From: an uncultured Lachnospiraceae bacterium
GTDB lineage: Bacteria > Bacillota > Clostridia > Lachnospirales > Lachnospiraceae
DNA: 56,263 nt
Direction of reading: 5' to 3'
Assembly (NCBI GenBank): GCA_946491665.1
Contig: CAMLYL010000011.1
Location: 1-56,263, forward strand
Under the pieces are notes generated by a model. That model had not been told where the DNA came from. It saw only the letters and a list, made by a program, of their open reading frames with translations, and searched no databases. Below are positions 1-56,263 of this stretch, in pieces; positions within the stretch are counted from its first letter, which is position 1, and the number at the start of each line of letters is the position of its first letter. The position numbers and the translations under genes are program-made.

Positions 1-74
1 TGCGGAGCGCCGGAGAGCCATGAGGATTCGGTTCGTTTTTGCACGAAACCCTGTTCGAGTCTGCCGCTTTATGC

Positions 75-80
75 TATCAT
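75..80 (+). promoter_or_regulatory. possible extended -10 promoter element for the first operon
   Basis: TATCAT at 75-80 is preceded by TG at 72-73, giving an extended -10 (TGC-TATCAT), about 30 bases before the first start codon. No good -35 hexamer lies 16-18 bases upstream. The preceding bases 1-74 hold no complete gene that I can recognise; an imperfect hairpin (30-36 with 43-50) is present. Confidence 0.35.
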
Positions 81-111
81 AGAGACAAAATACAGCGGGA
101 AGGGTCAGAAT

Positions 112-456
112 ATGTGCGGTACGACAGACGAGGAGAAAAGAGAAGAGGCCAGGAAACGATTACTGGAAGCGCCGGATGAGGAACGGCTCTGGGAGGCTGT
201 GAAAGCTTATGCCGGATATCCGTTTTCCACAGCGAAAGGGTTGGAGTATACATATGACGTGAAGGGAAATGAGATCTTTTTCTCACGCAAGGAGAAGTCT
301 GTAACAAGATCCACGGTTGACATGGCGTTTCAGCGGGCTCTGGAGCTGGAAGTAGTCACAGGTCCCAAAAAGCTGGGCGTTTTCGGAGCCAGCTATATTT
401 ATCCGGTGTTTATAGAAATCGGCGTGATCCGCAGTACGGGAAAGGAAAACAGATGA
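112..456 (+). CDS. conserved hypothetical protein, 114 aa, upstream of the DUF512 gene
   Basis: This is a small soluble protein of unknown function; I do not recognise a named domain. It has no signal peptide or membrane segment. The first third is charged and helical (many Glu, Lys and Arg), and the C-terminal half has hydrophobic beta-like stretches, including a GVFGASYIYPVF segment. The ATG at 112 follows a GAAGGG ribosome site. The stop codon overlaps the start of the DUF512 gene by 4 bases, so translation of the two is probably coupled and the protein may assist the radical-SAM-like protein. That role is inference only. Confidence 0.7.
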   Translation: MCGTTDEEKREEARKRLLEAPDEERLWEAVKAYAGYPFSTAKGLEYTYDVKGNEIFFSRKEKSVTRSTVDMAFQRALELEVVTGPKKLGVFGASYIYPVFIEIGVIRSTGKENR

Positions 457-1838
457 GTTTGAAGGAACACAGAATAGATGCCATAGAAGAGGGGAGTATC
501 GCTCAGGAGATGGGAATCGAAGCCGGGGATGTGCTGCTTTCCGTGAACGGGAAGCCTGTCAGGGATGTTTTTGATTACCATTTTCTGATTAACGATGCCG
601 TGCTGAAGGTTCTGATCAGGAAGCCTGACGGCCGGGAGTGGGAGCTGGAGATTGAAAAGGATTATTATGAAGATCTGGGGATTGTATTTGAAAATGGTCT
701 GATGGATGATTACCGGTCCTGTTCTAACCGGTGTATTTTCTGTTTTATTGATCAGATGCCGCCGGGAATGCGGGATACCCTTTACTTTAAAGACGATGAT
801 TCCCGGCTGTCTTTTCTGCAGGGGAATTATGTGACCCTCACGAATATGACGGATGAGGATGTGGAGCGGATCATTACCTACAAGCTGGCCCCCATCAATA
901 TTTCTGTTCATACGACGAATCCGGAGCTTCGCTGCAAAATGCTTCATAACAGGTTTGCGGGAGATGCGCTGCAGAAAATCCGGCGTTTTTATGAGGCCGG
1001 GATTGAGATGAACGGTCAGATTGTGCTTTGCAGGGGGATTAATGACGGGGCGGAACTGGAGCGCAGTATCCGGGATCTGTCGGGATATCTTCCTTATATG
1101 GAGAGTGTTTCTGTAGTTCCCGTGGGGCTGACAAAATACCGGGAAGGGCTTTATCCGCTGGAGAGCTTTACCAGGGAGGATGCCCGGGAAGTTCTTGATA
1201 TGGTGGAACGGTGGCAGAAGATCTGTTTTGACCGCCATGGGAAGCATTTTATTCATGCATCCGACGAGTGGTATCTGCTGGCGGAACGGCCGTTTCCGCC
1301 GGAGGAGGTTTATGACGGCTATGTTCAGCTTGAGAATGGCGTGGGAATGATGCCGCTGCTGCAGAGTGAATTTGAGGCGGCTCTGGCTGCAGATCAGGAA
1401 GAGAGCAGGCAGCAGGAAAAGAAGGAAGGTTTTTTCCGGAAGGCCCGGAGAATGCGCGGACGGAAAAAAGAGGACGTACAGAAAAAGCGGGCGTTTTCCA
1501 TTGCCACCGGAAAGCTGGCGGCGCCCCTTCTTCGGAAGCTTTCCGCAGAATTTCTCTGCTGGCATCCGGACACGGAGATTTATGTGTATGCCATTCAGAA
1601 TGACTTTTTCGGGGAAAAGATTACGGTGTCCGGACTGCTGACCGGCCAGGATATCAGGCGGCAGCTGGAGGGCAAGCCGCTGGGAGAGAAGCTTCTGCTT
1701 CCCTGCAATCTGCTGCGCAGCGGCGAGGAGGTTTTTCTGGATGATATGACTCTGGGAGAACTGGAAAAGGCTTTACAAGTGCCGGTTCATATTGTAAAAT
1801 CAGACGGTCAAAGTCTCTTTGACGAGATGAATGGATAA
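453..1838 (+). CDS. DUF512 family PDZ / radical SAM-like protein
   Basis: A 461-residue protein of the DUF512 family (found widely in Firmicutes and Cyanobacteria; biochemical role not established). Visible parts are an N-terminal PDZ-like domain (about 1-70, with the EEGSIAQEMGIEAGDVLLSVNG core), a radical SAM-type cysteine cluster at Cys90, Cys94 and Cys97 (CSNRCIFC, the CX3CX2C spacing), a barrel-like middle, and the C-terminal DUF512 domain (about 345-461). Between them, residues about 312-346 form a strongly basic and acidic low-complexity insert. The gene overlaps the preceding small gene by 4 bases and is followed 86 bases later by der. Linkage to der is common for this family. The iron-sulfur cluster is inferred from the cysteines. 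Confidence 0.9.
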   Translation: MSLKEHRIDAIEEGSIAQEMGIEAGDVLLSVNGKPVRDVFDYHFLINDAVLKVLIRKPDGREWELEIEKDYYEDLGIVFENGLMDDYRSCSNRCIFCFIDQMPPGMRDTLYFKDDDSRLSFLQGNYVTLTNMTDEDVERIITYKLAPINISVHTTNPELRCKMLHNRFAGDALQKIRRFYEAGIEMNGQIVLCRGINDGAELERSIRDLSGYLPYMESVSVVPVGLTKYREGLYPLESFTREDAREVLDMVERWQKICFDRHGKHFIHASDEWYLLAERPFPPEEVYDGYVQLENGVGMMPLLQSEFEAALAADQEESRQQEKKEGFFRKARRMRGRKKEDVQKKRAFSIATGKLAAPLLRKLSAEFLCWHPDTEIYVYAIQNDFFGEKITVSGLLTGQDIRRQLEGKPLGEKLLLPCNLLRSGEEVFLDDMTLGELEKALQVPVHIVKSDGQSLFDEMNG

Positions 1839-1924
1839 GAAAAAGTTTCTGCGGGCAGAGGAAATGAATGCCCATGAAGGAAAAGATGAAAGCAGTTGGA
1901 AAAGAGAGATAAGTGAGGTAAGAG

Positions 1925-3250
1925 ATGAGCAAACCAGTAGTAGCCGTAGTGGGACGCCCCAATGTAGGGAAGTCTACACTTTTTAACGCACTGGCGGGAG
2001 AGAGGATTTCCATTGTAAAGGATACGCCGGGTGTGACCAGAGACCGTATTTACGCGGATGTGGAATGGCTGAATTATACCTTTACCATGATTGATACAGG
2101 CGGTATTGAGCCGGATACGAAGGATGTGATATTATCTCAGATGCGGGAGCAGGCGGAGATCGCCATTGCCACCGCAGATGTGATTATTTTTATGACAGAT
2201 GTGCGCCAGGGACTGGTAGACGCGGATTCCAAGGTGGCGGATATGCTGCGCCGCAGCCACAAGCCGGTTGTGCTGGTAGTGAATAAGGTAGACAGTTTTG
2301 AAAAGTATGAAGCGGATGTCTATGAGTTTTATAATCTGGGGATCGGAGAACCTTTCCCCATCTCCGCAACAGGAAAACTCGGCCTGGGAGATATGCTGGA
2401 AGAGGTAGTGAAGCATTTCCCGGACAGCAGCAAAGGACAGGAAGATGATGAGCGTCCGAGGGTAGCCATTATCGGAAAGCCTAATGTGGGAAAGTCTTCT
2501 ATTATTAATAAACTGGTCGGAGAAAACCGTGTAATTGTTTCAGATATTGCGGGAACCACCCGGGACGCCATTGATACGGAGATCCGTTACAATAAGAAGG
2601 ATTATATCTTTATTGATACTGCCGGTCTGCGCAGGAAAAATAAAATAAAGGAAGAGATTGAACGTTACAGTATTATCCGGGCTGTGACCGCTGTGGAGCG
2701 GGCTGATGTGGTGATTCTGGTGATTGACGCCACAGAGGGCGTAACGGAGCAGGATGCCAAGATTGCGGGAATCGCCCATGACAGGGGAAAGGGAATTATC
2801 ATTGCGGTCAATAAGTGGGACGCTATTGAAAAAGATGATAAGACCATGAACAAACATACGGCCCGGATCCGGGAGATTCTGAGTTTTATGTCTTACGCTG
2901 AGATTATGTATATTTCCGCAAAGACCGGACAGCGTCTGCCGAAGATCTTTGATATGATTGATATGGTCCTGGAAAATAATTCCATGAGGATTGCCACCGG
3001 CGTGCTGAACGAGATTGTGTCCGAGGCAGTTGCCATGCAGCAGCCGCCTTCTGACAAGGGAAAGCGACTGAAAATTTATTATACGACTCAGGTGGCAGTA
3101 AAGCCCCCGACTTTTGTGGTGTTTGTCAATGATAAGGAACTGATGCATTTTTCCTATGTACGGTATCTGGAAAACCGGATCAGGGATACTTTCGGATTCC
3201 GCGGAACTGCGCTGAAGTTCATTATCCGCGAGAGGAAAGAAGAGGCATAG
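1925..3250 (+). CDS. der: ribosome-associated GTPase Der (EngA)
   Basis: Essential GTPase with two tandem G domains, acting in 50S ribosomal subunit assembly in the cytoplasm. At 441 aa it has the family's usual length. The first G domain has the P-loop GRPNVGKS at residues 10-17, DTGG at 57-60 and NKVD at 120-123. The second P-loop, GKPNVGKS, is at 184-191, followed by DTAG and NKWD motifs. The C-terminal KH-like domain ends in basic residues (RERKEEA). ATG 1925 has the GAGGTAAG ribosome site just upstream. It lies between the DUF512 gene and plsY, in an apparent operon. Identification is firm. Confidence 0.98.
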
Positions 3251-3303
3251 CGGAAGAGGTATGCGCATAATGATAATGAGTCAGGGATGAGGGAGTGTTA
3301 AGT

Positions 3304-3957
3304 ATGATAACAAGTCGTATAATCGGACTGGTTCTGGGATATGTTTTTGGGTTGTTTCCCACAGGAAAGATCGTGGGAAAGGCATACCATACAGATTTGA
3401 GAAAGAGCGGAAGCGGAAATACCGGCATGACTAATTCCATCCGGGTGCTTGGATGGAAGGCCGGAGTGATTGTATTTTTCGGCGACTGTCTGAAGGCGGC
3501 AGCCGCAATGCTGATTGTCTGGCTGATTTACCGGGATATTTGTCCGGAAGCCGTTAAGATGCTGGAGCTTTATGCCGGCGTCGGGGCGGTACTGGGACAT
3601 AATTTTCCTTTATACGCCAGATTTAAAGGCGGAAAGGGAATTGCCTGCAGTGTGGGAATTGTGTTCGGCTTTGACTGGAGAATGGCGCCCATATGTGCAG
3701 TTTTGTTTTTCCTGTCTGTAGTTCCCACCGGCTTTATGTCTCTGGGATCGCTGGGAATTTTAAGCGGATTTTTTGTGCAGACAATCGTATTCGGACAGCT
3801 TGGCTGGCTGAAAGTGGGAGCGCAGTTCCTGCCGGAAGTCTATGTCCTTGCCGGGATACTGACGGGGCTTGCGTTCTGGCAGCACCGGGCGAATCTGAAG
3901 CGTCTGGCGTCAGGTACGGAGAATAAGTTTGCGCCGTCAAAAAAGAAAGAGGACTAA
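3304..3957 (+). CDS. plsY: glycerol-3-phosphate acyltransferase PlsY
   Basis: Integral membrane acyltransferase that makes lysophosphatidic acid from glycerol-3-phosphate and acyl-phosphate, the first step of phospholipid synthesis. The three PlsY loop motifs are visible: SGSGNTGMTN near the N-terminus, the glycine-rich GHNFPLYARFKGGKG in the middle, and the C-terminal HRANLKRLASGTENK. Several hydrophobic helices separate them. I prefer ATG 3304 (217 aa) because the AGGGATGAGGG ribosome site at 3283-3293 is about 10 bases away. An in-frame GTG at 3295 would sit directly on that site. It is followed by gpsA, the enzyme supplying its substrate, so the two form a functional pair. Confidence 0.96.
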   Translation: MITSRIIGLVLGYVFGLFPTGKIVGKAYHTDLRKSGSGNTGMTNSIRVLGWKAGVIVFFGDCLKAAAAMLIVWLIYRDICPEAVKMLELYAGVGAVLGHNFPLYARFKGGKGIACSVGIVFGFDWRMAPICAVLFFLSVVPTGFMSLGSLGILSGFFVQTIVFGQLGWLKVGAQFLPEVYVLAGILTGLAFWQHRANLKRLASGTENKFAPSKKKED

Positions 3958-3980
3958 ATTTCAGGTAAAACGACGAACCG

Positions 3981-4080
3981 GAGGATACCTGGATGGGCAG
4001 AAAGCGGCCCAGGGAAGGAGAAATCCTCCAGAGGATACCTGGATGGGCAGAAAACAGCCCGGGAAAGGAGAAAATATGGC
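3981..4080 (+). repeat. two tandem 50-bp imperfect direct repeats upstream of gpsA
   Basis: The segment beginning GAGGATACCTGGATGGGCAG occurs at 3981 and again at 4031, exactly 50 bases later. The copies are near identical over about 43 bases. Each contains a purine-rich ribosome-site-like stretch (GGGAAGGAGAAA and GGGAAAGGAGAAA). Only the second copy is positioned to serve the gpsA ATG at 4076. The period is not a multiple of three, so this is not a coding repeat. Confidence 0.9.
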
Positions 4081-5086
4081 GAATGTGACTGTGCTGGGAG
4101 GCGGAAGCTGGGGCTGTGCTCTTGCTATGGTTCTGGAGCATAACGGACACCGGGTGACCGTGTGGGAGATCAGTGCCGACGCGGTAAAAGAGATCAATGA
4201 AACCCGTGAACTGAAGGGAAAACTTCCCGGTGTGAGAATCCCGGAGGATATCATGTTTACTGCGGAGCTGGAGAGCTGTGTGAAGGACAGGGATCTGATT
4301 GTTATGGCGGTTCCGTCCGTGGCAGCCCGGAGCACCGCAGAAAAGATTGCGGGATGGATAGAGAAGGGACAGCTGATCGTGACGGTTGCAAAAGGAATCG
4401 AGGAAGAGACGCTGATGATTCAGTCGGATGTTCTGGAAAGCGTGATTCCCCAGGCGGAGGTGTCTGTTTTATCAGGGCCAAGCCATGCGGAAGAGGTCAG
4501 CCGTTTTCTGCCGACAACAGTAGTTGCGGGAGCCAGAACAAAGGAGACTGCGGAAAAGGTGCAGAGTTTTTTTATGAATGAATCTTTCCGCGTATATACA
4601 AGTCCGGATATGCTGGGCATTGAGCTGGGCGGTTCCCTGAAGAATGTAATTGCCCTGGCAGCCGGAATGTCGGACGGACTGGGATTCGGAGACAATACAA
4701 AGGCGGCGCTGATTACCCGGGGAATTGCGGAGATGTGCCGTCTGGCTCTGGCTATGGGAGCCAGGGCTGAGACGTTGAACGGCCTTTCCGGCATCGGAGA
4801 TCTGATCGTGACCTGCGCCAGCCGTCATAGCCGGAACCGGAAGGCAGGGATGCTCATAGGACAGGGATATTCCATGGAAGAAGCCATGAAGGAAGTGAAT
4901 ATGGTTGTGGAGGGGGTATATTCAGCCAGGGCGGCGGTTGCTCTTGCAGAGAAATACGGCGTGGATCTTCCTATTATAGAGCAGGTGAATCAGGTGCTGT
5001 TTTACGGGCAGAGCGCGAGGGATGCCGTAATGGAGCTGATGCTGCGGACCAGGCGGCTGGAAAATGAGGAACTGAGCTGGAACTAG
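4076..5086 (+). CDS. gpsA: NAD(P)H-dependent glycerol-3-phosphate dehydrogenase
   Basis: Cytoplasmic enzyme reducing dihydroxyacetone phosphate to sn-glycerol-3-phosphate for phospholipid synthesis. The 336-aa product starts with a Rossmann dinucleotide motif (VLGGGSWG, residues 6-13). It then carries VAKGIE, the SGPSHAEEV segment, the catalytic-lysine region ELGGSLKNVIALAAG, and the substrate-binding GDLIVTCASRHSRNR near residue 250. An in-frame TTG at 3929 would add 49 low-quality residues through the tandem repeat. ATG 4076, with AAAGGAG at 4064-4070, is clearly better. The gene follows plsY, which uses its product. Confidence 0.97.
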   Translation: MANVTVLGGGSWGCALAMVLEHNGHRVTVWEISADAVKEINETRELKGKLPGVRIPEDIMFTAELESCVKDRDLIVMAVPSVAARSTAEKIAGWIEKGQLIVTVAKGIEEETLMIQSDVLESVIPQAEVSVLSGPSHAEEVSRFLPTTVVAGARTKETAEKVQSFFMNESFRVYTSPDMLGIELGGSLKNVIALAAGMSDGLGFGDNTKAALITRGIAEMCRLALAMGARAETLNGLSGIGDLIVTCASRHSRNRKAGMLIGQGYSMEEAMKEVNMVVEGVYSARAAVALAEKYGVDLPIIEQVNQVLFYGQSARDAVMELMLRTRRLENEELSWN

Positions 5087-5109
5087 TCTTGAAAAGGGGG
5101 CGCTGAAAA

Positions 5110-5937
5110 GTGATTCGATGCGGAAAATGCGGGAAGCTGTATGATTATGACAAGTACAATGGGATCTGTCCGGTCTGCGCAAGGTATAACCGTCCCGACA
5201 GCGCTTATTTGGAACAGGAGCTTCACAGACAGTACGACAGCACGCCCAATGTCCATTCTGCAGAAGCGCACCGGGAGGTGCACAGAAGAAACGGAGAGAC
5301 ATCAGGACATCGGAAAAAGGGAAAAGCGGCTGTGATCTGTGTCATTGTGATTGTAGTGATTCTTATTTTCGTGGCTGCTCCGCTTGTGCGGTATCTGGGA
5401 GACGGGCGGTTTTCCGGAATGGATTTCAGTGTGAACCGGATTTTTGATGACGGAGAGGATGATTCCAACCTGGCATATGAAATTCATGCGGGAGAAGCTT
5501 ATGTAGAGTATGCCTGGGCGCAGTATGCGGGAGAGGAGATCGGGAATATCGACTGGGGAGCGCTTTCTGTAACCTTTAATGAGGGGGATGAGGAAGACGT
5601 TGCGGCCCTTTCAAATGACGGAAGCGGAGCCTATTATCTGGTTACGCTTGAACTGCTGAATAATACGGATGCAGATCTGGATATGACGGCTGTGGAGGCG
5701 GAAGATCTTACGTTTTCTCTGGAACAGGGCGTGATCCCGTGCCAGAAGGTATTTTACGGTTATTATGATGTCATTGAATCGGGCGGCGGTTACGGATATC
5801 TGGACTGCCTGATCTATCTGCCGGATGAATGGGTGAATCTTCACCGGACGGACGGTTTTTTTGAGGTAACGGCGAGCGTCGATGTGGGACTGGATGAGCC
5901 TCTGCCGTTTACCGCAGATTATTATTTTGAAACATAG
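5110..5937 (+). CDS. zinc-ribbon, single-pass membrane protein of unknown function
   Basis: A 275-aa protein. The N-terminus is a zinc ribbon with CxxC pairs at Cys4/Cys7 and Cys20/Cys23. A hydrophilic linker rich in His and Arg follows, then one strong transmembrane helix at about 71-95 (AVICVIVIVVILIFVAAPLV), then an acidic domain of about 180 residues that should lie outside the cell. That layout resembles zinc-ribbon/DUF4352-like membrane proteins of Firmicutes, but I cannot assign a family. GTG 5110 is chosen because of the AAAAGGGGG ribosome site 9 bases upstream. It sits 23 bases after gpsA and could be cotranscribed. Function unknown. Confidence 0.8.
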   Translation: MIRCGKCGKLYDYDKYNGICPVCARYNRPDSAYLEQELHRQYDSTPNVHSAEAHREVHRRNGETSGHRKKGKAAVICVIVIVVILIFVAAPLVRYLGDGRFSGMDFSVNRIFDDGEDDSNLAYEIHAGEAYVEYAWAQYAGEEIGNIDWGALSVTFNEGDEEDVAALSNDGSGAYYLVTLELLNNTDADLDMTAVEAEDLTFSLEQGVIPCQKVFYGYYDVIESGGGYGYLDCLIYLPDEWVNLHRTDGFFEVTASVDVGLDEPLPFTADYYFET

Positions 5938-5987
5938 AAAAATACATATTTATGCAGCGCCGACCGGAGTGGAACGAATCCCGCGCC

Positions 5988-6007
5988 AAGACCCGTGAGC
6001 GGGTCTT
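5988..6007 (+). other. hairpin between the zinc-ribbon gene and dut
   Basis: AAGACCCG (5988-5995), loop TGAG, CGGGTCTT (6000-6007) form a perfect 8-bp stem. No T-run follows, so a classical intrinsic terminator is not supported. It may be an mRNA stability or processing element in the short dut leader. Confidence 0.5.
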
Positions 6008-6037
6008 GAATAAGAAAGAAGAAACAGGAGAAAACAA

Positions 6038-6472
6038 ATGCCGGAAATCAGAATAAAATATTTTTCAGACCGAATTAAGAGACTGGAGTATATTGACGGG
6101 AAATCAGACTGGATTGACCTGAGAGCTTCCGAGACGGTGGAGTTAAAGGCAGGGGAATTTAAACTGATCCCCCTCGGAGTTGCCATGGAACTGCCGAAAG
6201 GATATGAGGCTCATCTGGTTCCCAGAAGCTCAACTTTTAAAAATTACGGAATTCTGCAGACCAACAGCTGCGGCATTATCGACTGCTCCTACTGCGGAGA
6301 TGAGGATATGTGGAGAATGCCGGTATATGCCACACGGGATACGGTGATCTGTGAAAATGACCGGATCTGTCAGTTTCGTATCATGGAAAATCAGCCGAAG
6401 ATTACCTTTGCTGAGGTGGATTCCCTGAATAATAAGAGCAGAGGCGGCTTTGGAAGTACCGGAAAGCAGTGA
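6038..6472 (+). CDS. dut: dUTP diphosphatase
   Basis: Trimeric dUTPase-family enzyme that hydrolyses dUTP to dUMP and pyrophosphate, keeping uracil out of DNA and feeding thymidylate synthesis. The 144-aa length fits. The five family motifs can be followed: an IDLRASE motif 1, VPRSSTF (motif 2), [14 protein letters not shown] with the catalytic Asp (motif 3), DRICQFRI (motif 4) and the C-terminal P-loop-like RGGFGSTG (motif 5), which closes over the active site. The second Cys in motif 3 replaces the usual Arg of the Y-R-G version. ATG 6038 follows an AGGAG site. No strong terminator is visible after it. Confidence 0.93.
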
Positions 6473-6598
6473 AAACCGGTTCGTTAAAATGACAAAAAAA
6501 TAACGAGACAATCGTCGAAATGCATAAAAATTAGGTAAATATGAACAGAAAACGTCATAAACAACAAGGTAAAGATGGTAATTTTGTTAAAATATCTA

Positions 6599-6627
6599 AT
6601 GACATTTTCTGAAAAATCTGATACAAT
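6599..6627 (+). promoter_or_regulatory. strong sigma-A promoter for the sugar ABC ATPase gene
   Basis: ATGACA (6599-6604), 17-base spacer, TACAAT (6622-6627), with a TG one base before the -10 (extended -10). The surrounding 6475-6680 is AT-rich. The predicted start is about 50 bases before the ATG at 6684. Confidence 0.8.
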
Positions 6628-6683
6628 ATAGCACAGAACAGTGGTCGTGCTGTTTATAAGTGAAATATGGAGGATGACAGAAA

Positions 6684-7796
6684 ATGGCACAATTATCATT
6701 GAAACATATCTATAAGAGATATCCCAACGGCTTTGAGGCAGTTAAAGATTTCAATCTTGAAGTAGAGGACAAGGAGTTTATAATCTTTGTAGGACCTTCC
6801 GGATGTGGTAAATCTACTACTCTTCGTATGATTGCCGGTCTGGAAGAGATTACAGAAGGAGATTTCTTCATTGACGGAAAGCGTATGAATGATGTGGAGC
6901 CCAAGGACAGAGATATTGCCATGGTATTCCAGAACTACGCATTGTACCCGCATATGACAGTTGCTGACAACATGGGATTTGCTCTGAAGCTGAGAAAGAT
7001 GCCGAAGGATGAGATTGCCAAGAAGGTACATGCAGCAGCAAAGATCCTGGATCTGGAGAAGCTGTTGGATCGTAAGCCGAAAGCCCTTTCCGGCGGTCAG
7101 AGACAGCGTGTGGCCATGGGACGTGCTATTGTGCGTGAGCCGAAGGTATTCCTTATGGATGAGCCTCTTTCCAACCTGGATGCAAAGCTGAGAGTTCAGA
7201 TGAGATCTGAGATCGCATCTCTGCACCAGAGACTGGGCGCTACGATCATCTATGTAACACATGATCAGACAGAAGCCATGACTCTCGGTACCAGAATCGT
7301 TGTATTAAAAGACGGTGTGATCATGCAGGTAGATTCTCCGAAGAAGTTATATGATGAGCCGGATAACTTATTCGTAGCCGGATTCATCGGCTCTCCGCAG
7401 ATGAACTTCATGGATGCTACAGTTAAGATAAACGGTGATGACGTAGTTCTGAACATCTTCGGAAATGACTACAAGATGCCTGCCAATAAGGCAAAAGCAT
7501 TGAAGGAGGGCGGATATGACGGCAAGACCGTTGTATTTGGTGTTCGTCCGGATGATATGGACGATTTCCCTGAGTTTATTGAGAAACATAAAGATTACCA
7601 GATTACAGCAGAGTGTACAGGCTATGAGCTCCTTGGTTCCGAAGTACTGCTTTACTACACCACGAATGGTCTTACCATGACAGCCAAGGTTGATGCAAGC
7701 ACACCGGCCCGTTTCGGAGATACGGTTCATATTGCATTTGATATTGATAAAGCTCATATCTTTGACAAAGAGACAGAGCAGGTAATCTGCCACTAA
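6684..7796 (+). CDS. carbohydrate ABC transporter ATP-binding protein (MsmK/UgpC/MsmX type)
   Basis: ATPase subunit for sugar importers of the CUT1 class. The 370-aa product has Walker [10 protein letters not shown] at 37-45, a Q-loop, the signature [14 protein letters not shown], Walker [15 protein letters not shown] and an H-loop (VTHDQTEAM). A C-terminal TOBE/OB regulatory region runs from about 240 to the end, as in MalK/UgpC/MsmK. There are no permease or binding-protein genes beside it, and the gene is framed by its own strong promoter and terminator. This fits a multitask ATPase shared by several unlinked sugar transporters, as known for B. subtilis MsmX and streptococcal MsmK. Codon use looks more biased than in the neighbours, consistent with high expression. 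Substrate not determinable. Confidence 0.94.
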
Positions 7797-7818
7797 GATT
7801 TTACATTTGATGAAAAGA

Positions 7819-7849
7819 CTGGGTATGGTTTCCGTACCCGGTTTTTTTT
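7819..7849 (+). terminator. intrinsic terminator after the ABC ATPase gene
   Basis: CTGGGTA (7819-7825) pairs with TACCCGG (7835-7841), one G-T wobble, followed directly by eight T (7842-7849). Confidence 0.9.
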
Positions 7850-7870
7850 CATCAGAGAGAATGGATCCTG

Positions 7871-7891
7871 CTGCTGCCCGTGCGGCAGCAG
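7871..7891 (+). other. GC-rich hairpin upstream of the PucR-like gene
   Basis: CTGCTGCC (7871-7878) and GGCAGCAG (7884-7891) form a perfect 8-bp stem with a 5-base loop, followed by TTGTTTTG. It lies between the terminator of the preceding gene and the regulator start. It could be a second weak terminator or a leader hairpin. Confidence 0.5.
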
Positions 7892-7925
7892 TTGTTTTGC
7901 AGGACCTATGGCATTGGAGGAATCT

Positions 7926-9017
7926 ATGAGACTGACAGTTTCAGTAAAAAAGCTGAATCAGATATTAGGAGAATTAAAGGAGATTTCCAGGATGGATTTT
8001 ATGATCTATTCTGTGAACGGGGAGCAGACTGCGGGAACAGTACAGGAAGATTTTGGGGAGATGGTTGTACAGTTTGTGCAGTCTCTTGCGGAGACCCAGG
8101 TGGCACAGGGATGGATCTATTTTCGCGTGGAGCTGAATGGAAAGACAGAATATGTGCTTCTCTGCAACCGTGAAGCTGAGACGGAGTACGCTTATCTGAT
8201 CGGAAGAATGGCGCTCTGTCAGATCCGGAACATGTTTCTTGCCATGCGGGATCCTGAAAATAAGAAAAATGTACTTCGTCAGATTTTGAACGGAGAAATT
8301 GCAGGGGAAAAACTGGCGGAGAAATGCCATCAGGTACAGCTTCGGCCGGAAAAATATATGCTGTATGTGATACAGCATAAGACAAACAGTGATGCTATAC
8401 TGGGGGAAATGCTGAAAAATCTGTTTGTGGGGAGCTGTCTGGATTATGTGTTTGAGATGGATGGTACCAGAACGGTGCTGCTGAAACATATTGCAGATAT
8501 ACAGAACGGGAATTATGAGAAGTATGCCAGAACGATTGTGGATAATCTGCAGACAGAAGCAATGATGAATGTCTGGGTGGGTTATGGTGAAGTGGTGGAT
8601 TCTTTTGAGAAAATGAATGAAGCTTATCTGAACGCATGCACTGCTCTGAAAATCGGGATGGTTTTCTATGGGGCAGAGAAGGTATTTTGTTATGAACATC
8701 TGGGTATTGCGCGGCTGATTTACAAGCTGCCGGCTGACCTGTGTGAAATTTTTCTCCGGGAAGTGCTGGGAGAGAATATGGATGTGGACTTTGATGACGA
8801 GACGCTTACCACGATCAATCAGTTGTTTGATCACAATCTGAATATTTCGGAAACGGCCAGACAGCTTTTTATTCACCGGAATACGCTGGTTTACCGTCTG
8901 GAACGGATCGAGAAGCGTCTGGGACTGGATATCCGTTCTTTTGAAGACGCGATGATTTTTAAGATTGCCATGATGGTTCGGGTTCATTTGAACGAACTTC
9001 GAAAGGAAACGTTGTAA
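7926..9017 (+). CDS. PucR/CdaR-family transcriptional regulator
   Basis: A 363-aa DNA-binding regulator of the PucR/CdaR (sugar diacid or purine regulator) group. The C-terminal helix-turn-helix is clear: NLNISETARQLFIHRNTLVYRLERIEKRLG, followed by FEDAMIFKIAMMV. The N-terminal ~130 residues look like a sensory GAF/PAS-like region, and the middle (about 130-260) fits the degenerate GGDEF-like domain of this family. I start it at ATG 7926, 5 bases after TTGGAGG. An upstream in-frame ATG at 7908 would place that ribosome site inside the gene. Position just after the shared sugar ATPase suggests control of carbohydrate uptake, which is inference. Confidence 0.85.
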   Translation: MRLTVSVKKLNQILGELKEISRMDFMIYSVNGEQTAGTVQEDFGEMVVQFVQSLAETQVAQGWIYFRVELNGKTEYVLLCNREAETEYAYLIGRMALCQIRNMFLAMRDPENKKNVLRQILNGEIAGEKLAEKCHQVQLRPEKYMLYVIQHKTNSDAILGEMLKNLFVGSCLDYVFEMDGTRTVLLKHIADIQNGNYEKYARTIVDNLQTEAMMNVWVGYGEVVDSFEKMNEAYLNACTALKIGMVFYGAEKVFCYEHLGIARLIYKLPADLCEIFLREVLGENMDVDFDDETLTTINQLFDHNLNISETARQLFIHRNTLVYRLERIEKRLGLDIRSFEDAMIFKIAMMVRVHLNELRKETL

Positions 9018-9040
9018 AATCTATTCGGAGATGGTAGAAT
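9012..9040 (+). promoter_or_regulatory. sigma-A-type promoter for the coiled-coil gene
   Basis: TTGTAA (9012-9017), 17-base spacer, TAGAAT (9035-9040). It overlaps the stop codon of the PucR-like gene and lies about 60 bases before the ATG at 9104. Confidence 0.6.
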
Positions 9041-9103
9041 AAAACCAGTTGATGACTGTTTTTGCCGCAAATGAAAGACAGCACACATAAAGGAGGAGCA
9101 TCG

Positions 9104-9961
9104 ATGGATCTGTTTAAAGGTCTGCAGGTGATTTTTGGCGGGGATTCCTCCGCGTCAAAAAAAAGAAATACGCCGGGAGACGAGTCCCTGCATCATCAGG
9201 ATAATGATTTATATAAGAAAAATATAAAGCTGAGGGAACAGCTGGATGACGCCCGTGAGCGTATTGTACAGCTGGAAAATCAAATTTTCAGCATGAAAGA
9301 GGAGAATACAAAAGTGGAAAAGAGTTTGGATTCCAAAAGAGAAGATATAGATCAGATGATAGCCGAAGTGACTGCGAGGATCCGGGAGATGACCGATTCC
9401 CTGGAAAGCAAAATGGAAACGCTGGAGAGAAAAGTGGCTGAGCAGATTGATCAGCTGGGAGAGGACACACAGGGGCAGATCGGTCAGTTAAAAGAGGATA
9501 CGCAGGATCAGATTGGTCAGCTGAAGGAGGATACCCGAAGCCAGATTGCTCAGATGGGAGAGGATACTCAGAACCGGATCGCTCTGCTGAATGATGATGC
9601 TCAGAATCAAATTGTCCGGATGGAAGAGATTCGAGCCTCCATGGAACAGCTTGCCGAGATGAAGAGCATGCTGCAGAAGCTGGAAGAGCAGAATGTTTCG
9701 ATGATAGCTATCCACGAAGCCGCAGAGGATTTAAAGAGCGGCATTGTAGAGAAAATCCACGCGGAGAATGTAAAGTGCTATCGGAACATGAAGAGCCTGG
9801 TGACTGATCTGGAAGTAAGGATGGAACAGATGGAACTGGGGGAGGAGAGTCTGAATAAGATTCGGAAGTCCTTTAAGGGAATCAAGTTTTTCTCCTTCTT
9901 TGCATTTGTGGACTGTATTGCGATTGTAGTTTATATTCTTTTCAGCATGGGAGTATTTTGA
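9104..9961 (+). CDS. membrane-anchored coiled-coil protein with hendecad repeats
   Basis: A 285-aa protein of unknown function. Residues about 35-255 are almost entirely coiled coil. Residues 113-178 are six 11-residue (hendecad) units of the form xQIgQLkEDTQ, the best conserved being GQIGQLKEDTQ and DQIGQLKEDTR. One hydrophobic helix (about 261-284, FFSFFAFVDCIAIVVYILFSMGVF) forms the extreme C-terminus, so it is probably tail-anchored with the coil in the cytoplasm. ATG 9104 has AAAGGAGGAGC just upstream and is preferred to a TTG at 9062. It ends 2 bases before the pyrophosphatase ATG, so coupling is likely. It might act in chromosome, division-site or envelope organisation, but nothing in the sequence proves that. 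Confidence 0.8.
   Translation: MDLFKGLQVIFGGDSSASKKRNTPGDESLHHQDNDLYKKNIKLREQLDDARERIVQLENQIFSMKEENTKVEKSLDSKREDIDQMIAEVTARIREMTDSLESKMETLERKVAEQIDQLGEDTQGQIGQLKEDTQDQIGQLKEDTRSQIAQMGEDTQNRIALLNDDAQNQIVRMEEIRASMEQLAEMKSMLQKLEEQNVSMIAIHEAAEDLKSGIVEKIHAENVKCYRNMKSLVTDLEVRMEQMELGEESLNKIRKSFKGIKFFSFFAFVDCIAIVVYILFSMGVF
9440..9637 (+). repeat. six tandem 33-bp (11-codon) repeats inside the coiled-coil gene
   Basis: Six consecutive 33-base units encode the hendecads at residues 113-178. Units 2 and 3 are the closest to each other, and the last two are the most diverged. Such arrays can change copy number by slippage or recombination in steps that keep frame. Confidence 0.8.
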
Positions 9962-9963
9962 AA

Positions 9964-11619
9964 ATGGGATCAGATGAGACGAGAAAGATATGGGTGGTAG
10001 GACATAAGAATCCGGATACGGATTCGATTTGTTCTGCCATTGCTTATGCACATCTTAAAAATAAAACAACAGAAGGAACCTTTATCCCTAAGAGGGCCGG
10101 GGAACTGAATGAGGAGACAAAATATGTACTGGACACATTCGGCGTGAAAACTCCGGGCCTGATTACGGATGTGGGAGCTCAGGTGAAAGATATTGAAATC
10201 CGCCGTTCGCCCGGTATCAGCGAATCCATTTCTTTAAAGCGGGCCTGGGAGATGATGAAAGAGCAGGACGTGGTGACATTGTCCATCACGGATGCCGAGG
10301 ATAATCTGATAGGGCTGATTACGACTCAGGATATAACCACATCTTATATGGATGTCTATGATAATTATATTCTTTCCAGAGCGAAGACACAGTACAGAAA
10401 TCTTCTGGATACGCTGGAGGGAACGCTGGTCTGCGGAGATGAGCAGGCATATTTTTCCCGGGGAAAAGTGCTGGTAGGGTCTGCCAATCCGGAGATTATG
10501 GAGGAGTATATTGATGAGGGTGATCTGGTCATTATGGGAAACCGTTATGAGGCGCAGGTCTGTGCTCTGGAGGCAAACGCCAGCTGTATGGTGATTGCCG
10601 GGGATCCTAAGATTTCCAGGACGATTATAAAAATGGCGGAGGAGAAAAACTGTGTTCTGATCACAACTCCCTATGATACGTATACTACAGCCCGGCTGAT
10701 TAACCAGAGTATACCGATTCGGTATTTCATGCGCCGTGAGAATCTGGTTGTTTTTGAGACCGAAGAGTATATTGACGAGGTACGGGACATTATGTCCAGG
10801 GAACGTCATCGTTATTTCCCGATTCTCAATGAGGATGGCAAATATGTGGGAATGATTTCCAGACGGAACCTGTTGAATATGAGAAAAAAGCAGTTGATTC
10901 TGGTGGATCACAATGAGAAGAGTCAGGCAGTGGATGGAATTGCGGGCGCGGATATTCTGGAGATAATTGATCATCACCGGATCGGAAGTCTTGAAACCAT
11001 GTCTCCGGTATTTTTCCGGAATCAGCCGCTGGGCTGTACGGGAACGATTATTTATCAGATGTACCGGGAACAGGGAGTGGAAATCGACAGGACAACTGCG
11101 GGACTGCTTTGTTCGGCGATTCTTTCGGATACTCTGATGTATCGTTCTCCTACCTGTACTCCTCTTGACCGGATGGCAGCGGAAGAACTGGCGGGGATCG
11201 CCGGGATCAATGCGGAGGAACATGCAAGGGAGATGTTTCAGGCGGGCAGTGATTTCGGATCCAGGACGCCGGAAGAGATTTTTTATCAGGATTTCAAGAC
11301 TTTCAGTCAGAATGGAGTGGATTTTGGCGTAGGCCAGATCAGCGCTATGACGCAGGATGAACTGGATCAGGTAAAGGAGAAGCTTCTTCCTTATTTAAAG
11401 CAGGCAATGGCTGAACGGAAGATTTCCATGGTATTTGTAATGCTTACAAATATTGTAGAGGAGACTACCTATCTGATCTGTGACGGTGAGGATGCGGACC
11501 GGATTGTGGAGAAGGCATATCATATCCATAAAGAGAATGACTATCATGTGCTGAAAGGCGTTGTTTCCCGGAAGAAGCAGCTGATTCCCATGTTTATGTC
11601 GGCAATGCAGGATCAGTAG
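9964..11619 (+). CDS. CBS-domain manganese-dependent inorganic pyrophosphatase (family II)
   Basis: DHH-family pyrophosphatase hydrolysing inorganic pyrophosphate. At 551 aa it is much longer than the ~310 aa minimal enzyme because a regulatory block interrupts the DHH domain. Metal ligands are seen in GHKNPDTDS (His14, Asp18, Asp20) and in the later IIDHHRIGS. Two CBS-like segments (about 65-120 and 260-310) flank a DRTGG-like region. The C-terminal DHHA2 part carries the SDTLMYRSPTCT region. Family members with this architecture are regulated by AMP, ADP and diadenosine polyphosphates (established for CBS-PPases). ATG 9964 is chosen over TTG 9958; the gene begins right after the coiled-coil gene stop. 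Confidence 0.94.
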   Translation: MGSDETRKIWVVGHKNPDTDSICSAIAYAHLKNKTTEGTFIPKRAGELNEETKYVLDTFGVKTPGLITDVGAQVKDIEIRRSPGISESISLKRAWEMMKEQDVVTLSITDAEDNLIGLITTQDITTSYMDVYDNYILSRAKTQYRNLLDTLEGTLVCGDEQAYFSRGKVLVGSANPEIMEEYIDEGDLVIMGNRYEAQVCALEANASCMVIAGDPKISRTIIKMAEEKNCVLITTPYDTYTTARLINQSIPIRYFMRRENLVVFETEEYIDEVRDIMSRERHRYFPILNEDGKYVGMISRRNLLNMRKKQLILVDHNEKSQAVDGIAGADILEIIDHHRIGSLETMSPVFFRNQPLGCTGTIIYQMYREQGVEIDRTTAGLLCSAILSDTLMYRSPTCTPLDRMAAEELAGIAGINAEEHAREMFQAGSDFGSRTPEEIFYQDFKTFSQNGVDFGVGQISAMTQDELDQVKEKLLPYLKQAMAERKISMVFVMLTNIVEETTYLICDGEDADRIVEKAYHIHKENDYHVLKGVVSRKKQLIPMFMSAMQDQ

Positions 11620-11699
11620 TCAGCCGGGGAATCTTCTGCTGAGAGAGGCTTCTGCAGCGGCTGACGGCAGTTGAGAAATAAATTGACGGAGATAAGATT

Positions 11700-12266
11700 A
11701 TGGAGAGAGAATTTTGGAAACCCGGGAATATGCTGTACCCGGTTCCTGCGGTGATGGTGAGCTGCCGCAGGGCGGGAGAGCACCCGAATATTCTTACGAT
11801 TGCATGGGCCGGAACGATCTGTTCAGATCCGGCTATGGTATCGATTTCTGTGCGGAAGGAACGGTATTCTTATGATATTATCCGGGAAACCGGAGAGTTT
11901 GTGATTAATCTGACGACAAAGGATCTGACCTGGGCGGCGGATTACTGCGGAGTAAAATCCGGCAGAGATGTGGATAAATACAAAACGCTGCACCTGACTC
12001 CGTCGGAGTCAAAGACCGTTTCTGCTCCGGGCATCGCCGAGAGCCCGGTGAGTATTGAATGTCAGGTGAAGCAGGTGATTGAGCTGGGAAGCCATGATAT
12101 GTTTCTGGCAGAAGTTGCGGCGGTTTCTGTAGATCCCAGATATATGGATGAAAGCGGAAAGTTCCGGCTGAATGAACTGGGGCTGACTGCTTATTCTCAC
12201 GGAGAGTATTTTGAACTGGGAGAAAAGATCGGAAAGTTCGGATACAGTGTAAAGAAGAAAAAATAG
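11700..12266 (+). CDS. flavin reductase family protein (FMN-binding split barrel)
   Basis: A 188-aa cytoplasmic flavoprotein of the flavin reductase/flavoredoxin group, which binds FMN and transfers electrons from NAD(P)H or other donors. The N-terminal PGNMLYPVPAVMVSCR and the segment TIAWAGTICSDPAMVSISVRKERYS fit the FMN-binding split barrel, as does the later GEFVINLTTKDL. The basic C-terminal tail ends in four lysines. ATG 11700 has a GGAGATAAG site 7 bases upstream, and the gene ends at a strong terminator. The electron partner cannot be told from context. Confidence 0.88.
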   Translation: MEREFWKPGNMLYPVPAVMVSCRRAGEHPNILTIAWAGTICSDPAMVSISVRKERYSYDIIRETGEFVINLTTKDLTWAADYCGVKSGRDVDKYKTLHLTPSESKTVSAPGIAESPVSIECQVKQVIELGSHDMFLAEVAAVSVDPRYMDESGKFRLNELGLTAYSHGEYFELGEKIGKFGYSVKKKK

Positions 12267-12272
12267 CATTGA

Positions 12273-12310
12273 CGTGCGGAGAATTCTGTTTCTCCACACG
12301 TTTTTCTTTT
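12273..12310 (+). terminator. intrinsic terminator after the flavin reductase gene
   Basis: CGTG-C-GGAGAA (12273-12283) pairs with TTCTCC-A-CACG (12290-12300), one mismatch, followed by TTTTTCTTTT. Confidence 0.88.
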
Positions 12311-12329
12311 GCAAAAAAATCAATAAACG

Positions 12330-12359
12330 GGAATAGAAAAATGATTTTGACGCACTCTA
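12330..12359 (+). promoter_or_regulatory. sigma-G/F-like sporulation promoter for the coat-protein pair
   Basis: GGAATA (12330-12335), 17-base spacer, CACTCTA (12353-12359). This resembles the B. subtilis sigma-G consensus (GNATR, about 18 bases, CATNMTA) and lies 37 bases before the ATG at 12396. No better sigma-A pair is visible. Forespore expression is inference. Confidence 0.45.
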
Positions 12360-12395
12360 ACATCGTAAGAAAAAACGATGAAGGAGGTCATCACC

Positions 12396-12581
12396 ATGGC
12401 ACAGTTATCAGAAAAAGAATTATCTGCTCTGAATGATCTGCTGGCAGATGAGGAACTTCTGACCAAGAAGTTTTCCATGCTGGCAAAGCAGACGGATGAT
12501 ATGGAGATCAAGCAGAAGTTTGAGCGGATCTCCCAGCAGCATCAGGGGCATTTTAATGCATTGTATGAGTTTTTGAGATAG
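12396..12581 (+). CDS. small CotF-like spore coat/ferritin-like helical protein, 61 aa
   Basis: A 61-residue all-helical protein rich in Leu, Glu and Lys that matches the first helical pair of CotF/ferritin-like spore proteins (motif ELSALNDLLADEELLTKKF, then QQHQGHFNALYEFLR). It is followed 11 bases later by a second CotF-like gene, and together the two products look like the halves of one four-helix bundle. ATG 12396 is placed by the perfect AAGGAGG at 12381-12387; an in-frame ATG at 12378 overlaps that ribosome site. The upstream sigma-G-like promoter supports a sporulation role. Confidence 0.82.
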   Translation: MAQLSEKELSALNDLLADEELLTKKFSMLAKQTDDMEIKQKFERISQQHQGHFNALYEFLR

Positions 12582-12592
12582 GAGGCGTGAAT

Positions 12593-12853
12593 ATGCAGGG
12601 ATTTACAGATAAGGAGATCCTGGGTGACGGTCTTTCTACCCAGAAAGCCACCACGGAAAAATTTAACACATTTGCGGGAGAGTGTGTGCACGACAGTCTG
12701 CGGGGAACTATGATGAATATTCTGGAGCAGGAACACAGTATTTCAACAGAAGTATTTAATATGATGCACCAGAGAGGAATGTATCAGACTCCTCCTGCAG
12801 AGGAAAAGAAAATCAAGGAAGCAAAGCAGAAATTTGCTCAGAGTGTAAAATAA
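12593..12853 (+). CDS. CotF-family spore coat protein
   Basis: An 86-aa protein matching the spore coat protein F (Coat_F) family: FTDKEILGDGLSTQKATTEKFNTFAGECVHDSLRGTMMNILEQEH, then a GMYQTPPAEEKKIKEAKQKF tail. The 'GMY-x-P' ending is typical of clostridial CotF-like proteins. Its AGGAGG ribosome site overlaps the stop codon of the preceding 61-aa gene. ATG 12593 is used rather than GTG 12587, which touches the ribosome site. It presumably forms part of the spore coat or outer forespore layer. Confidence 0.88.
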   Translation: MQGFTDKEILGDGLSTQKATTEKFNTFAGECVHDSLRGTMMNILEQEHSISTEVFNMMHQRGMYQTPPAEEKKIKEAKQKFAQSVK

Positions 12854-12909
12854 AAACCTGTCCGCAGGGATTCGGAGCATATGATGCCGCCGGATCTCTG
12901 CGTCAGGTT
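12845..12909 (-). terminator. terminator for argG (minus strand)
   Basis: A long interrupted stem: AACCTG (12855-12860) with CAGGTT (12904-12909), CGCAG with CTGCG, and GATTCGG with CCGGATC, closed by a loop. Read on the minus strand it is followed by TTTTATTTTA. It lies 38 bases past the argG stop and overlaps the end of the coat gene. Confidence 0.75.
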
Positions 12910-12946
12910 CTGTAAAGCGAAAAATCAGTCTCTGTGAAAACAGGAT

Positions 12947-14170
12947 TTATTTGTTCTGGTTCTTCATTTCAGCCAGTTTCATGGCGCGAACCTTCAGAGG
13001 AAGTCCGAAGAGTGTGATAAAGCCGTCCGCATCATGATGATCGTAAAGATCACCGGTAGTGAAGCTTGCCAGGGACTCACTGTATAAGGAGTAGGGGGAA
13101 GTGGTTCCTGCCTTGATGATATTGCCTTTGTAGAGGCGGAATTTTACTTCGCCGGTTACATATTTCTGAGTGGATTCTACGAAAGCCTGAATTGCCTCCC
13201 GGAGAGGTGTAAACCATTTGCCCTCGTAAACAACCTGAGCCAGCTTATTTCCCATATCCTTTTTGGTTTCCATGGTAGCCCGGTCAAGGACAAGCTCCTC
13301 CAGCTGCTTGTGGGCCTCCATCAGGATGGTTCCGCCGGGAGTCTCGTATACGCCGCGGGATTTCATGCCTACGACACGGTTCTCCACAATATCGATGATG
13401 CCGATGCCGTGCTTGCCGCCCAGTCTGTTCAGCTCGCGAATAATATCGGATACTTTCATTTCTTTGCCGTTGATGGATTTGGGTACTCCGGCCTCGAAAG
13501 TCATGGTTACATATTCGCTCTCGTCAGGAGCTTTTTCAGGAGTTACACTTAACATGAGCATATGGTCGTAGTTGGGCTCCAGGGAAGGATCCTCCAGCTC
13601 CAGTCCCTCGTGGCTGATGTGCCACAGATTGCGGTCGCGGCTGTAGCTCTGATCATTGGAAAAAGGAAGATCTATGCCGTGGGCTCTGCAGTATTCGATC
13701 TCTGATTCGCGGGAGTCCAGTTTCCATTTGCTGTCACGCCAGGGAGCAATGATCCTGATGTCCGGAGCAAGAGCCTTAATGGAGAGCTCAAAACGGATCT
13801 GATCGTTTCCTTTTCCGGTGGCGCCGTGACAGATGGCAACAGCGCCTTCTTTTCTGGCGATCTCAACCAGTTTTTTCGCGATGCCCGGACGCGCCATAGA
13901 TGTACCCAGAAGATATTTGTTCTCGTATACAGCGCCGGCCTGTACACAGGGGATAATGTAATCATCGCAGAACTCATCGGTAATATCCTCGATATAAAGC
14001 TTGGCTGCTCCGGAAAGCTTCGCGCGCTCCTCCAGGCCGTCCAGCTCGTTGCCCTGGCCGCAGTCAACACAGCAGCAGACAACATCGTAGTCATAATTCT
14101 CCTTTAACCAGGGGATAATGGCGGTGGTGTCCAGTCCGCCGGAATAGGCTAAAACGACTTTTTCTCTCAT
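12947..14170 (-). CDS. argG: argininosuccinate synthase
   Basis: Cytoplasmic enzyme joining citrulline and aspartate with ATP to give argininosuccinate, the penultimate step of arginine synthesis. The 407-aa length is typical. The N-terminal ATP pyrophosphatase loop is AYSGGLDTT (residues 8-16). Further family segments include GATGKGNDQIRFE, IAPWRD, and the DRNLWHISHEGLELEDP substrate region. The start is the ATG at 14168-14170, preceded on the minus strand by AGAAAGGATG; a longer reading would add 64 hydrophobic, non-family residues. It diverges from the GNAT-argJ-argB-argD operon, and argH is not within the window. Confidence 0.97.
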   Translation of the reverse strand: MREKVVLAYSGGLDTTAIIPWLKENYDYDVVCCCVDCGQGNELDGLEERAKLSGAAKLYIEDITDEFCDDYIIPCVQAGAVYENKYLLGTSMARPGIAKKLVEIARKEGAVAICHGATGKGNDQIRFELSIKALAPDIRIIAPWRDSKWKLDSRESEIEYCRAHGIDLPFSNDQSYSRDRNLWHISHEGLELEDPSLEPNYDHMLMLSVTPEKAPDESEYVTMTFEAGVPKSINGKEMKVSDIIRELNRLGGKHGIGIIDIVENRVVGMKSRGVYETPGGTILMEAHKQLEELVLDRATMETKKDMGNKLAQVVYEGKWFTPLREAIQAFVESTQKYVTGEVKFRLYKGNIIKAGTTSPYSLYSESLASFTTGDLYDHHDADGFITLFGLPLKVRAMKLAEMKNQNK

Positions 14171-14200
14171 AATAAAAATACATCCTTTCTGTATATTAAT

Positions 14201-14225
14201 ATTCTTCTGAAACAGAAAGAAGAAT
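14201..14225 (-). other. inverted repeat in the argG leader
   Basis: ATTCTTCT (14201-14208) and AGAAGAAT (14218-14225) form an AT-rich 8-9 bp stem with a 9-base loop. It lies between the argG promoter and the argG start, so it would form in the mRNA leader. Confidence 0.5.
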
Positions 14226-14249
14226 ACATCCTCTCTCTTAACCTGTTCG

Positions 14250-14278
14250 ATTATACTACAGAACCTCTTATTAAGCAA
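14250..14278 (-). promoter_or_regulatory. sigma-A promoter for argG
   Basis: On the minus strand: TTGCTT (14273-14278), 17-base spacer, TATAAT (14250-14255). The -10 is perfect. It sits about 80 bases upstream of the argG ATG. Confidence 0.8.
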
Positions 14279-14361
14279 GTGAAAAAATATACATAAAATA
14301 CTTATAAAAATACAATCAAACGGAAATTGTGCATGAAAAGGATAAATTGAATAAAAAGCCA

Positions 14362-14389
14362 TTGATTATTTAAAAAGTTGTGATATGAT
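14362..14389 (+). promoter_or_regulatory. sigma-A promoter for GNAT-argJ-argB-argD
   Basis: TTGATT (14362-14367), 16-base spacer, TATGAT (14384-14389). It is divergent from the argG promoter and about 170 bases before the GNAT start, leaving a long leader. Confidence 0.65.
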
Positions 14390-14422
14390 AGAAAAAGAAC
14401 TTTGTGAATGGAAAATGTATAT

Positions 14423-14438
14423 ATGAATAAATATGCAT
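14423..14438 (+). promoter_or_regulatory. ARG-box-like operator (ArgR/AhrC)
   Basis: ATGAATAAATATGCAT is an imperfect palindrome (ATG-x-ATA..TAT-x-CAT). It closely fits the ARG box pattern TGAATWWWWATTCA known for ArgR/AhrC. It lies about 33 bases downstream of the arg operon -10, in the intergenic region shared with argG. Binding is inferred. Confidence 0.55.
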
Positions 14439-14478
14439 TTTTGCCAAAAAAGGCTTTACGAATGAGGGAAGAAGTATT

Positions 14479-14541
14479 ATGATGGAACGGTGCGCCCGGA
14501 GATGTACTCCGGGAAGAGAAAAGATTTGGACAGACGGATAA
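14479..14541 (+). CDS. putative 20-aa arginine-rich leader peptide of the arg operon
   Basis: A short ORF starting with two ATG codons encodes 20 residues, of which four are Arg (residues 4, 7, 8 and 13). Two adjacent Arg codons (CGG AGA, 14497-14502) lie in the 5' arm of a perfect hairpin at 14495-14513. A GAGGGAAG ribosome site precedes it by about 7 bases, and its TAA overlaps the AAGGAG site of the GNAT gene. This is the geometry of a translational or transcriptional attenuation leader. The arginine count could still be chance, since random ORFs of this size hold about one. Confidence 0.35.
   Translation: MMERCARRCTPGREKIWTDG
14495..14513 (+). other. hairpin within the putative arg leader ORF
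   Basis: CCCGGAG (14495-14501), loop ATGTA, CTCCGGG (14507-14513): a perfect 7-bp GC-rich stem with no T-run after it. It covers the tandem Arg codons of the short leader ORF. Confidence 0.7.
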
Positions 14542-14556
14542 GGAGAACATACGGAT

Positions 14557-15009
14557 ATGGAAGTTCAGATTCGTACGATGACAACAGAAGATTATGACAG
14601 TGTATACGCGCTCTGGAAAACGATCCGGGGCTTCGGGATCCGAAGTATCGATGATTCGCGCCAGGGAACGGAGCGCTTCCTGCGAAGAAATCCTGCCACC
14701 AGCGTTGTGGCGGAGCTGGATGGGAAGATTGTGGGATCGATTCTCTGCGGGCACGATGGAAGAACCGGATACTTTTACCATGTCTGTGTGGATGAGCGGT
14801 ACCGTAATCACGGTATTGGCAGAAAGATGGCCACAGCGGCCATGCGGGCGCTGCAGAAGGAGCAGATTAATAAGGTCAGTCTGATTGCTTTTAAGGACAA
14901 CGAGATAGGAAATCATTTCTGGCACAGATTCGGATGGAATGAGCGTACAGACATGAATTATTATGAGTTTGTTCTGAATGACGAAAACATTACGAAATTT
15001 AATGCGTAG
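14557..15009 (+). CDS. GNAT N-acetyltransferase, YpeA-like, first gene of the arg operon
   Basis: A 150-aa Gcn5-related acetyltransferase. The acetyl-CoA binding motif A is visible as VCVDERYRNHGIGRKM (about 88-103), and the C-terminal half has the GNAT pattern of FKDNEIGNHFWHRFGW. Overall it resembles E. coli YpeA-type acetyltransferases (IRxxxxEDYxxVxxLW start, VVAELDGKIVGSILCGHDGRTGYFYHV). It stands 16 bases before argJ under the arginine promoter. A role in making N-acetylglutamate, or in acetylating another arginine-pathway metabolite, is possible but unproved; the natural substrate is unknown. Confidence 0.85.
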   Translation: MEVQIRTMTTEDYDSVYALWKTIRGFGIRSIDDSRQGTERFLRRNPATSVVAELDGKIVGSILCGHDGRTGYFYHVCVDERYRNHGIGRKMATAAMRALQKEQINKVSLIAFKDNEIGNHFWHRFGWNERTDMNYYEFVLNDENITKFNA

Positions 15010-15025
15010 AGAAAAGAGGGAAATT

Positions 15026-16249
15026 ATGAAACAGATTACAGGCGGCGCGACAGCTGCGCAGGGATTTCTGGCGGCAGATACGGCGGCGGGAATTAAATAT
15101 AAAGACCGGACAGATATGGCGATGCTTTTCAGTGAGAAGCCCTGCCGGGCGGCAGGAACATTTACCTCCAATGTGGTAAAAGCCGCTCCGGTTTTGTGGG
15201 ACAGGAAAATTGTGCAGGAGAGTGAGGCGGTTCAGGCAGTTGTGATTAATGCCGGAATTGCCAATGCCTGTACCGGAAAGGAAGGTCTGGGCTATTGTCA
15301 TGAGACAGCAAAAGCAGCCGGAGAAGCTCTGGGGATTCCGGAGGAGGCTGTTCTGGTGGCTTCCACAGGCGTGATCGGCATGCAGCTTCCGATTGACCGG
15401 ATTCAGGCAGGTGTCAGGGCGATGGCTCCCGGACTTTCCGGAAGCATGGAAGCCGGCAGCAGGGCCGCGAAGGCAATTATGACCACGGATACTCATGAAA
15501 AGGAAGCTGCCGTGCAGTTTGAAGTAGATGGGAAGACTGTTACAGTGGGAGGCATGTGCAAGGGATCGGGAATGATTCATCCAAATATGTGCACCATGCT
15601 TGCTTTTGTCACCACGGATCTGGCGATCTCAAAGGAACTGCTGCAGGAGGCGCTGAGCGCGGACGTGCAGGATACGTTCAATATGATTTCCGTAGATGGG
15701 GACACTTCTACCAATGATACCCTGCTGCTTCTGGCAAATGGAATGGCGGGAAATGCGGAGATCACAGAAAAAAATGAAGATTATGAGAAGTTCTGCAGGG
15801 CGCTGAATTTTGTTAATACGGAACTGGCGAAGATGATGGCCGGAGACGGGGAGGGCGCCACGGCCCTGTTTGAGGTGAAGGTGATTCATGCAGCCACAAA
15901 GGAGCAGGCAAAGCTTTTAAGCAAATCTGTGGTCTGCTCCAGTCTGACCAAAGCCGCTGTTTTCGGTCATGACGCCAATTGGGGACGGATACTCTGCGCC
16001 ATGGGGTATTCCGGCGCGCAGTTTGATCCGGAGAAAGTTGATCTGTATTTTGAGAGCGAGGCGGGAAGGATTCAGCTCATTGAGGATGGCGTTGCGCTTC
16101 CCTACAGCGAGGAAGAGGCGACCAGGATTCTGTCGGAGTCTGCGGTGACAGCTGTTGCGGACATTAAGATGGGAGAAGCTTCCGCCACAGCCTGGGGATG
16201 CGACCTGAGTTATGATTATGTAAAAATTAATGCGGATTACAGATCGTAG
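15026..16249 (+). CDS. argJ: bifunctional glutamate N-acetyltransferase / ornithine acetyltransferase
   Basis: Ntn-type self-cleaving enzyme that recycles the acetyl group from N-acetylornithine to glutamate in arginine synthesis. The 407-aa precursor should cleave before the nucleophile Thr190 in the motif KGSGMIHPNMCTMLAF. Here Cys189 replaces the more usual Ala before the Thr. Other family landmarks are TSNVVKAAPV, NAGIANACTG, ASTGVIG and the C-terminal DLSYDYVKINADYRS. ATG 15026 follows AAGAGGG. Because argJ is bifunctional it could start the pathway by itself if it accepts acetyl-CoA, otherwise a separate synthase is needed. Confidence 0.97.
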   Translation: MKQITGGATAAQGFLAADTAAGIKYKDRTDMAMLFSEKPCRAAGTFTSNVVKAAPVLWDRKIVQESEAVQAVVINAGIANACTGKEGLGYCHETAKAAGEALGIPEEAVLVASTGVIGMQLPIDRIQAGVRAMAPGLSGSMEAGSRAAKAIMTTDTHEKEAAVQFEVDGKTVTVGGMCKGSGMIHPNMCTMLAFVTTDLAISKELLQEALSADVQDTFNMISVDGDTSTNDTLLLLANGMAGNAEITEKNEDYEKFCRALNFVNTELAKMMAGDGEGATALFEVKVIHAATKEQAKLLSKSVVCSSLTKAAVFGHDANWGRILCAMGYSGAQFDPEKVDLYFESEAGRIQLIEDGVALPYSEEEATRILSESAVTAVADIKMGEASATAWGCDLSYDYVKINADYRS

Positions 16250-16306
16250 GGATCAGAAAATACAGTAATCTGCGTGCTATTTTATGAAAGAAAAGAGGTT
16301 AAAGGA

Positions 16307-17203
16307 ATGCCTGACAGGATTGAAGAATTAAAAGCAAAGGCGGAAGTGCTGATCGAGGCGCTTCCCTATATTCAGCGTTTTAACCGCAGAATCATTGTTG
16401 TAAAATACGGCGGCAGCGCCATGCTGGATGAAGAATTGAAAAAGAGCGTTATTCAGGATGTAACCCTGCTGAAGCTGGTTGGCTTCAAGCCGATTATTGT
16501 TCACGGCGGCGGCAAGGAGATCAATAAATGGGTGGAGAAATCGGGAATAGATCCCGTATTTGTCAACGGTCTGCGAAAGACTGATGCGGAGACAATGGAA
16601 ATTGCCGAAATGGTACTTGGAAAGGTTGGAAAGTCTCTGGTTTCCATGGTGGAAGCGTTGGGAGTCCGGGCCGTCAGTATCAGCGGAAAGGACGGCGGGC
16701 TTTTAAAGGTAGATAAAAAATATTCTGACGGACAGGATATCGGTTTTGTGGGAGATATTAAAGCTGTGGATCCGAAGATTTTATTTGATCTTCTGGAAAA
16801 AGATTTTCTTCCGATTATCTGCCCGATTGGTCTGGATGATGAGTATCAGACTTATAATATTAATGCGGATGATGCCGCATGCGCTATTGCTACGGCTGTG
16901 AATGCGGAGAAGCTGGCGTTTCTGACAGATATTGAGGGCGTGCGCCGGGATCCGGAGGATCCCTCCACACTGATTTCCGAGCTGACACTGAGTGAAGCAC
17001 GGGAATTACTGGACAGCGGATATGTGGTGGGAGGAATGCTCCCGAAATTGAATAATTGTATCCATGCCATAGAAAACGGCGTGTCCAGGGTACATATTCT
17101 GGACGGACGGCTGGCTCACTGCCTGCTTTTGGAAATCTTTACCAATAAGGGAATCGGCACGGCAATTCTCAGCGACAGAGAGGAGAAATATTTTCATGAA
17201 TAA
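16307..17203 (+). CDS. argB: acetylglutamate kinase
   Basis: Phosphorylates N-acetylglutamate, the second step of the acetylated arginine pathway. The product is 298 aa. KYGGSAM (about 28-34) and [10 protein letters not shown] are the nucleotide and substrate loops, with GFVGDI and NINADDAA further on. The N-terminal extra helix ([15 protein letters not shown]) is characteristic of arginine-feedback-inhibited hexameric kinases, so end-product inhibition is expected. ATG 16307 is preferred to GTG 16274, since an AGAGG site lies at 16294-16298. Its end overlaps argD by 8 bases. Confidence 0.96.
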
Positions 17204-18392
17204 ACAGGATTATATCAACGGCGCGGAGACAGCGCTGCTCCATACATACAACCGTTTTCCGCTGGTGCTGGAAAAAGGCGAGGGAGTTTACCTTTATGAT
17301 ACGGACGGGAAAAAATATCTGGATTTTGCAGCGGGAATTGCGGTCTGTGCATTCGGATATGGGAAAAAAGAATATAATGAGGCTTTGAAGGCACAGATTG
17401 ATCAGATCATTCATACGTCCAATCTCTACTATAATGTGCCGACCATGGAGGCCGCGAAAAAGGCGCTTGCAGCTTCCGGCATGGACCGTATCTTTTTTAC
17501 GAACAGCGGAACAGAAGCTGTCGAGGGCGCTCTGAAGGCTGCGAAAAAGTATGCTTACACCAGGGACGGCCATGCGGGTCACGAAGTGATCGCCATGAAG
17601 AATTCTTTCCACGGCAGAAGTCTGGGAGCGCTGTCAGTGACCGGAACAAAGCATTATCAGGAGCCCTTTGAGCCGCTGATCCCGGGAATCCGGTTCGCAG
17701 ATTACAATAATCTGGAGAGTGTAAAAGCTCTGATTACAGATAAGACCTGCGCTGTAATCATGGAAACGGTCCAGGGAGAGGGCGGGGTTTATCCCGCGGA
17801 TCCCGGGTTTCTGCAGGGCGTACGGGAATTGTGCGATGAGAAGGACATCCTTCTGATTCTGGATGAGATTCAGTGCGGTATGGGACGTACAGGAGCGATG
17901 TTTGCCTGGCAGAAATACGGTGTGAAACCGGATATTATGACAGTTGCAAAAGCTCTGGGAGCCGGAGTGCCGGTGGGAGCTTTTCTGATGACACAGCGGG
18001 TGGCTGACAGCTCTCTTGTTCCGGGAGATCATGGAACGACATATGGCGGCAATCCCTTTGTGGGAGCGGCGGTCAGCACAGTATTTGATCTCTTTGAGAA
18101 AGAAAAAATTGTGGATCATGTGAATGAGATTGCTCCTTACATGGAGGAAAAGCTGGATGGACTGAAAGAGAAATATTCTTTTATTACTGATCGGCGGGGT
18201 ATGGGTCTGATGCAGGGCCTGGAGATGGAAATTCCCGTGGGCCAGGTGGCATCGAAAGCTCTGGAGCAGGGGCTGATGGTAATTACTGCCGGTTCCAATG
18301 TGGTGCGTCTGGTGCCGCCCCTTGTGATTGAGAAGCAGCATGTGGATGAGATGGCGGAAAAACTGGATGCCGTTCTTCAGACATGGAACTGA
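17196..18392 (+). CDS. argD: acetylornithine aminotransferase
   Basis: PLP enzyme converting N-acetylglutamate semialdehyde to N-acetylornithine with glutamate as amino donor. The 398-aa product has the class III aminotransferase pattern: [46 protein letters not shown], and the PLP lysine Lys252 in [20 protein letters not shown] follows. The ATG lies inside the end of argB (8-base overlap), indicating coupled translation. argC and argF, needed to complete the pathway, are not in this window. Confidence 0.96.
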
Positions 18393-18481
18393 CATGTATT
18401 CCGGTGAAGATGGAAGAGCAGAGCCGGAGGAATAAAAAATGAGATTCTGTACACCATAAGATCAAAAAGGATGGTTTTGCC

Positions 18482-18919
18482 ATGATTGGAATTATGATTG
18501 CAATTTTATCCGGAGTTCTTATGAGTGTACAGGGTGTGTTTAATACGGATGTGACTGAACACAGCAGTCTCTGGGTTGCCAACAGCTGGGTGCAGGTGAC
18601 GGCATTGGCGGTCTGTCTTGCCTTCTGGGGGATTACAGACCGCAGTTCTTTTGCGCTTCTGTTTGATTTTCGCCCGAGATATGTGCTGCTTGGCGGTGTG
18701 ATCGGCGCTTTTATTACGCTTACGGTGATTAAAAGTATGAATATTATGGGACCGGCCCAGGCGGTGCTTTTTATTGTGATTGCGCAGATGATCAGCGCCT
18801 ATCTGATTGAACTGTTCGGCTTATTCGGAACGGAAAAGGCGGACTGGTCTGTTCAGAAACTGGTGGGAATGATTGTCGCCATCGCAGGTGTGGTTATATT
18901 TCAGTGGGAACGAAAGTGA
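18482..18919 (+). CDS. DMT-superfamily small membrane protein (DUF606/YdcZ-like)
   Basis: A 145-aa hydrophobic protein with about five transmembrane helices: an N-terminal one (IGIMIAILSGVLMSVQGVFN), one around VQVTALAVCLAFW, two in the LLGGVIGAFITLTVIKSMNIMGPAQAVLFIVIAQMISAYLIE region, and a C-terminal LVGMIVAIAGVVIFQW. Composition and the 'Q-G-x-N' near helix 1 fit the DUF606 (YdcZ) branch of drug/metabolite transporters. Substrate unknown. ATG 18482 follows AAAAAGGATG. It is separated from the pilus locus by 385 bases with a terminator-like hairpin. Confidence 0.82.
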   Translation: MIGIMIAILSGVLMSVQGVFNTDVTEHSSLWVANSWVQVTALAVCLAFWGITDRSSFALLFDFRPRYVLLGGVIGAFITLTVIKSMNIMGPAQAVLFIVIAQMISAYLIELFGLFGTEKADWSVQKLVGMIVAIAGVVIFQWERK

Positions 18920-19304
18920 CAGCAGTTGGCCAAAAGGACTTGTATTTTAGAAAACAGGTCATATTGTATAAAATCAGCCGGGAGGATTTTGTGAAGTTTC
19001 CATAAAGAAAATTTTTGAGATTCTCTGTATTTAACAAAAATAATTTCAGTACTGGATGTGCTTTGGAAATGGTGTTAAGATACCTTCCAAAGCATATTTT
19101 CTTTTGATCAGAAGTTCTTTTATTTCTGAATTTTTCGTTTTAATCTATGCTTTTTTTCAATTTTTACAGGAAGCGGGAGTTCTGCCTCAGAGATTTTCTG
19201 ATTTCCGCGGAATACAGGACAGGGGGGATGCCTGGAGTATTGCAGGAACAGATGAACTGAAACTATTTGCAGTCAGAGTTTGAACAGAAGGAAGGAGAAT
19301 TTGA
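18920..19304. other. 385-bp intergenic region before the pilus operon
   Basis: AT-rich region without a convincing gene. It contains the hairpin/T-run at 19059-19105, described separately. I find no high-quality sigma-A promoter pair. No riboswitch pattern such as the c-di-GMP GEMM core is evident. The pilus promoter must lie here or read through from upstream. Confidence 0.6.
19059..19105 (+). terminator. terminator-like hairpin upstream of the pilus operon
   Basis: TGCTTTGGAA (19059-19068) and TTCCAAAGCA (19085-19094) form a perfect 10-bp stem with a 16-base loop, followed by TATTTTCTTTT. It insulates the pilus genes from upstream transcription or acts as a leader attenuator. The position 140 bases past the previous gene does not decide between these. 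Confidence 0.65.
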
Positions 19305-21344
19305 TTGAAAAGAATGAAAATCGCAAAAAGAGTCCTCTGGATTTTCCCGGCGGCAGCGCTGTTTGCATTGCAGGGAGCGGGTACGGTCTTTGCCGCGGCG
19401 GATACAGTGCGGCAAAATGACAAAGAGGACGCGGATATTGTGGATTCCTCGGAAACGGGGTCAATAACGATTTATAAGTACGATATGACTGCTGCCGGGG
19501 AGAATGGCCTGGATCTGTCTTCGCTGAAGGAACCTTCAGGGGAGGCAGATAAAGATGCGGAGACACTGTTGACGGACTATGCTGTAGAGGGTGTGGAATT
19601 TTCTTATCTTTATTGCGGAAAGGCTGAGACGTACAGCAGCAGTGAGACACAGAAGAACCGGATTGAGCTGGTGTATGAGGTGCCCCGGGATCTGGCGGAA
19701 CTTCTCGGAATGGATCCGGAGGATGCCTTTGATATGAGTGAAAGTGTACCGGAACCCTGCAGTGACCAGGGGGTATACCATTATTCTTCTGCTCAGATCA
19801 ATGATGCGCTGAAGAATTTTCTGGAGAACGGAGAATCCGGACAGGAGGACGGAAATAAGCTGGCCAGGGATGCGCTGGAAGAATATATGAAGAACAGCAA
19901 CGGCCGGACGGCCATGCCGCTGACTGATGAAAATGGAAAGACGGAGGCGGAAGGGCTTTCGCTGGGACTGTATCTTCTGGTGGAGACAAAGGTTCCCGAA
20001 AATGTGACGGAGACGGCGGATCCCTGGTTCGCGGCTCTTCCGTTTACAGATGAGGAAGGGGAGCAGTGGCTGTATGACATCACCTGTTATCCGAAGAACC
20101 AGACCGGAAATCCGACTTTGGAAAAGCTGGTGCAGAATGCCACTGAAAATGTGGACGGCACAGACAAAAATACGAAAGATTACGCGGAAACCGCAACCGT
20201 TTCCGAGGGAGATGTACTCAATTACCTGCTGGTTTCGAAAATGCCCCATATTCACAGCCGGGCTACATATCTGACTCAGTACAGTTTTCGGGATGTTCTC
20301 AGCGAGGGACTGGAATATAACCAGGATGTAAAGATCGCTTTTTATACATCAGAGGAGGCGGCCGGAAGCAATGATCTGAATCAGGCAGCGGAAATCTGGG
20401 GAGAAGACCGGGATACGGCAGGGCTGTATCGTCAGACCTGTAAAAGTTTAAAGACAGAGGACGGATCAGAAAGCGGTCTGACTCAGCTGGATGTGGTGAT
20501 TACGGATGAGGGCCTGGAAAAAATAAACCGGGACAGAAGCGATTACTGGATTGTGGTTTTCTACACAGTCACTGTCAATGCAGATGCATCGGCTGTTCTT
20601 GGAGATGAAGGAAATCCCAATGATGCGGAACTGACCTGGCGCAGAACCAGTGATTCCTATTATGATACCCTGGAGGATTCCTGCACAGTATATACTTATG
20701 GTCTTCAGCTGGAAAAGCAGTTTTCTGATGGGGGCGGAGATCCCCGGAAGGCGGAATTTATATTATATAATTCCACGGACGGCTGCTACCTGCTCTCGGA
20801 ACACACAGGTACCATTGATGACCGGAAGGTATACTATATAACCGGAAAAACTTCCGAAAAGGAAGCTGCCACACGCTTTTCGCCGGCCGGAGACGGAGCT
20901 TTCTGTATTTATGGCATGGAAGCGGATGACTATGTTCTGACAGAAACTGATACAGATGCAGGATATCAGATTTTAAAGGATCCCATAGAGATTTCGATTC
21001 ACAGTACAGAGGGGATGGGAGAGGTCCGCATTCCGGCGTCAGCTTCAGTCGACGGTCAGGAAGCGGAACTTTGTGAATTTGTCCTGACGGACGAGACTTA
21101 TATTGTTAATGATACAGATTTTGCTTCCGGGATTGTGAACACAGTACAGCAGGAAGGGGAAATCCGGTCCGGCAGCAGCCAGGTTGTACTGGAGGTTACC
21201 AATCACAGAAAATTTCTGCTTCCTCAGACTGGAGGTACGGGAAGCTATCTGCTGACGATTGCGGGACTCGCGGCAGCGGCGGCAGGGATTTTTGTGGGCG
21301 AGAGGAGTTCCGTAAAGCGGAAAAACCGCGGGCCGGAATTATAG
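19305..21344 (+). CDS. sortase-assembled backbone pilin (LPQTG)
   Basis: A 679-aa secreted protein, likely the major pilus subunit. It has a signal peptide (about 1-31, ending VFAAA), an N-terminal pilin domain, and the pilin lysine motif CYPKN with Lys264 (YPK at 262-264), the nucleophile in class C sortase polymerisation. Further on come a SpaA/CnaB-type isopeptide domain with an E-box (YVLTETDTDAGY, Glu547), the sorting signal LPQTG at 639-643, a hydrophobic helix and a basic tail. Start is TTG 19305, 8 bases after GGAGA; the next in-frame ATG (19314) is too far from the ribosome site. The sortase gene begins 3 bases after its stop. Confidence 0.93.
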   Translation: MKRMKIAKRVLWIFPAAALFALQGAGTVFAAADTVRQNDKEDADIVDSSETGSITIYKYDMTAAGENGLDLSSLKEPSGEADKDAETLLTDYAVEGVEFSYLYCGKAETYSSSETQKNRIELVYEVPRDLAELLGMDPEDAFDMSESVPEPCSDQGVYHYSSAQINDALKNFLENGESGQEDGNKLARDALEEYMKNSNGRTAMPLTDENGKTEAEGLSLGLYLLVETKVPENVTETADPWFAALPFTDEEGEQWLYDITCYPKNQTGNPTLEKLVQNATENVDGTDKNTKDYAETATVSEGDVLNYLLVSKMPHIHSRATYLTQYSFRDVLSEGLEYNQDVKIAFYTSEEAAGSNDLNQAAEIWGEDRDTAGLYRQTCKSLKTEDGSESGLTQLDVVITDEGLEKINRDRSDYWIVVFYTVTVNADASAVLGDEGNPNDAELTWRRTSDSYYDTLEDSCTVYTYGLQLEKQFSDGGGDPRKAEFILYNSTDGCYLLSEHTGTIDDRKVYYITGKTSEKEAATRFSPAGDGAFCIYGMEADDYVLTETDTDAGYQILKDPIEISIHSTEGMGEVRIPASASVDGQEAELCEFVLTDETYIVNDTDFASGIVNTVQQEGEIRSGSSQVVLEVTNHRKFLLPQTGGTGSYLLTIAGLAAAAAGIFVGERSSVKRKNRGPEL

Positions 21345-21347
21345 GAA

Positions 21348-23009
21348 ATGCCAAACAGAAAGTTACGGGGAAGGAGGATTCTTTCTCTGGGCTGTATCGC
21401 TGCGGGGCTTTTGCTGCTTTTTTATCCCTTCATCCGGGAATGTTTGAATAAATATGAAACCGATTCAAAGGCGGAAGCTTACCGGAATCTGGTAACGGAT
21501 GCCGGTGAGGCTGATGTCAGAGAACTGTGGGACGCGGCTGTCCGATACAATCAGGATCTGGCTGAAGGCGCCGCAGTGCTGACCGATCCGTTTCTTTCCG
21601 GAAAGGATGAGGCGGAAGCAGACGTTTATGAATCTGTTCTTGCGGTGAGCGATGAAGGATTGATGGGATTTGTGGAAATTCCGGCGATTGATGTCCGGCT
21701 GCCGGTCTATCACGGAACCGACGCGCAGACTATGGAAAAGGGAATCGGCCATCTGGAAGGCTCCTCTCTGCCGACAGGCGGGAAGGGAACCCATGCTGTG
21801 CTTGCGGGGCATACGGGACTTCGCGGAGCGAAGCTGTTTACAGATCTGGATGAACTGGAAAAAGGGGATGTTTTTTATCTGCACATTCTGGATCAGATAC
21901 TCACTTATCAGATTCGGGAAACGGCGGTGGTGATTCCTTCTGACGTCAGCAGACTGATGATACAGCCGGGAAAGGATCTGTGTACTCTGGTTACCTGTAC
22001 CCCTTACGGAATAAACTCTCACAGACTTCTGGTGACAGGAGAGCGGACAGAAGCAACGGCGGAAGATATGGCAGAGGAGAAAACATACAGTGATATGACA
22101 GGAGGGGGCAGATTCAAAAGAGGACTGATATGGAGCATCGGCCTGGTTCTGGGACTGATGCTGATTCTGTATCCGGTATTTTCTGACCTGCGGTTCAGGC
22201 AGCAGAGCCGGCGGTATATTTCTGCGCAGAAGCTGCAGTTCGGAGAAACGGGCGGGAATATCGAGGGGGAGACAGAAGAACAGAATGTCAAAGCGGCAGA
22301 GCTCTATGAGGAAGCGAAAGTGTATAATGCTTCGCTGGTTTCCGGAAAGCGGGCGGGGAACGGTAATCTGCAGGAAAACTGCAGACTTCCTCTTTTCGCA
22401 GAGGCGGCGGAGGATAATGGTTTCGGCTATATAGAAGTTCCGGCTATGGATATCCGGCTGCCGCTGTTTTTCGGAGCTTCCGACGTACATTTGTCCAGAG
22501 GGGCGGCTGTGCTGGAAGGTTCCTCTCTTCCCCTGGGAGAGCCGTCTTCCAATACGGTAATTGCGGGGCACAGGGGATACCGGGGAATTCCGTTTTTCCG
22601 TGAAATCGAGCGTCTGAAGACGGGGAATGAGGTATATGTGACTACGCCCTGGAATTCTTTTTTATATCGGGTGGAAGAAATACAGATTATCGAACCTTCC
22701 GATACCAGAGCGCTGGAAATCCGGCCGGAAAAGGATATGGTAACACTGATGACCTGTCACCCGTATCTGTCGGGAGGAAAGTACCGTTATGTGGTTTATT
22801 GTATCAGGGATACTGATTTCACAGGTGCGGAATATGAGGAAGAGGAAACAGAATATCCGGAGAATATACTGCTGGAATGGACGGAATGCTCGGACTCCCG
22901 AAAGCTGATTTTCGGAGAAAAAGTCTGCCGTGTTCTGGGAGTGTGCGGTATTGGAATTCTGTTTGTTGTTAAGATCAGGAGGGAAAGGAGAAGGGTGCGT
23001 GAAACGTAA
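21348..23009 (+). CDS. tandem double-domain (two-headed) class C-type sortase
   Basis: A 553-aa protein with two full sortase domains in one reading frame. Domain 1 (about 95-232) has His155 (VLAGHTG), Cys217 (TLVTCTPYG) and Arg226 (NSHRLLV), and before it a class C lid motif Asp80-Pro-Phe. Domain 2 (about 345-490) has His408 (VIAGHRG), Cys470 (TLMTCHPY) and Arg480 (KYRYVVY), with no lid motif visible. His-to-Cys spacing is 62 in both. Hydrophobic helices are at about 11-29, 259-278 and 525-542, and the C-terminal tail is very basic. Typical class C sortases are about 250-320 aa with one domain. The protein should polymerise the pilin through Lys264 and attach the large adhesin or anchor the fibre. 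No frameshift or clear internal start separates the halves. Confidence 0.93.
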   Translation: MPNRKLRGRRILSLGCIAAGLLLLFYPFIRECLNKYETDSKAEAYRNLVTDAGEADVRELWDAAVRYNQDLAEGAAVLTDPFLSGKDEAEADVYESVLAVSDEGLMGFVEIPAIDVRLPVYHGTDAQTMEKGIGHLEGSSLPTGGKGTHAVLAGHTGLRGAKLFTDLDELEKGDVFYLHILDQILTYQIRETAVVIPSDVSRLMIQPGKDLCTLVTCTPYGINSHRLLVTGERTEATAEDMAEEKTYSDMTGGGRFKRGLIWSIGLVLGLMLILYPVFSDLRFRQQSRRYISAQKLQFGETGGNIEGETEEQNVKAAELYEEAKVYNASLVSGKRAGNGNLQENCRLPLFAEAAEDNGFGYIEVPAMDIRLPLFFGASDVHLSRGAAVLEGSSLPLGEPSSNTVIAGHRGYRGIPFFREIERLKTGNEVYVTTPWNSFLYRVEEIQIIEPSDTRALEIRPEKDMVTLMTCHPYLSGGKYRYVVYCIRDTDFTGAEYEEEETEYPENILLEWTECSDSRKLIFGEKVCRVLGVCGIGILFVVKIRRERRRVRET

Positions 23010-26000
23010 AATTGTAAAGGGAGTGCTCTGTGTTCTGCTGGCCTGCGGAATAATTTCCGGATCAGGGCAGATACAGGCGGCTGTTAATGAAAGAGATTCC
23101 GGGACATATGAAATTGATACAGAGATCAGTTCTGCAGAGCAGGAAGCTGCGGTAACAGATGCGGTATACGAAAATTATATCAGAGACCACGCAGACCCCC
23201 GCTATACAGAAACGGAAAGTCTGAAGCTGGTCAACGCTGTTCTGGTCAAACAGTCCCTGTTTGATAAAAGCCGGACGGAGGCGGGGGATACGATCGGGAG
23301 CATCATGTCAGGAATCGAGTCAGGGGACGGGGATGAGGCAGAAAAATTCCTCGCTCAGATATCGAATGTGGTTGCATTATATGAGCTGAGTGAGGAAAGT
23401 GATTATTATGCGGCCTGGGTCAATACCATGGAGCAGGATACCGATGCGGAGGTATCTGACTGGATCTTTGCCCTGAATGATAATGAAGGAAATGTTCTTT
23501 CTGATTGTATCTATGATAAAAGTACGGGAATGGCATATATACCGAAGGCAGACTGTCTGAATGAACAGGGAGAACAGATTCTGCTGAATGTTCAGGTACA
23601 GCTCATGCAGCAGATTTCCTATGAAGATCCGGAATCGGATGTTATCACGTCTGTGTCGGATGACGAGGAACTGGTCAGCATTTCTACAACAACATCTTCT
23701 GTGTTTGATGTGGAAACTGTAGTGCAGGCGGAACCGGGACTGGAGGAAGAAAATATGGAAGTAGCGGTGAACGGGGTTCCCATACAGGAGGAATATTATG
23801 CCTATGACAGTGAGAGCGGGGCATTATCTCTGAATCAGTCTCCGGCTATGATTCAGTCGGTTTCAGTTATGACAGAACCGGAACATCTGGCGGAAAAGGC
23901 CGCGGATTTTCTTTTTCCGGCCAGTGAGGTGTACGCCCTGTCGGCAGAACAGATGACGTCAGTGGCTGCAAATATTGAACTGCCGGACTGGGTGGAAACG
24001 GGGACGTTTCTGACCGGATCGGCGAACTATTCCTACAATGGACAGAGTTCCTGGACCTACAGCTACGGATTTGGAAGCAACAGTGAGACTCTGCTGGCTC
24101 AGATGGTCAGCCTGATTGAGAATGGAGGAGAACTGGATATGAGCAGGGTGCAGACGCAGCAGGATTCCAGATATATTACCACATTTGTGGATCTGGCTGT
24201 AAACACACTTCAGAACGCCGGACGCTCTATAGAGGCGCTGAAAAATATACCTGTGCTTCATATGGAATGCTGCCATGTGGATACTGTGCTGGGCTCAGTT
24301 TCAGGCTCTGCGGTGGTGGGAGGAAAATGGTCTCTCCAGCCCGTTCGTATGAGATTTCTGAAAGTGGACAGGACAAACAATTATGCAATTATCGGAATTT
24401 ATACGATAGAAACTCATACGCAGACAGGCTGTGCCTTTTTCAAAATCGGAATTAAACCATTCAGCGGATATGGGAACATCGGCAAAAAAGACGGACAGAC
24501 AGATGAGGTGGTTGAGGGAGCTGTTTATGGAATATATACAGATGCGGCGTGCACGGCTCCCGCAAAAGATATAAACGGGAATACGGTATCCTTTACTACT
24601 GTAAAGGAATTTCCCTATTCAAATACTGTAACAATGCGTCCGGGAAGATACTATGTAAAAGAGACAGCGTCACCGGAAGGCTATTCCATGGATCCGACTG
24701 TAAAAATTTTGAATATCAGGGCAGGACAGAGAACCTGGGCCAATAACGCGGGAACAGATACCGGATGGAATTATGACAACCGGAAAGTCACGCTTTCTCT
24801 GCGTAAAGTATCTGCGGATCCGGAATTAACAGAGAGCAATCCCTGTTACAGCCTGAAGGGAGCTGTTTACGGAGTCTATACCTCCAGAGAAAATGCCATG
24901 AAAGATCAAAACAGGCTGGCTGCGCTTCAGACAGACGGGAGCGGAACTTCGGGAAAGATATCTCTGGACGCGGGAACCTATTATGTCAGAGAAATTACGG
25001 CATCACCGGGCTACGAGAAGTGCAGCGGAGGCTGTGACAGCGCGGATGAGAATGGAATTCATGTGGTTCAGGCAGAGGAATATGGGAAGGACTATGAGTT
25101 TACCTGTGCGGAACAGCCGGTTTTTCATTCATTTGCGCTTACTGTTCAGAAAAGAGAGCTGGATTATGCAGGAGATACTCCGACCGGAACCGCAGACTGG
25201 TCGGGAGCGGTTTTTCAGGTAGAGTACTTTGAAAATGATGCGGGGAACACCGAAGGTCAGCCCGGGAGGAGCTGGTATTTCCGGACGGATCATACCGGCG
25301 AGGCAGTTTTGAACCGGCAGGAGGATCTGGTGAAAGACATGACGCTGGCTGATGGAACTTCTGTCACTTCGGATGAGTTGTTTTATGACGCGGAAGGTCA
25401 GGCTGTTCTTTATCCTGCAGGTACTTACAGGATCACAGAGGTACAGGCCTCGCGTTATTATCAGCTGGACGGAAAGATTATATTCGGAGATGCTTCTTCA
25501 GAACAGACGGATTTATCACAGGGAGTTACTGTTGTAATCCGGGAGGAAAATGACAGGGCTGTTCTGTATTATAATGAAAACAGAATCGACGATTCAGATC
25601 CGGAGGCAATGACAGTGCGTTTCCTGGATCGGCTTTGCCGGGGAAGCATAAAACTGGTGAAATATGAGGCGGGCAGGGAGACGCCGCTTCAGGGAGTTTC
25701 CTATCGGCTGGAGGGCGTAGAGACAGGAGAGAGCTATACGGCGTATACAGATGAGAATGGGATAATTCTCTGGGAAAATCTGGTTCCTCAGCATTATGTG
25801 ATAACAGAAATTTCCACAGCGGAGGGATTGTCTCTTCTGAAGGATCCGATAGAAGTGACTCTGCCGCTGAATGTTTCCGCGGAGGAAGCTTCCGGAGAAA
25901 ATATAGATCTGGATCAGGCGGTGTGGGATGCTTCAGCCAATGCATGGTGTTTTTATAATCTGACTTATGAGATCAGAGATGACGCTGCGCTGAAAATGCC

Positions 26001-26106
26001 TGAGGCGGGGGCGGTGTCAGGAGACAGACAGACAAAAGCTGCCGCAGCTGCCGTGCTTGGCGCAGGGCTGATATTGCTGATCAGAAGAAAGCATGAAAAA
26101 CTTTAA
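22999..26106 (+). CDS. large SpaA/CnaB-repeat pilus adhesin with MPEAG sorting signal
   Basis: A 1035-aa secreted, cell-wall-anchored protein, probably the pilus tip or ancillary subunit. It has a signal peptide (1 to about 28), then roughly 460 residues of unique N-terminal sequence that I cannot assign. Four SpaA/CnaB-like isopeptide domains follow, each with an E-box: Glu555 (YVKETASPEGY), Glu665 (YVREITASPGY), Glu814 (YRITEVQAS) and Glu937 (YVITEISTAEG). The C-terminus is MPEAG (1000-1004), a hydrophobic helix and RRKHEKL, so the sorting motif departs from LPXTG. GTG 22999, after AAAGGAG, overlaps the sortase stop by 11 bases, giving coupled translation. No vWA adhesive domain with MIDAS was seen. 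Confidence 0.88.
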   Translation: MKRKIVKGVLCVLLACGIISGSGQIQAAVNERDSGTYEIDTEISSAEQEAAVTDAVYENYIRDHADPRYTETESLKLVNAVLVKQSLFDKSRTEAGDTIGSIMSGIESGDGDEAEKFLAQISNVVALYELSEESDYYAAWVNTMEQDTDAEVSDWIFALNDNEGNVLSDCIYDKSTGMAYIPKADCLNEQGEQILLNVQVQLMQQISYEDPESDVITSVSDDEELVSISTTTSSVFDVETVVQAEPGLEEENMEVAVNGVPIQEEYYAYDSESGALSLNQSPAMIQSVSVMTEPEHLAEKAADFLFPASEVYALSAEQMTSVAANIELPDWVETGTFLTGSANYSYNGQSSWTYSYGFGSNSETLLAQMVSLIENGGELDMSRVQTQQDSRYITTFVDLAVNTLQNAGRSIEALKNIPVLHMECCHVDTVLGSVSGSAVVGGKWSLQPVRMRFLKVDRTNNYAIIGIYTIETHTQTGCAFFKIGIKPFSGYGNIGKKDGQTDEVVEGAVYGIYTDAACTAPAKDINGNTVSFTTVKEFPYSNTVTMRPGRYYVKETASPEGYSMDPTVKILNIRAGQRTWANNAGTDTGWNYDNRKVTLSLRKVSADPELTESNPCYSLKGAVYGVYTSRENAMKDQNRLAALQTDGSGTSGKISLDAGTYYVREITASPGYEKCSGGCDSADENGIHVVQAEEYGKDYEFTCAEQPVFHSFALTVQKRELDYAGDTPTGTADWSGAVFQVEYFENDAGNTEGQPGRSWYFRTDHTGEAVLNRQEDLVKDMTLADGTSVTSDELFYDAEGQAVLYPAGTYRITEVQASRYYQLDGKIIFGDASSEQTDLSQGVTVVIREENDRAVLYYNENRIDDSDPEAMTVRFLDRLCRGSIKLVKYEAGRETPLQGVSYRLEGVETGESYTAYTDENGIILWENLVPQHYVITEISTAEGLSLLKDPIEVTLPLNVSAEEASGENIDLDQAVWDASANAWCFYNLTYEIRDDAALKMPEAGAVSGDRQTKAAAAAVLGAGLILLIRRKHEKL

Positions 26107-26122
26107 AAATTTTTTAATATGC

Positions 26123-26151
26123 TTGTTAATATTTTATTGAAATGATAGAAT
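26123..26151 (+). promoter_or_regulatory. sigma-A promoter for the comEA operon
   Basis: TTGTTA (26123-26128), 17-base spacer, TAGAAT (26146-26151), about 55 bases before the comEA ATG. It separates competence genes from the pilus operon. Confidence 0.7.
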
Positions 26152-26205
26152 TGGTGTAAAGCATCGCCTGATCTTTACATTGATTATGCAGAGGAGATGC
26201 GTAAT

Positions 26206-26877
26206 ATGAAAAAATGGTTCCCCGGTATCGCGTGTTTTTTGATTATTCTTTTTTGCGGATGCGGGGCGGATCCGGATCTGATTCTCCAGAACGGGAATTC
26301 TGTTCAGGAGGAGACCGTATCAGGCTCTTCCAGGGAGGCACAGGAGAATTCAGCAGAGCAGGAGACGTCTGAATCTGAAAACGGTGAAGCGGTTTTGAAG
26401 GAATCCGGACAGGAAACTGCCGGAGAGGATCAGGGTGGAACCGTGATCTGCGCTTATATCTGCGGAGCTGTCTGCGCGCCCGGCGTATACGAGCTGGAAA
26501 CAGACAGCCGGGTTTTTCAGCTGGTAGAACTGGCGGGAGGTCTGACCGAAGATGCAGACGAGAAGAGCGTGAACCTGGCAGAAGCAGTGACGGACGGTCA
26601 GATGATATGGATTCCCACACTGGAAGAGAGCCGTTCCGGACAGACTGCTTCGGCGGCAGGCAGTACCGGCAGCGGATCAGAGACAGAGAAGGTTAATATC
26701 AACACAGCATCGGCGGAAGAGCTGACTGCATTGAACGGCATTGGCGAAACGAAAGCGGAAGCGATTGTCGCTTACAGGGAGGCGCACGGTTCTTTCAGAC
26801 AGATTGATGATATTATGCAGGTGGACGGCATCGGAGAGGGAACCTTTGATAAAATCAGAGATAATATTACAGTATAG
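26206..26877 (+). CDS. comEA: ComEA-like DNA-binding protein (SLBB + helix-hairpin-helix), lipoprotein-like
   Basis: DNA receptor of the transformation/DNA-uptake machinery. The 223-aa product has an N-terminal hydrophobic segment ending in FCGCGAD, which looks like a lipobox rather than the plain membrane anchor of B. subtilis ComEA. An acidic, Ser/Glu-rich linker follows, then an SLBB domain (VICAYICGAVCAPGVYELE) and two helix-hairpin-helix motifs at the C-terminus (INTASAEELTALNGIGETKAEAIV and DDIMQVDGIGEGTFDKI). ATG 26206 is 9 bases after GAGGAG; ATG 26197 directly abuts that site and is rejected. comEC lies in the same direction 3.2 kb downstream, separated by signalling genes. Confidence 0.9.
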   Translation: MKKWFPGIACFLIILFCGCGADPDLILQNGNSVQEETVSGSSREAQENSAEQETSESENGEAVLKESGQETAGEDQGGTVICAYICGAVCAPGVYELETDSRVFQLVELAGGLTEDADEKSVNLAEAVTDGQMIWIPTLEESRSGQTASAAGSTGSGSETEKVNINTASAEELTALNGIGETKAEAIVAYREAHGSFRQIDDIMQVDGIGEGTFDKIRDNITV

Positions 26878-26891
26878 GAAAGGAATGGGAT

Positions 26892-26919
26892 CCGGATCGC
26901 GGGCGGCGGATGGATCCGG
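26892..26919 (+). other. hairpin between comEA and the response regulator
   Basis: CCGGATC (26892-26898) and GATCCGG (26913-26919) form a perfect 7-bp stem with a 14-base loop, 9 bases before the regulator ATG. There is no T-run. It could influence regulator translation, whose ribosome site is otherwise weak. Confidence 0.5.
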
Positions 26920-26928
26920 CATGGTGAA

Positions 26929-27621
26929 ATGGCAAAAAGGGTACTGGTTGTAGATGATGAAAAACTGATTGTAAAAGGAATCCGTTTCAGTCTCATACAG
27001 GATGGAATGGAAGTGGACTGCGCATACGATGGAGAAGAAGCTTTGGAGAAGGCGAGAAATAATGAGTATGATATTATTCTGCTGGATGTAATGCTTCCGA
27101 AGATGGACGGTTTTGAGGTCTGCCAGATGATTCGTGATTTTTCAGATGTGCCGATTGTGATGCTGACCGCCAAAGGCGATGATATGGATAAGATTCTGGG
27201 ACTGGAATACGGAGCTGACGATTATATTACAAAACCCTTTAATATTCTGGAAGTAAAGGCGCGGATCAAGGCGATCATCCGCCGTACCTCTCACCGGGAA
27301 CCTGAGGGAAATCCGAATATTATTATTGACGGAGATCTGAAAATTGACTGCGAGAGCCGTCGCCTGTTTATCCAGGGGAAGGAGATCAAGCTGACGGCCA
27401 AGGAGTTTGATCTGATGGAGCTTCTGGTAAAGAACCCCAATAAAGTATACAGCAGAGAAAAATTGCTGAATCTTGTGTGGGGATATGAGTACCCCGGAGA
27501 TTTCCGGACAGTAGATGTGCATGTCCGTCGCCTCAGGGAAAAAGTAGAGGCAAATCCCAGTGAACCCAAATATGTTCACACAAAATGGGGTGTGGGATAT
27601 TACTATCACTCGGATAAATAG
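26929..27621 (+). CDS. OmpR/PhoB-family response regulator
   Basis: A 230-aa two-component regulator. The receiver domain has the acidic pair VVDDEK, phospho-acceptor Asp53 (LLDVMLP), Thr in MLTAKGD and Lys in ITKPF. The C-terminal winged-helix DNA-binding domain includes LTAKEFDLMELLVKNPNKVYSRE and RTVDVHVRRLREK, ending in a TKWGVGYYY beta hairpin. Overall it is close to the WalR/ResD/MtrA branch. The kinase gene starts 11 bases after its stop. The ribosome site is poor, so translation may depend on the comEA transcript structure. Confidence 0.94.
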   Translation: MAKRVLVVDDEKLIVKGIRFSLIQDGMEVDCAYDGEEALEKARNNEYDIILLDVMLPKMDGFEVCQMIRDFSDVPIVMLTAKGDDMDKILGLEYGADDYITKPFNILEVKARIKAIIRRTSHREPEGNPNIIIDGDLKIDCESRRLFIQGKEIKLTAKEFDLMELLVKNPNKVYSREKLLNLVWGYEYPGDFRTVDVHVRRLREKVEANPSEPKYVHTKWGVGYYYHSDK

Positions 27622-27632
27622 AGGGAAAAGTA

Positions 27633-29057
27633 TTGAGAAAGTTATGGTACCGTTTAAAAAGTCTCAGATTTCAGATTTTTCTGCTGCTGCTGCTTTTCGG
27701 GATTGCCCCCGGATTTTTAGTGAGAGCCGGTCTTTTGTCTGCATATGAGAGGCGTGCGGTGGAGGTTCAGACATCTGACATTACCAGTCAGGCGAGGCTG
27801 CTTGCCACCCAGATTGCCGGAAGCAATTATCTGCAGGAGCTTTCCTCGGAGAGTGTTTCCACACAGCTGGATCAGATGTCCACCATGTATGACGGCAGAA
27901 TTCTTCTGATCAATTCTGCGTTTGAAATCGTAGAAGATACTTATCAGCTGGATGAGGGAAAGGTCATACTGACGGAGGATGTAATACGCGCTCACCGCGG
28001 AGAGACCATGCAGACCTATGATAATGAATTTCATTATATCGAAGTAATCCTTCCTATTACGGATCCGGCAACATCCAATGTTCTGGGAGAGATGCTGGTC
28101 AGTGTATCTACAGACAGTGTGGAACTGAATCTGGCATACCTGCAGCAGTGGGCGCTTCTGCTTCAGCTTCTTCTGGCGGTGGGAATTATTGTGGCCGGCT
28201 TTGCACTTTCCGGAATAATGACGAAACCGCTGAAACGCCTGGCAAAATCTATCCGGGATGTTCATGACGGATATGAAAATGATTTTAAAGGAGTGGATAC
28301 TTATTACGAGACGGCGGCCATATCCACAGCCTGCAACGGCATGCTGCGCCGTCTGCAGATTCTGGACGAGACCCGCCAGGAATTTGTATCCAATGTGTCT
28401 CATGAACTGAAAACTCCGCTGGCATCCATGAAAGTTCTTGCGGATTCCCTGATTGGACAGGAGGATGTACCGGTGGAATTTTACCGGGAGTTTATGTCGG
28501 ATATCGGAGAGGAGATTGACCGGGAGAGCAAGATTATTGATGATTTGCTGTCACTGGTGAAGATGGATAAGACTTCTGCCAATGTCAACATTACTTCTGT
28601 AAATATGAATGAACTGATGGAGCTGATTATGAAGCGTCTCCGCCCCATTGCCCGCAAACAGAACGTAGATCTGGTACTGGAAAGTTTTCGTCCGGTTATC
28701 GCGGAAGTGGATGAGGTAAAGCTGACGCTGGCGCTGTCCAATCTGATTGAGAACGCGATTAAGTATAATAAACCGGAGGGCTGGGTTCATGTTTCGCTGA
28801 ATGCGGATCATCAGAATTTTTTTGTTACGGTAGAAGATAACGGAATCGGAATACCCGAAGATGCCCAGGATCATATTTTTGAACGGTTTTACCGGGTGGA
28901 TAAATCACATTCCAGGGAGATCGGAGGAACAGGACTGGGGCTGGCCATCGCAAAGAATGCGATTATTCTACATCGGGGAGCCATTCGGGTTCACAGTAAA
29001 GAGGGAGAGGGAACTACATTTACGGTTCGTATTCCCCTGAATTATATTGTGGGATAG
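27633..29057 (+). CDS. membrane sensor histidine kinase (HAMP-HisKA-HATPase)
   Basis: A 474-aa kinase partner of the preceding regulator. It has a transmembrane helix at about 13-32, an extracytoplasmic PAS-like sensor domain (about 35-165), a second helix (about 170-195), HAMP (KPLKRLAKSIRDV), HisKA with phospho-acceptor His257 (SNVSHELKTPLASM), and a HATPase domain with N-box (LSNLIENAIKYN), DNGIGI and GGTGLGLAIAK. Start is TTG 27633 after AGAGGGAAAAG. The layout is like WalK/MtrB kinases that watch the cell wall. Stimulus unknown; the adjacent lipoprotein may modulate it. Confidence 0.94.
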   Translation: MRKLWYRLKSLRFQIFLLLLLFGIAPGFLVRAGLLSAYERRAVEVQTSDITSQARLLATQIAGSNYLQELSSESVSTQLDQMSTMYDGRILLINSAFEIVEDTYQLDEGKVILTEDVIRAHRGETMQTYDNEFHYIEVILPITDPATSNVLGEMLVSVSTDSVELNLAYLQQWALLLQLLLAVGIIVAGFALSGIMTKPLKRLAKSIRDVHDGYENDFKGVDTYYETAAISTACNGMLRRLQILDETRQEFVSNVSHELKTPLASMKVLADSLIGQEDVPVEFYREFMSDIGEEIDRESKIIDDLLSLVKMDKTSANVNITSVNMNELMELIMKRLRPIARKQNVDLVLESFRPVIAEVDEVKLTLALSNLIENAIKYNKPEGWVHVSLNADHQNFFVTVEDNGIGIPEDAQDHIFERFYRVDKSHSREIGGTGLGLAIAKNAIILHRGAIRVHSKEGEGTTFTVRIPLNYIVG

Positions 29058-29083
29058 CAGTGTTATCTGGAGGAGCAGAATTA

Positions 29084-30109
29084 TTGAGACGAAAATATAA
29101 GCTTAGAACCATTTTGTGCTGCCTGTGTCTGGTTTCCCTGTTTGGCATGCTGTTTGCAGGATGCGGGAAGGGAAATGGAGAGAATTACGATTATTATATC
29201 TATTATCTGAATCAGGATAAGACATCCGTTGCATCCCTGGGATATGAGCCGGAGGCGGATCCGGAAGATACAGAGGCCATGATTGAAGAGTTTCTCGAAC
29301 AAATAGAAAACGGTACAGACAGGGTAGAGTACCAGAAGGTGTACCCGGAGTCTGTCAGTCTGGAGCGGTATGAGTATACGGAAAAGCAATTATATCTGTA
29401 TTTTAACAGCGCCTACAGCGAGATGTCTGCAGAACAGGAAATTCTGTGCAGGGGAGCGATTGCCTGGAGTATGCTGCAGATCAGGGGTGTATCCGGCGTA
29501 TCTTTCTTTGTAGATAATCAGCCGCTGAAGGACGCCAACGGCAGTGAGGTGGGCGTTATGACCGCGGATTCGTTTCTGAATAATCCCGGTGAGGAGATCA
29601 ATGACATTCAGGTAGCTGATCTGACTTTGTATTTTGCCTCTCTGGATGGGCAGAGCCTGGTCAGTGAAACGCAGCATGTTCATTATTATTCCAGCAACAT
29701 TTCCATGGAAAAACTGGTGATGGAACAGCTTCTGGAGGGACCGATGTCTTCGAATGCCCAGTCGGCAATTCCCAAAGGGACGACACTGATCAGTGTCTCG
29801 GTGATGGATGGAGTCTGCTTTGTGAATCTGGATGAAAATTTCCTGACACAGAATTATGATATCAGTGAAGATGTGGTGATTTATTCGATCGTGAATTCTC
29901 TGGTAGAGCTTCCGACTGTGAGTACGGTACAGCTCTCTGTTAATGGCGATACAGATCTGGTTTATCGCCAGGACAGATCCTTCAAAGAGTTTTACAGTAT
30001 GAACCGGGATCTGATCCGGGAGGAAGGCGACGATGTAAATGTAGAACAGCAGGGACAGAATAAGGACAGTATTATTGATACGGGAAATCTCTTGGATACT
30101 GGAAAGTAA
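29084..30109 (+). CDS. GerMN-domain lipoprotein
   Basis: A 341-aa secreted lipoprotein. The N-terminus (RRKYKLRTILCCLCLVSLFGMLFAGC) is a lipoprotein signal with lipobox LFAGC. Two GerMN-like domains follow, the clearer being the second (about 190-310, with SMEKLVMEQLLEGP and SVSVMDGVCFVNLDENF). GerMN domains occur in spore germination/cortex protein GerM and in the actinobacterial lipoprotein LpqB. TTG 29084 is used because GGAGGAG lies 8 bases upstream; GTG 29060 has no proper ribosome site. The order regulator-kinase-GerMN lipoprotein mirrors mtrA-mtrB-lpqB. Its end overlaps the comEC start. Confidence 0.88.
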   Translation: MRRKYKLRTILCCLCLVSLFGMLFAGCGKGNGENYDYYIYYLNQDKTSVASLGYEPEADPEDTEAMIEEFLEQIENGTDRVEYQKVYPESVSLERYEYTEKQLYLYFNSAYSEMSAEQEILCRGAIAWSMLQIRGVSGVSFFVDNQPLKDANGSEVGVMTADSFLNNPGEEINDIQVADLTLYFASLDGQSLVSETQHVHYYSSNISMEKLVMEQLLEGPMSSNAQSAIPKGTTLISVSVMDGVCFVNLDENFLTQNYDISEDVVIYSIVNSLVELPTVSTVQLSVNGDTDLVYRQDRSFKEFYSMNRDLIREEGDDVNVEQQGQNKDSIIDTGNLLDTGK

Positions 30110-32555
30110 GAGACATCTGTGTTTGTTGGCTGCGGCATATATCTGCGGCGTTTTATTGTATTTTCGTCCGCGGGAGATCTGGGCGGCGCTTCTGCTGATG
30201 ACAGGCGGAAGCGTCGTGCTGGTTCTGGCGGCGCACAGAAAGAAAAAGGAAGCGTCGGTAATGGCCGTTCTGGCGGCAGTTCTGTTCCTGACCGCCTTTA
30301 TCCGGTGCGGCGTACAGGAACAGAAGTATGAGAAGTGTCTGGAAAATGCCGGGAGCCGGACAGAGATGGAACTGACCGGTATCGTCTTTAAAAAGGAAAT
30401 CAAAACAAACAGTTATCTGTATTATCTTAAAACTTATAATTTCAAAAATTCAGAAGATTCCAGAGAAAAAGAAAATATAGGAAAAGTTCTGGTCTACGGA
30501 TCGGAAGATGTGGCATCCATCGGCTCGGAAATAGAGGTATCCGGTCAGCTGGAACAGTTTCCCCATGCTTCCAATGAGGGGAATTTTGATCTGGCGGACT
30601 ATTATAAAAGTCAGAACATCACTTTGCGGATGTTTGCAGAGGACATCAAAATCCGGAAGGAGTCCGGATGGAATTTCAGAGAAATGCTGTATCAGATTCA
30701 AAAACGGATTTCCCAGGTTTACGAAACGGAACTGAATGATCGTGATGCCGGAATTCTCGGAACGCTTGTGCTGGGGAATCAGGCAATGATGGAAGATGAA
30801 ATTGAGGAAATGTACCAGGGCGCCGGAATTTCCCATATTCTGGCCATTTCCGGTTTGCATATCTCCATTCTCGGATATGGTTTGTTCCGTTTCCTGAGAA
30901 AATGCCGCTGTTCCTACTGGAGCGCCGCGGGAGTCAGCGGCGGTGCAGTGTTTGCCTTTGCTCTTATGAGCGGGATGGCGGTATCTGCCCGGCGGGCCCT
31001 GATTATGTATCTGCTGATGATGGGAGCCCAGGTGATGGGAAGGACTTATGATGCTGTAAATGCGCTGGCTCTGGCGGCGCTGATTATTCTGATTGTAAAT
31101 CCTCAGGCGCTGTTCCAGAGCGGATTTCAGTTTTCCTTTCTTTCGCTGGCTGCACTCTGTATATCTTCGGCGGTTTTGTCCGGAAGAAAAGAGGAAGCGG
31201 CCCGGCGTCTGCAGGAGGAAAACAGAAAGTTTCCAACGGTTTCCGGAAAAGCGGACGGTTTGCGTGGAAGGATCCGGAAGCGGTGGGGAGCATTTCTGGA
31301 AAACGTTATGTCAGGAGCCATTCTGCAGCTGTTCCTGGTTCCGCTGACTGCATGGCATTATTATGAAGTGCCGCTGTATGCCCTGTTTCTGAACCTTCTT
31401 GTTATTCCCCTTTGCGGATGGCTTCTGGGGTTTGGTCTGCTGGGCGGTGTGACGGGGATATTTTTTCCGGAACTGTCAAAGTGGCTGCTGATCGTTTGCC
31501 ATATGATTCTTGCAGTATATGAAAAAGCGATTGGCGCAGTAAATGCACTTCCTTTCAGTCAGGTGGTTACCGGCAGACCGGAATCCTGGATCCTTCTGAT
31601 ATATTATGTGTTCCTGACGGGGATCTGTCTGAGCGTGATTTGCGGAAAGCCGTCCCTGTTTTTTTTACGGAAGCTTTATCATAAAGCAGCCATGCTGGTG
31701 CATGGATACGCCGGGCTTTTGCTTCCCGCTTTATTTCTGGGTGCGCTGCTGTTTTTGCCGGAACGGCAGGTGTGCCGTGTGGACTTTCTGGATGTGTCCC
31801 AGGGAGACGGCATCTATCTGACAGATGGGCACGGAACGCATCTGATGATCGACGGCGGAAGTACAGATGAGAAACAGGTGGGAAAGTACCGGATTCGCCC
31901 TTTTCTGAAATATAACAGGGTAAAAAAGATAGATGTCTGGATCATTACGCATGGTGATGAAGATCATTATTCGGGGGCTCTGGAGCTGATGCAGTCCGGT
32001 TATCCGGTGGATTATCTTGTACTGGCCGGGGCTATGCCTGATGATGATTCACGGCAGACTCTGGAAGCGGCAGCCCGGCAGAATCATACGGAAGTTGTCC
32101 GGGTGAGCGCTGGTGATTCGCTGGATCTGGAGGGATGCATCATGAGATGCCTGTATCCGGATGAAGAAGAAACGGGAAATGATGTCAATGCGCTTTCTCA
32201 GGTCTGGTCTCTGGAAAAGGATGGACTGTCTGTTCTTTTTACCGGAGACATTGATGCAGAGACAGAGGAAAAACTGATGAAGCGGAAGCTGCTGGAGCAG
32301 TATACCATATTAAAAGCTGCTCATCACGGGTCCGGAAATTCATCCTGTGCGGAATTTCTGGAAACAGTTTCTCCGGCTTATACGATTATTTCCTGTGGAG
32401 AGGGTAATTTTTACGGACATCCTCACAGAGAAACCGTGGATCGTCTGAAGAAGACGGGGAGTATGATTCTTCAGACAATGGATGCCGGACAGATTACTGT
32501 TTTTGAGAGCGGAAAAGAGTGGGGCATCCGGTTTCCGTGCAAAGAGGAAGCGTGA
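30075..32555 (+). CDS. comEC: ComEC/Rec2 DNA uptake channel protein
   Basis: Membrane channel carrying single-stranded DNA into the cell during transformation. The 826-aa product has an N-terminal OB-like region after two helices (ELTGIVFKKEIK ... GQLEQFPHASNEGNFDLADYY), then the polytopic Competence domain (GISHILAISGLHISILGYGLF). The C-terminal metallo-beta-lactamase-like domain has FLDVSQGDG, MIDGG, THGDEDHYSG and AAHHGSGNSS, which keep the metal ligands. Start is taken as TTG 30075, 8 bases after AAGGA and overlapping the GerMN gene by 35 bases; TTG codons about 16 codons further on are possible. With comEA it suggests natural competence genes, but no comG pilus operon is in the window. 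Confidence 0.92.
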   Translation: MIREISWILESKRHLCLLAAAYICGVLLYFRPREIWAALLLMTGGSVVLVLAAHRKKKEASVMAVLAAVLFLTAFIRCGVQEQKYEKCLENAGSRTEMELTGIVFKKEIKTNSYLYYLKTYNFKNSEDSREKENIGKVLVYGSEDVASIGSEIEVSGQLEQFPHASNEGNFDLADYYKSQNITLRMFAEDIKIRKESGWNFREMLYQIQKRISQVYETELNDRDAGILGTLVLGNQAMMEDEIEEMYQGAGISHILAISGLHISILGYGLFRFLRKCRCSYWSAAGVSGGAVFAFALMSGMAVSARRALIMYLLMMGAQVMGRTYDAVNALALAALIILIVNPQALFQSGFQFSFLSLAALCISSAVLSGRKEEAARRLQEENRKFPTVSGKADGLRGRIRKRWGAFLENVMSGAILQLFLVPLTAWHYYEVPLYALFLNLLVIPLCGWLLGFGLLGGVTGIFFPELSKWLLIVCHMILAVYEKAIGAVNALPFSQVVTGRPESWILLIYYVFLTGICLSVICGKPSLFFLRKLYHKAAMLVHGYAGLLLPALFLGALLFLPERQVCRVDFLDVSQGDGIYLTDGHGTHLMIDGGSTDEKQVGKYRIRPFLKYNRVKKIDVWIITHGDEDHYSGALELMQSGYPVDYLVLAGAMPDDDSRQTLEAAARQNHTEVVRVSAGDSLDLEGCIMRCLYPDEEETGNDVNALSQVWSLEKDGLSVLFTGDIDAETEEKLMKRKLLEQYTILKAAHHGSGNSSCAEFLETVSPAYTIISCGEGNFYGHPHRETVDRLKKTGSMILQTMDAGQITVFESGKEWGIRFPCKEEA

Positions 32556-32633
32556 AGATTTTTTGCTTCCGGACAGACACGGCCGGAAAAGGGAGGGACA
32601 TGAAAAAGGGGGCGGACAGGAATGGAAATCAGA

Positions 32634-32665
32634 TCTTGAGCCCGGAAGCACTTTCAGTGTATAAT
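32634..32665 (+). promoter_or_regulatory. promoter immediately upstream of holA
   Basis: TTGAGC (32636-32641), 18-base spacer, perfect TATAAT (32660-32665). The holA ATG is at 32673, only 7 bases past the -10, so the predicted transcription start nearly coincides with the start codon. Confidence 0.6.
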
Positions 32666-32672
32666 AAGGTTC

Positions 32673-33650
32673 ATGAAAACGATTATTGAAGATATTAAGA
32701 CAGGACAATTTAAAAATGTTTATCTGCTGTATGGAGAAGAAACCTATCTGATCCGTCAGTACCGGGACAAGCTGAAGGATGCGCTGACTGTGCCGGGAGA
32801 TACGATGAATGCATCTTTCTTTTCCGGAAAAGATGTGAATCCCAAAGAGCTGATTGATTTGGCAGAGACGATGCCTTTTTTTGCCGAGCGCAGGTGCATC
32901 TTTGTGGACGGAAGCGGGTTTTTTAAAAAGAGTACAGAAGAGCTGGCTGCGTATATGGAGGAGATTCCCGCCACTGCCTGTTTTGTTTTTACAGAGCAGG
33001 AGGTGGACAAGAGGGGAAAGCTGTATAAGCAGGTAAAGAAATACGGCAGAGCGGTGGAATTCCGGAGACAGCCGGAGAGTGTGCTGATCCAGTGGGTTCT
33101 GGGGCGCCTGAACCGGGAAGGAAAGAAGATTACCCGTTCCGTGATGGAACTGTTTCTTTCCAGAACCGGGAATGATATGGAGCTGATCGGCCAGGAGCTG
33201 GAAAAGCTGATCTGTTATACAATGGAAAAGGAAGTAATTGAAGAGGCGGATGTGGAGGCTGTCTGCTCCAATCAGATTTCGGGAAAGATTTTTGAGATGG
33301 TGGATGCCATTGCGGGAAAGCAGCAGAAGCATGCCCTGGATTTATATTATGATCTTCTGATGCTGAAAGAGCCCCCCATGCGGATTCTTTTTCTGGTGAC
33401 CCGGCAGTTTCAGATTCTGATGCAGCTAAAAGAGATGACAGAGAAAGGATTTGACTACAAATATATGGCAGGCAAGGCGGGTGTGCCGGAATTTGCGGTT
33501 CGCAAGTACATTGGACAGGCGAGAAAGTTTACCTTCCGGCAGCTTGAAGCGGCTGTGCGGGACGGTGTCCGGGCAGAGGAGAATGTGAAGACCGGAAAAA
33601 TGAATGATCAGCTGTCTGTGGAGCTGTTTCTTATGACCTACAGTTCCTGA
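32673..33650 (+). CDS. holA: DNA polymerase III delta subunit
   Basis: Clamp-loader subunit that opens the beta sliding clamp during replication. The 325-aa product has the N-terminal LLYGEETYLIRQYRDKLKDAL start, PFFAERRCIFVDGSGFFKK, and the C-terminal collar region ending LSVELFLMTYSS, all typical for HolA. An in-frame stop at 32637-32639 and no earlier start codon fix ATG 32673. Only a weak AAGG at spacing 3 precedes it, and a consensus promoter lies just before it. Downstream is a bidirectional terminator shared with rpsT; the holA-rpsT-gpr order is usual in Firmicutes. Confidence 0.95.
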   Translation: MKTIIEDIKTGQFKNVYLLYGEETYLIRQYRDKLKDALTVPGDTMNASFFSGKDVNPKELIDLAETMPFFAERRCIFVDGSGFFKKSTEELAAYMEEIPATACFVFTEQEVDKRGKLYKQVKKYGRAVEFRRQPESVLIQWVLGRLNREGKKITRSVMELFLSRTGNDMELIGQELEKLICYTMEKEVIEEADVEAVCSNQISGKIFEMVDAIAGKQQKHALDLYYDLLMLKEPPMRILFLVTRQFQILMQLKEMTEKGFDYKYMAGKAGVPEFAVRKYIGQARKFTFRQLEAAVRDGVRAEENVKTGKMNDQLSVELFLMTYSS

Positions 33651-33709
33651 AAATCTGTTGTTCCGGCAGATCCGCAGGGAAGCACGGAGACCGCCGAAAT
33701 AACAGATAA

Positions 33710-33743
33710 AAAGACCTGCGGCATGACGGAACCGCAGGTCTTT
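33710..33743. terminator. bidirectional terminator between holA and rpsT
   Basis: AAAGACCTGCGG (33710-33721) and CCGCAGGTCTTT (33732-33743) form a perfect 12-bp stem with a 10-base loop. T residues follow on both strands, the better run being on the minus strand (rpsT). Confidence 0.93.
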
Positions 33744-33764
33744 CATATTCTGATAAACGTTTTA

Positions 33765-34028
33765 TTAAGCAATGCTGTTTACTAATTTTGCCAAACGGGC
33801 AACTTTTCTGGACGCATTGTTTTTATGGTAAACGCCTTTTGTTGCAGCCTTGTCAATTGTAGAAGTAGCTGCAAGCAGAGCTGCCTGAGCTGCCTCTTTA
33901 TCATTTGCCGCAACAGCAGCCTCAACCTTTTTGATCGATGTCTTTACTGCAGAACGGATGGACTTGTTTCTCTCTGTCCTTGTCTGAGTAACCAGGATTC
34001 TTTTCTTCGCTGATTTAATGTTAGCCAA
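33765..34028 (-). CDS. rpsT: 30S ribosomal protein S20
   Basis: Small basic ribosomal protein that binds 16S rRNA. The 87-aa product begins (M)ANIKSAKKRILVTQTRTERNKS and is rich in Lys and Ala. The chosen start is TTG at 34026-34028 (minus strand), 7-8 bases after GGGAGGTG. A longer reading adds 30 residues with no family match. The UUG start is noteworthy because E. coli rpsT also uses UUG, where it contributes to autoregulation. A near-consensus promoter and a leader hairpin lie upstream. Confidence 0.97.
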   Translation of the reverse strand: MANIKSAKKRILVTQTRTERNKSIRSAVKTSIKKVEAAVAANDKEAAQAALLAATSTIDKAATKGVYHKNNASRKVARLAKLVNSIA

Positions 34029-34064
34029 TCTGTACACCTCCCATACTTGAGAATTATTGTGGTT

Positions 34065-34092
34065 GGCAGCCGACCGGTATGAACCGGCTGCC
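34065..34092 (-). other. leader hairpin of rpsT
   Basis: GGCAGCCG (34065-34072) and CGGCTGCC (34085-34092) form a perfect 8-bp GC-rich stem in the rpsT mRNA leader, with a 12-base loop containing ACCGGT. It lies between promoter and ribosome site and may be an S20 feedback site, which is inference. Confidence 0.55.
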
Positions 34093-34146
34093 CTGACTGT
34101 TTCATTAAAGCCGGACACGGACGTTCTAATGTAAACATACTAAAGT

Positions 34147-34175
34147 ATTGTAATGCCGGAATTTCAAATTGTCAA
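34147..34175 (-). promoter_or_regulatory. near-consensus sigma-A promoter for rpsT
   Basis: On the minus strand: TTGACA (34170-34175), 17-base spacer, TACAAT (34147-34152). Suits a highly expressed ribosomal gene. Confidence 0.88.
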
Positions 34176-34193
34176 GGGCAATCAAGAAAAAAT

Positions 34194-34223
34194 TGGATAA
34201 AATCCGATACATGAAGAATACTA
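34194..34223 (+). promoter_or_regulatory. sigma-G/F-like promoter for gpr
   Basis: TGGATA (34194-34199), 17-base spacer, AATACTA (34217-34223). This closely matches the forespore sigma-G/F pattern (GNATR ... CATNMTA) and is 58 bases before the gpr ATG. In B. subtilis gpr is under sigma-F and sigma-G. Confidence 0.6.
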
Positions 34224-34280
34224 TGGATATGTGAGCGCGGCAGGATCGGAACGGCGCCGCGGGAAAAGGAGCGGAAAGCT

Positions 34281-35240
34281 ATGTTTGAAGTGAGAACAGA
34301 TCTGGCGCTGGAAGAACAGGAGCGGCTGCAGGAGCAGCAGGAATCTTCCAGAGGGATTTCTGTCCGGGAGGAGGAATACGATGATGGGGAAATTCGTATC
34401 ACCACTGTGAAGATCAAAACAGAAAATGCGGGAAAAATGATGGGAAAACCCCGCGGAACTTATATTACGCTGGAGGCGTCTCAGCTTCCGGAAGAGTCTG
34501 AGGATTATCACCGCAATGTTTCCGGAAAACTGGCGGAACTGCTGCTTCGCCTGATTCCCCAAAAAGACAGGGAGCTTTCGGTTCTGGTGGCGGGACTGGG
34601 GAACCGCAGTGTAACCCCTGACGCGCTGGGACCTCAGGTAGTGGACAATCTGTGCATCACCAGGCATCTGCTGCAGGAATATGGAAGAGCAGCATTTGAG
34701 AAAGAACAGGTACAGCCGGTAAGTGCGATTGTGCCCGGCGTTATGGCTCAGACCGGAATGGAGACCAGAGAGATTCTTTCCGGTGTTATCGAGCAGATCC
34801 GGCCGGACTGTCTGATTGCCATAGACGCTCTGGCGGCCCGCAGCGCCAGACGTCTGTGCCGTACAATCCAGATTTCCAATACCGGAATCTGTCCGGGATC
34901 CGGTGTGGGCAACCACCGGCACAGTATTACGGAGAAAACAATCGGGATTCCGGTTATCGCCGTGGGAATTCCGACCGTGGTGGAGGCGGCAACTATTGTG
35001 CAGGATTCCATGGCGGAATTCCTGCGGGAACTTTCGCGGATCAATTCTATGCCGTCTCTGCAGAGTTCATGGGAAAAGCTGGACGAGGCGGAGCATCGGG
35101 AGCTGGTAAGAGGACTTTTGTCGCCTCAGTTAAATCAGATGTTTGTAACGACAAAAGATATTGACGCGCAGATTAAGCAGATGAGTTATACCGTTTCGGA
35201 AGGAATTAATATGGCGTTTTGTTCGGGTTTTGAGGCATAA
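34281..35240 (+). CDS. gpr: spore germination protease GPR
   Basis: Aspartate-type protease that degrades small acid-soluble spore proteins during germination. The 319-aa zymogen starts FEVRTDLALEEQE, the conserved N-terminal region that is trimmed during activation. Further family segments are VAGLGNRSVTPDALGP, VPGVMAQTGMET, IDALAARSARRLCRTIQISNTGI, and PGSGVGNHR. ATG 34281 follows AAAAGGAGCGG. The next gene is spoIIP, the same order as in Bacillus. Its presence is strong evidence for a spore-former. Confidence 0.97.
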   Translation: MFEVRTDLALEEQERLQEQQESSRGISVREEEYDDGEIRITTVKIKTENAGKMMGKPRGTYITLEASQLPEESEDYHRNVSGKLAELLLRLIPQKDRELSVLVAGLGNRSVTPDALGPQVVDNLCITRHLLQEYGRAAFEKEQVQPVSAIVPGVMAQTGMETREILSGVIEQIRPDCLIAIDALAARSARRLCRTIQISNTGICPGSGVGNHRHSITEKTIGIPVIAVGIPTVVEAATIVQDSMAEFLRELSRINSMPSLQSSWEKLDEAEHRELVRGLLSPQLNQMFVTTKDIDAQIKQMSYTVSEGINMAFCSGFEA

Positions 35241-35283
35241 AACATGTGACAGCTCATATATTGAATATGGGGCGTTATTTTAT

Positions 35284-36432
35284 ATGCTGAATGTGACGAG
35301 AAAAAGACTGAAAAGAGAAAAAAGAAGACGGAGAATCATCACGCTGTGCTGTCTGATGGTGATTCTTTTTTTCTGTGGAGTGATTTTGCTTTCGCTGAAA
35401 AACGGATCCCAGACCCGCAGACTCAGTTATCAGATGTGTTATCTGATTCTGAAGCAGATCGCTCCCAATCTGTCTGAGAACAGCGTCCTTGCGCTTTGTG
35501 AAGATTCGGAGAATACTTATGAGACCAGAGCGGAGAGCAATCTGATTTATGAGAAAATTCTGGCGCAGAATGTGACCAGAGAGAATGTTCAGGCGGCGGA
35601 GGAACAAAATACGCAGGAGGTCCAGAAGGATGATTCCGGGGAGACCCAGGAGGCATCGGCGGGAGCTCCCGGGGGACTTTCTCTTGAAAAACTGAACGAT
35701 TTTGATTATCTTATACAGAATTTTTATACGGTGGACAGTACGACGACAATCAACAGCAGTCAGCTGAATGCGCAGAGTCTCCTGGAAAAGGACTGCAGTA
35801 TTCAAAAACGGACAGATGAAGAGCCGCAGATCCTGATATATCATACGCATGCATCGGAGGGATACAGTGACTCCACGGCGGGAGATCTTTCCACTACGGT
35901 GGTGGGAGTGGGAGATCGTCTGACCCAGATCCTGGAGGAGACTTACGGTTATAATGTGCTTCATGATACAGGCGTTTATGATACCGACCGGGATCAGGCA
36001 TACAGTGTGGCTGCTCCATACATACAGCAGATCCTGAGCGATCATCCCTCTATCGAGGTGGTAATTGACCTGCACAGAGATGGCGTTGCGGACAGCACCC
36101 GGCTGGTAACGGAACAGAACGGAGTGCAGATGGCTCAGATTATGTTTTTTAACGGTCTCAGCAGAACTACAGCCATGGGGGACATCAGCTATCTCCCGAA
36201 CCCTTATATTGAAGATAATCTGGCATTTTCTTTGCAGATGCAGGTGGCATCCGGCCAGCTTTATCCGGATTTTACCCGCAAAATTTATCTCAAAGGTTAT
36301 CGCTATAATCTGCATTTCTGTCCCAAATCCCTGCTGGTGGAGGTGGGAGCTCAGACAAATACGCTGGAGGAAGCCATGAATGCCATGGATCCGCTGGCCA
36401 GGATTCTGGATCAGGTTCTTGGAGGAAACTGA
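35284..36432 (+). CDS. spoIIP: stage II sporulation protein P
   Basis: Membrane-anchored peptidoglycan amidase/endopeptidase of the SpoIIDMP engulfment complex in the mother cell. The 382-aa product has a basic N-terminus, one transmembrane helix (about 19-38, ITLCCLMVILFFCGVILLSL), a low-complexity Glu/Gln linker, and the catalytic domain with ILIYHTHASEGY (zinc His), VVIDLHRDGV and the C-terminal LLVEVGAQTNT (catalytic Glu). ATG 35284 gives the usual short cytoplasmic tail; TTG 35230 would lie within the end of gpr. A CATATATT at 35255-35262 could be a sigma-E -10, but this is tentative. Confidence 0.95.
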   Translation: MLNVTRKRLKREKRRRRIITLCCLMVILFFCGVILLSLKNGSQTRRLSYQMCYLILKQIAPNLSENSVLALCEDSENTYETRAESNLIYEKILAQNVTRENVQAAEEQNTQEVQKDDSGETQEASAGAPGGLSLEKLNDFDYLIQNFYTVDSTTTINSSQLNAQSLLEKDCSIQKRTDEEPQILIYHTHASEGYSDSTAGDLSTTVVGVGDRLTQILEETYGYNVLHDTGVYDTDRDQAYSVAAPYIQQILSDHPSIEVVIDLHRDGVADSTRLVTEQNGVQMAQIMFFNGLSRTTAMGDISYLPNPYIEDNLAFSLQMQVASGQLYPDFTRKIYLKGYRYNLHFCPKSLLVEVGAQTNTLEEAMNAMDPLARILDQVLGGN

Positions 36433-36516
36433 TAAAAAATATGGTTCAAATGTCTGCTTTCCGAAGCATAAGGTTCAGAATGGCCGGATTCCTGTCTGAT
36501 TTCTGAAATCAGGCGG

Positions 36517-36546
36517 TTGACATGAAACCGGTTCTTAAGCTATTAT
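36517..36546 (+). promoter_or_regulatory. sigma-A promoter for prmA-rsmE
   Basis: TTGACA (36517-36522), 18-base spacer, TATTAT (36541-36546). It lies upstream of the chosen prmA start and covers an in-frame ATG at 36522, excluding that codon as the usual start. Confidence 0.78.
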
Positions 36547-36578
36547 ATGAACAGTATGCATTTTCGGAGGAAATGAGA

Positions 36579-37568
36579 ATGAAGTGGAAAAAATATACCA
36601 TAGAGACGACTACGGCAGCAGAAGATTTTATCAGCAGTATGCTCAGTGATCTGGAGATTGAAGGCGTAGAGATCGAGGATAAGGTTCCCCTCAGCCAGGC
36701 GGATACGGCGAAGATGTTTATTGATTTTCTGCCGGAACTGCCGCCGGACGACGGCATAAGCTTTGTCACCTTTTATCTGGATGCCGGAGAAGATCACACA
36801 GAGAAGCTGAAACAGGTAAGAGAGGGACTGGAGGAACTTCGGCTGTTTGTGGAAGTGGGTTCCGGAGAGATTACCGAGAGCGAGACGGAGGATCTGGACT
36901 GGGTCAATAACTGGAAGGAGTTTTTTCACGCTTTTACCATCGAAAATGCAGTGGCTGACCCGGAGGGCGGGCAGGCCGGAAAGGATATTCTGATCAAACC
37001 CACCTGGGAGGAACTGGATCCTGCGGACGCGGACAAGATTCTGATAGAGATCGATCCGGGAATTTCCTTTGGAACCGGGAAGCATGAGACAACTCAGCTC
37101 TGTATCCGTCAGCTTATCAAGTATATGAAGCAGGGGGATGAAGTGCTGGATCTGGGCTGCGGCAGCGGTATTCTGTCTATTGTCAGCCTGAAACTGGGTG
37201 CGGGACATCTGACCGGCACGGATGTAGATGAGGACTGTATTACATCTACCTATGAGAATTTTGCGGTGAACCATCTGTCAGAGGATCAGGGAGATTTCTA
37301 CGTGGGAAACCTGATTGATGATACAGATCTGCAGGAGAAGATAGGCACAGAAAAGTATGATATCGTGGTTGCCAATATTCTGGCGGATGTGATCATTCCC
37401 ATGACCCCGGTGATCCCGGACCGGCTGAAGAAGGGCGGCATTTTTATCACATCCGGAATTATTGATTTCAAGGAAAAGGAAGTGGAGGATGCCATAACGA
37501 AGGCCGGAATGACAGTGGAGGAAATTCATCACCAGGGCGAATGGGTCAGTATCACGGCCAGAAAGTGA
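36579..37568 (+). CDS. prmA: ribosomal protein L11 methyltransferase
   Basis: SAM-dependent enzyme that trimethylates ribosomal protein L11. The 329-aa product has an N-terminal substrate-recognition domain (KWKKYTIETTTAAEDFISSMLSDLEIEGVEI), then DPGISFGTGKHETTQLC, the SAM motif VLDLGCGSGILS and the VANILADV active-site loop. ATG 36579 is used because CGGAGG lies 8 bases upstream; the ATG at 36573 is too close and the one at 36522 overlaps the promoter -35. rsmE starts 6 bases after its stop, a conserved pairing. Confidence 0.96.
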   Translation: MKWKKYTIETTTAAEDFISSMLSDLEIEGVEIEDKVPLSQADTAKMFIDFLPELPPDDGISFVTFYLDAGEDHTEKLKQVREGLEELRLFVEVGSGEITESETEDLDWVNNWKEFFHAFTIENAVADPEGGQAGKDILIKPTWEELDPADADKILIEIDPGISFGTGKHETTQLCIRQLIKYMKQGDEVLDLGCGSGILSIVSLKLGAGHLTGTDVDEDCITSTYENFAVNHLSEDQGDFYVGNLIDDTDLQEKIGTEKYDIVVANILADVIIPMTPVIPDRLKKGGIFITSGIIDFKEKEVEDAITKAGMTVEEIHHQGEWVSITARK

Positions 37569-37574
37569 GCGGAC

Positions 37575-38318
37575 ATGTATCAGTTCTTTGTGGAAGACGC
37601 CCAGATCGGAAAAGAATATATTACGATTACGGGCGGCGACGTAAATCATATCAAAAATGTTCTTCGGATGCGTCCCGGGGAGAAGATCCGGGTCAGCAGC
37701 AGATCAGGACAGGACTTTTTCTGCGAAATCGCGGAGCTGACCGATGATTTTGTTCAGGCAGATATTTTAAACGAGGAAGTTCCCGGCACAGAACTGCCGG
37801 CCAGGATTTATCTGTTCCAGGCTCTGCCGAAAGGTGACCGCATGGAGTACGTGATCCAGAAGGCTGTGGAACTGGGAGTTTATGAAATTATCCCGGTGGC
37901 TATGCGGTACTGTGTAGTGAAGCTGGATCAGAAAAAAGCTGCAAAGAAAGTGGAGCGGTGGCAGACGATCAGCGAAACGGCGGCCAAGCAGTCCAAGCGC
38001 AGCATGATTCCCGGGGTTCATCCGGTGATGAGTTATAAGGAAGCGCTGGAATATGCCAAAACCTGTGACATTAATCTGGTGCCCTACGAAAATGAGCGGG
38101 GAATGGAGGCCACCAGGGAGGCTCTGGACAAGCTGCAGCCGGGAAAATCGATCAGTATTCTGATCGGGCCGGAGGGAGGCTTTTCGGAGCAGGAGATTGA
38201 GGCCGCCAGACAGACAATGGATGTAATTTCTCTCGGGAAGCGGATCCTCCGTACCGATACGGCAGCCTGCTGCGCCATGTCCATGGTGATGCTGCGGCTG
38301 GAGAGCATGGGAGAATAA
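37575..38318 (+). CDS. rsmE: 16S rRNA (uracil1498-N3)-methyltransferase
   Basis: SPOUT-fold RNA methyltransferase acting on U1498 of 16S rRNA in the decoding region. The 247-aa product has an N-terminal PUA-like domain (HIKNVLRMRPGEKIRVSSRSG), QALPKGDRMEYVIQKAVELGV, the SERSxxK-like TISETAAKQSKR, and the C-terminal trefoil knot ILIGPEGGFSEQEI, SLGKRILRTDTA. It is tightly linked to prmA (6 bases) and to the cysteine desulfurase gene (2 bases), so these form one operon. Confidence 0.96.
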   Translation: MYQFFVEDAQIGKEYITITGGDVNHIKNVLRMRPGEKIRVSSRSGQDFFCEIAELTDDFVQADILNEEVPGTELPARIYLFQALPKGDRMEYVIQKAVELGVYEIIPVAMRYCVVKLDQKKAAKKVERWQTISETAAKQSKRSMIPGVHPVMSYKEALEYAKTCDINLVPYENERGMEATREALDKLQPGKSISILIGPEGGFSEQEIEAARQTMDVISLGKRILRTDTAACCAMSMVMLRLESMGE

Positions 38319-38320
38319 AA

Positions 38321-39475
38321 ATGCAGATTTATCTGGATAATTCCGCCACCACACAATGTTCGGAGGCGGTAAAAAATATTGTAGTGAAAGTAATGACAGA
38401 GGATTACGGCAATCCGTCCTCCATGCATACCAAGGGCGTGGATGCGGAGCGGTATGTGAAGGAAGCCGCCGCGGCTGTCGCGAAGACGCTGCGCTGTCAG
38501 GAAAAGGAGATCGTGTTCACCTCCGGCGGTACTGAGTCCAATAATCTTGCGATTCTGGGAAGCGCCATGGCGAACCGGCGCGCCGGAAAGCACATTATTA
38601 CTACGGCAATTGAGCACCCTTCTGTAAAAAACGCCATGCGTTTTCTGGAGCAGGAGGGATTTGAGATTACCTGGCTCCCGGTGAATGAAGACGGGGAGAT
38701 TTCGCTTTCGGATCTGGAGGCGGCGGTGCGGGAGGACACGATTCTTGTTTCTGTCATGATGGTCAACAATGAAATGGGGGCCCTGGAACCGGTGGAAGCC
38801 GCCGGAAGAATCATTCACAGCAGGAATCCGGCAGCGATTTTTCATGTAGATGCCATTCAGGCCTATGGAAAGTTCCGGATTGTTCCGAAACGGATGAACA
38901 TAGATCTTTTATCAGTCAGCGGCCACAAAATTCATGGTCCGAAGGGCGTTGGATTTCTTTACATAAAAGACAGGACGAAGATACGTCCCATATCTTTCGG
39001 AGGAGATCAGCAGAAAGGGATGCGCTCGGGTACCGTCAATGCACCGGGGATTGCCGGGCTGGGAGCGGCTGCCCGGGAGATTTATGAGAATTTTGAAACA
39101 AACACAGAACGCATGTATGAATTGAAGGCCTATTTTGCTGACCGGCTGAGAACGCTGGAAAATGTGAAGCTGAACGGAAAAACCGGATCGGAAAGCGCGC
39201 CCCATATTGTGAGCGCCAGCTTTTTGGGCGTGAGAAGCGAGGTGCTTCTTCATGCACTGGAAGACAGAGGAATCTACGTATCAGCAGGCAGCGCCTGCTC
39301 TTCCAGTCATCCTTCAGCTGCCGGAACCCTTGCAGCTATCGGTCTGGATCGGGCGCACCAGGAGTCGGCTCTGAGGTTCAGTTTCAGTGTACATACGACA
39401 AAAGAGGAACTGGATGCTGTTTTTGAGGCATTGGAGGAACTGCTGCCGATGCTGCGGAAATACAGACGGTTTTAG
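38321..39475 (+). CDS. cysteine desulfurase (NifS/IscS-like), partner of ThiI
   Basis: PLP enzyme releasing sulfur from cysteine as a persulfide. The 384-aa product has YLDNSATT at the start, TSGGTESNN, HVDAIQAYGK, the PLP lysine in SVSGHKIHGPKG, and the active-site cysteine in SAGSACSSSHPS. Placed 14 bases before thiI, it most likely feeds sulfur to ThiI for 4-thiouridine and perhaps thiazole synthesis, as NifZ does in B. subtilis. No iscU or suf scaffold genes lie nearby, which argues against a main Fe-S role here. Confidence 0.94.
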   Translation: MQIYLDNSATTQCSEAVKNIVVKVMTEDYGNPSSMHTKGVDAERYVKEAAAAVAKTLRCQEKEIVFTSGGTESNNLAILGSAMANRRAGKHIITTAIEHPSVKNAMRFLEQEGFEITWLPVNEDGEISLSDLEAAVREDTILVSVMMVNNEMGALEPVEAAGRIIHSRNPAAIFHVDAIQAYGKFRIVPKRMNIDLLSVSGHKIHGPKGVGFLYIKDRTKIRPISFGGDQQKGMRSGTVNAPGIAGLGAAAREIYENFETNTERMYELKAYFADRLRTLENVKLNGKTGSESAPHIVSASFLGVRSEVLLHALEDRGIYVSAGSACSSSHPSAAGTLAAIGLDRAHQESALRFSFSVHTTKEELDAVFEALEELLPMLRKYRRF

Positions 39476-39489
39476 AGGAGGAATGCGAT

Positions 39490-40674
39490 ATGTTTCGGTT
39501 ATTTTTGATTAAGTATGGAGAAATTGGCATCAAGGGAAAGAACCGCCATATTTTTGAGGAGGCTCTGGTAAGGCAGATTGAGCATGCTTTGAAGCCGGTG
39601 GAAGGCGAGTTCCAGGTGAGTCAGGAGCGGGGAAGAATCTATGTGGAGGCTCTTGGCGATTTTGATTATGATGAGACAGTTCTGGCTCTTTCCCGGGTCT
39701 TCGGCATTGTGGCAATCTGTCCCATGTGGCAGACGGAAGAGCAGGGCTTTGAGAAACTGGTATCGGACGTGCTGTCTTATGTGAAGGAAGTGTATCCGGA
39801 GGGAAATCGGAGCTTTAAAGTAAATACAAAACGGGCCAACAAAGCTTTTCCCATGGATTCCCAGGAAATCAATGCCGAGCTGGGAGGGAGGATTCTGGAG
39901 GCTTATCCGGGTATGCGTGTAGATGTGCATCAGCCGGAGATTATGCTCCATGTGGAGATTCGCAGCAGAGTTAATATTTATTCAGTGACCATTCCAGGAC
40001 CGGGCGGCATGCCTGTGGGAACGGCAGGAAAAGCCATGCTTCTTCTGTCCGGCGGAATTGACAGCCCTGTGGCCGGCTATATGATTGCCAAGCGCGGGGT
40101 GACGATTGAGGCGACTTATTTTCATGCGCCGCCCTATACCAGTGAGCGGGCAAAACAGAAAGTGGTGGATCTGGCGAAAATTGTGGCCCGCTACAGCGGT
40201 CCCATTAAACTGAATATTGTGAATTTCACGGATATCCAGCTTTATATTTATGATCAGTGTCCGCATGACGAGCTTACTATTATTATGCGCCGTTATATGA
40301 TGCGGATCGCGGAGCATTTTGCGAAAGAAAATGACTGTCTCGGCCTGGTGACCGGGGAGAGTATCGGGCAGGTGGCAAGTCAGACCATGCGTTCCTTGAT
40401 GGCTACCAATGAAGTGTGTACTCTGCCGGTTTACCGTCCGCTGATCGCTTTTGATAAGAATGATATTATTGTGGTTTCAGAAAAGATCGATACTTATGAG
40501 ACATCCATTCAGCCTTATGAGGACTGCTGCACGATATTTGTGGCGAAGCATCCGGTGACAAAGCCGAACCTGAATGCGATCCGCCGTTCAGAGCGGCATC
40601 TGGAAGAAAAGATTGACGAGCTGGTGGAAACTGCTGTCGCCACCACAGAAACTATTCTGGTGGAAGCGGAGTAA
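39490..40674 (+). CDS. thiI: tRNA 4-thiouridine synthetase ThiI
   Basis: Enzyme adenylating and thiolating U8 of tRNA. The 394-aa product has an N-terminal ferredoxin-like part (LIKYGEIGIKGKNRHIFEE), a THUMP domain, and the PP-loop ATP pyrophosphatase motif LLSGGIDSPVAGYM. It ends without the rhodanese domain found in E. coli, which is usual for Firmicutes, so sulfur must come directly from the adjacent cysteine desulfurase. Other conserved segments are GESIGQVASQT and YEDCCTIF with its cysteines. The ribosome site is GAGGAGG at 39475-39481. A pair of hairpins follows the gene. Confidence 0.96.
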   Translation: MFRLFLIKYGEIGIKGKNRHIFEEALVRQIEHALKPVEGEFQVSQERGRIYVEALGDFDYDETVLALSRVFGIVAICPMWQTEEQGFEKLVSDVLSYVKEVYPEGNRSFKVNTKRANKAFPMDSQEINAELGGRILEAYPGMRVDVHQPEIMLHVEIRSRVNIYSVTIPGPGGMPVGTAGKAMLLLSGGIDSPVAGYMIAKRGVTIEATYFHAPPYTSERAKQKVVDLAKIVARYSGPIKLNIVNFTDIQLYIYDQCPHDELTIIMRRYMMRIAEHFAKENDCLGLVTGESIGQVASQTMRSLMATNEVCTLPVYRPLIAFDKNDIIVVSEKIDTYETSIQPYEDCCTIFVAKHPVTKPNLNAIRRSERHLEEKIDELVETAVATTETILVEAE

Positions 40675-40720
40675 CAAAGAATCCTGTGATTCCCGCAGAA
40701 CGCTTTTATTCAATAAAAAA

Positions 40721-40741
40721 GAATCCTGCGCAGCAGGATTC
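40721..40741. terminator. terminator hairpin 1 between thiI and the HPr-like gene
   Basis: GAATCCTGC (40721-40729) and GCAGGATTC (40733-40741) form a perfect 9-bp stem with a 3-base loop. Preceded by AAAAAA on the plus strand, it is a strong terminator for the minus-strand HPr-like gene (T-run on that strand). Confidence 0.85.
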
Positions 40742-40746
40742 TCCGT

Positions 40747-40771
40747 CTGCGGCGGGCACATGCCGCCGCAG
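40747..40771. terminator. terminator hairpin 2 between thiI and the HPr-like gene
   Basis: CTGCGGCGG (40747-40755) and CCGCCGCAG (40763-40771) form a perfect, very GC-rich 9-bp stem with a 7-base loop, followed by GCCTTTTCA on the plus strand. It could end thiI transcription. Confidence 0.7.
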
Positions 40772-40786
40772 GCCTTTTCATACATT

Positions 40787-41020
40787 CTAAGCAAGATACG
40801 GTTTTAATACTTCCATAATTTCCCTGATATCATCATCGCCGGAATGAATTGCCAGATCGATGGGTTTTGACAGATCCAGACTGAAGATGCCGAGCATGGA
40901 CTTTGCGTCAATTACGTATCTTCCGGAGATCAGATCAAAATCACAGGAAAAACGGGAAATGTCTTTGACAAAGCTCTTTACTTTGTCAATGGAATTTAAT
41001 GAAACCTGAACTTTTTTCAT
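40787..41020 (-). CDS. HPr-like protein lacking the phosphocarrier histidine (Crh-like)
   Basis: A 77-aa protein with the HPr fold pattern: beta start KKVQVSLNS, then KSFVKDISRFSCDFDL, the central DAKSMLGIFSL, and IREIMEVLKPYLA. In true HPr the loop after strand 1 holds the phosphorylated His15 (GLHARPA); here the matching stretch SIDKVKSF has no His. The Ser46-region equivalent, Ser41 in AKSMLG, is kept, so HPr kinase could still act. B. subtilis Crh shows the same combination and works in catabolite control. ATG at 41018-41020 with GGGAGGG upstream on the minus strand. Function inferred. Confidence 0.82.
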   Translation of the reverse strand: MKKVQVSLNSIDKVKSFVKDISRFSCDFDLISGRYVIDAKSMLGIFSLDLSKPIDLAIHSGDDDIREIMEVLKPYLA

Positions 41021-41064
41021 AAAATAGCCCTCCCTGTGGATTCCTTATTTTCGTTTCTGTTTTT

Positions 41065-41093
41065 ATACTAACTTTAATTGAAAAAAATGTCAA
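41065..41093 (-). promoter_or_regulatory. sigma-A promoter for the HPr-like gene
   Basis: On the minus strand: TTGACA (41088-41093), 17-base spacer, TAGTAT (41065-41070). Confidence 0.78.
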
Positions 41094-41162
41094 CATTACA
41101 GAGCAAAACAAGGGAAAAACATTGGGAAAAACAGGCAATCGTTTGCAGGAAAGGAGCAGACA

Positions 41163-42491
41163 ATGAAACGAGCGGCACTTCACAGTCTTGGGTGTAAAGT
41201 AAATTCATATGAGACGGAGGCCATGCAGCAGATGCTGGAGCAGGCAGGGTATGAGATTGTGCCTTTTCATGAAAAGGCAGATCTCTATGTGATCAATACC
41301 TGTTCCGTGACAAATGTGGCTGACCGGAAGTCCCGGCAGATGATCCACCGGGCGAGAAAACAGAATCCGGAGGCTGTTGTTGTGGCGGCGGGATGTTATG
41401 TGCAGACTTCCTCGGAACAGGCGGAGCAGGATGCGGCTGTGGATATTGTCATCGGAAACAACAGGAAGCAGGAACTGCCGGAACTGATAAAGCAGTTTGA
41501 GGCAGAATGCCGTAAAGAGAAAGATACGGCAGGCGCGCAGAAGGAACGGCATCACGGAGCGGAGGTTGCGGATATTATTGACATCAACCAGCCGGGACAG
41601 CCGTATGAAGAACTGAAGGTCAGCCATCCGGCGGATCACACCCGGGCATTTCTGAAAGTTCAGGACGGCTGCAATCAGTTCTGCAGTTACTGTATTATTC
41701 CCTATGCAAGAGGACGGGTGCGCAGCCGGCGGCCGGAGGATGTAGTGGCGGAAACCGGTGAGCTGGTAAAAAACGGTTTTCAGGAGATTGTTCTTACGGG
41801 AATTCATCTGAGTTCTTATGGGGTGGAACTGGGCTGCACGCTTCTGGATCTGATTCGCGCAGTGCATGAAATCCCGGGAGTGCGCCGGATCCGTCTGGGA
41901 TCTCTGGAGCCGGGAATCATTACGGAGGAGTTCGTAAAGGAACTGTCAGAGATGGAAAAGGTTTGTCCCCATTTTCATCTTTCTCTTCAGAGCGGAAGCG
42001 ATACGGTATTAAAAAGAATGAATCGGAAATATACGGCGGAAGAATATTTTCATAAATGTGAGCTTTTACGGGAATATTATGAGCATCCTGCCATAACCAC
42101 AGATATTATTGTGGGCTTCCCGGGAGAAACGGAGGAAGAGTTTTCGGAGACCTGCGCATTTGTGAAAAAAGCGGCGCTTTATGAGATTCATGTGTTCAAA
42201 TATTCCAGGAGGGACGGAACTGTCGCTGCCAGGATGCCGGATCAGATTCCGGAGCGTGTCAAATCAGAGCGCAGCCGGACTCTTATGGAAATCGCGGAGG
42301 AGCTGAAAGCGGACTTTATCCGATGGTACGAAGGAAAAACAGTGGAGGTTCTTTTTGAGGAACCGGTTATAATCGGCGGCAAAAGGTATTATGAAGGCTT
42401 TACCCCCGAGTATGTAAAAACTCTGTATCCCACGGAGGAATCTATCGGAAACCGGATAATGAAGGTTGAATTTTTCAGGGATTTGGTTTAA
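41163..42491 (+). CDS. mtaB: tRNA t6A37 methylthiotransferase MtaB
   Basis: Radical SAM enzyme converting t6A37 to ms2t6A in tRNAs for ANN codons. The 442-aa product begins with the N-terminal UPF0004 domain (LHSLGCKVNSYETEAM, cysteines for one Fe-S cluster) and has the radical SAM cluster CNQFCSYC, the segment IPYARGRVRSR, SLQSGSDTVLKRMNRKY, and a C-terminal TRAM-like region. The opening GCKVNSYE and the IDINQPGQP loop fit MtaB (YqeV) rather than MiaB or RimO. ATG 41163 follows AAAGGAGCAG. It is divergent from the HPr-like gene. Confidence 0.94.
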   Translation: MKRAALHSLGCKVNSYETEAMQQMLEQAGYEIVPFHEKADLYVINTCSVTNVADRKSRQMIHRARKQNPEAVVVAAGCYVQTSSEQAEQDAAVDIVIGNNRKQELPELIKQFEAECRKEKDTAGAQKERHHGAEVADIIDINQPGQPYEELKVSHPADHTRAFLKVQDGCNQFCSYCIIPYARGRVRSRRPEDVVAETGELVKNGFQEIVLTGIHLSSYGVELGCTLLDLIRAVHEIPGVRRIRLGSLEPGIITEEFVKELSEMEKVCPHFHLSLQSGSDTVLKRMNRKYTAEEYFHKCELLREYYEHPAITTDIIVGFPGETEEEFSETCAFVKKAALYEIHVFKYSRRDGTVAARMPDQIPERVKSERSRTLMEIAEELKADFIRWYEGKTVEVLFEEPVIIGGKRYYEGFTPEYVKTLYPTEESIGNRIMKVEFFRDLV

Positions 42492-42494
42492 AAT
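42466..42494 (+). promoter_or_regulatory. sigma-A-type promoter for ireB-ruvX
   Basis: TTGAAT (42466-42471), 17-base spacer, TAAAAT (42489-42494). It overlaps the end of mtaB and is about 44 bases before the ireB ATG. Confidence 0.6.
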
Positions 42495-42537
42495 GAAGGA
42501 GATTTAGAAATTTTTTACGTGATATGAGGTTGATACG

Positions 42538-42801
42538 ATGCAGGATTTAAGCAGTACACAGTATTTTAAGGTTCAGAAAGCACCGGAGATGAAGGTAGGA
42601 GATGTCCTTGAGATTGTCTATAAGGCGTTGCAGGAGAAGGGATACAATCCTATCAATCAGATCGTTGGATATATCATGTCCGGAGATCCTACATATATCA
42701 CCAGCCATAACAATGCCCGCAGCCTGATTATGAAGATCGAGAGGGACGAGCTGGTGGAAGAAGTCTTAAAAGATTATGTGAAGAGACATTTCTGGGAATA
42801 G
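42538..42801 (+). CDS. ireB: IreB-family regulatory phosphoprotein (UPF0297)
   Basis: An 87-aa protein of the IreB/YrzL family. In Enterococcus IreB is phosphorylated by the PASTA kinase IreK and affects cephalosporin resistance. The conserved core [30 protein letters not shown] and the ending [14 protein letters not shown] are present. The N-terminus (DLSSTQYF) has Ser and Thr residues that could be phosphorylated. It is followed 9 bases later by ruvX, the standard ireB-ruvX-DUF1292 order of Firmicutes. No PASTA kinase gene is in the window. Confidence 0.95.
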
Positions 42802-42810
42802 AGGTATAAG

Positions 42811-43230
42811 ATGAGGATTATGGGCCTTGATTTCGGCTCCAGGACGGTGGGGGTTGCGGTGAGCGACCCTTTGTTTCTTACTGCTCAGGGAGTTGAGATT
42901 ATACGGAGAAAATCACCGGATAAGCTGCGTCAGACTCTGGCGCGCATCGAAGAACTGATCACGGAATATGAGGTGGACAGGATTGTACTTGGCTACCCGA
43001 AGAATATGAACAATACGGAAGGGGAACGCTGTGAGAAGACACAGGCGTTTCAGGCGATGCTGGAGCGGCGCACCGGCCTTCCGGTTATTTTATGGGATGA
43101 ACGCCTGACGACGGTTCTGGCTGACAGGGCCATGATGGAAGGCGGTATCCGGCGGGAAAACCGCAGAGATTATGTAGACAAGCTGGCAGCAGTATTTATA
43201 CTGCAGAATTATCTGGACGCATTACAGTAG
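42811..43230 (+). CDS. ruvX: Holliday junction resolvase-like protein RuvX/YqgF
   Basis: RNase H-fold nuclease involved in rRNA 5'-end maturation and described as a putative Holliday junction resolvase. The 139-aa product has the first catalytic Asp in [16 protein letters not shown], the glycine-rich [16 protein letters not shown] region, WDERLTT, and a final conserved Asp in [18 protein letters not shown]. It sits in the ireB-ruvX-DUF1292 set. The ribosome site is GAGGTA upstream of ATG 42811. Confidence 0.95.
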
Positions 43231-43242
43231 AACAGGGAACGT

Positions 43243-43500
43243 ATGGAAAGTATTATTTTTACATCCCCCGAGACCGGGGAAGAACTGGAATTATACATTT
43301 TAGAGCAGACTTGTATCAGCGGAGTGACGTATCTTCTGGTGACGGAAGAGGCGGAGGAAGACTCTGTGGCATACATTTTAAAAGAGATACAGACGGAAGA
43401 AGACAATGTCATCTATGAGATGGTGGAAGACGATGTGGAGATGAACGCGATCTCAAAGGTTTTCGCCGAGATGCTGGAGGACGTTGACTTTGAATGTTAA
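43243..43500 (+). CDS. DUF1292 protein
   Basis: An 85-aa very acidic protein of the DUF1292 (YrzB-like) family. The start IIFTSPETGEELELYILEQT and the ending EMNAISKVFAEML fit the family, whose members usually follow ruvX as here. It has no membrane segment or cysteine motif. Function unknown. ATG 43243 is 12 bases after the ruvX stop. A 6-bp hairpin (43501-43516) lies directly behind the stop codon. Confidence 0.9.
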   Translation: MESIIFTSPETGEELELYILEQTCISGVTYLLVTEEAEEDSVAYILKEIQTEEDNVIYEMVEDDVEMNAISKVFAEMLEDVDFEC

Positions 43501-43565
43501 GGTATGGATACATACCGCCGAATGATGAATTGGGACGGAAAATATAAAATCTGGAGGTGTACTAT

Positions 43566-45230
43566 TTGTTAAAAAAGAACAATTCAAAATTGCGTATCAT
43601 TCCCCTTGGAGGTCTGGAATCCATCGGGATGAATATTACTGCCTTTGAATGCGAAGACAGTATTATTGTCGTGGACTGCGGTCTGGCATTCCCGGAGGAC
43701 GATATGTACGGAATCGATCTGTGTGTTCCGGATATTACCTATCTGCAGGAGAATCTGGACCGGGTAAAGGGCTTTTTTATTACCCATGGGCATGAGGATC
43801 ACATCGGAGCCCTGCCCTATGTTCTGCTGGAGGTTAATGTGCCCATTTATGCTACGAAGCTGACCACCGGACTGATTGAGCATAAGCTGGAAGAACACGG
43901 CATGCTGGATAAGGTGAGGCGAAAAGTGGTAAAATACGGACAGCACATTAATCTGGGATGTTTCCGGGTGGAGTTCATAAAGACCAATCACAGTATTCAG
44001 GACGCGGCGGCTCTGGCGATTTATACCCCGGCGGGCGTGGTTATGCACACGGGAGATTTCAAGGTGGATTATACGCCGGTTTACGGAGACGCCATTGACC
44101 TGCAGCGGTTTGGCGAGATTGGAAAGAAGGGTGTTCTCGCTCTGATGTGCGACAGTACCAATGCGGAGCGTCCGGGATTTACCATGACGGAGCGCAAAGT
44201 TGGAAAGACTTTTGAATCGATTTTCAGCGATCATACAAAGCAGAGAATTATTGTTGCCACTTTCGCATCAAATGTAGACCGGGTACAGCAGATTATAAAT
44301 ACAGCGTACAAGTTCGGACGCAAGGTAGTAGTAGAGGGGCGTAGCATGGTGAATATTATTTCCATCGCTTCCAGTCTCGGCTATCTGAATGTGCCGGATA
44401 ATACGCTGATCGACATTGAACAGCTGAAAAATTATCCGGATGAGCAGACTGTGCTGATTACCACCGGAAGCCAGGGAGAGCCTCTGGCCGCGCTGTCCCG
44501 TATGGCAAACGGCGTTCACCGGAAGGTGAAGATTCAGCCCAATGACCTGATTATATTCAGCTCTAATCCGATTCCGGGAAATGAAAAGGCAGTGTCCAAG
44601 ATTATCAATGAGCTTTACCGCCAGAGCGCGGATGTGATTTTCCAGGATACCCACGTATCCGGACATGCCTGTCAGGAAGAACTGAAGCTGATTTATTCTC
44701 TGCTTCAGCCCAAGTATACGATTCCTGTCCATGGAGAATTCCGACACAGGAAGGCTCAGGCGCAGCTGGCGCTGGAACTTGGAATGCCCAAGGAAAATAT
44801 TCTTATGATTTCTTCCGGAGATGTGCTGGAGATCTGTGAGGACAGCGCGGAGGTAGTAGGAAAAGTGCCGGCCGGCTCTGTCTTTGTAGATGGTCTGGGT
44901 ATCGGCGATGTGGGCAATATTGTCATGCGCGATCGTCAGCATCTGGCGGAAGACGGCATTATTATTGTTGTGCTGACGCTGGAGAGCGGATCAGGCCAGC
45001 TCCTTGCGGGACCGGATATTGTGTCCAGAGGGTTTGTGTATGTCCGGGGCTCTGAAAGCCTGATGGATGAGGCGCAGCATGTGCTGAATGATGCGGTTCA
45101 TCAGCTTACAGACCGGGGCGTTACGGACTGGGGACGGATCAAGACACAGATTAAAGATGCTCTCAGTGAGTATGTATGGAAGAGAACGAAGCGCCGTCCG
45201 ATGATCATTCCGATTATCATGGAAGTGTAG
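43566..45230 (+). CDS. rnj: ribonuclease J
   Basis: Metallo-beta-lactamase/beta-CASP RNase with 5'-exo and endo activity, central to mRNA decay and rRNA processing in Firmicutes. The 554-aa product has PLGGLESIGMN, the zinc motif THGHEDHIGALPY, HTGDFKVD, CDSTNAERPG and the beta-CASP TTGSQGEP. A C-terminal domain ends in RPMIIPIIMEV, which supports dimer formation. Start is TTG 43566 because GGAGG at 43553-43557 lies 8 bases away; GTG 43557 overlaps that site. Only one RNase J gene is visible here, so whether it is J1 or J2 cannot be said. Confidence 0.96.
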   Translation: MLKKNNSKLRIIPLGGLESIGMNITAFECEDSIIVVDCGLAFPEDDMYGIDLCVPDITYLQENLDRVKGFFITHGHEDHIGALPYVLLEVNVPIYATKLTTGLIEHKLEEHGMLDKVRRKVVKYGQHINLGCFRVEFIKTNHSIQDAAALAIYTPAGVVMHTGDFKVDYTPVYGDAIDLQRFGEIGKKGVLALMCDSTNAERPGFTMTERKVGKTFESIFSDHTKQRIIVATFASNVDRVQQIINTAYKFGRKVVVEGRSMVNIISIASSLGYLNVPDNTLIDIEQLKNYPDEQTVLITTGSQGEPLAALSRMANGVHRKVKIQPNDLIIFSSNPIPGNEKAVSKIINELYRQSADVIFQDTHVSGHACQEELKLIYSLLQPKYTIPVHGEFRHRKAQAQLALELGMPKENILMISSGDVLEICEDSAEVVGKVPAGSVFVDGLGIGDVGNIVMRDRQHLAEDGIIIVVLTLESGSGQLLAGPDIVSRGFVYVRGSESLMDEAQHVLNDAVHQLTDRGVTDWGRIKTQIKDALSEYVWKRTKRRPMIIPIIMEV

Positions 45231-45283
45231 GAGCCTGTCAAATGGGGAAGGCCCGGGAGGGTCTTGTTATAAGGGGAAAGAAT

Positions 45284-45718
45284 ATGTCTTTTCGAAAGAA
45301 GAAGGAAAATATAAAATACGATCCGGATGAGCCGGGGGGCACCCCGGACGCCGGTAAGGGAGAGAATGCGTCTATGTTAGCGGTAAGGAAAAGTATGGAT
45401 GACTTAATTGTATCACTGGAAAATTGTGATGATTTTAAAAAGTATAAAACAGCATGTACGCAGGTGCGCCTGCATCCGGAAAAGGAACAGCGGCTGCAGG
45501 AGTTCCGGAAGAGAAATTATCTGCTCCAGAATTCCAGGGAGCCTGTTGATCTGTTTGCGGAGACAGACCGTCTGGAGAGAGAATTTGCGGATGTATTTCA
45601 GGATCCCATGCTGCAGGAGTTCCTGAACGCCGAAGTGGCAGTATGCAGAATCGTACAGCAGGTGAACCGGGAGATGATAAGCTGTCTGGATTTTGAGAAT
45701 GTACTGGTGGACGACTGA
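45284..45718 (+). CDS. YlbF-family protein
   Basis: A 144-aa mostly helical protein of the YlbF/YmcA group. In B. subtilis YlbF, YmcA and YaaT form the Y-complex acting with RNase Y and in competence/sporulation control. Here a basic N-terminus (SFRKKKENIKYD) and a Gly/Pro-rich linker precede the helical domain (about 30-144: VRKSMDDLIVSLENCDDFKKYKTA...). The LHPEKEQRLQEFRKRNYLLQ part and the final VNREMISCLDF fit the family. ATG 45284 has AAGGGG 7 bases upstream. Its stop overlaps the next gene's start (ATGA), so they are coupled; it also follows RNase J. Confidence 0.85.
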   Translation: MSFRKKKENIKYDPDEPGGTPDAGKGENASMLAVRKSMDDLIVSLENCDDFKKYKTACTQVRLHPEKEQRLQEFRKRNYLLQNSREPVDLFAETDRLEREFADVFQDPMLQEFLNAEVAVCRIVQQVNREMISCLDFENVLVDD

Positions 45719-46377
45719 TGATCGTAGAGGAGAGATTTGTCACTTATATTAACCTGCTGAGCGGGGAAAACACTCCTCTTCTGGAAGAGATTGAGAAGGA
45801 AGCCCATGAGTCTGGTATTCCCATTATACGGAGGGAGACGCAGAGTCTGTTAAAGGTTCTGCTGGCTCTCAGAAAGCCGCAGAGGATTCTGGAGGTGGGA
45901 ACAGCTATTGGGTTTTCCGCATTGTTTATGGCGGAGTATAATCCGGCAGGAGGACACATTACTACGATTGAAAATTATGAAAAGCGGATTCCCATTGCCC
46001 GCGATAATTTTGAACGGGCGGGAAGAGCGGATCAGATTATTCTTCTGGAAGGGGATGCCGCTGATGTTTTAAAGGAACTCAGCGGTCCTTACGATATGAT
46101 TTTCATGGATGCGGCGAAGGGGCAGTATATTCATTTCCTGGAGGATGTGATGCGGCTTCTGGCCCCGGAGGGACTGCTGGTGTCTGACAATGTACTGCAG
46201 GACGGAGATATTATTGAATCCAGGTTTGCAGTGACCAGAAGGAACCGCACAATTCATAAGCGGATGCGGGAATATCTGTACTGTCTGACACATCATCCGC
46301 GGCTGACTACATCGGTTTTAACTGTGGGGGACGGCGTGGCGGTCAGCGTGGCCGGGCCTGACGGGGCGGACTGCTGA
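45718..46377 (+). CDS. O-methyltransferase, TrmR-like (tRNA 5-hydroxyuridine methyltransferase)
   Basis: A 219-aa class I SAM-dependent methyltransferase of the YrrM/TrmR family. In B. subtilis TrmR methylates 5-hydroxyuridine at tRNA position 34. Visible parts are the SAM motif ILEVGTAIGFSALFMAE, the acidic ITTIENYEKR, and the metal/catalytic region FMDAAKGQY and VSDNVL. Its neighbour downstream is a U32-family protein of the kind (TrhP) that makes 5-hydroxyuridine, matching the Bacillus yrrM-yrrN-yrrO linkage. The ATG overlaps the YlbF-family stop by one base. Confidence 0.88.
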   Translation: MIVEERFVTYINLLSGENTPLLEEIEKEAHESGIPIIRRETQSLLKVLLALRKPQRILEVGTAIGFSALFMAEYNPAGGHITTIENYEKRIPIARDNFERAGRADQIILLEGDAADVLKELSGPYDMIFMDAAKGQYIHFLEDVMRLLAPEGLLVSDNVLQDGDIIESRFAVTRRNRTIHKRMREYLYCLTHHPRLTTSVLTVGDGVAVSVAGPDGADC

Positions 46378-46414
46378 GGGACTGCGGGGAGAAACACAGA
46401 GAAAGGAAATGAGC

Positions 46415-47641
46415 ATGAAGCGACCAGAATTACTGATTCCGGCCAGCAGCCTGGAAGTCTTAAAGGTGGCTGTGATTTACGGCGCGGACGCGGTATATAT
46501 CGGCGGGGAGGCTTTCGGTCTCCGGGCCAAGGCAAAGAATTTTTCCATGGATGAGATGCGGGAGGGCATTGCGTTTGCCCACGACCATGGAGTGAAAGTT
46601 TATGTGACGGCCAATATCCTGGCACATAACGGAGATCTGGAAGGCGTGAGGAAGTATTTTGTTCAGCTGAAAGAAATCCGGCCGGACGCCCTGATTATAT
46701 CTGATCCGGGAGTTTTCGATATTGCCATGGAGATCTGCCCGGAGATTGATATTCACATCAGTACACAGGCAAATAATACCAATTACGGGACATATCTGTT
46801 CTGGCACAGGCTTGGCGCGAAACGTGTGGTGACGGCCAGGGAGCTTTCCATGCGGGAGCTGAAGGAGATCCGGGAAAGGATTCCGGCAGATCTGGAGATG
46901 GAGACCTTTGTCCATGGAGCCATGTGCATTTCTTATTCGGGACGGTGTCTGCTGTCCAACTATTTTACGGGAAGAGATGCCAACCGGGGAGCCTGTACCC
47001 ATCCCTGCCGCTGGAAATACGCAGTGGTGGAGGAGACCAGACCCGGAGAGTATTTCCCGGTTTATGAAAATGAGCGGGGAACCTTTATTTTCAATTCAAA
47101 AGATCTTTGTATGATCGGACATATTCCCGAACTTATGGAGACGGGAATAGACAGTTATAAGATCGAGGGACGGATGAAGACGGCCCTTTACGTGGCTACA
47201 GTGGCCCGGACCTACCGGAAAGCCATCGATGATTATCTGACAGATCCGGCGCTTTATCGGAAGAATATGGACTGGTACCTGGATCAGATTTCCAATTGTA
47301 CCTACCGGCAGTTTACGACGGGTTTTTTCTTCGGGAAGCCGGATGATGAAGCGCAGATTTATGACAGCAACACCTATATGAAGGAATATACCTACCTGGG
47401 AATCGTGGAGGAGTGCCGGGACGGTCTCTGTAAGATTCATCAGAGAAATAAATTTTCTGTAGGCGAAACTATTGAAATTATGAAGCCAAAGGGGGATAAT
47501 ATACAGGTGAAAGTAAACCGGATTCTGAATGAGGAAGGAGAGGAGATGGACTCTGCGCCTCATCCGAAGCAGGTTTTGTATATCGATCTGGGATGTGCCC
47601 TGGATTTATATGATATTTTGAGAAGAAAAGAGGAGGAGTAG
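46415..47641 (+). CDS. peptidase U32-family tRNA hydroxylation protein (TrhP-like)
   Basis: A 408-aa protein of the U32 family. Although named peptidases, members such as TrhP take part in prephenate-dependent hydroxylation of tRNA uridine-34. Landmarks are ELLIPASSLEVLKVAVIYGADAVYIGG, VYVTANI, the cysteine-bearing signature ETFVHGAMCISYSGRCLLSNY, RGACTHPCRWKY (Fe-S type cysteines) and SYKIEGRMKT. ATG 46415 is chosen since AAAGGA lies 7 bases upstream; ATG 46409 is too close. It adjoins the TrmR-like gene, suggesting consecutive steps in mo5U formation. Confidence 0.92.
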   Translation: MKRPELLIPASSLEVLKVAVIYGADAVYIGGEAFGLRAKAKNFSMDEMREGIAFAHDHGVKVYVTANILAHNGDLEGVRKYFVQLKEIRPDALIISDPGVFDIAMEICPEIDIHISTQANNTNYGTYLFWHRLGAKRVVTARELSMRELKEIRERIPADLEMETFVHGAMCISYSGRCLLSNYFTGRDANRGACTHPCRWKYAVVEETRPGEYFPVYENERGTFIFNSKDLCMIGHIPELMETGIDSYKIEGRMKTALYVATVARTYRKAIDDYLTDPALYRKNMDWYLDQISNCTYRQFTTGFFFGKPDDEAQIYDSNTYMKEYTYLGIVEECRDGLCKIHQRNKFSVGETIEIMKPKGDNIQVKVNRILNEEGEEMDSAPHPKQVLYIDLGCALDLYDILRRKEEE

Positions 47642-47644
47642 GAC

Positions 47645-48709
47645 ATGGCAAAAGATCGTTATGTTGCGTATGTGGGGACGTATACTCATGGCAACAGTGT
47701 GGGTATTCACATATTTGATATAGATTCCGACACATGGACGATGAAGGAGAGAAAGGTGATTCCGATTAACAATCCGTCGGATGTGCTGGTGTCCAATAAT
47801 GGGAAGTATCTGTACGCTATTGCGGATCTTGGCGTAAACGCATACCGCATTCTGGAAGACGGTGATCTGGAATTTATTAACAGCAGATGGACCGGCGGTA
47901 TCCGGGGCTGTTACCTGGAGACGGATCCGCAGGACAGATTCCTTTTTGAGTGCGGCTACCATGACGGACGTATTTCTGTGATGCGGCTGAATGAGGATGG
48001 TTCCGTGGGAGAGATCGCGGATCGTGTATTTCATAAAGGGATCGGCCTGAGCATTACAGACCGCCGTTCTATGCCCCATGTTACCTGTGTGAAGCTGACA
48101 CCTGATTTCAAAGGGCTTTTTGCCGTGGACAGCGGGCTGGATCAGGTAAAGGTTTATGATATTGATTATGACACCGGAGAGCTTCGGCTGAATGATATTA
48201 TCCGCTGTGATCTTGACAGTGGTCCGAGAATGGTCCGCATTGACAAGCAGCGCAAGTATATTTATGTGCTCGGAGAGATAAATAACCGTGTCTGTGTGTA
48301 CAAGGCAGTTCCTGACAATGTAAAGATCGGAAAAGATGTGTTTGAACCCATTCAGAAAATTTCTACAGTGAATGAGGGGCAGAATCAGCAGGCTGCCGCT
48401 TCCGGAATTGAGTTTTCCGAGGATGGAAAGCATCTGTTTGTGACCAATGCCGGCATTAATTCCGTAGTTGTCTATGAGGTGGATGAAAGCACCGGACTGC
48501 TTACCAGACTCTGCAATATCAAGTGCAGCGGCGATTATCCGAAATCAATTGTTCCCATGCCGGACAACAGACATTTCGTGGTGCTCAGCCATAACACAGA
48601 TGAAATATTTGTTTATGATATGGATTACGAAAAGAAGTGCTATCTGATGAGCGCGAAGCCGATTAAGATTGAGCAGCCCAACAGTATTTATATTCATAAG
48701 CTGAAATAA
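47645..48709 (+). CDS. lactonase-family beta-propeller protein (YkgB/Pgl-like)
   Basis: A 354-aa cytoplasmic protein of the seven-bladed 6-phosphogluconolactonase/lactonase family (COG2706). The start YVAYVGTYTHGNSVGIHIFDID and the repeated blade phrases fit: SNNGKYLYAIAD, TPDFKGLFAVDSGLDQVKVYDID, SEDGKHLFVTNAG, and PMPDNRHFVVLSHN. Enzymatic activity as a phosphogluconolactonase is not assured: many members lack proven function, and no zwf or gnd gene is near. It starts 3 bases after the U32 gene, so it is likely cotranscribed. Confidence 0.85.
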   Translation: MAKDRYVAYVGTYTHGNSVGIHIFDIDSDTWTMKERKVIPINNPSDVLVSNNGKYLYAIADLGVNAYRILEDGDLEFINSRWTGGIRGCYLETDPQDRFLFECGYHDGRISVMRLNEDGSVGEIADRVFHKGIGLSITDRRSMPHVTCVKLTPDFKGLFAVDSGLDQVKVYDIDYDTGELRLNDIIRCDLDSGPRMVRIDKQRKYIYVLGEINNRVCVYKAVPDNVKIGKDVFEPIQKISTVNEGQNQQAAASGIEFSEDGKHLFVTNAGINSVVVYEVDESTGLLTRLCNIKCSGDYPKSIVPMPDNRHFVVLSHNTDEIFVYDMDYEKKCYLMSAKPIKIEQPNSIYIHKLK

Positions 48710-48721
48710 GAGGATATCATT

Positions 48722-49606
48722 TTGAAAATAAAAAAAGGAATTTTATTTTTTACAGTTCCTGTTTTTGCAGCAGGAATATTAAGTGGATGCAGACCGGATA
48801 ACCCGTCTGCATCTTCTTCGTACGCAAGCACATTTTCTGAAGATCAGACAGAGGAAGCTTTTTCCGCAGAACCGGAAACGCAGGAGGTATCCGGGGAAGC
48901 TTCGGCAGAAGGCCAGACAGCGGAACCGGAAGAACAGCAGGAGACAGAACAGGTGGAAGAACAGCAGACGGCGGAAAATAAAAAGCTGGTGGTAATTGAC
49001 CCCGGACATCAGGAAAATGGAAATTCAGAAAAAGAACCGGTGGGTCCCGGAGCATCGGAGATGAAGGCAAAGGTATCCGGCGGAACTTCCGGAGTTTCCA
49101 CCGGAGTGCCGGAGTATCAGCTGACTCTCGAGCTGTCTCTGAAGCTGAGAGATGAGCTGAAGTCCCGGGGATATGAAGTAATTATGATCCGCGAAACAAA
49201 TGATGTGAATATTTCCAATGCGGAGCGGGCGGCTGTAGCCAACGAGGCCGGAGCGGATGCGTTTATCCGTGTTCATGCCAATGGTTCGGAGAACAGCAGC
49301 GCTAATGGATGCATGACGATCTGTCAGACTCCATCCAACCTCTATAATGGAGATCTGTACGGGGAAAGTTATGCTCTGTCGGAACATGTGTTGGATGAGC
49401 TGACAGCGGCTACCGGCGCGAAGCGGGAGCGGGTCTGGGAAACGGACAGTATGAGCGGAATCAACTGGGCGTCTGTTCCCACTACAATTGTCGAAGTGGG
49501 ATATATGACAAATCCGGATGAGGATCAGAGGATGCAGACGGATGAGTATCAGAATCAGATTGTTCAGGGGATTGCCAATGGAATAGACGCTTATCTGGGG
49601 CTGTAG
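48722..49606 (+). CDS. N-acetylmuramoyl-L-alanine amidase lipoprotein (Amidase_3)
   Basis: A zinc amidase cutting the bond between MurNAc and the stem peptide of peptidoglycan. The 294-aa product has a lipoprotein signal with lipobox ILSGC (Cys23), an acidic Glu/Gln-rich linker of about 65 residues, and the catalytic domain from about residue 90. Zinc and catalytic residues are seen in VIDPGHQ, the Glu in [24 protein letters not shown], and [15 protein letters not shown]. The linker would let the domain reach through the wall from the membrane. Start is TTG 48722 after AGAGGA. A sporulation role (CwlD-like) or vegetative wall turnover are both possible. Confidence 0.91.
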
Positions 49607-49661
49607 TGTAAAAAACGGCATAGTTTTATGGGGGTATGTGCATTTGCCGGCAGAAGAAAAC

Positions 49662-49690
49662 TTGACAAATACTTTATAATAGTTCAAAAT
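49662..49690 (+). promoter_or_regulatory. possible promoter upstream of the Rpn-type remnant
   Basis: TTGACA (49662-49667), 17-base spacer, CAAAAT (49685-49690). The -35 is perfect; the -10 is weak. Confidence 0.4.
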
Positions 49691-49712
49691 AGTATTGGTG
49701 AGAGCGGAGGAT

Positions 49713-50000
49713 ATGTACAGCAGAGTTCTGGCAGAGCGGGTACGTATATTGAAGGAGACGCCGGAGGGAGTAGAACATATGTGTAAGGAAATGGATAAAC
49801 TGTATAATGAAGGAGTAGAGTTTGGAAAAGAACAGGGGATTGCGATCGGAGAAAGAAGCATGAAAAGAGAAATTGTGCTGTCGCTGTCGGAAATGGGGAC
49901 GTCGGCGGAGAAGATCGCCCAGGCTGTGAAGGAGAGTGTCAGCCGTGTGAGAAAGTGGATCGATGAGAGCGAGGATCCGGTGCAGGAAAAGAGTTTATAA
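49713..50000 (+). pseudogene. C-terminal remnant of an Rpn/PD-(D/E)XK nuclease-transposase family protein
   Basis: A 95-aa ORF (GTG 49698 is an alternative start) that looks like only the tail of Rpn-family recombination-promoting nucleases. It has the phrase ETPEGVEHMCKEMDKLYNEGVEFGKEQGIAIGE, with the typical Glu/Gly-rich repeats after the catalytic domain, and a C-terminal helix-turn-helix-like AEKIAQAVKESVSRVRKWI. The N-terminal nuclease domain (about 200 residues) is absent and no matching sequence is seen upstream. I regard it as a decayed mobile-type gene, though it could be translated from the promoter before it. Confidence 0.6.
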
Positions 50001-50090
50001 TTTTTTGAGAACAGGAATATTGTTCTGGATTCTGATCCATTATCCGGAAAGTGCGGATAAAGAAGAAGCAGATAAATAAAACTTATAAAT

Positions 50091-50134
50091 AATGACGGAA
50101 AATCAGAATGATTCTGAGATTTCCGTCATTTTTA
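50091..50134. terminator. terminator between the Rpn-type remnant and aroC
   Basis: AATGACGGAAA (50091-50101) and TTTCCGTCATT (50120-50130) form an 11-bp stem, continued by an inner CAGAA/TTCTG pairing, followed by TTTATC. It fits the plus strand best and may also serve aroC. Confidence 0.88.
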
Positions 50135-50158
50135 TCAGGTAAAATATTCCTGAAAATT

Positions 50159-51259
50159 TCAGGGTTCGTAAAAATTTTTCAGATTCTCTATCCTGGCGGA
50201 CATATTTAACATCAGCAGATCCAGAATGGTCAGCGCCGCCATGGATTCCACCACAACCACTGCACGGGGAACAATAATGGGATCGTGCCGTCCTTTAATG
50301 CTGATCTCAACAGGAGTGCCGTCACGTTTTACTGTATGCTGGGGGCGGGCGATGGAAGGCGTCGGCTTGATGGCTGCCCGGAAAACAATGGGAGAGCCGT
50401 CGCTCATGCCGCCCAGGATCCCTCCTGCGTGATTGGTCGCTTTTGCAATCCGACCATTTTCGGTAATAAAAGCATCATTATTTTCAGAACCTTTCATGGA
50501 AGCGGCTTCAAATCCGGAGCCGATCTCAAAGCCCTTGACAGCGCCGATGGAAAAAACCGCCTTTGCCAGAGAAGAGTCCAGCTTGTCAAATACTGTCTCA
50601 CCGATGCCTGCAGGCATGCCTGTGATGACGCATTCCACAATGCCGCCGGAAGAATCCTGGTCAGCCATGCACTGATTCAGATATTCCTGAGCCGCTGCGG
50701 CCGCGGAAGCATCCGGCATATAGAGCGGATTGGCTGAGATTTCCCGCTCATTGAAGCGGTTCTCGTCAATGGAAACCGGACCGATGGACTTTGTATAAGT
50801 CAGAAGCCGGATTCCCATTTCATTTAAAATCTTCGAAGCAACCGCTCCGGCGGCAACACGTCCGATGGTTTCGCGGCCGGAGGAACGGCCGCCGCCCCGG
50901 TAATCCCGGAAACCGTACTTTGCGTCAAAGGTGTAATCGGCGTGTCCCGGACGGTAGTAAGAGGCGATTTCGCTGTAATCTTTTGACTTCTGATTTTCGT
51001 TGCGTACAATCAGGGAGATGGGAGTTCCGGTTGTTTTTCCGTCAAAAGTTCCGGACAGAATTTCCACCTGGTCGCTTTCTGTTCTGGGGGTAGAATACTT
51101 TGACTGGCCGGGCTTTCTCCGGTCTAGGAACTTCTGGATATCCTCTTCGCTGAGCGCAAGCCCTGCGGGGCAGCCGTCGATCACAACGCCGACTCCTTTT
51201 CCGTGGGATTCCCCCCATGTGGATATTTTAAAAATTGTTCCGAACGTAGAACCTGCCAT
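50159..51259 (-). CDS. aroC: chorismate synthase
   Basis: Flavin-dependent last step of the shikimate pathway, turning EPSP into chorismate. The 366-aa product has the family signatures GESHGKGVGVVIDGCPAGL near the start, the conserved RPGHADYTFDAKYGFRDYRGGGRSSGRETIGRVAAGAVA in the middle, and NDAF... GGILGGMSDG toward the end, with RPQHTV near it. ATG at 51257-51259; GGGAGG lies upstream on the minus strand. It stands alone, divergent from tgt, so the other aro genes must be elsewhere. Confidence 0.97.
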   Translation of the reverse strand: MAGSTFGTIFKISTWGESHGKGVGVVIDGCPAGLALSEEDIQKFLDRRKPGQSKYSTPRTESDQVEILSGTFDGKTTGTPISLIVRNENQKSKDYSEIASYYRPGHADYTFDAKYGFRDYRGGGRSSGRETIGRVAAGAVASKILNEMGIRLLTYTKSIGPVSIDENRFNEREISANPLYMPDASAAAAAQEYLNQCMADQDSSGGIVECVITGMPAGIGETVFDKLDSSLAKAVFSIGAVKGFEIGSGFEAASMKGSENNDAFITENGRIAKATNHAGGILGGMSDGSPIVFRAAIKPTPSIARPQHTVKRDGTPVEISIKGRHDPIIVPRAVVVVESMAALTILDLLMLNMSARIENLKNFYEP

Positions 51260-51275
51260 TCTGGAATTTCCTCCC

Positions 51276-51304
51276 TTGATTTTTGATTTATGATAGAGTA
51301 CATT
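51276..51304 (+). promoter_or_regulatory. possible sigma-A promoter for tgt
   Basis: TTGATT (51276-51281), 17-base spacer, TACATT (51299-51304), 68 bases before the tgt ATG; the -10 is imperfect. Confidence 0.45.
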
Positions 51305-51330
51305 ATAAAGGATAAATTTGTAAATTGCAA
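51302..51330 (-). promoter_or_regulatory. sigma-A promoter for aroC
   Basis: On the minus strand: TTGCAA (51325-51330), 17-base spacer, TATAAT (51302-51307). The -10 is perfect; it overlaps the divergent tgt promoter region. Confidence 0.72.
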
Positions 51331-51371
51331 ATTAAGGATATTATTGTGAACAGTGAATTAAGGAGATTTTT

Positions 51372-52505
51372 ATGTACAGAATATTGAAAAAAGACGGCCG
51401 CGCCAAGCGGGGAGAACTGACCACTGTCCACGGAACCGTACAGACGCCGGTGTTTATGAATGTGGGAACGGCAGCTGCCATTAAGGGAGCGGTGTCCACG
51501 GATGATCTGCGGCAGATCAAGACACAGATTGAACTGTCCAATACCTACCACCTGCATGTCCGGCCGGGAGATAAGCTGATCCGTGATCTTGGCGGCCTGC
51601 ACAAATTTATGGTATGGGATAAGCCGATTCTTACAGATTCAGGCGGATTCCAGGTGTTTTCCCTGGCAGGTCTGCGTAAGATTAAGGAAGAGGGAGTTCA
51701 TTTCCACTCTCATGTAGACGGACGGAAGATTTTCATGGGACCCGAAGAGAGTATGCAGATTCAGTCTAATCTGGGATCTACGATTGCCATGGCTTTTGAT
51801 GAATGTCCTCCGGCGCTGGCGGACCGCAGTTATGTGAAGCCTTCCGTGGAGCGGACTACCCGATGGCTGATGCGCTGCAAGGCGGAGATGAACCGGCTGA
51901 ATTCTCTGGAGGATACCATCAATCGGAATCAGCTTCTGTTTGGCATTAACCAGGGAGCTGTCTACGACGATATCCGGATTGAACATGCAAAACAGATTAC
52001 GGAAATGGATCTGGACGGTTATGCTCTGGGCGGTCTGGCAGTGGGGGAAAGTCACGAAGAGATGTATCATATTCTGGATGTGACAGTGCCTCATCTTCCG
52101 GAGGATAAGCCTACTTATTTGATGGGAGTGGGAACGCCGGCCAATATTCTGGAAGCAGTGGATCGGGGCGTGGACTTTTTTGACTGCGTTTATCCCAGCA
52201 GAAACGGACGCCACGGTCATGTGTATACCAATCACGGAAAAATGAATCTGTTCAATCAGAAGTATGAGCGGGATATGCGTCCCATTGAGGAGGGATGCGG
52301 CTGTCCGGCCTGCCGGACCTACAGCCGGGCCTATATCCGGCATCTGCTGAAGGCGAAGGAGATGCTGGGAATGCGTCTCTGTGTGCTTCATAATCTGTAT
52401 TTTTACAATACTATGATGGAAGAGATCCGGGATGCCATCGATGAAGGACGGTATCAGAATTATAAGGCAGAGAAATTATATCGGATGAAGCAGGGGGAAC
52501 AGTGA
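51372..52505 (+). CDS. tgt: tRNA-guanine transglycosylase
   Basis: Exchanges guanine-34 for the queuine precursor preQ1 in tRNAs for Asp, Asn, His and Tyr. The 377-aa product has TPVFMNVGTAA, SNTYHLHVRPG, the active-site DSGGFQVFSL, GINQGAVYDD, GGLAVGE, GVDFFDCVYPSRNGRHG with the second catalytic Asp, and the C-terminal zinc site CGCPAC...H. ATG 51372 has an AAGGAG site upstream. tgt followed by yajC is a common bacterial arrangement, but secDF and queA do not accompany it here. Confidence 0.97.
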   Translation: MYRILKKDGRAKRGELTTVHGTVQTPVFMNVGTAAAIKGAVSTDDLRQIKTQIELSNTYHLHVRPGDKLIRDLGGLHKFMVWDKPILTDSGGFQVFSLAGLRKIKEEGVHFHSHVDGRKIFMGPEESMQIQSNLGSTIAMAFDECPPALADRSYVKPSVERTTRWLMRCKAEMNRLNSLEDTINRNQLLFGINQGAVYDDIRIEHAKQITEMDLDGYALGGLAVGESHEEMYHILDVTVPHLPEDKPTYLMGVGTPANILEAVDRGVDFFDCVYPSRNGRHGHVYTNHGKMNLFNQKYERDMRPIEEGCGCPACRTYSRAYIRHLLKAKEMLGMRLCVLHNLYFYNTMMEEIRDAIDEGRYQNYKAEKLYRMKQGEQ

Positions 52506-52534
52506 CAAGAAAGTAAAAAAATGTTGAAAATAGC

Positions 52535-52563
52535 TTGAACTATCCCGGCTAATTGTGTAGAAT
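52535..52563 (+). promoter_or_regulatory. sigma-A promoter for yajC
   Basis: TTGAAC (52535-52540), 17-base spacer, TAGAAT (52558-52563), about 65 bases before the yajC ATG. It shows yajC can be expressed independently of tgt. Confidence 0.7.
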
Positions 52564-52629
52564 GTAAAAGATATTGAGACATGTGCAGTTTCAAATAAAT
52601 AAGATAAACAAAAACAGGAGGAAATTTTT

Positions 52630-52953
52630 ATGCACGTATTGACTACTTCCGGCGGTGCAGGAGGAGGGGCTACAGGTATCATTATCTGGGTGGTCATCCT
52701 GGTGGTGTTCATGTTTGTATTCATGATCCGTCCCCAGAGAAAAGAGCAGCAGAGAAAGAATGATATGATGTCCAAAATGGCAGTAGGTGATACCGTATGC
52801 ACCACAGGCGGATTTTACGGTACGATTATTGATATTCAGGATGATCTGGTTATTGTGGAGTTTGGCAATAACAAGAACTGTCGTATTCCCATGCAGCGTG
52901 CTGCGATTGCGCAGATTGAGAAAGCGGAAGACGCGATCGAGGAGAGCAAGTAA
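52630..52953 (+). CDS. yajC: preprotein translocase accessory subunit YajC
   Basis: Small membrane protein associated with the Sec translocase (SecDF-YajC). The 107-aa product has a short Gly/Ala-rich N-terminus, one transmembrane helix (about 16-35, IIIWVVILVVFMFVFMI), the invariant RPQRKEQQ, and the cytoplasmic SH3-like domain with MAVGDTVCTTGGFYGTI. ATG 52630 follows AACAGGAGG. A terminator separates it from leuB. Confidence 0.95.
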   Translation: MHVLTTSGGAGGGATGIIIWVVILVVFMFVFMIRPQRKEQQRKNDMMSKMAVGDTVCTTGGFYGTIIDIQDDLVIVEFGNNKNCRIPMQRAAIAQIEKAEDAIEESK

Positions 52954-52970
52954 GTTCTGAAAAGAGAAAG

Positions 52971-53013
52971 GAGCAGGTGAGATATTTCATTTCACAGGCT
53001 CTTTTTGTTTTTT
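52971..53013 (+). terminator. intrinsic terminator after yajC
   Basis: GAGC (52971-52974) with GCTC (52998-53001), and GTGA (52977-52980) with TCAC (52992-52995), form an interrupted stem, followed by a long T-rich run TTTTTGTTTTTT. Confidence 0.75.
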
Positions 53014-53085
53014 CGATATTTCTGCCGGCGGTGTGAGAGGCGGATCGGATGTCTTTCAGGCGGGCTGTTACAGGAAAGATACTAC

Positions 53086-53114
53086 TTGAAATCAGCAACA
53101 ATTTATACTATCAT
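53086..53114 (+). promoter_or_regulatory. sigma-A promoter for leuB-ilvD-ilvB
   Basis: TTGAAA (53086-53091), 17-base spacer, TATCAT (53109-53114), only about 33 bases before the leuB ATG. The short leader leaves no room for a T-box element. Confidence 0.65.
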
Positions 53115-53147
53115 AAGTAGATAAGCGTGAAATGGGAGGATCTGATG

Positions 53148-54248
53148 ATGAAATTTCAGGTTGGAGTAATTGCCGGAGACGGCATTGGACCGGAAATTGT
53201 CGCCGAGGCGCAGAAGGTATTGAACTGCATCGGCCGGAAGTTCGGTCATGAATTTATTTATGAAGATATTCTGATGGGAGGCTGTTCCATCGACGCCACA
53301 GGCGTTCCGCTGACCGACCATGCCATAGAGCAGGCGCTGGCTTCGGATGCGGTGCTGATGGGATCCATTGGTGGAAATACCAGCACGTCTCCATGGTATA
53401 AGCTGCCCCCGGAGTTAAGACCGGAGGCCGGGCTTTTAAAGCTTCGCAAGTCCCTGAATCTTTTTGCGAATCTGCGTCCCGCATATCTCTATGAAGAGCT
53501 GAAGGAGGCCTGTCCCCTGAGAGATGATATTATCGGGGACGGCTTTGATATGATGATCATGAGAGAACTGACCGGAGGGCTTTATTTCGGAGCCAGAAAG
53601 ACAGAGAAAGTGGACGGCGTGATGACTGCTGTGGATACTCTTACCTATAATGAGAATGAAATCCGCAGAATAGCCGTGAAGGGATTCGAGATCGCCATGA
53701 AGCGCCGGAAAAAGGTGACCAGTGTAGATAAGGCGAATGTACTTGATTCTTCCAGACTCTGGAGAAAAGTGGTTGAGGAAGTGGCTGCGGATTATCCGGA
53801 GGTTACATATGAGCATATGCTGGTGGACAACTGCGCCATGCAGCTGGTAAAGGATCCGAAGCAGTTTGATGTGATTCTGACGGAGAATATGTTCGGCGAT
53901 ATTCTGTCAGATGAGGCCAGTATGGTAACCGGATCGATCGGAATGCTCTCCAGCGCAAGCCTGAATGATACAAAGTTCGGACTGTATGAGCCCAGCGGCG
54001 GCTCCGCTCCGGATATTGCAGGAAAAGGGATCGCCAATCCCATCGCGACCATTCTTTCTGCGGCGATGATGCTGCGCTATTCTTTTGATCTGGACAAAGA
54101 GGCGGATGCGGTGGAGAACGCGGTCAGACAGGTGTTAAAGGACGGTTTCCGGACAATTGATATCATGCCTCAGGAGGAGGAGAAAAAGTCTTCTGTAGAG
54201 CTGGTGGGAACCGCGAAGATGGGCGACCTGATCTGCGAGAGATTATAA
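53148..54248 (+). CDS. leuB: 3-isopropylmalate dehydrogenase
   Basis: NAD-dependent oxidative decarboxylation of 3-isopropylmalate in leucine synthesis. The 366-aa product has VGVIAGDGIGPEIVAEA, the substrate loop LLKLRKSLNLFANLRPAYLY, MIMRELTGGLYFG, VDKANVLDSSRLWR, VDNCAMQLVKDPKQFDVILTENMFGDILSDEAS and the GSAPDIAGKGIANPIATILSAAMML region. ATG 53148 is 7 bases after GGGAGGA; ATG 53145 and GTG 53127 are less likely. leuA and leuCD are not upstream, so leuB is detached from the other leu genes here. Confidence 0.96.
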   Translation: MKFQVGVIAGDGIGPEIVAEAQKVLNCIGRKFGHEFIYEDILMGGCSIDATGVPLTDHAIEQALASDAVLMGSIGGNTSTSPWYKLPPELRPEAGLLKLRKSLNLFANLRPAYLYEELKEACPLRDDIIGDGFDMMIMRELTGGLYFGARKTEKVDGVMTAVDTLTYNENEIRRIAVKGFEIAMKRRKKVTSVDKANVLDSSRLWRKVVEEVAADYPEVTYEHMLVDNCAMQLVKDPKQFDVILTENMFGDILSDEASMVTGSIGMLSSASLNDTKFGLYEPSGGSAPDIAGKGIANPIATILSAAMMLRYSFDLDKEADAVENAVRQVLKDGFRTIDIMPQEEEKKSSVELVGTAKMGDLICERL

Positions 54249-54347
54249 TCGGCCGGAAGAGGATTCCGCCGTTGGATTTGAAATTGAGGGGCGAAGTATT
54301 TCTGTCCCGGTACTTATAAAAAATAGAAGGAAAAGGAGAAATCAGAA

Positions 54348-56021
54348 ATGAGAAGTGACAATGCAAAATCGGGAATGCAGCAGGCACCCGCAAGATCCCT
54401 GTTTAACGCGCTGGGCTACACAAAGGAAGAGCTTGACCGGCCCCTGGTAGGTATCGTGAGCTCTTATAATGAGATCGTACCCGGCCATATGCACCTGGAT
54501 AAGATTACAGAGGCAGCCAAACTTGGTGTTGCCATGGCGGGAGGAACCCCCATCGTGTTCCCCGCTATCGCTGTGTGTGACGGTATCGCCATGGGACATG
54601 TGGGAATGAAATATTCTCTGGTAACCCGTGACCTGATTGCGGATTCCACAGAGTGTATGGCTCTGGCGCATCAGTTCGACGCCCTGGTTATGATTCCCAA
54701 CTGTGATAAAAACGTGCCGGGTCTTCTGATGGCTGCGGCAAGACTGAATATTCCTACCGTATTTGTCAGCGGCGGTCCGATGCTGGCAGGTCATGTGGAC
54801 GGCAAGAAGAGAAGCCTTTCTTCCATGTTTGAGGCTGTTGGTTCTTATGAGGCCGGACTGATGACGGAGGAAGAGGTAACAAATTTTGAGCGGAATGTCT
54901 GCCCTACATGCGGATCCTGCTCCGGTATGTATACCGCTAACTCCATGAACTGTCTGACTGAGACCATCGGTATGGGACTTCCCGGAAATGGAACCATTCC
55001 GGCGCCTTATTCCGCAAGAATCCAGCTGGCAAAGCATGCAGGTATGGCTGTTATGGATATGTGGAGAAAGAATATCCGTCCTCTGGATATTATGACAAAA
55101 GAGGCGTTTATGAATGCTCTGACCATGGATATGGCTCTGGGATGTTCTACCAATACGATGCTTCATCTGCCTGCAATTGCTCATGAGGCAGGCGTTGAGC
55201 TGGATCTTGATATCGCCAATGAGATGAGCGACAGAACACCGAATCTCTGCCATCTTGCTCCGGCAGGTCCGACTTACATGGAGGATCTGAATGAAGCCGG
55301 CGGTATCCGGGCAGTCATGGCGGAACTGAACAAACTGGGACTGCTGAATACAGACTGTATGACAGTAACAGGAAAGACAGTCGGCGAAAATATTAAAGGC
55401 GCGGTAAACCGCAATCCGGAAGTAATCCGTCCCATTGACAATCCTTACAGCAAGACCGGCGGTATTGCTGTACTGAAAGGAAACCTGGCGCCTGATTCCG
55501 CTGTTGTAAAGCGTTCCGCAGTTGCACCGGAGATGCTGGTTCATGAAGGACCGGCCCGTGTATTTGACTGTGAAGAGGATGCGATTGCGGCGATTAAGGG
55601 CGGCAAGATCCATGAGGGAGATGTAGTTGTAATCCGCTATGAGGGACCGAAGGGCGGTCCGGGCATGAGAGAGATGCTGAATCCCACATCCGCTATTGTC
55701 GGCATGGGTCTTGGCTCTACAGTAGCTCTGATCACAGACGGACGTTTCTCCGGCGCTTCCAGAGGAGCTGCCATCGGTCATGTGTCTCCGGAGGCGGCTG
55801 TGGGCGGCCCGATTGCTCTGGTGGAGGAAGGCGATATTATTCAGATTGATATCAATGCCAACACTCTGAATATGAAGGTGTCTGACGAAGAGATTGCAGA
55901 GAGAAGAGCAAAATGGCAGCCGAGAGAGCCCAAGGTGACTACCGGTTATCTGAAACGCTACCAGGCTATGGTAACGTCCGGCAACACAGGAGCGATCCTT
56001 AAGGTTCCGGGAAATGATTAA
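54348..56021 (+). CDS. ilvD: dihydroxy-acid dehydratase
   Basis: Fe-S dehydratase, third step of isoleucine and valine synthesis. The 557-aa product has the cluster cysteines in NCDKNVPG, the [17 protein letters not shown] signature, and [12 protein letters not shown]; the C-terminal half has [22 protein letters not shown], the second signature. ATG 54348 is preceded by AAAGGAG. It lies 99 bases after leuB and 78 before ilvB, most likely in the same transcription unit. Confidence 0.97.
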
Positions 56022-56099
56022 TTAGATTTCATATAATAAACGTATATACGACAGAACAGTCTGTGTGAGACGGACAGTAGAAAAGGGGAACTTGGAATT

Positions 56100-56263
56100 A
56101 TGCAGTTGACAGGAGCTGAGATCGTTATAGAGTGTTTGAAAGAGCAGGGAGTGGATACCGTATTCGGCTATCCCGGCGGTGCGATTTTGAACGTATATGA
56201 TGAATTATATAAGCACAGCGATGAGATCCGTCATGTGCTGACCTCTCATGAACAGGGTGCGTT
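56100..56263 (+). CDS. ilvB: acetolactate synthase large subunit (partial, cut by window end)
   Basis: Only the first 54 codons are present. The sequence reads [36 protein letters not shown]..., then [11 protein letters not shown], the N-terminal thiamine diphosphate binding region with the conserved catalytic Glu in SHEQGA. ATG 56100 follows AAAGGGG. It is the first enzyme of branched-chain amino acid synthesis and continues beyond 56263. Whether ilvN follows cannot be seen. Confidence 0.92.

Follow-up and report, generated by a model that had tools for sequence, protein, structure and literature searches.

The window analysed here, a stretch of 56,263 nucleotides from an uncultured, gut-type Lachnospiraceae bacterium, carries a pilus locus in which a single gene for a fused double class C sortase (553 aa; 21348..23009, assigned by translation, Pfam and NCBIfam; this and all features below are on the forward strand) lies between two signal-bearing pilin genes. 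From family searches and the sequence itself, the upstream gene (19305..21344) encodes a backbone pilin that matches the SpaH/EbpB major-pilin model and has the sorting signal LPQTGG, and the downstream gene (22999..26106) encodes a large, probable tip pilin with SpaA domains and the sorting signal MPEAG. The mechanical open reading frame of the latter (1,058 codons) begins at 22930, and we place the start at a GTG at 22999 that has a good ribosome-binding site. The pilus locus that the initial annotation had described is thereby confirmed. It adjoins a run of genes (12947-18392) whose sequence features suggest arginine biosynthesis. The source genome is a draft (171 contigs, 83.94% complete) with three further sortase matches besides the fused gene; two pass the class B model, and the third, truncated where its contig ends, reaches 146.6, below the cut-off of 153.75. 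No class A sortase was seen among the PF04203 matches listed in this incomplete draft.

The fused gene reads as one frame, with no internal stop over its 553 residues. In accord with the paired domains expected by the initial annotation, PF04203 matches two stretches of the one protein (179.3 bits in total, cut-off 26.6; Pfam). The protein was split at residue 249/250 and each half scored on the NCBIfam class C sortase model NF033745 (cut-off 160), with residues 1-249 giving 268.7 bits and residues 250-553 giving 161.2 bits, a narrow margin of 1.2 bits; NF033745 models one domain of 220 positions, whereas the fused protein matches it twice, with both halves above the cut-off. Core 1 (residues 109-233, 21672..22046; Pfam and sequence) contains His155 (21810-21812), Cys217 (21996-21998), and Arg226 (22023-22025), and core 2 (residues 362-485, 22431..22802; sequence) contains His408 (22569-22571), Cys470 (22755-22757), and Arg480 (22785-22787). 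These are the two catalytic sets read earlier from the DNA, with the same His-to-Cys spacing of 62 in each, and all six residues are kept. Among aligned sortase domains, the triad is present in all 20 first-half rows and in 19 of the 20 second-half rows, including both halves of all four fusions (the window, L026, L064, and L089). The observation that a single frame encodes a pair of class C sortase domains is therefore correct.

Because the source is a draft, we considered whether two genes had been joined by an assembly artefact, and a missed stop or frameshift at 22090-22130 had been a particular concern of the initial annotation. A search of 20 genomes of the genus showed fused forms in two of them, the window's own genome and G018. 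The G018 locus (L026; on public contig CALWGM010000114.1 of an uncultured Lachnospiraceae bacterium, L041) has a 615-codon frame with the same gene order, is 57% identical over the fusion, and keeps the frame across the junction in what is a second, independent metagenome assembly. Since this syntenic relative has the same fusion, and since further fusions exist in two other genera, we regard an artefact as highly improbable. We note that an argD-like gene also lies beside the L026 locus.

Elsewhere in the genus, the two sortase types are encoded by separate neighbouring genes, in 11 loci of nine genomes (L027-L036 and L112; frames read), which, when mechanical starts are used, overlap by as much as 115 bases or lie up to 94 bases apart. 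These separate pairs resemble the fused gene in their sortase types, their order, and their neighbouring pilins, but differ from it in being two genes rather than one. Two more fusions are present in other genera of the family, L064 in a second genus and L089 in a third. In a tree of 40 domain rows, the 20 first domains form one clade and the 20 second domains another, with support of 100/100 for each, and the two halves of the fusions have separate ancestors. In each clade the window has L026 as its sister (100/97 and 100/99), L064 groups with L101, a separate pair encoded in the L064 genome (domain 1, 100/100; domain 2, 94/83), and L089 joins neither of these groups, although its exact place is not settled. 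Fusion has thus occurred repeatedly, and because the window/L026 pair, L064, and L089 fall in distinct lineages, the tree supports three independent fusions of one old sortase pair.

The preferred reading, which we hold with a probability of roughly 0.6, is that the gene arose by fusion of neighbouring class C sortase genes that had long formed a pair, with domain 1 serving the backbone pilin and domain 2 the large pilin, both at equal dose. Domain 1, of the LPQTG type and with a class C lid, would most likely polymerise the backbone pilin encoded just upstream, and domain 2, of a Cys-His-Pro-Tyr type and without the DP-aromatic lid motif, would most likely load the downstream large pilin and join it to the shaft; the fusion would hold the two enzymes at equal dose and at one membrane site. 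We infer this substrate assignment, together with enzymatic activity and an outward position of both domains of one chain. The assignment draws on gene order, on the partial division of labour published for paired sortases (PMC3493515), and on a correlation with sorting signals. The backbone signal is LPQTG in all 13 pair loci of the genus, and the large-pilin signal is not LPxTG in 12 of the 13. The correlation is imperfect, which counts against the division: one pair locus has LPTTG in its large pilin, and where a locus has two first-type sortases (four cases), LPxTG signals are the only ones in two cases and are accompanied by others in the remaining two. We note that the MPEAG signal of the large pilin (22999-26106) is unusual; the genus pair loci have MPAAG, MPFTG, MPMTG, MPVTG, VPKAG, VPQAG, LPKAG, and WPIAG. 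The proposal in the initial annotation that one enzyme couples polymerisation with tip addition agrees with the order of the genes and with both types of signal, though this agreement is correlative. The annotation did not anticipate the separate neighbouring genes of relatives, the loss of the first enzyme's C-terminal membrane helix, or the conflict between a single inter-domain helix and an outside position of both domains.

Hydrophobic segments were identified by Kyte-Doolittle analysis with a threshold of 1.6. The first (residues 11-29, 21378..21434; value 2.29) is the N-terminal membrane helix of domain 1, and is followed by the class C lid motif of that domain, TDPF (residues 79-82, 21582..21593), which has the DP plus aromatic form (DPF at 80-82) as defined in PMC3493515. 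After core 1 comes a little-conserved linker (residues 234-258, 22047..22121) and then a lone inter-domain segment (residues 260-278, 22125..22181), which in alignment corresponds to the helix at the N-terminus of second sortases encoded by genes of their own. A third segment (residues 525-543; value 1.92) provides a C-terminal helix for domain 2 and, with its basic tail (residues 544-553, charge +4), spans 22920..23006; the corresponding segment of L026 stays below the threshold. All 20 proteins of ten separate pairs (L027-L036) have a hydrophobic segment near each end, whereas the window and L026 fusions are without the C-terminal segment of the first enzyme, leaving one segment between the domains, and that segment is of the second-sortase N-terminal type. 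The L064 fusion likewise has one segment between its domains, and L089 has two, separated by a short turn that has no ATG, with TTG and GTG codons in or near it. According to PMC3493515, class C sortases have a C-terminal membrane helix as a hallmark, and those without one are unable to polymerise pili in cells; the inter-domain helix (helix 2) may therefore replace the lost C-terminal anchor of domain 1.

The helix count is the strongest difficulty for one chain displaying two enzymes, because with a single inter-domain helix, as in three of the four fusions (the window, L026, and L064), domain 2 should end up inside the cell. In L089, two inter-domain helices, an even number, allow both domains to be displayed, and there is no topology conflict. 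The basic tail and conserved active site of domain 2 suggest an outside location, in opposition to the helix count. Topology is the main difficulty, and both activities may, but need not, reside on one polypeptide in this organism.

A near-neutral accident, in which domain 1 works while domain 2, trapped in the cytoplasm, decays, would agree with this helix count, as well as with three other observations. Domain 2 has no DP-aromatic lid motif in either the window or L026; it diverges somewhat faster in this fusion, with a log-identity ratio of 1.35 compared with 0.68 to 1.31 in 45 separate pairs; and a separate second-type sortase of the genus (L032:3128-4204) has its catalytic Cys replaced by Tyr, showing that the activity can be dispensable. 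The missing lid and the faster divergence, like the 1.2-bit class C margin of domain 2, also weigh against the preferred reading. Domain 2 keeps the motif as DPF in L064 and DPW in L089, so fusion as such does not entail its loss; five of ten separate second sortases have DAW. Against the accident, between the window and L026 the dN/dS of core 2 is 0.136, although this value is rough because a dS of 1.80 is near saturation, and is as low as that of core 1 (0.151, dS 1.07). Both cores are thus under purifying selection as judged from these comparisons, the triads are intact in both species, and the basic C-terminal tail is kept. Judged by catalytic residues and selection, neither domain is degenerate, a prospect that the initial annotation had raised; independent decay of domain 2 is rejected on dN/dS, and we consider the accident improbable.

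A different resolution of the helix conflict is that the gene contains two overlapping translation units, with the full-length chain anchoring domain 1 by helices 1 and 2, and domain 2 also being made from an internal start and anchored at its N-terminus by helix 2, such that the working enzymes stay separate. Of the 77 internal ATGs of L064, the one at codon 251 matches a ribosome-binding site best (score 10 of 13), and Met241 and Met250 of the window are both conserved in L026, in a linker that is only 28% identical. However, with a shorter anti-SD sequence even the L064 codon is ordinary (16 of 77), and the window Met codons are not above background, since 123 (Met241) and 283 (Met250) of 393 internal ATGs are as good or better (105 and 30 of 393 with the short anti-SD). 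The two linker Met codons of L026 are similarly at background (58 of 82 each; 42 and 32 of 82 with the short anti-SD). A weak ribosome-binding site does not exclude use, because even the start codon at the head of the fusion is at background (283 of 393), and conservation of the two linker Mets proves little, because two of seven other non-initiator Mets are also conserved between the window and L026. L089 needs no internal start at all. Internal initiation was accordingly rejected as the main account of the window gene, where the ribosome-binding tests gave it no support, and we view two translation units as possible but unlikely. Slightly less likely again is the specific arrangement in which one helix would serve two enzymes in opposite orientations, as the C-terminal anchor of sortase 1 in the full chain and the N-terminal anchor of sortase 2 in the internally begun product; if true, a single gene would yield two linked pilus enzymes because the helix they share adopts a dual topology.

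The frequency of such fusions was addressed with a two-domain profile search of 392 genomes of the order, 391 of the class, 387 of the family, and 388 of the phylum (overlapping sets, all including the window's genome), with thresholds of 1e-60 for class and family and 1e-75 for phylum. With these thresholds and at most three candidates scored per genome, all counts are lower bounds: at least two fusions in the order (G000, the window's genome, and G096), at least three in the family (G000, G096, and G044), and only G000 in the class and phylum sets. Long open-frame values were poor guides to fusion candidates, with one of 16 regions being real (L064) and then one of 13 (L089); aside from these two and the comparison pair L101, the other long-frame regions are single sortases or two genes with an intervening stop. 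A scan of public genome contigs with the fused alignment returned only L041, but its two patterns both derive from domain 1 and say little about distant fusions. A viral-contig scan found no relative. There was no fusion among the 15 plasmid matches listed of 631 matching records; the two longest (H5 and H6, 1,247 bases) have equal length and record features, with H5 consisting of two separate frames, and H1 is annotated as one lone sortase of class C. Among the ten phage matches listed of 22 matching records there was likewise no fusion, and none is longer than 744 bases.

Several class C sortases with other extensions were seen in these regions. One of 872 aa (L091:3760-6378) has a very long charged C-terminal extension, with Pfam naming the sortase domain only, and C-terminal extensions are also present in L059, L060, and L061 (443-444 aa) and in L062 and L065 (444 aa); a Pfam scan of L060 and L062 shows only the sortase domain. 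L099:2719-4056 and L100:2868-4283 have long N-terminal extensions ahead of the first membrane helix.

The closest known parallels are paired class C pilus sortases encoded by adjacent genes, such as SrtC1 and SrtC2 of Group B Streptococcus pilus island 1, which have partly different pilin preferences (PMC3493515). The window locus is similar in having two class C sortases per pilus locus with the same catalytic triad, and a DP-aromatic lid in domain 1. Unlike SrtC1 and SrtC2, which are separate proteins, each with a C-terminal membrane helix as a class feature, the two domains here share one frame, and domain 1 has lost the C-terminal helix of its own. Searches of open-licence papers brought up no account of sortases fused in this way; related terms in PMC5148588 and PMC5478893 refer to a double mutant, a reagent, and the tandem action of enzymes. 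The enzymes themselves are ordinary class C sortases, and what is unusual is their fusion and the helix conflict that accompanies it.

A two-domain enzyme of this kind could serve in two-step protein ligation. The odd helix count makes the protein a clean case of membrane topology, in which the membrane is not spanned by a segment that is strongly hydrophobic, or else one gene gives two products that use the helix both ways. Pilus assembly is usually pictured with separate sortases that have to meet one another as well as the appropriate pilins, and a natural fused pair that has arisen more than once would offer a direct test of spatial coupling between backbone polymerisation and the handling of a second pilin.
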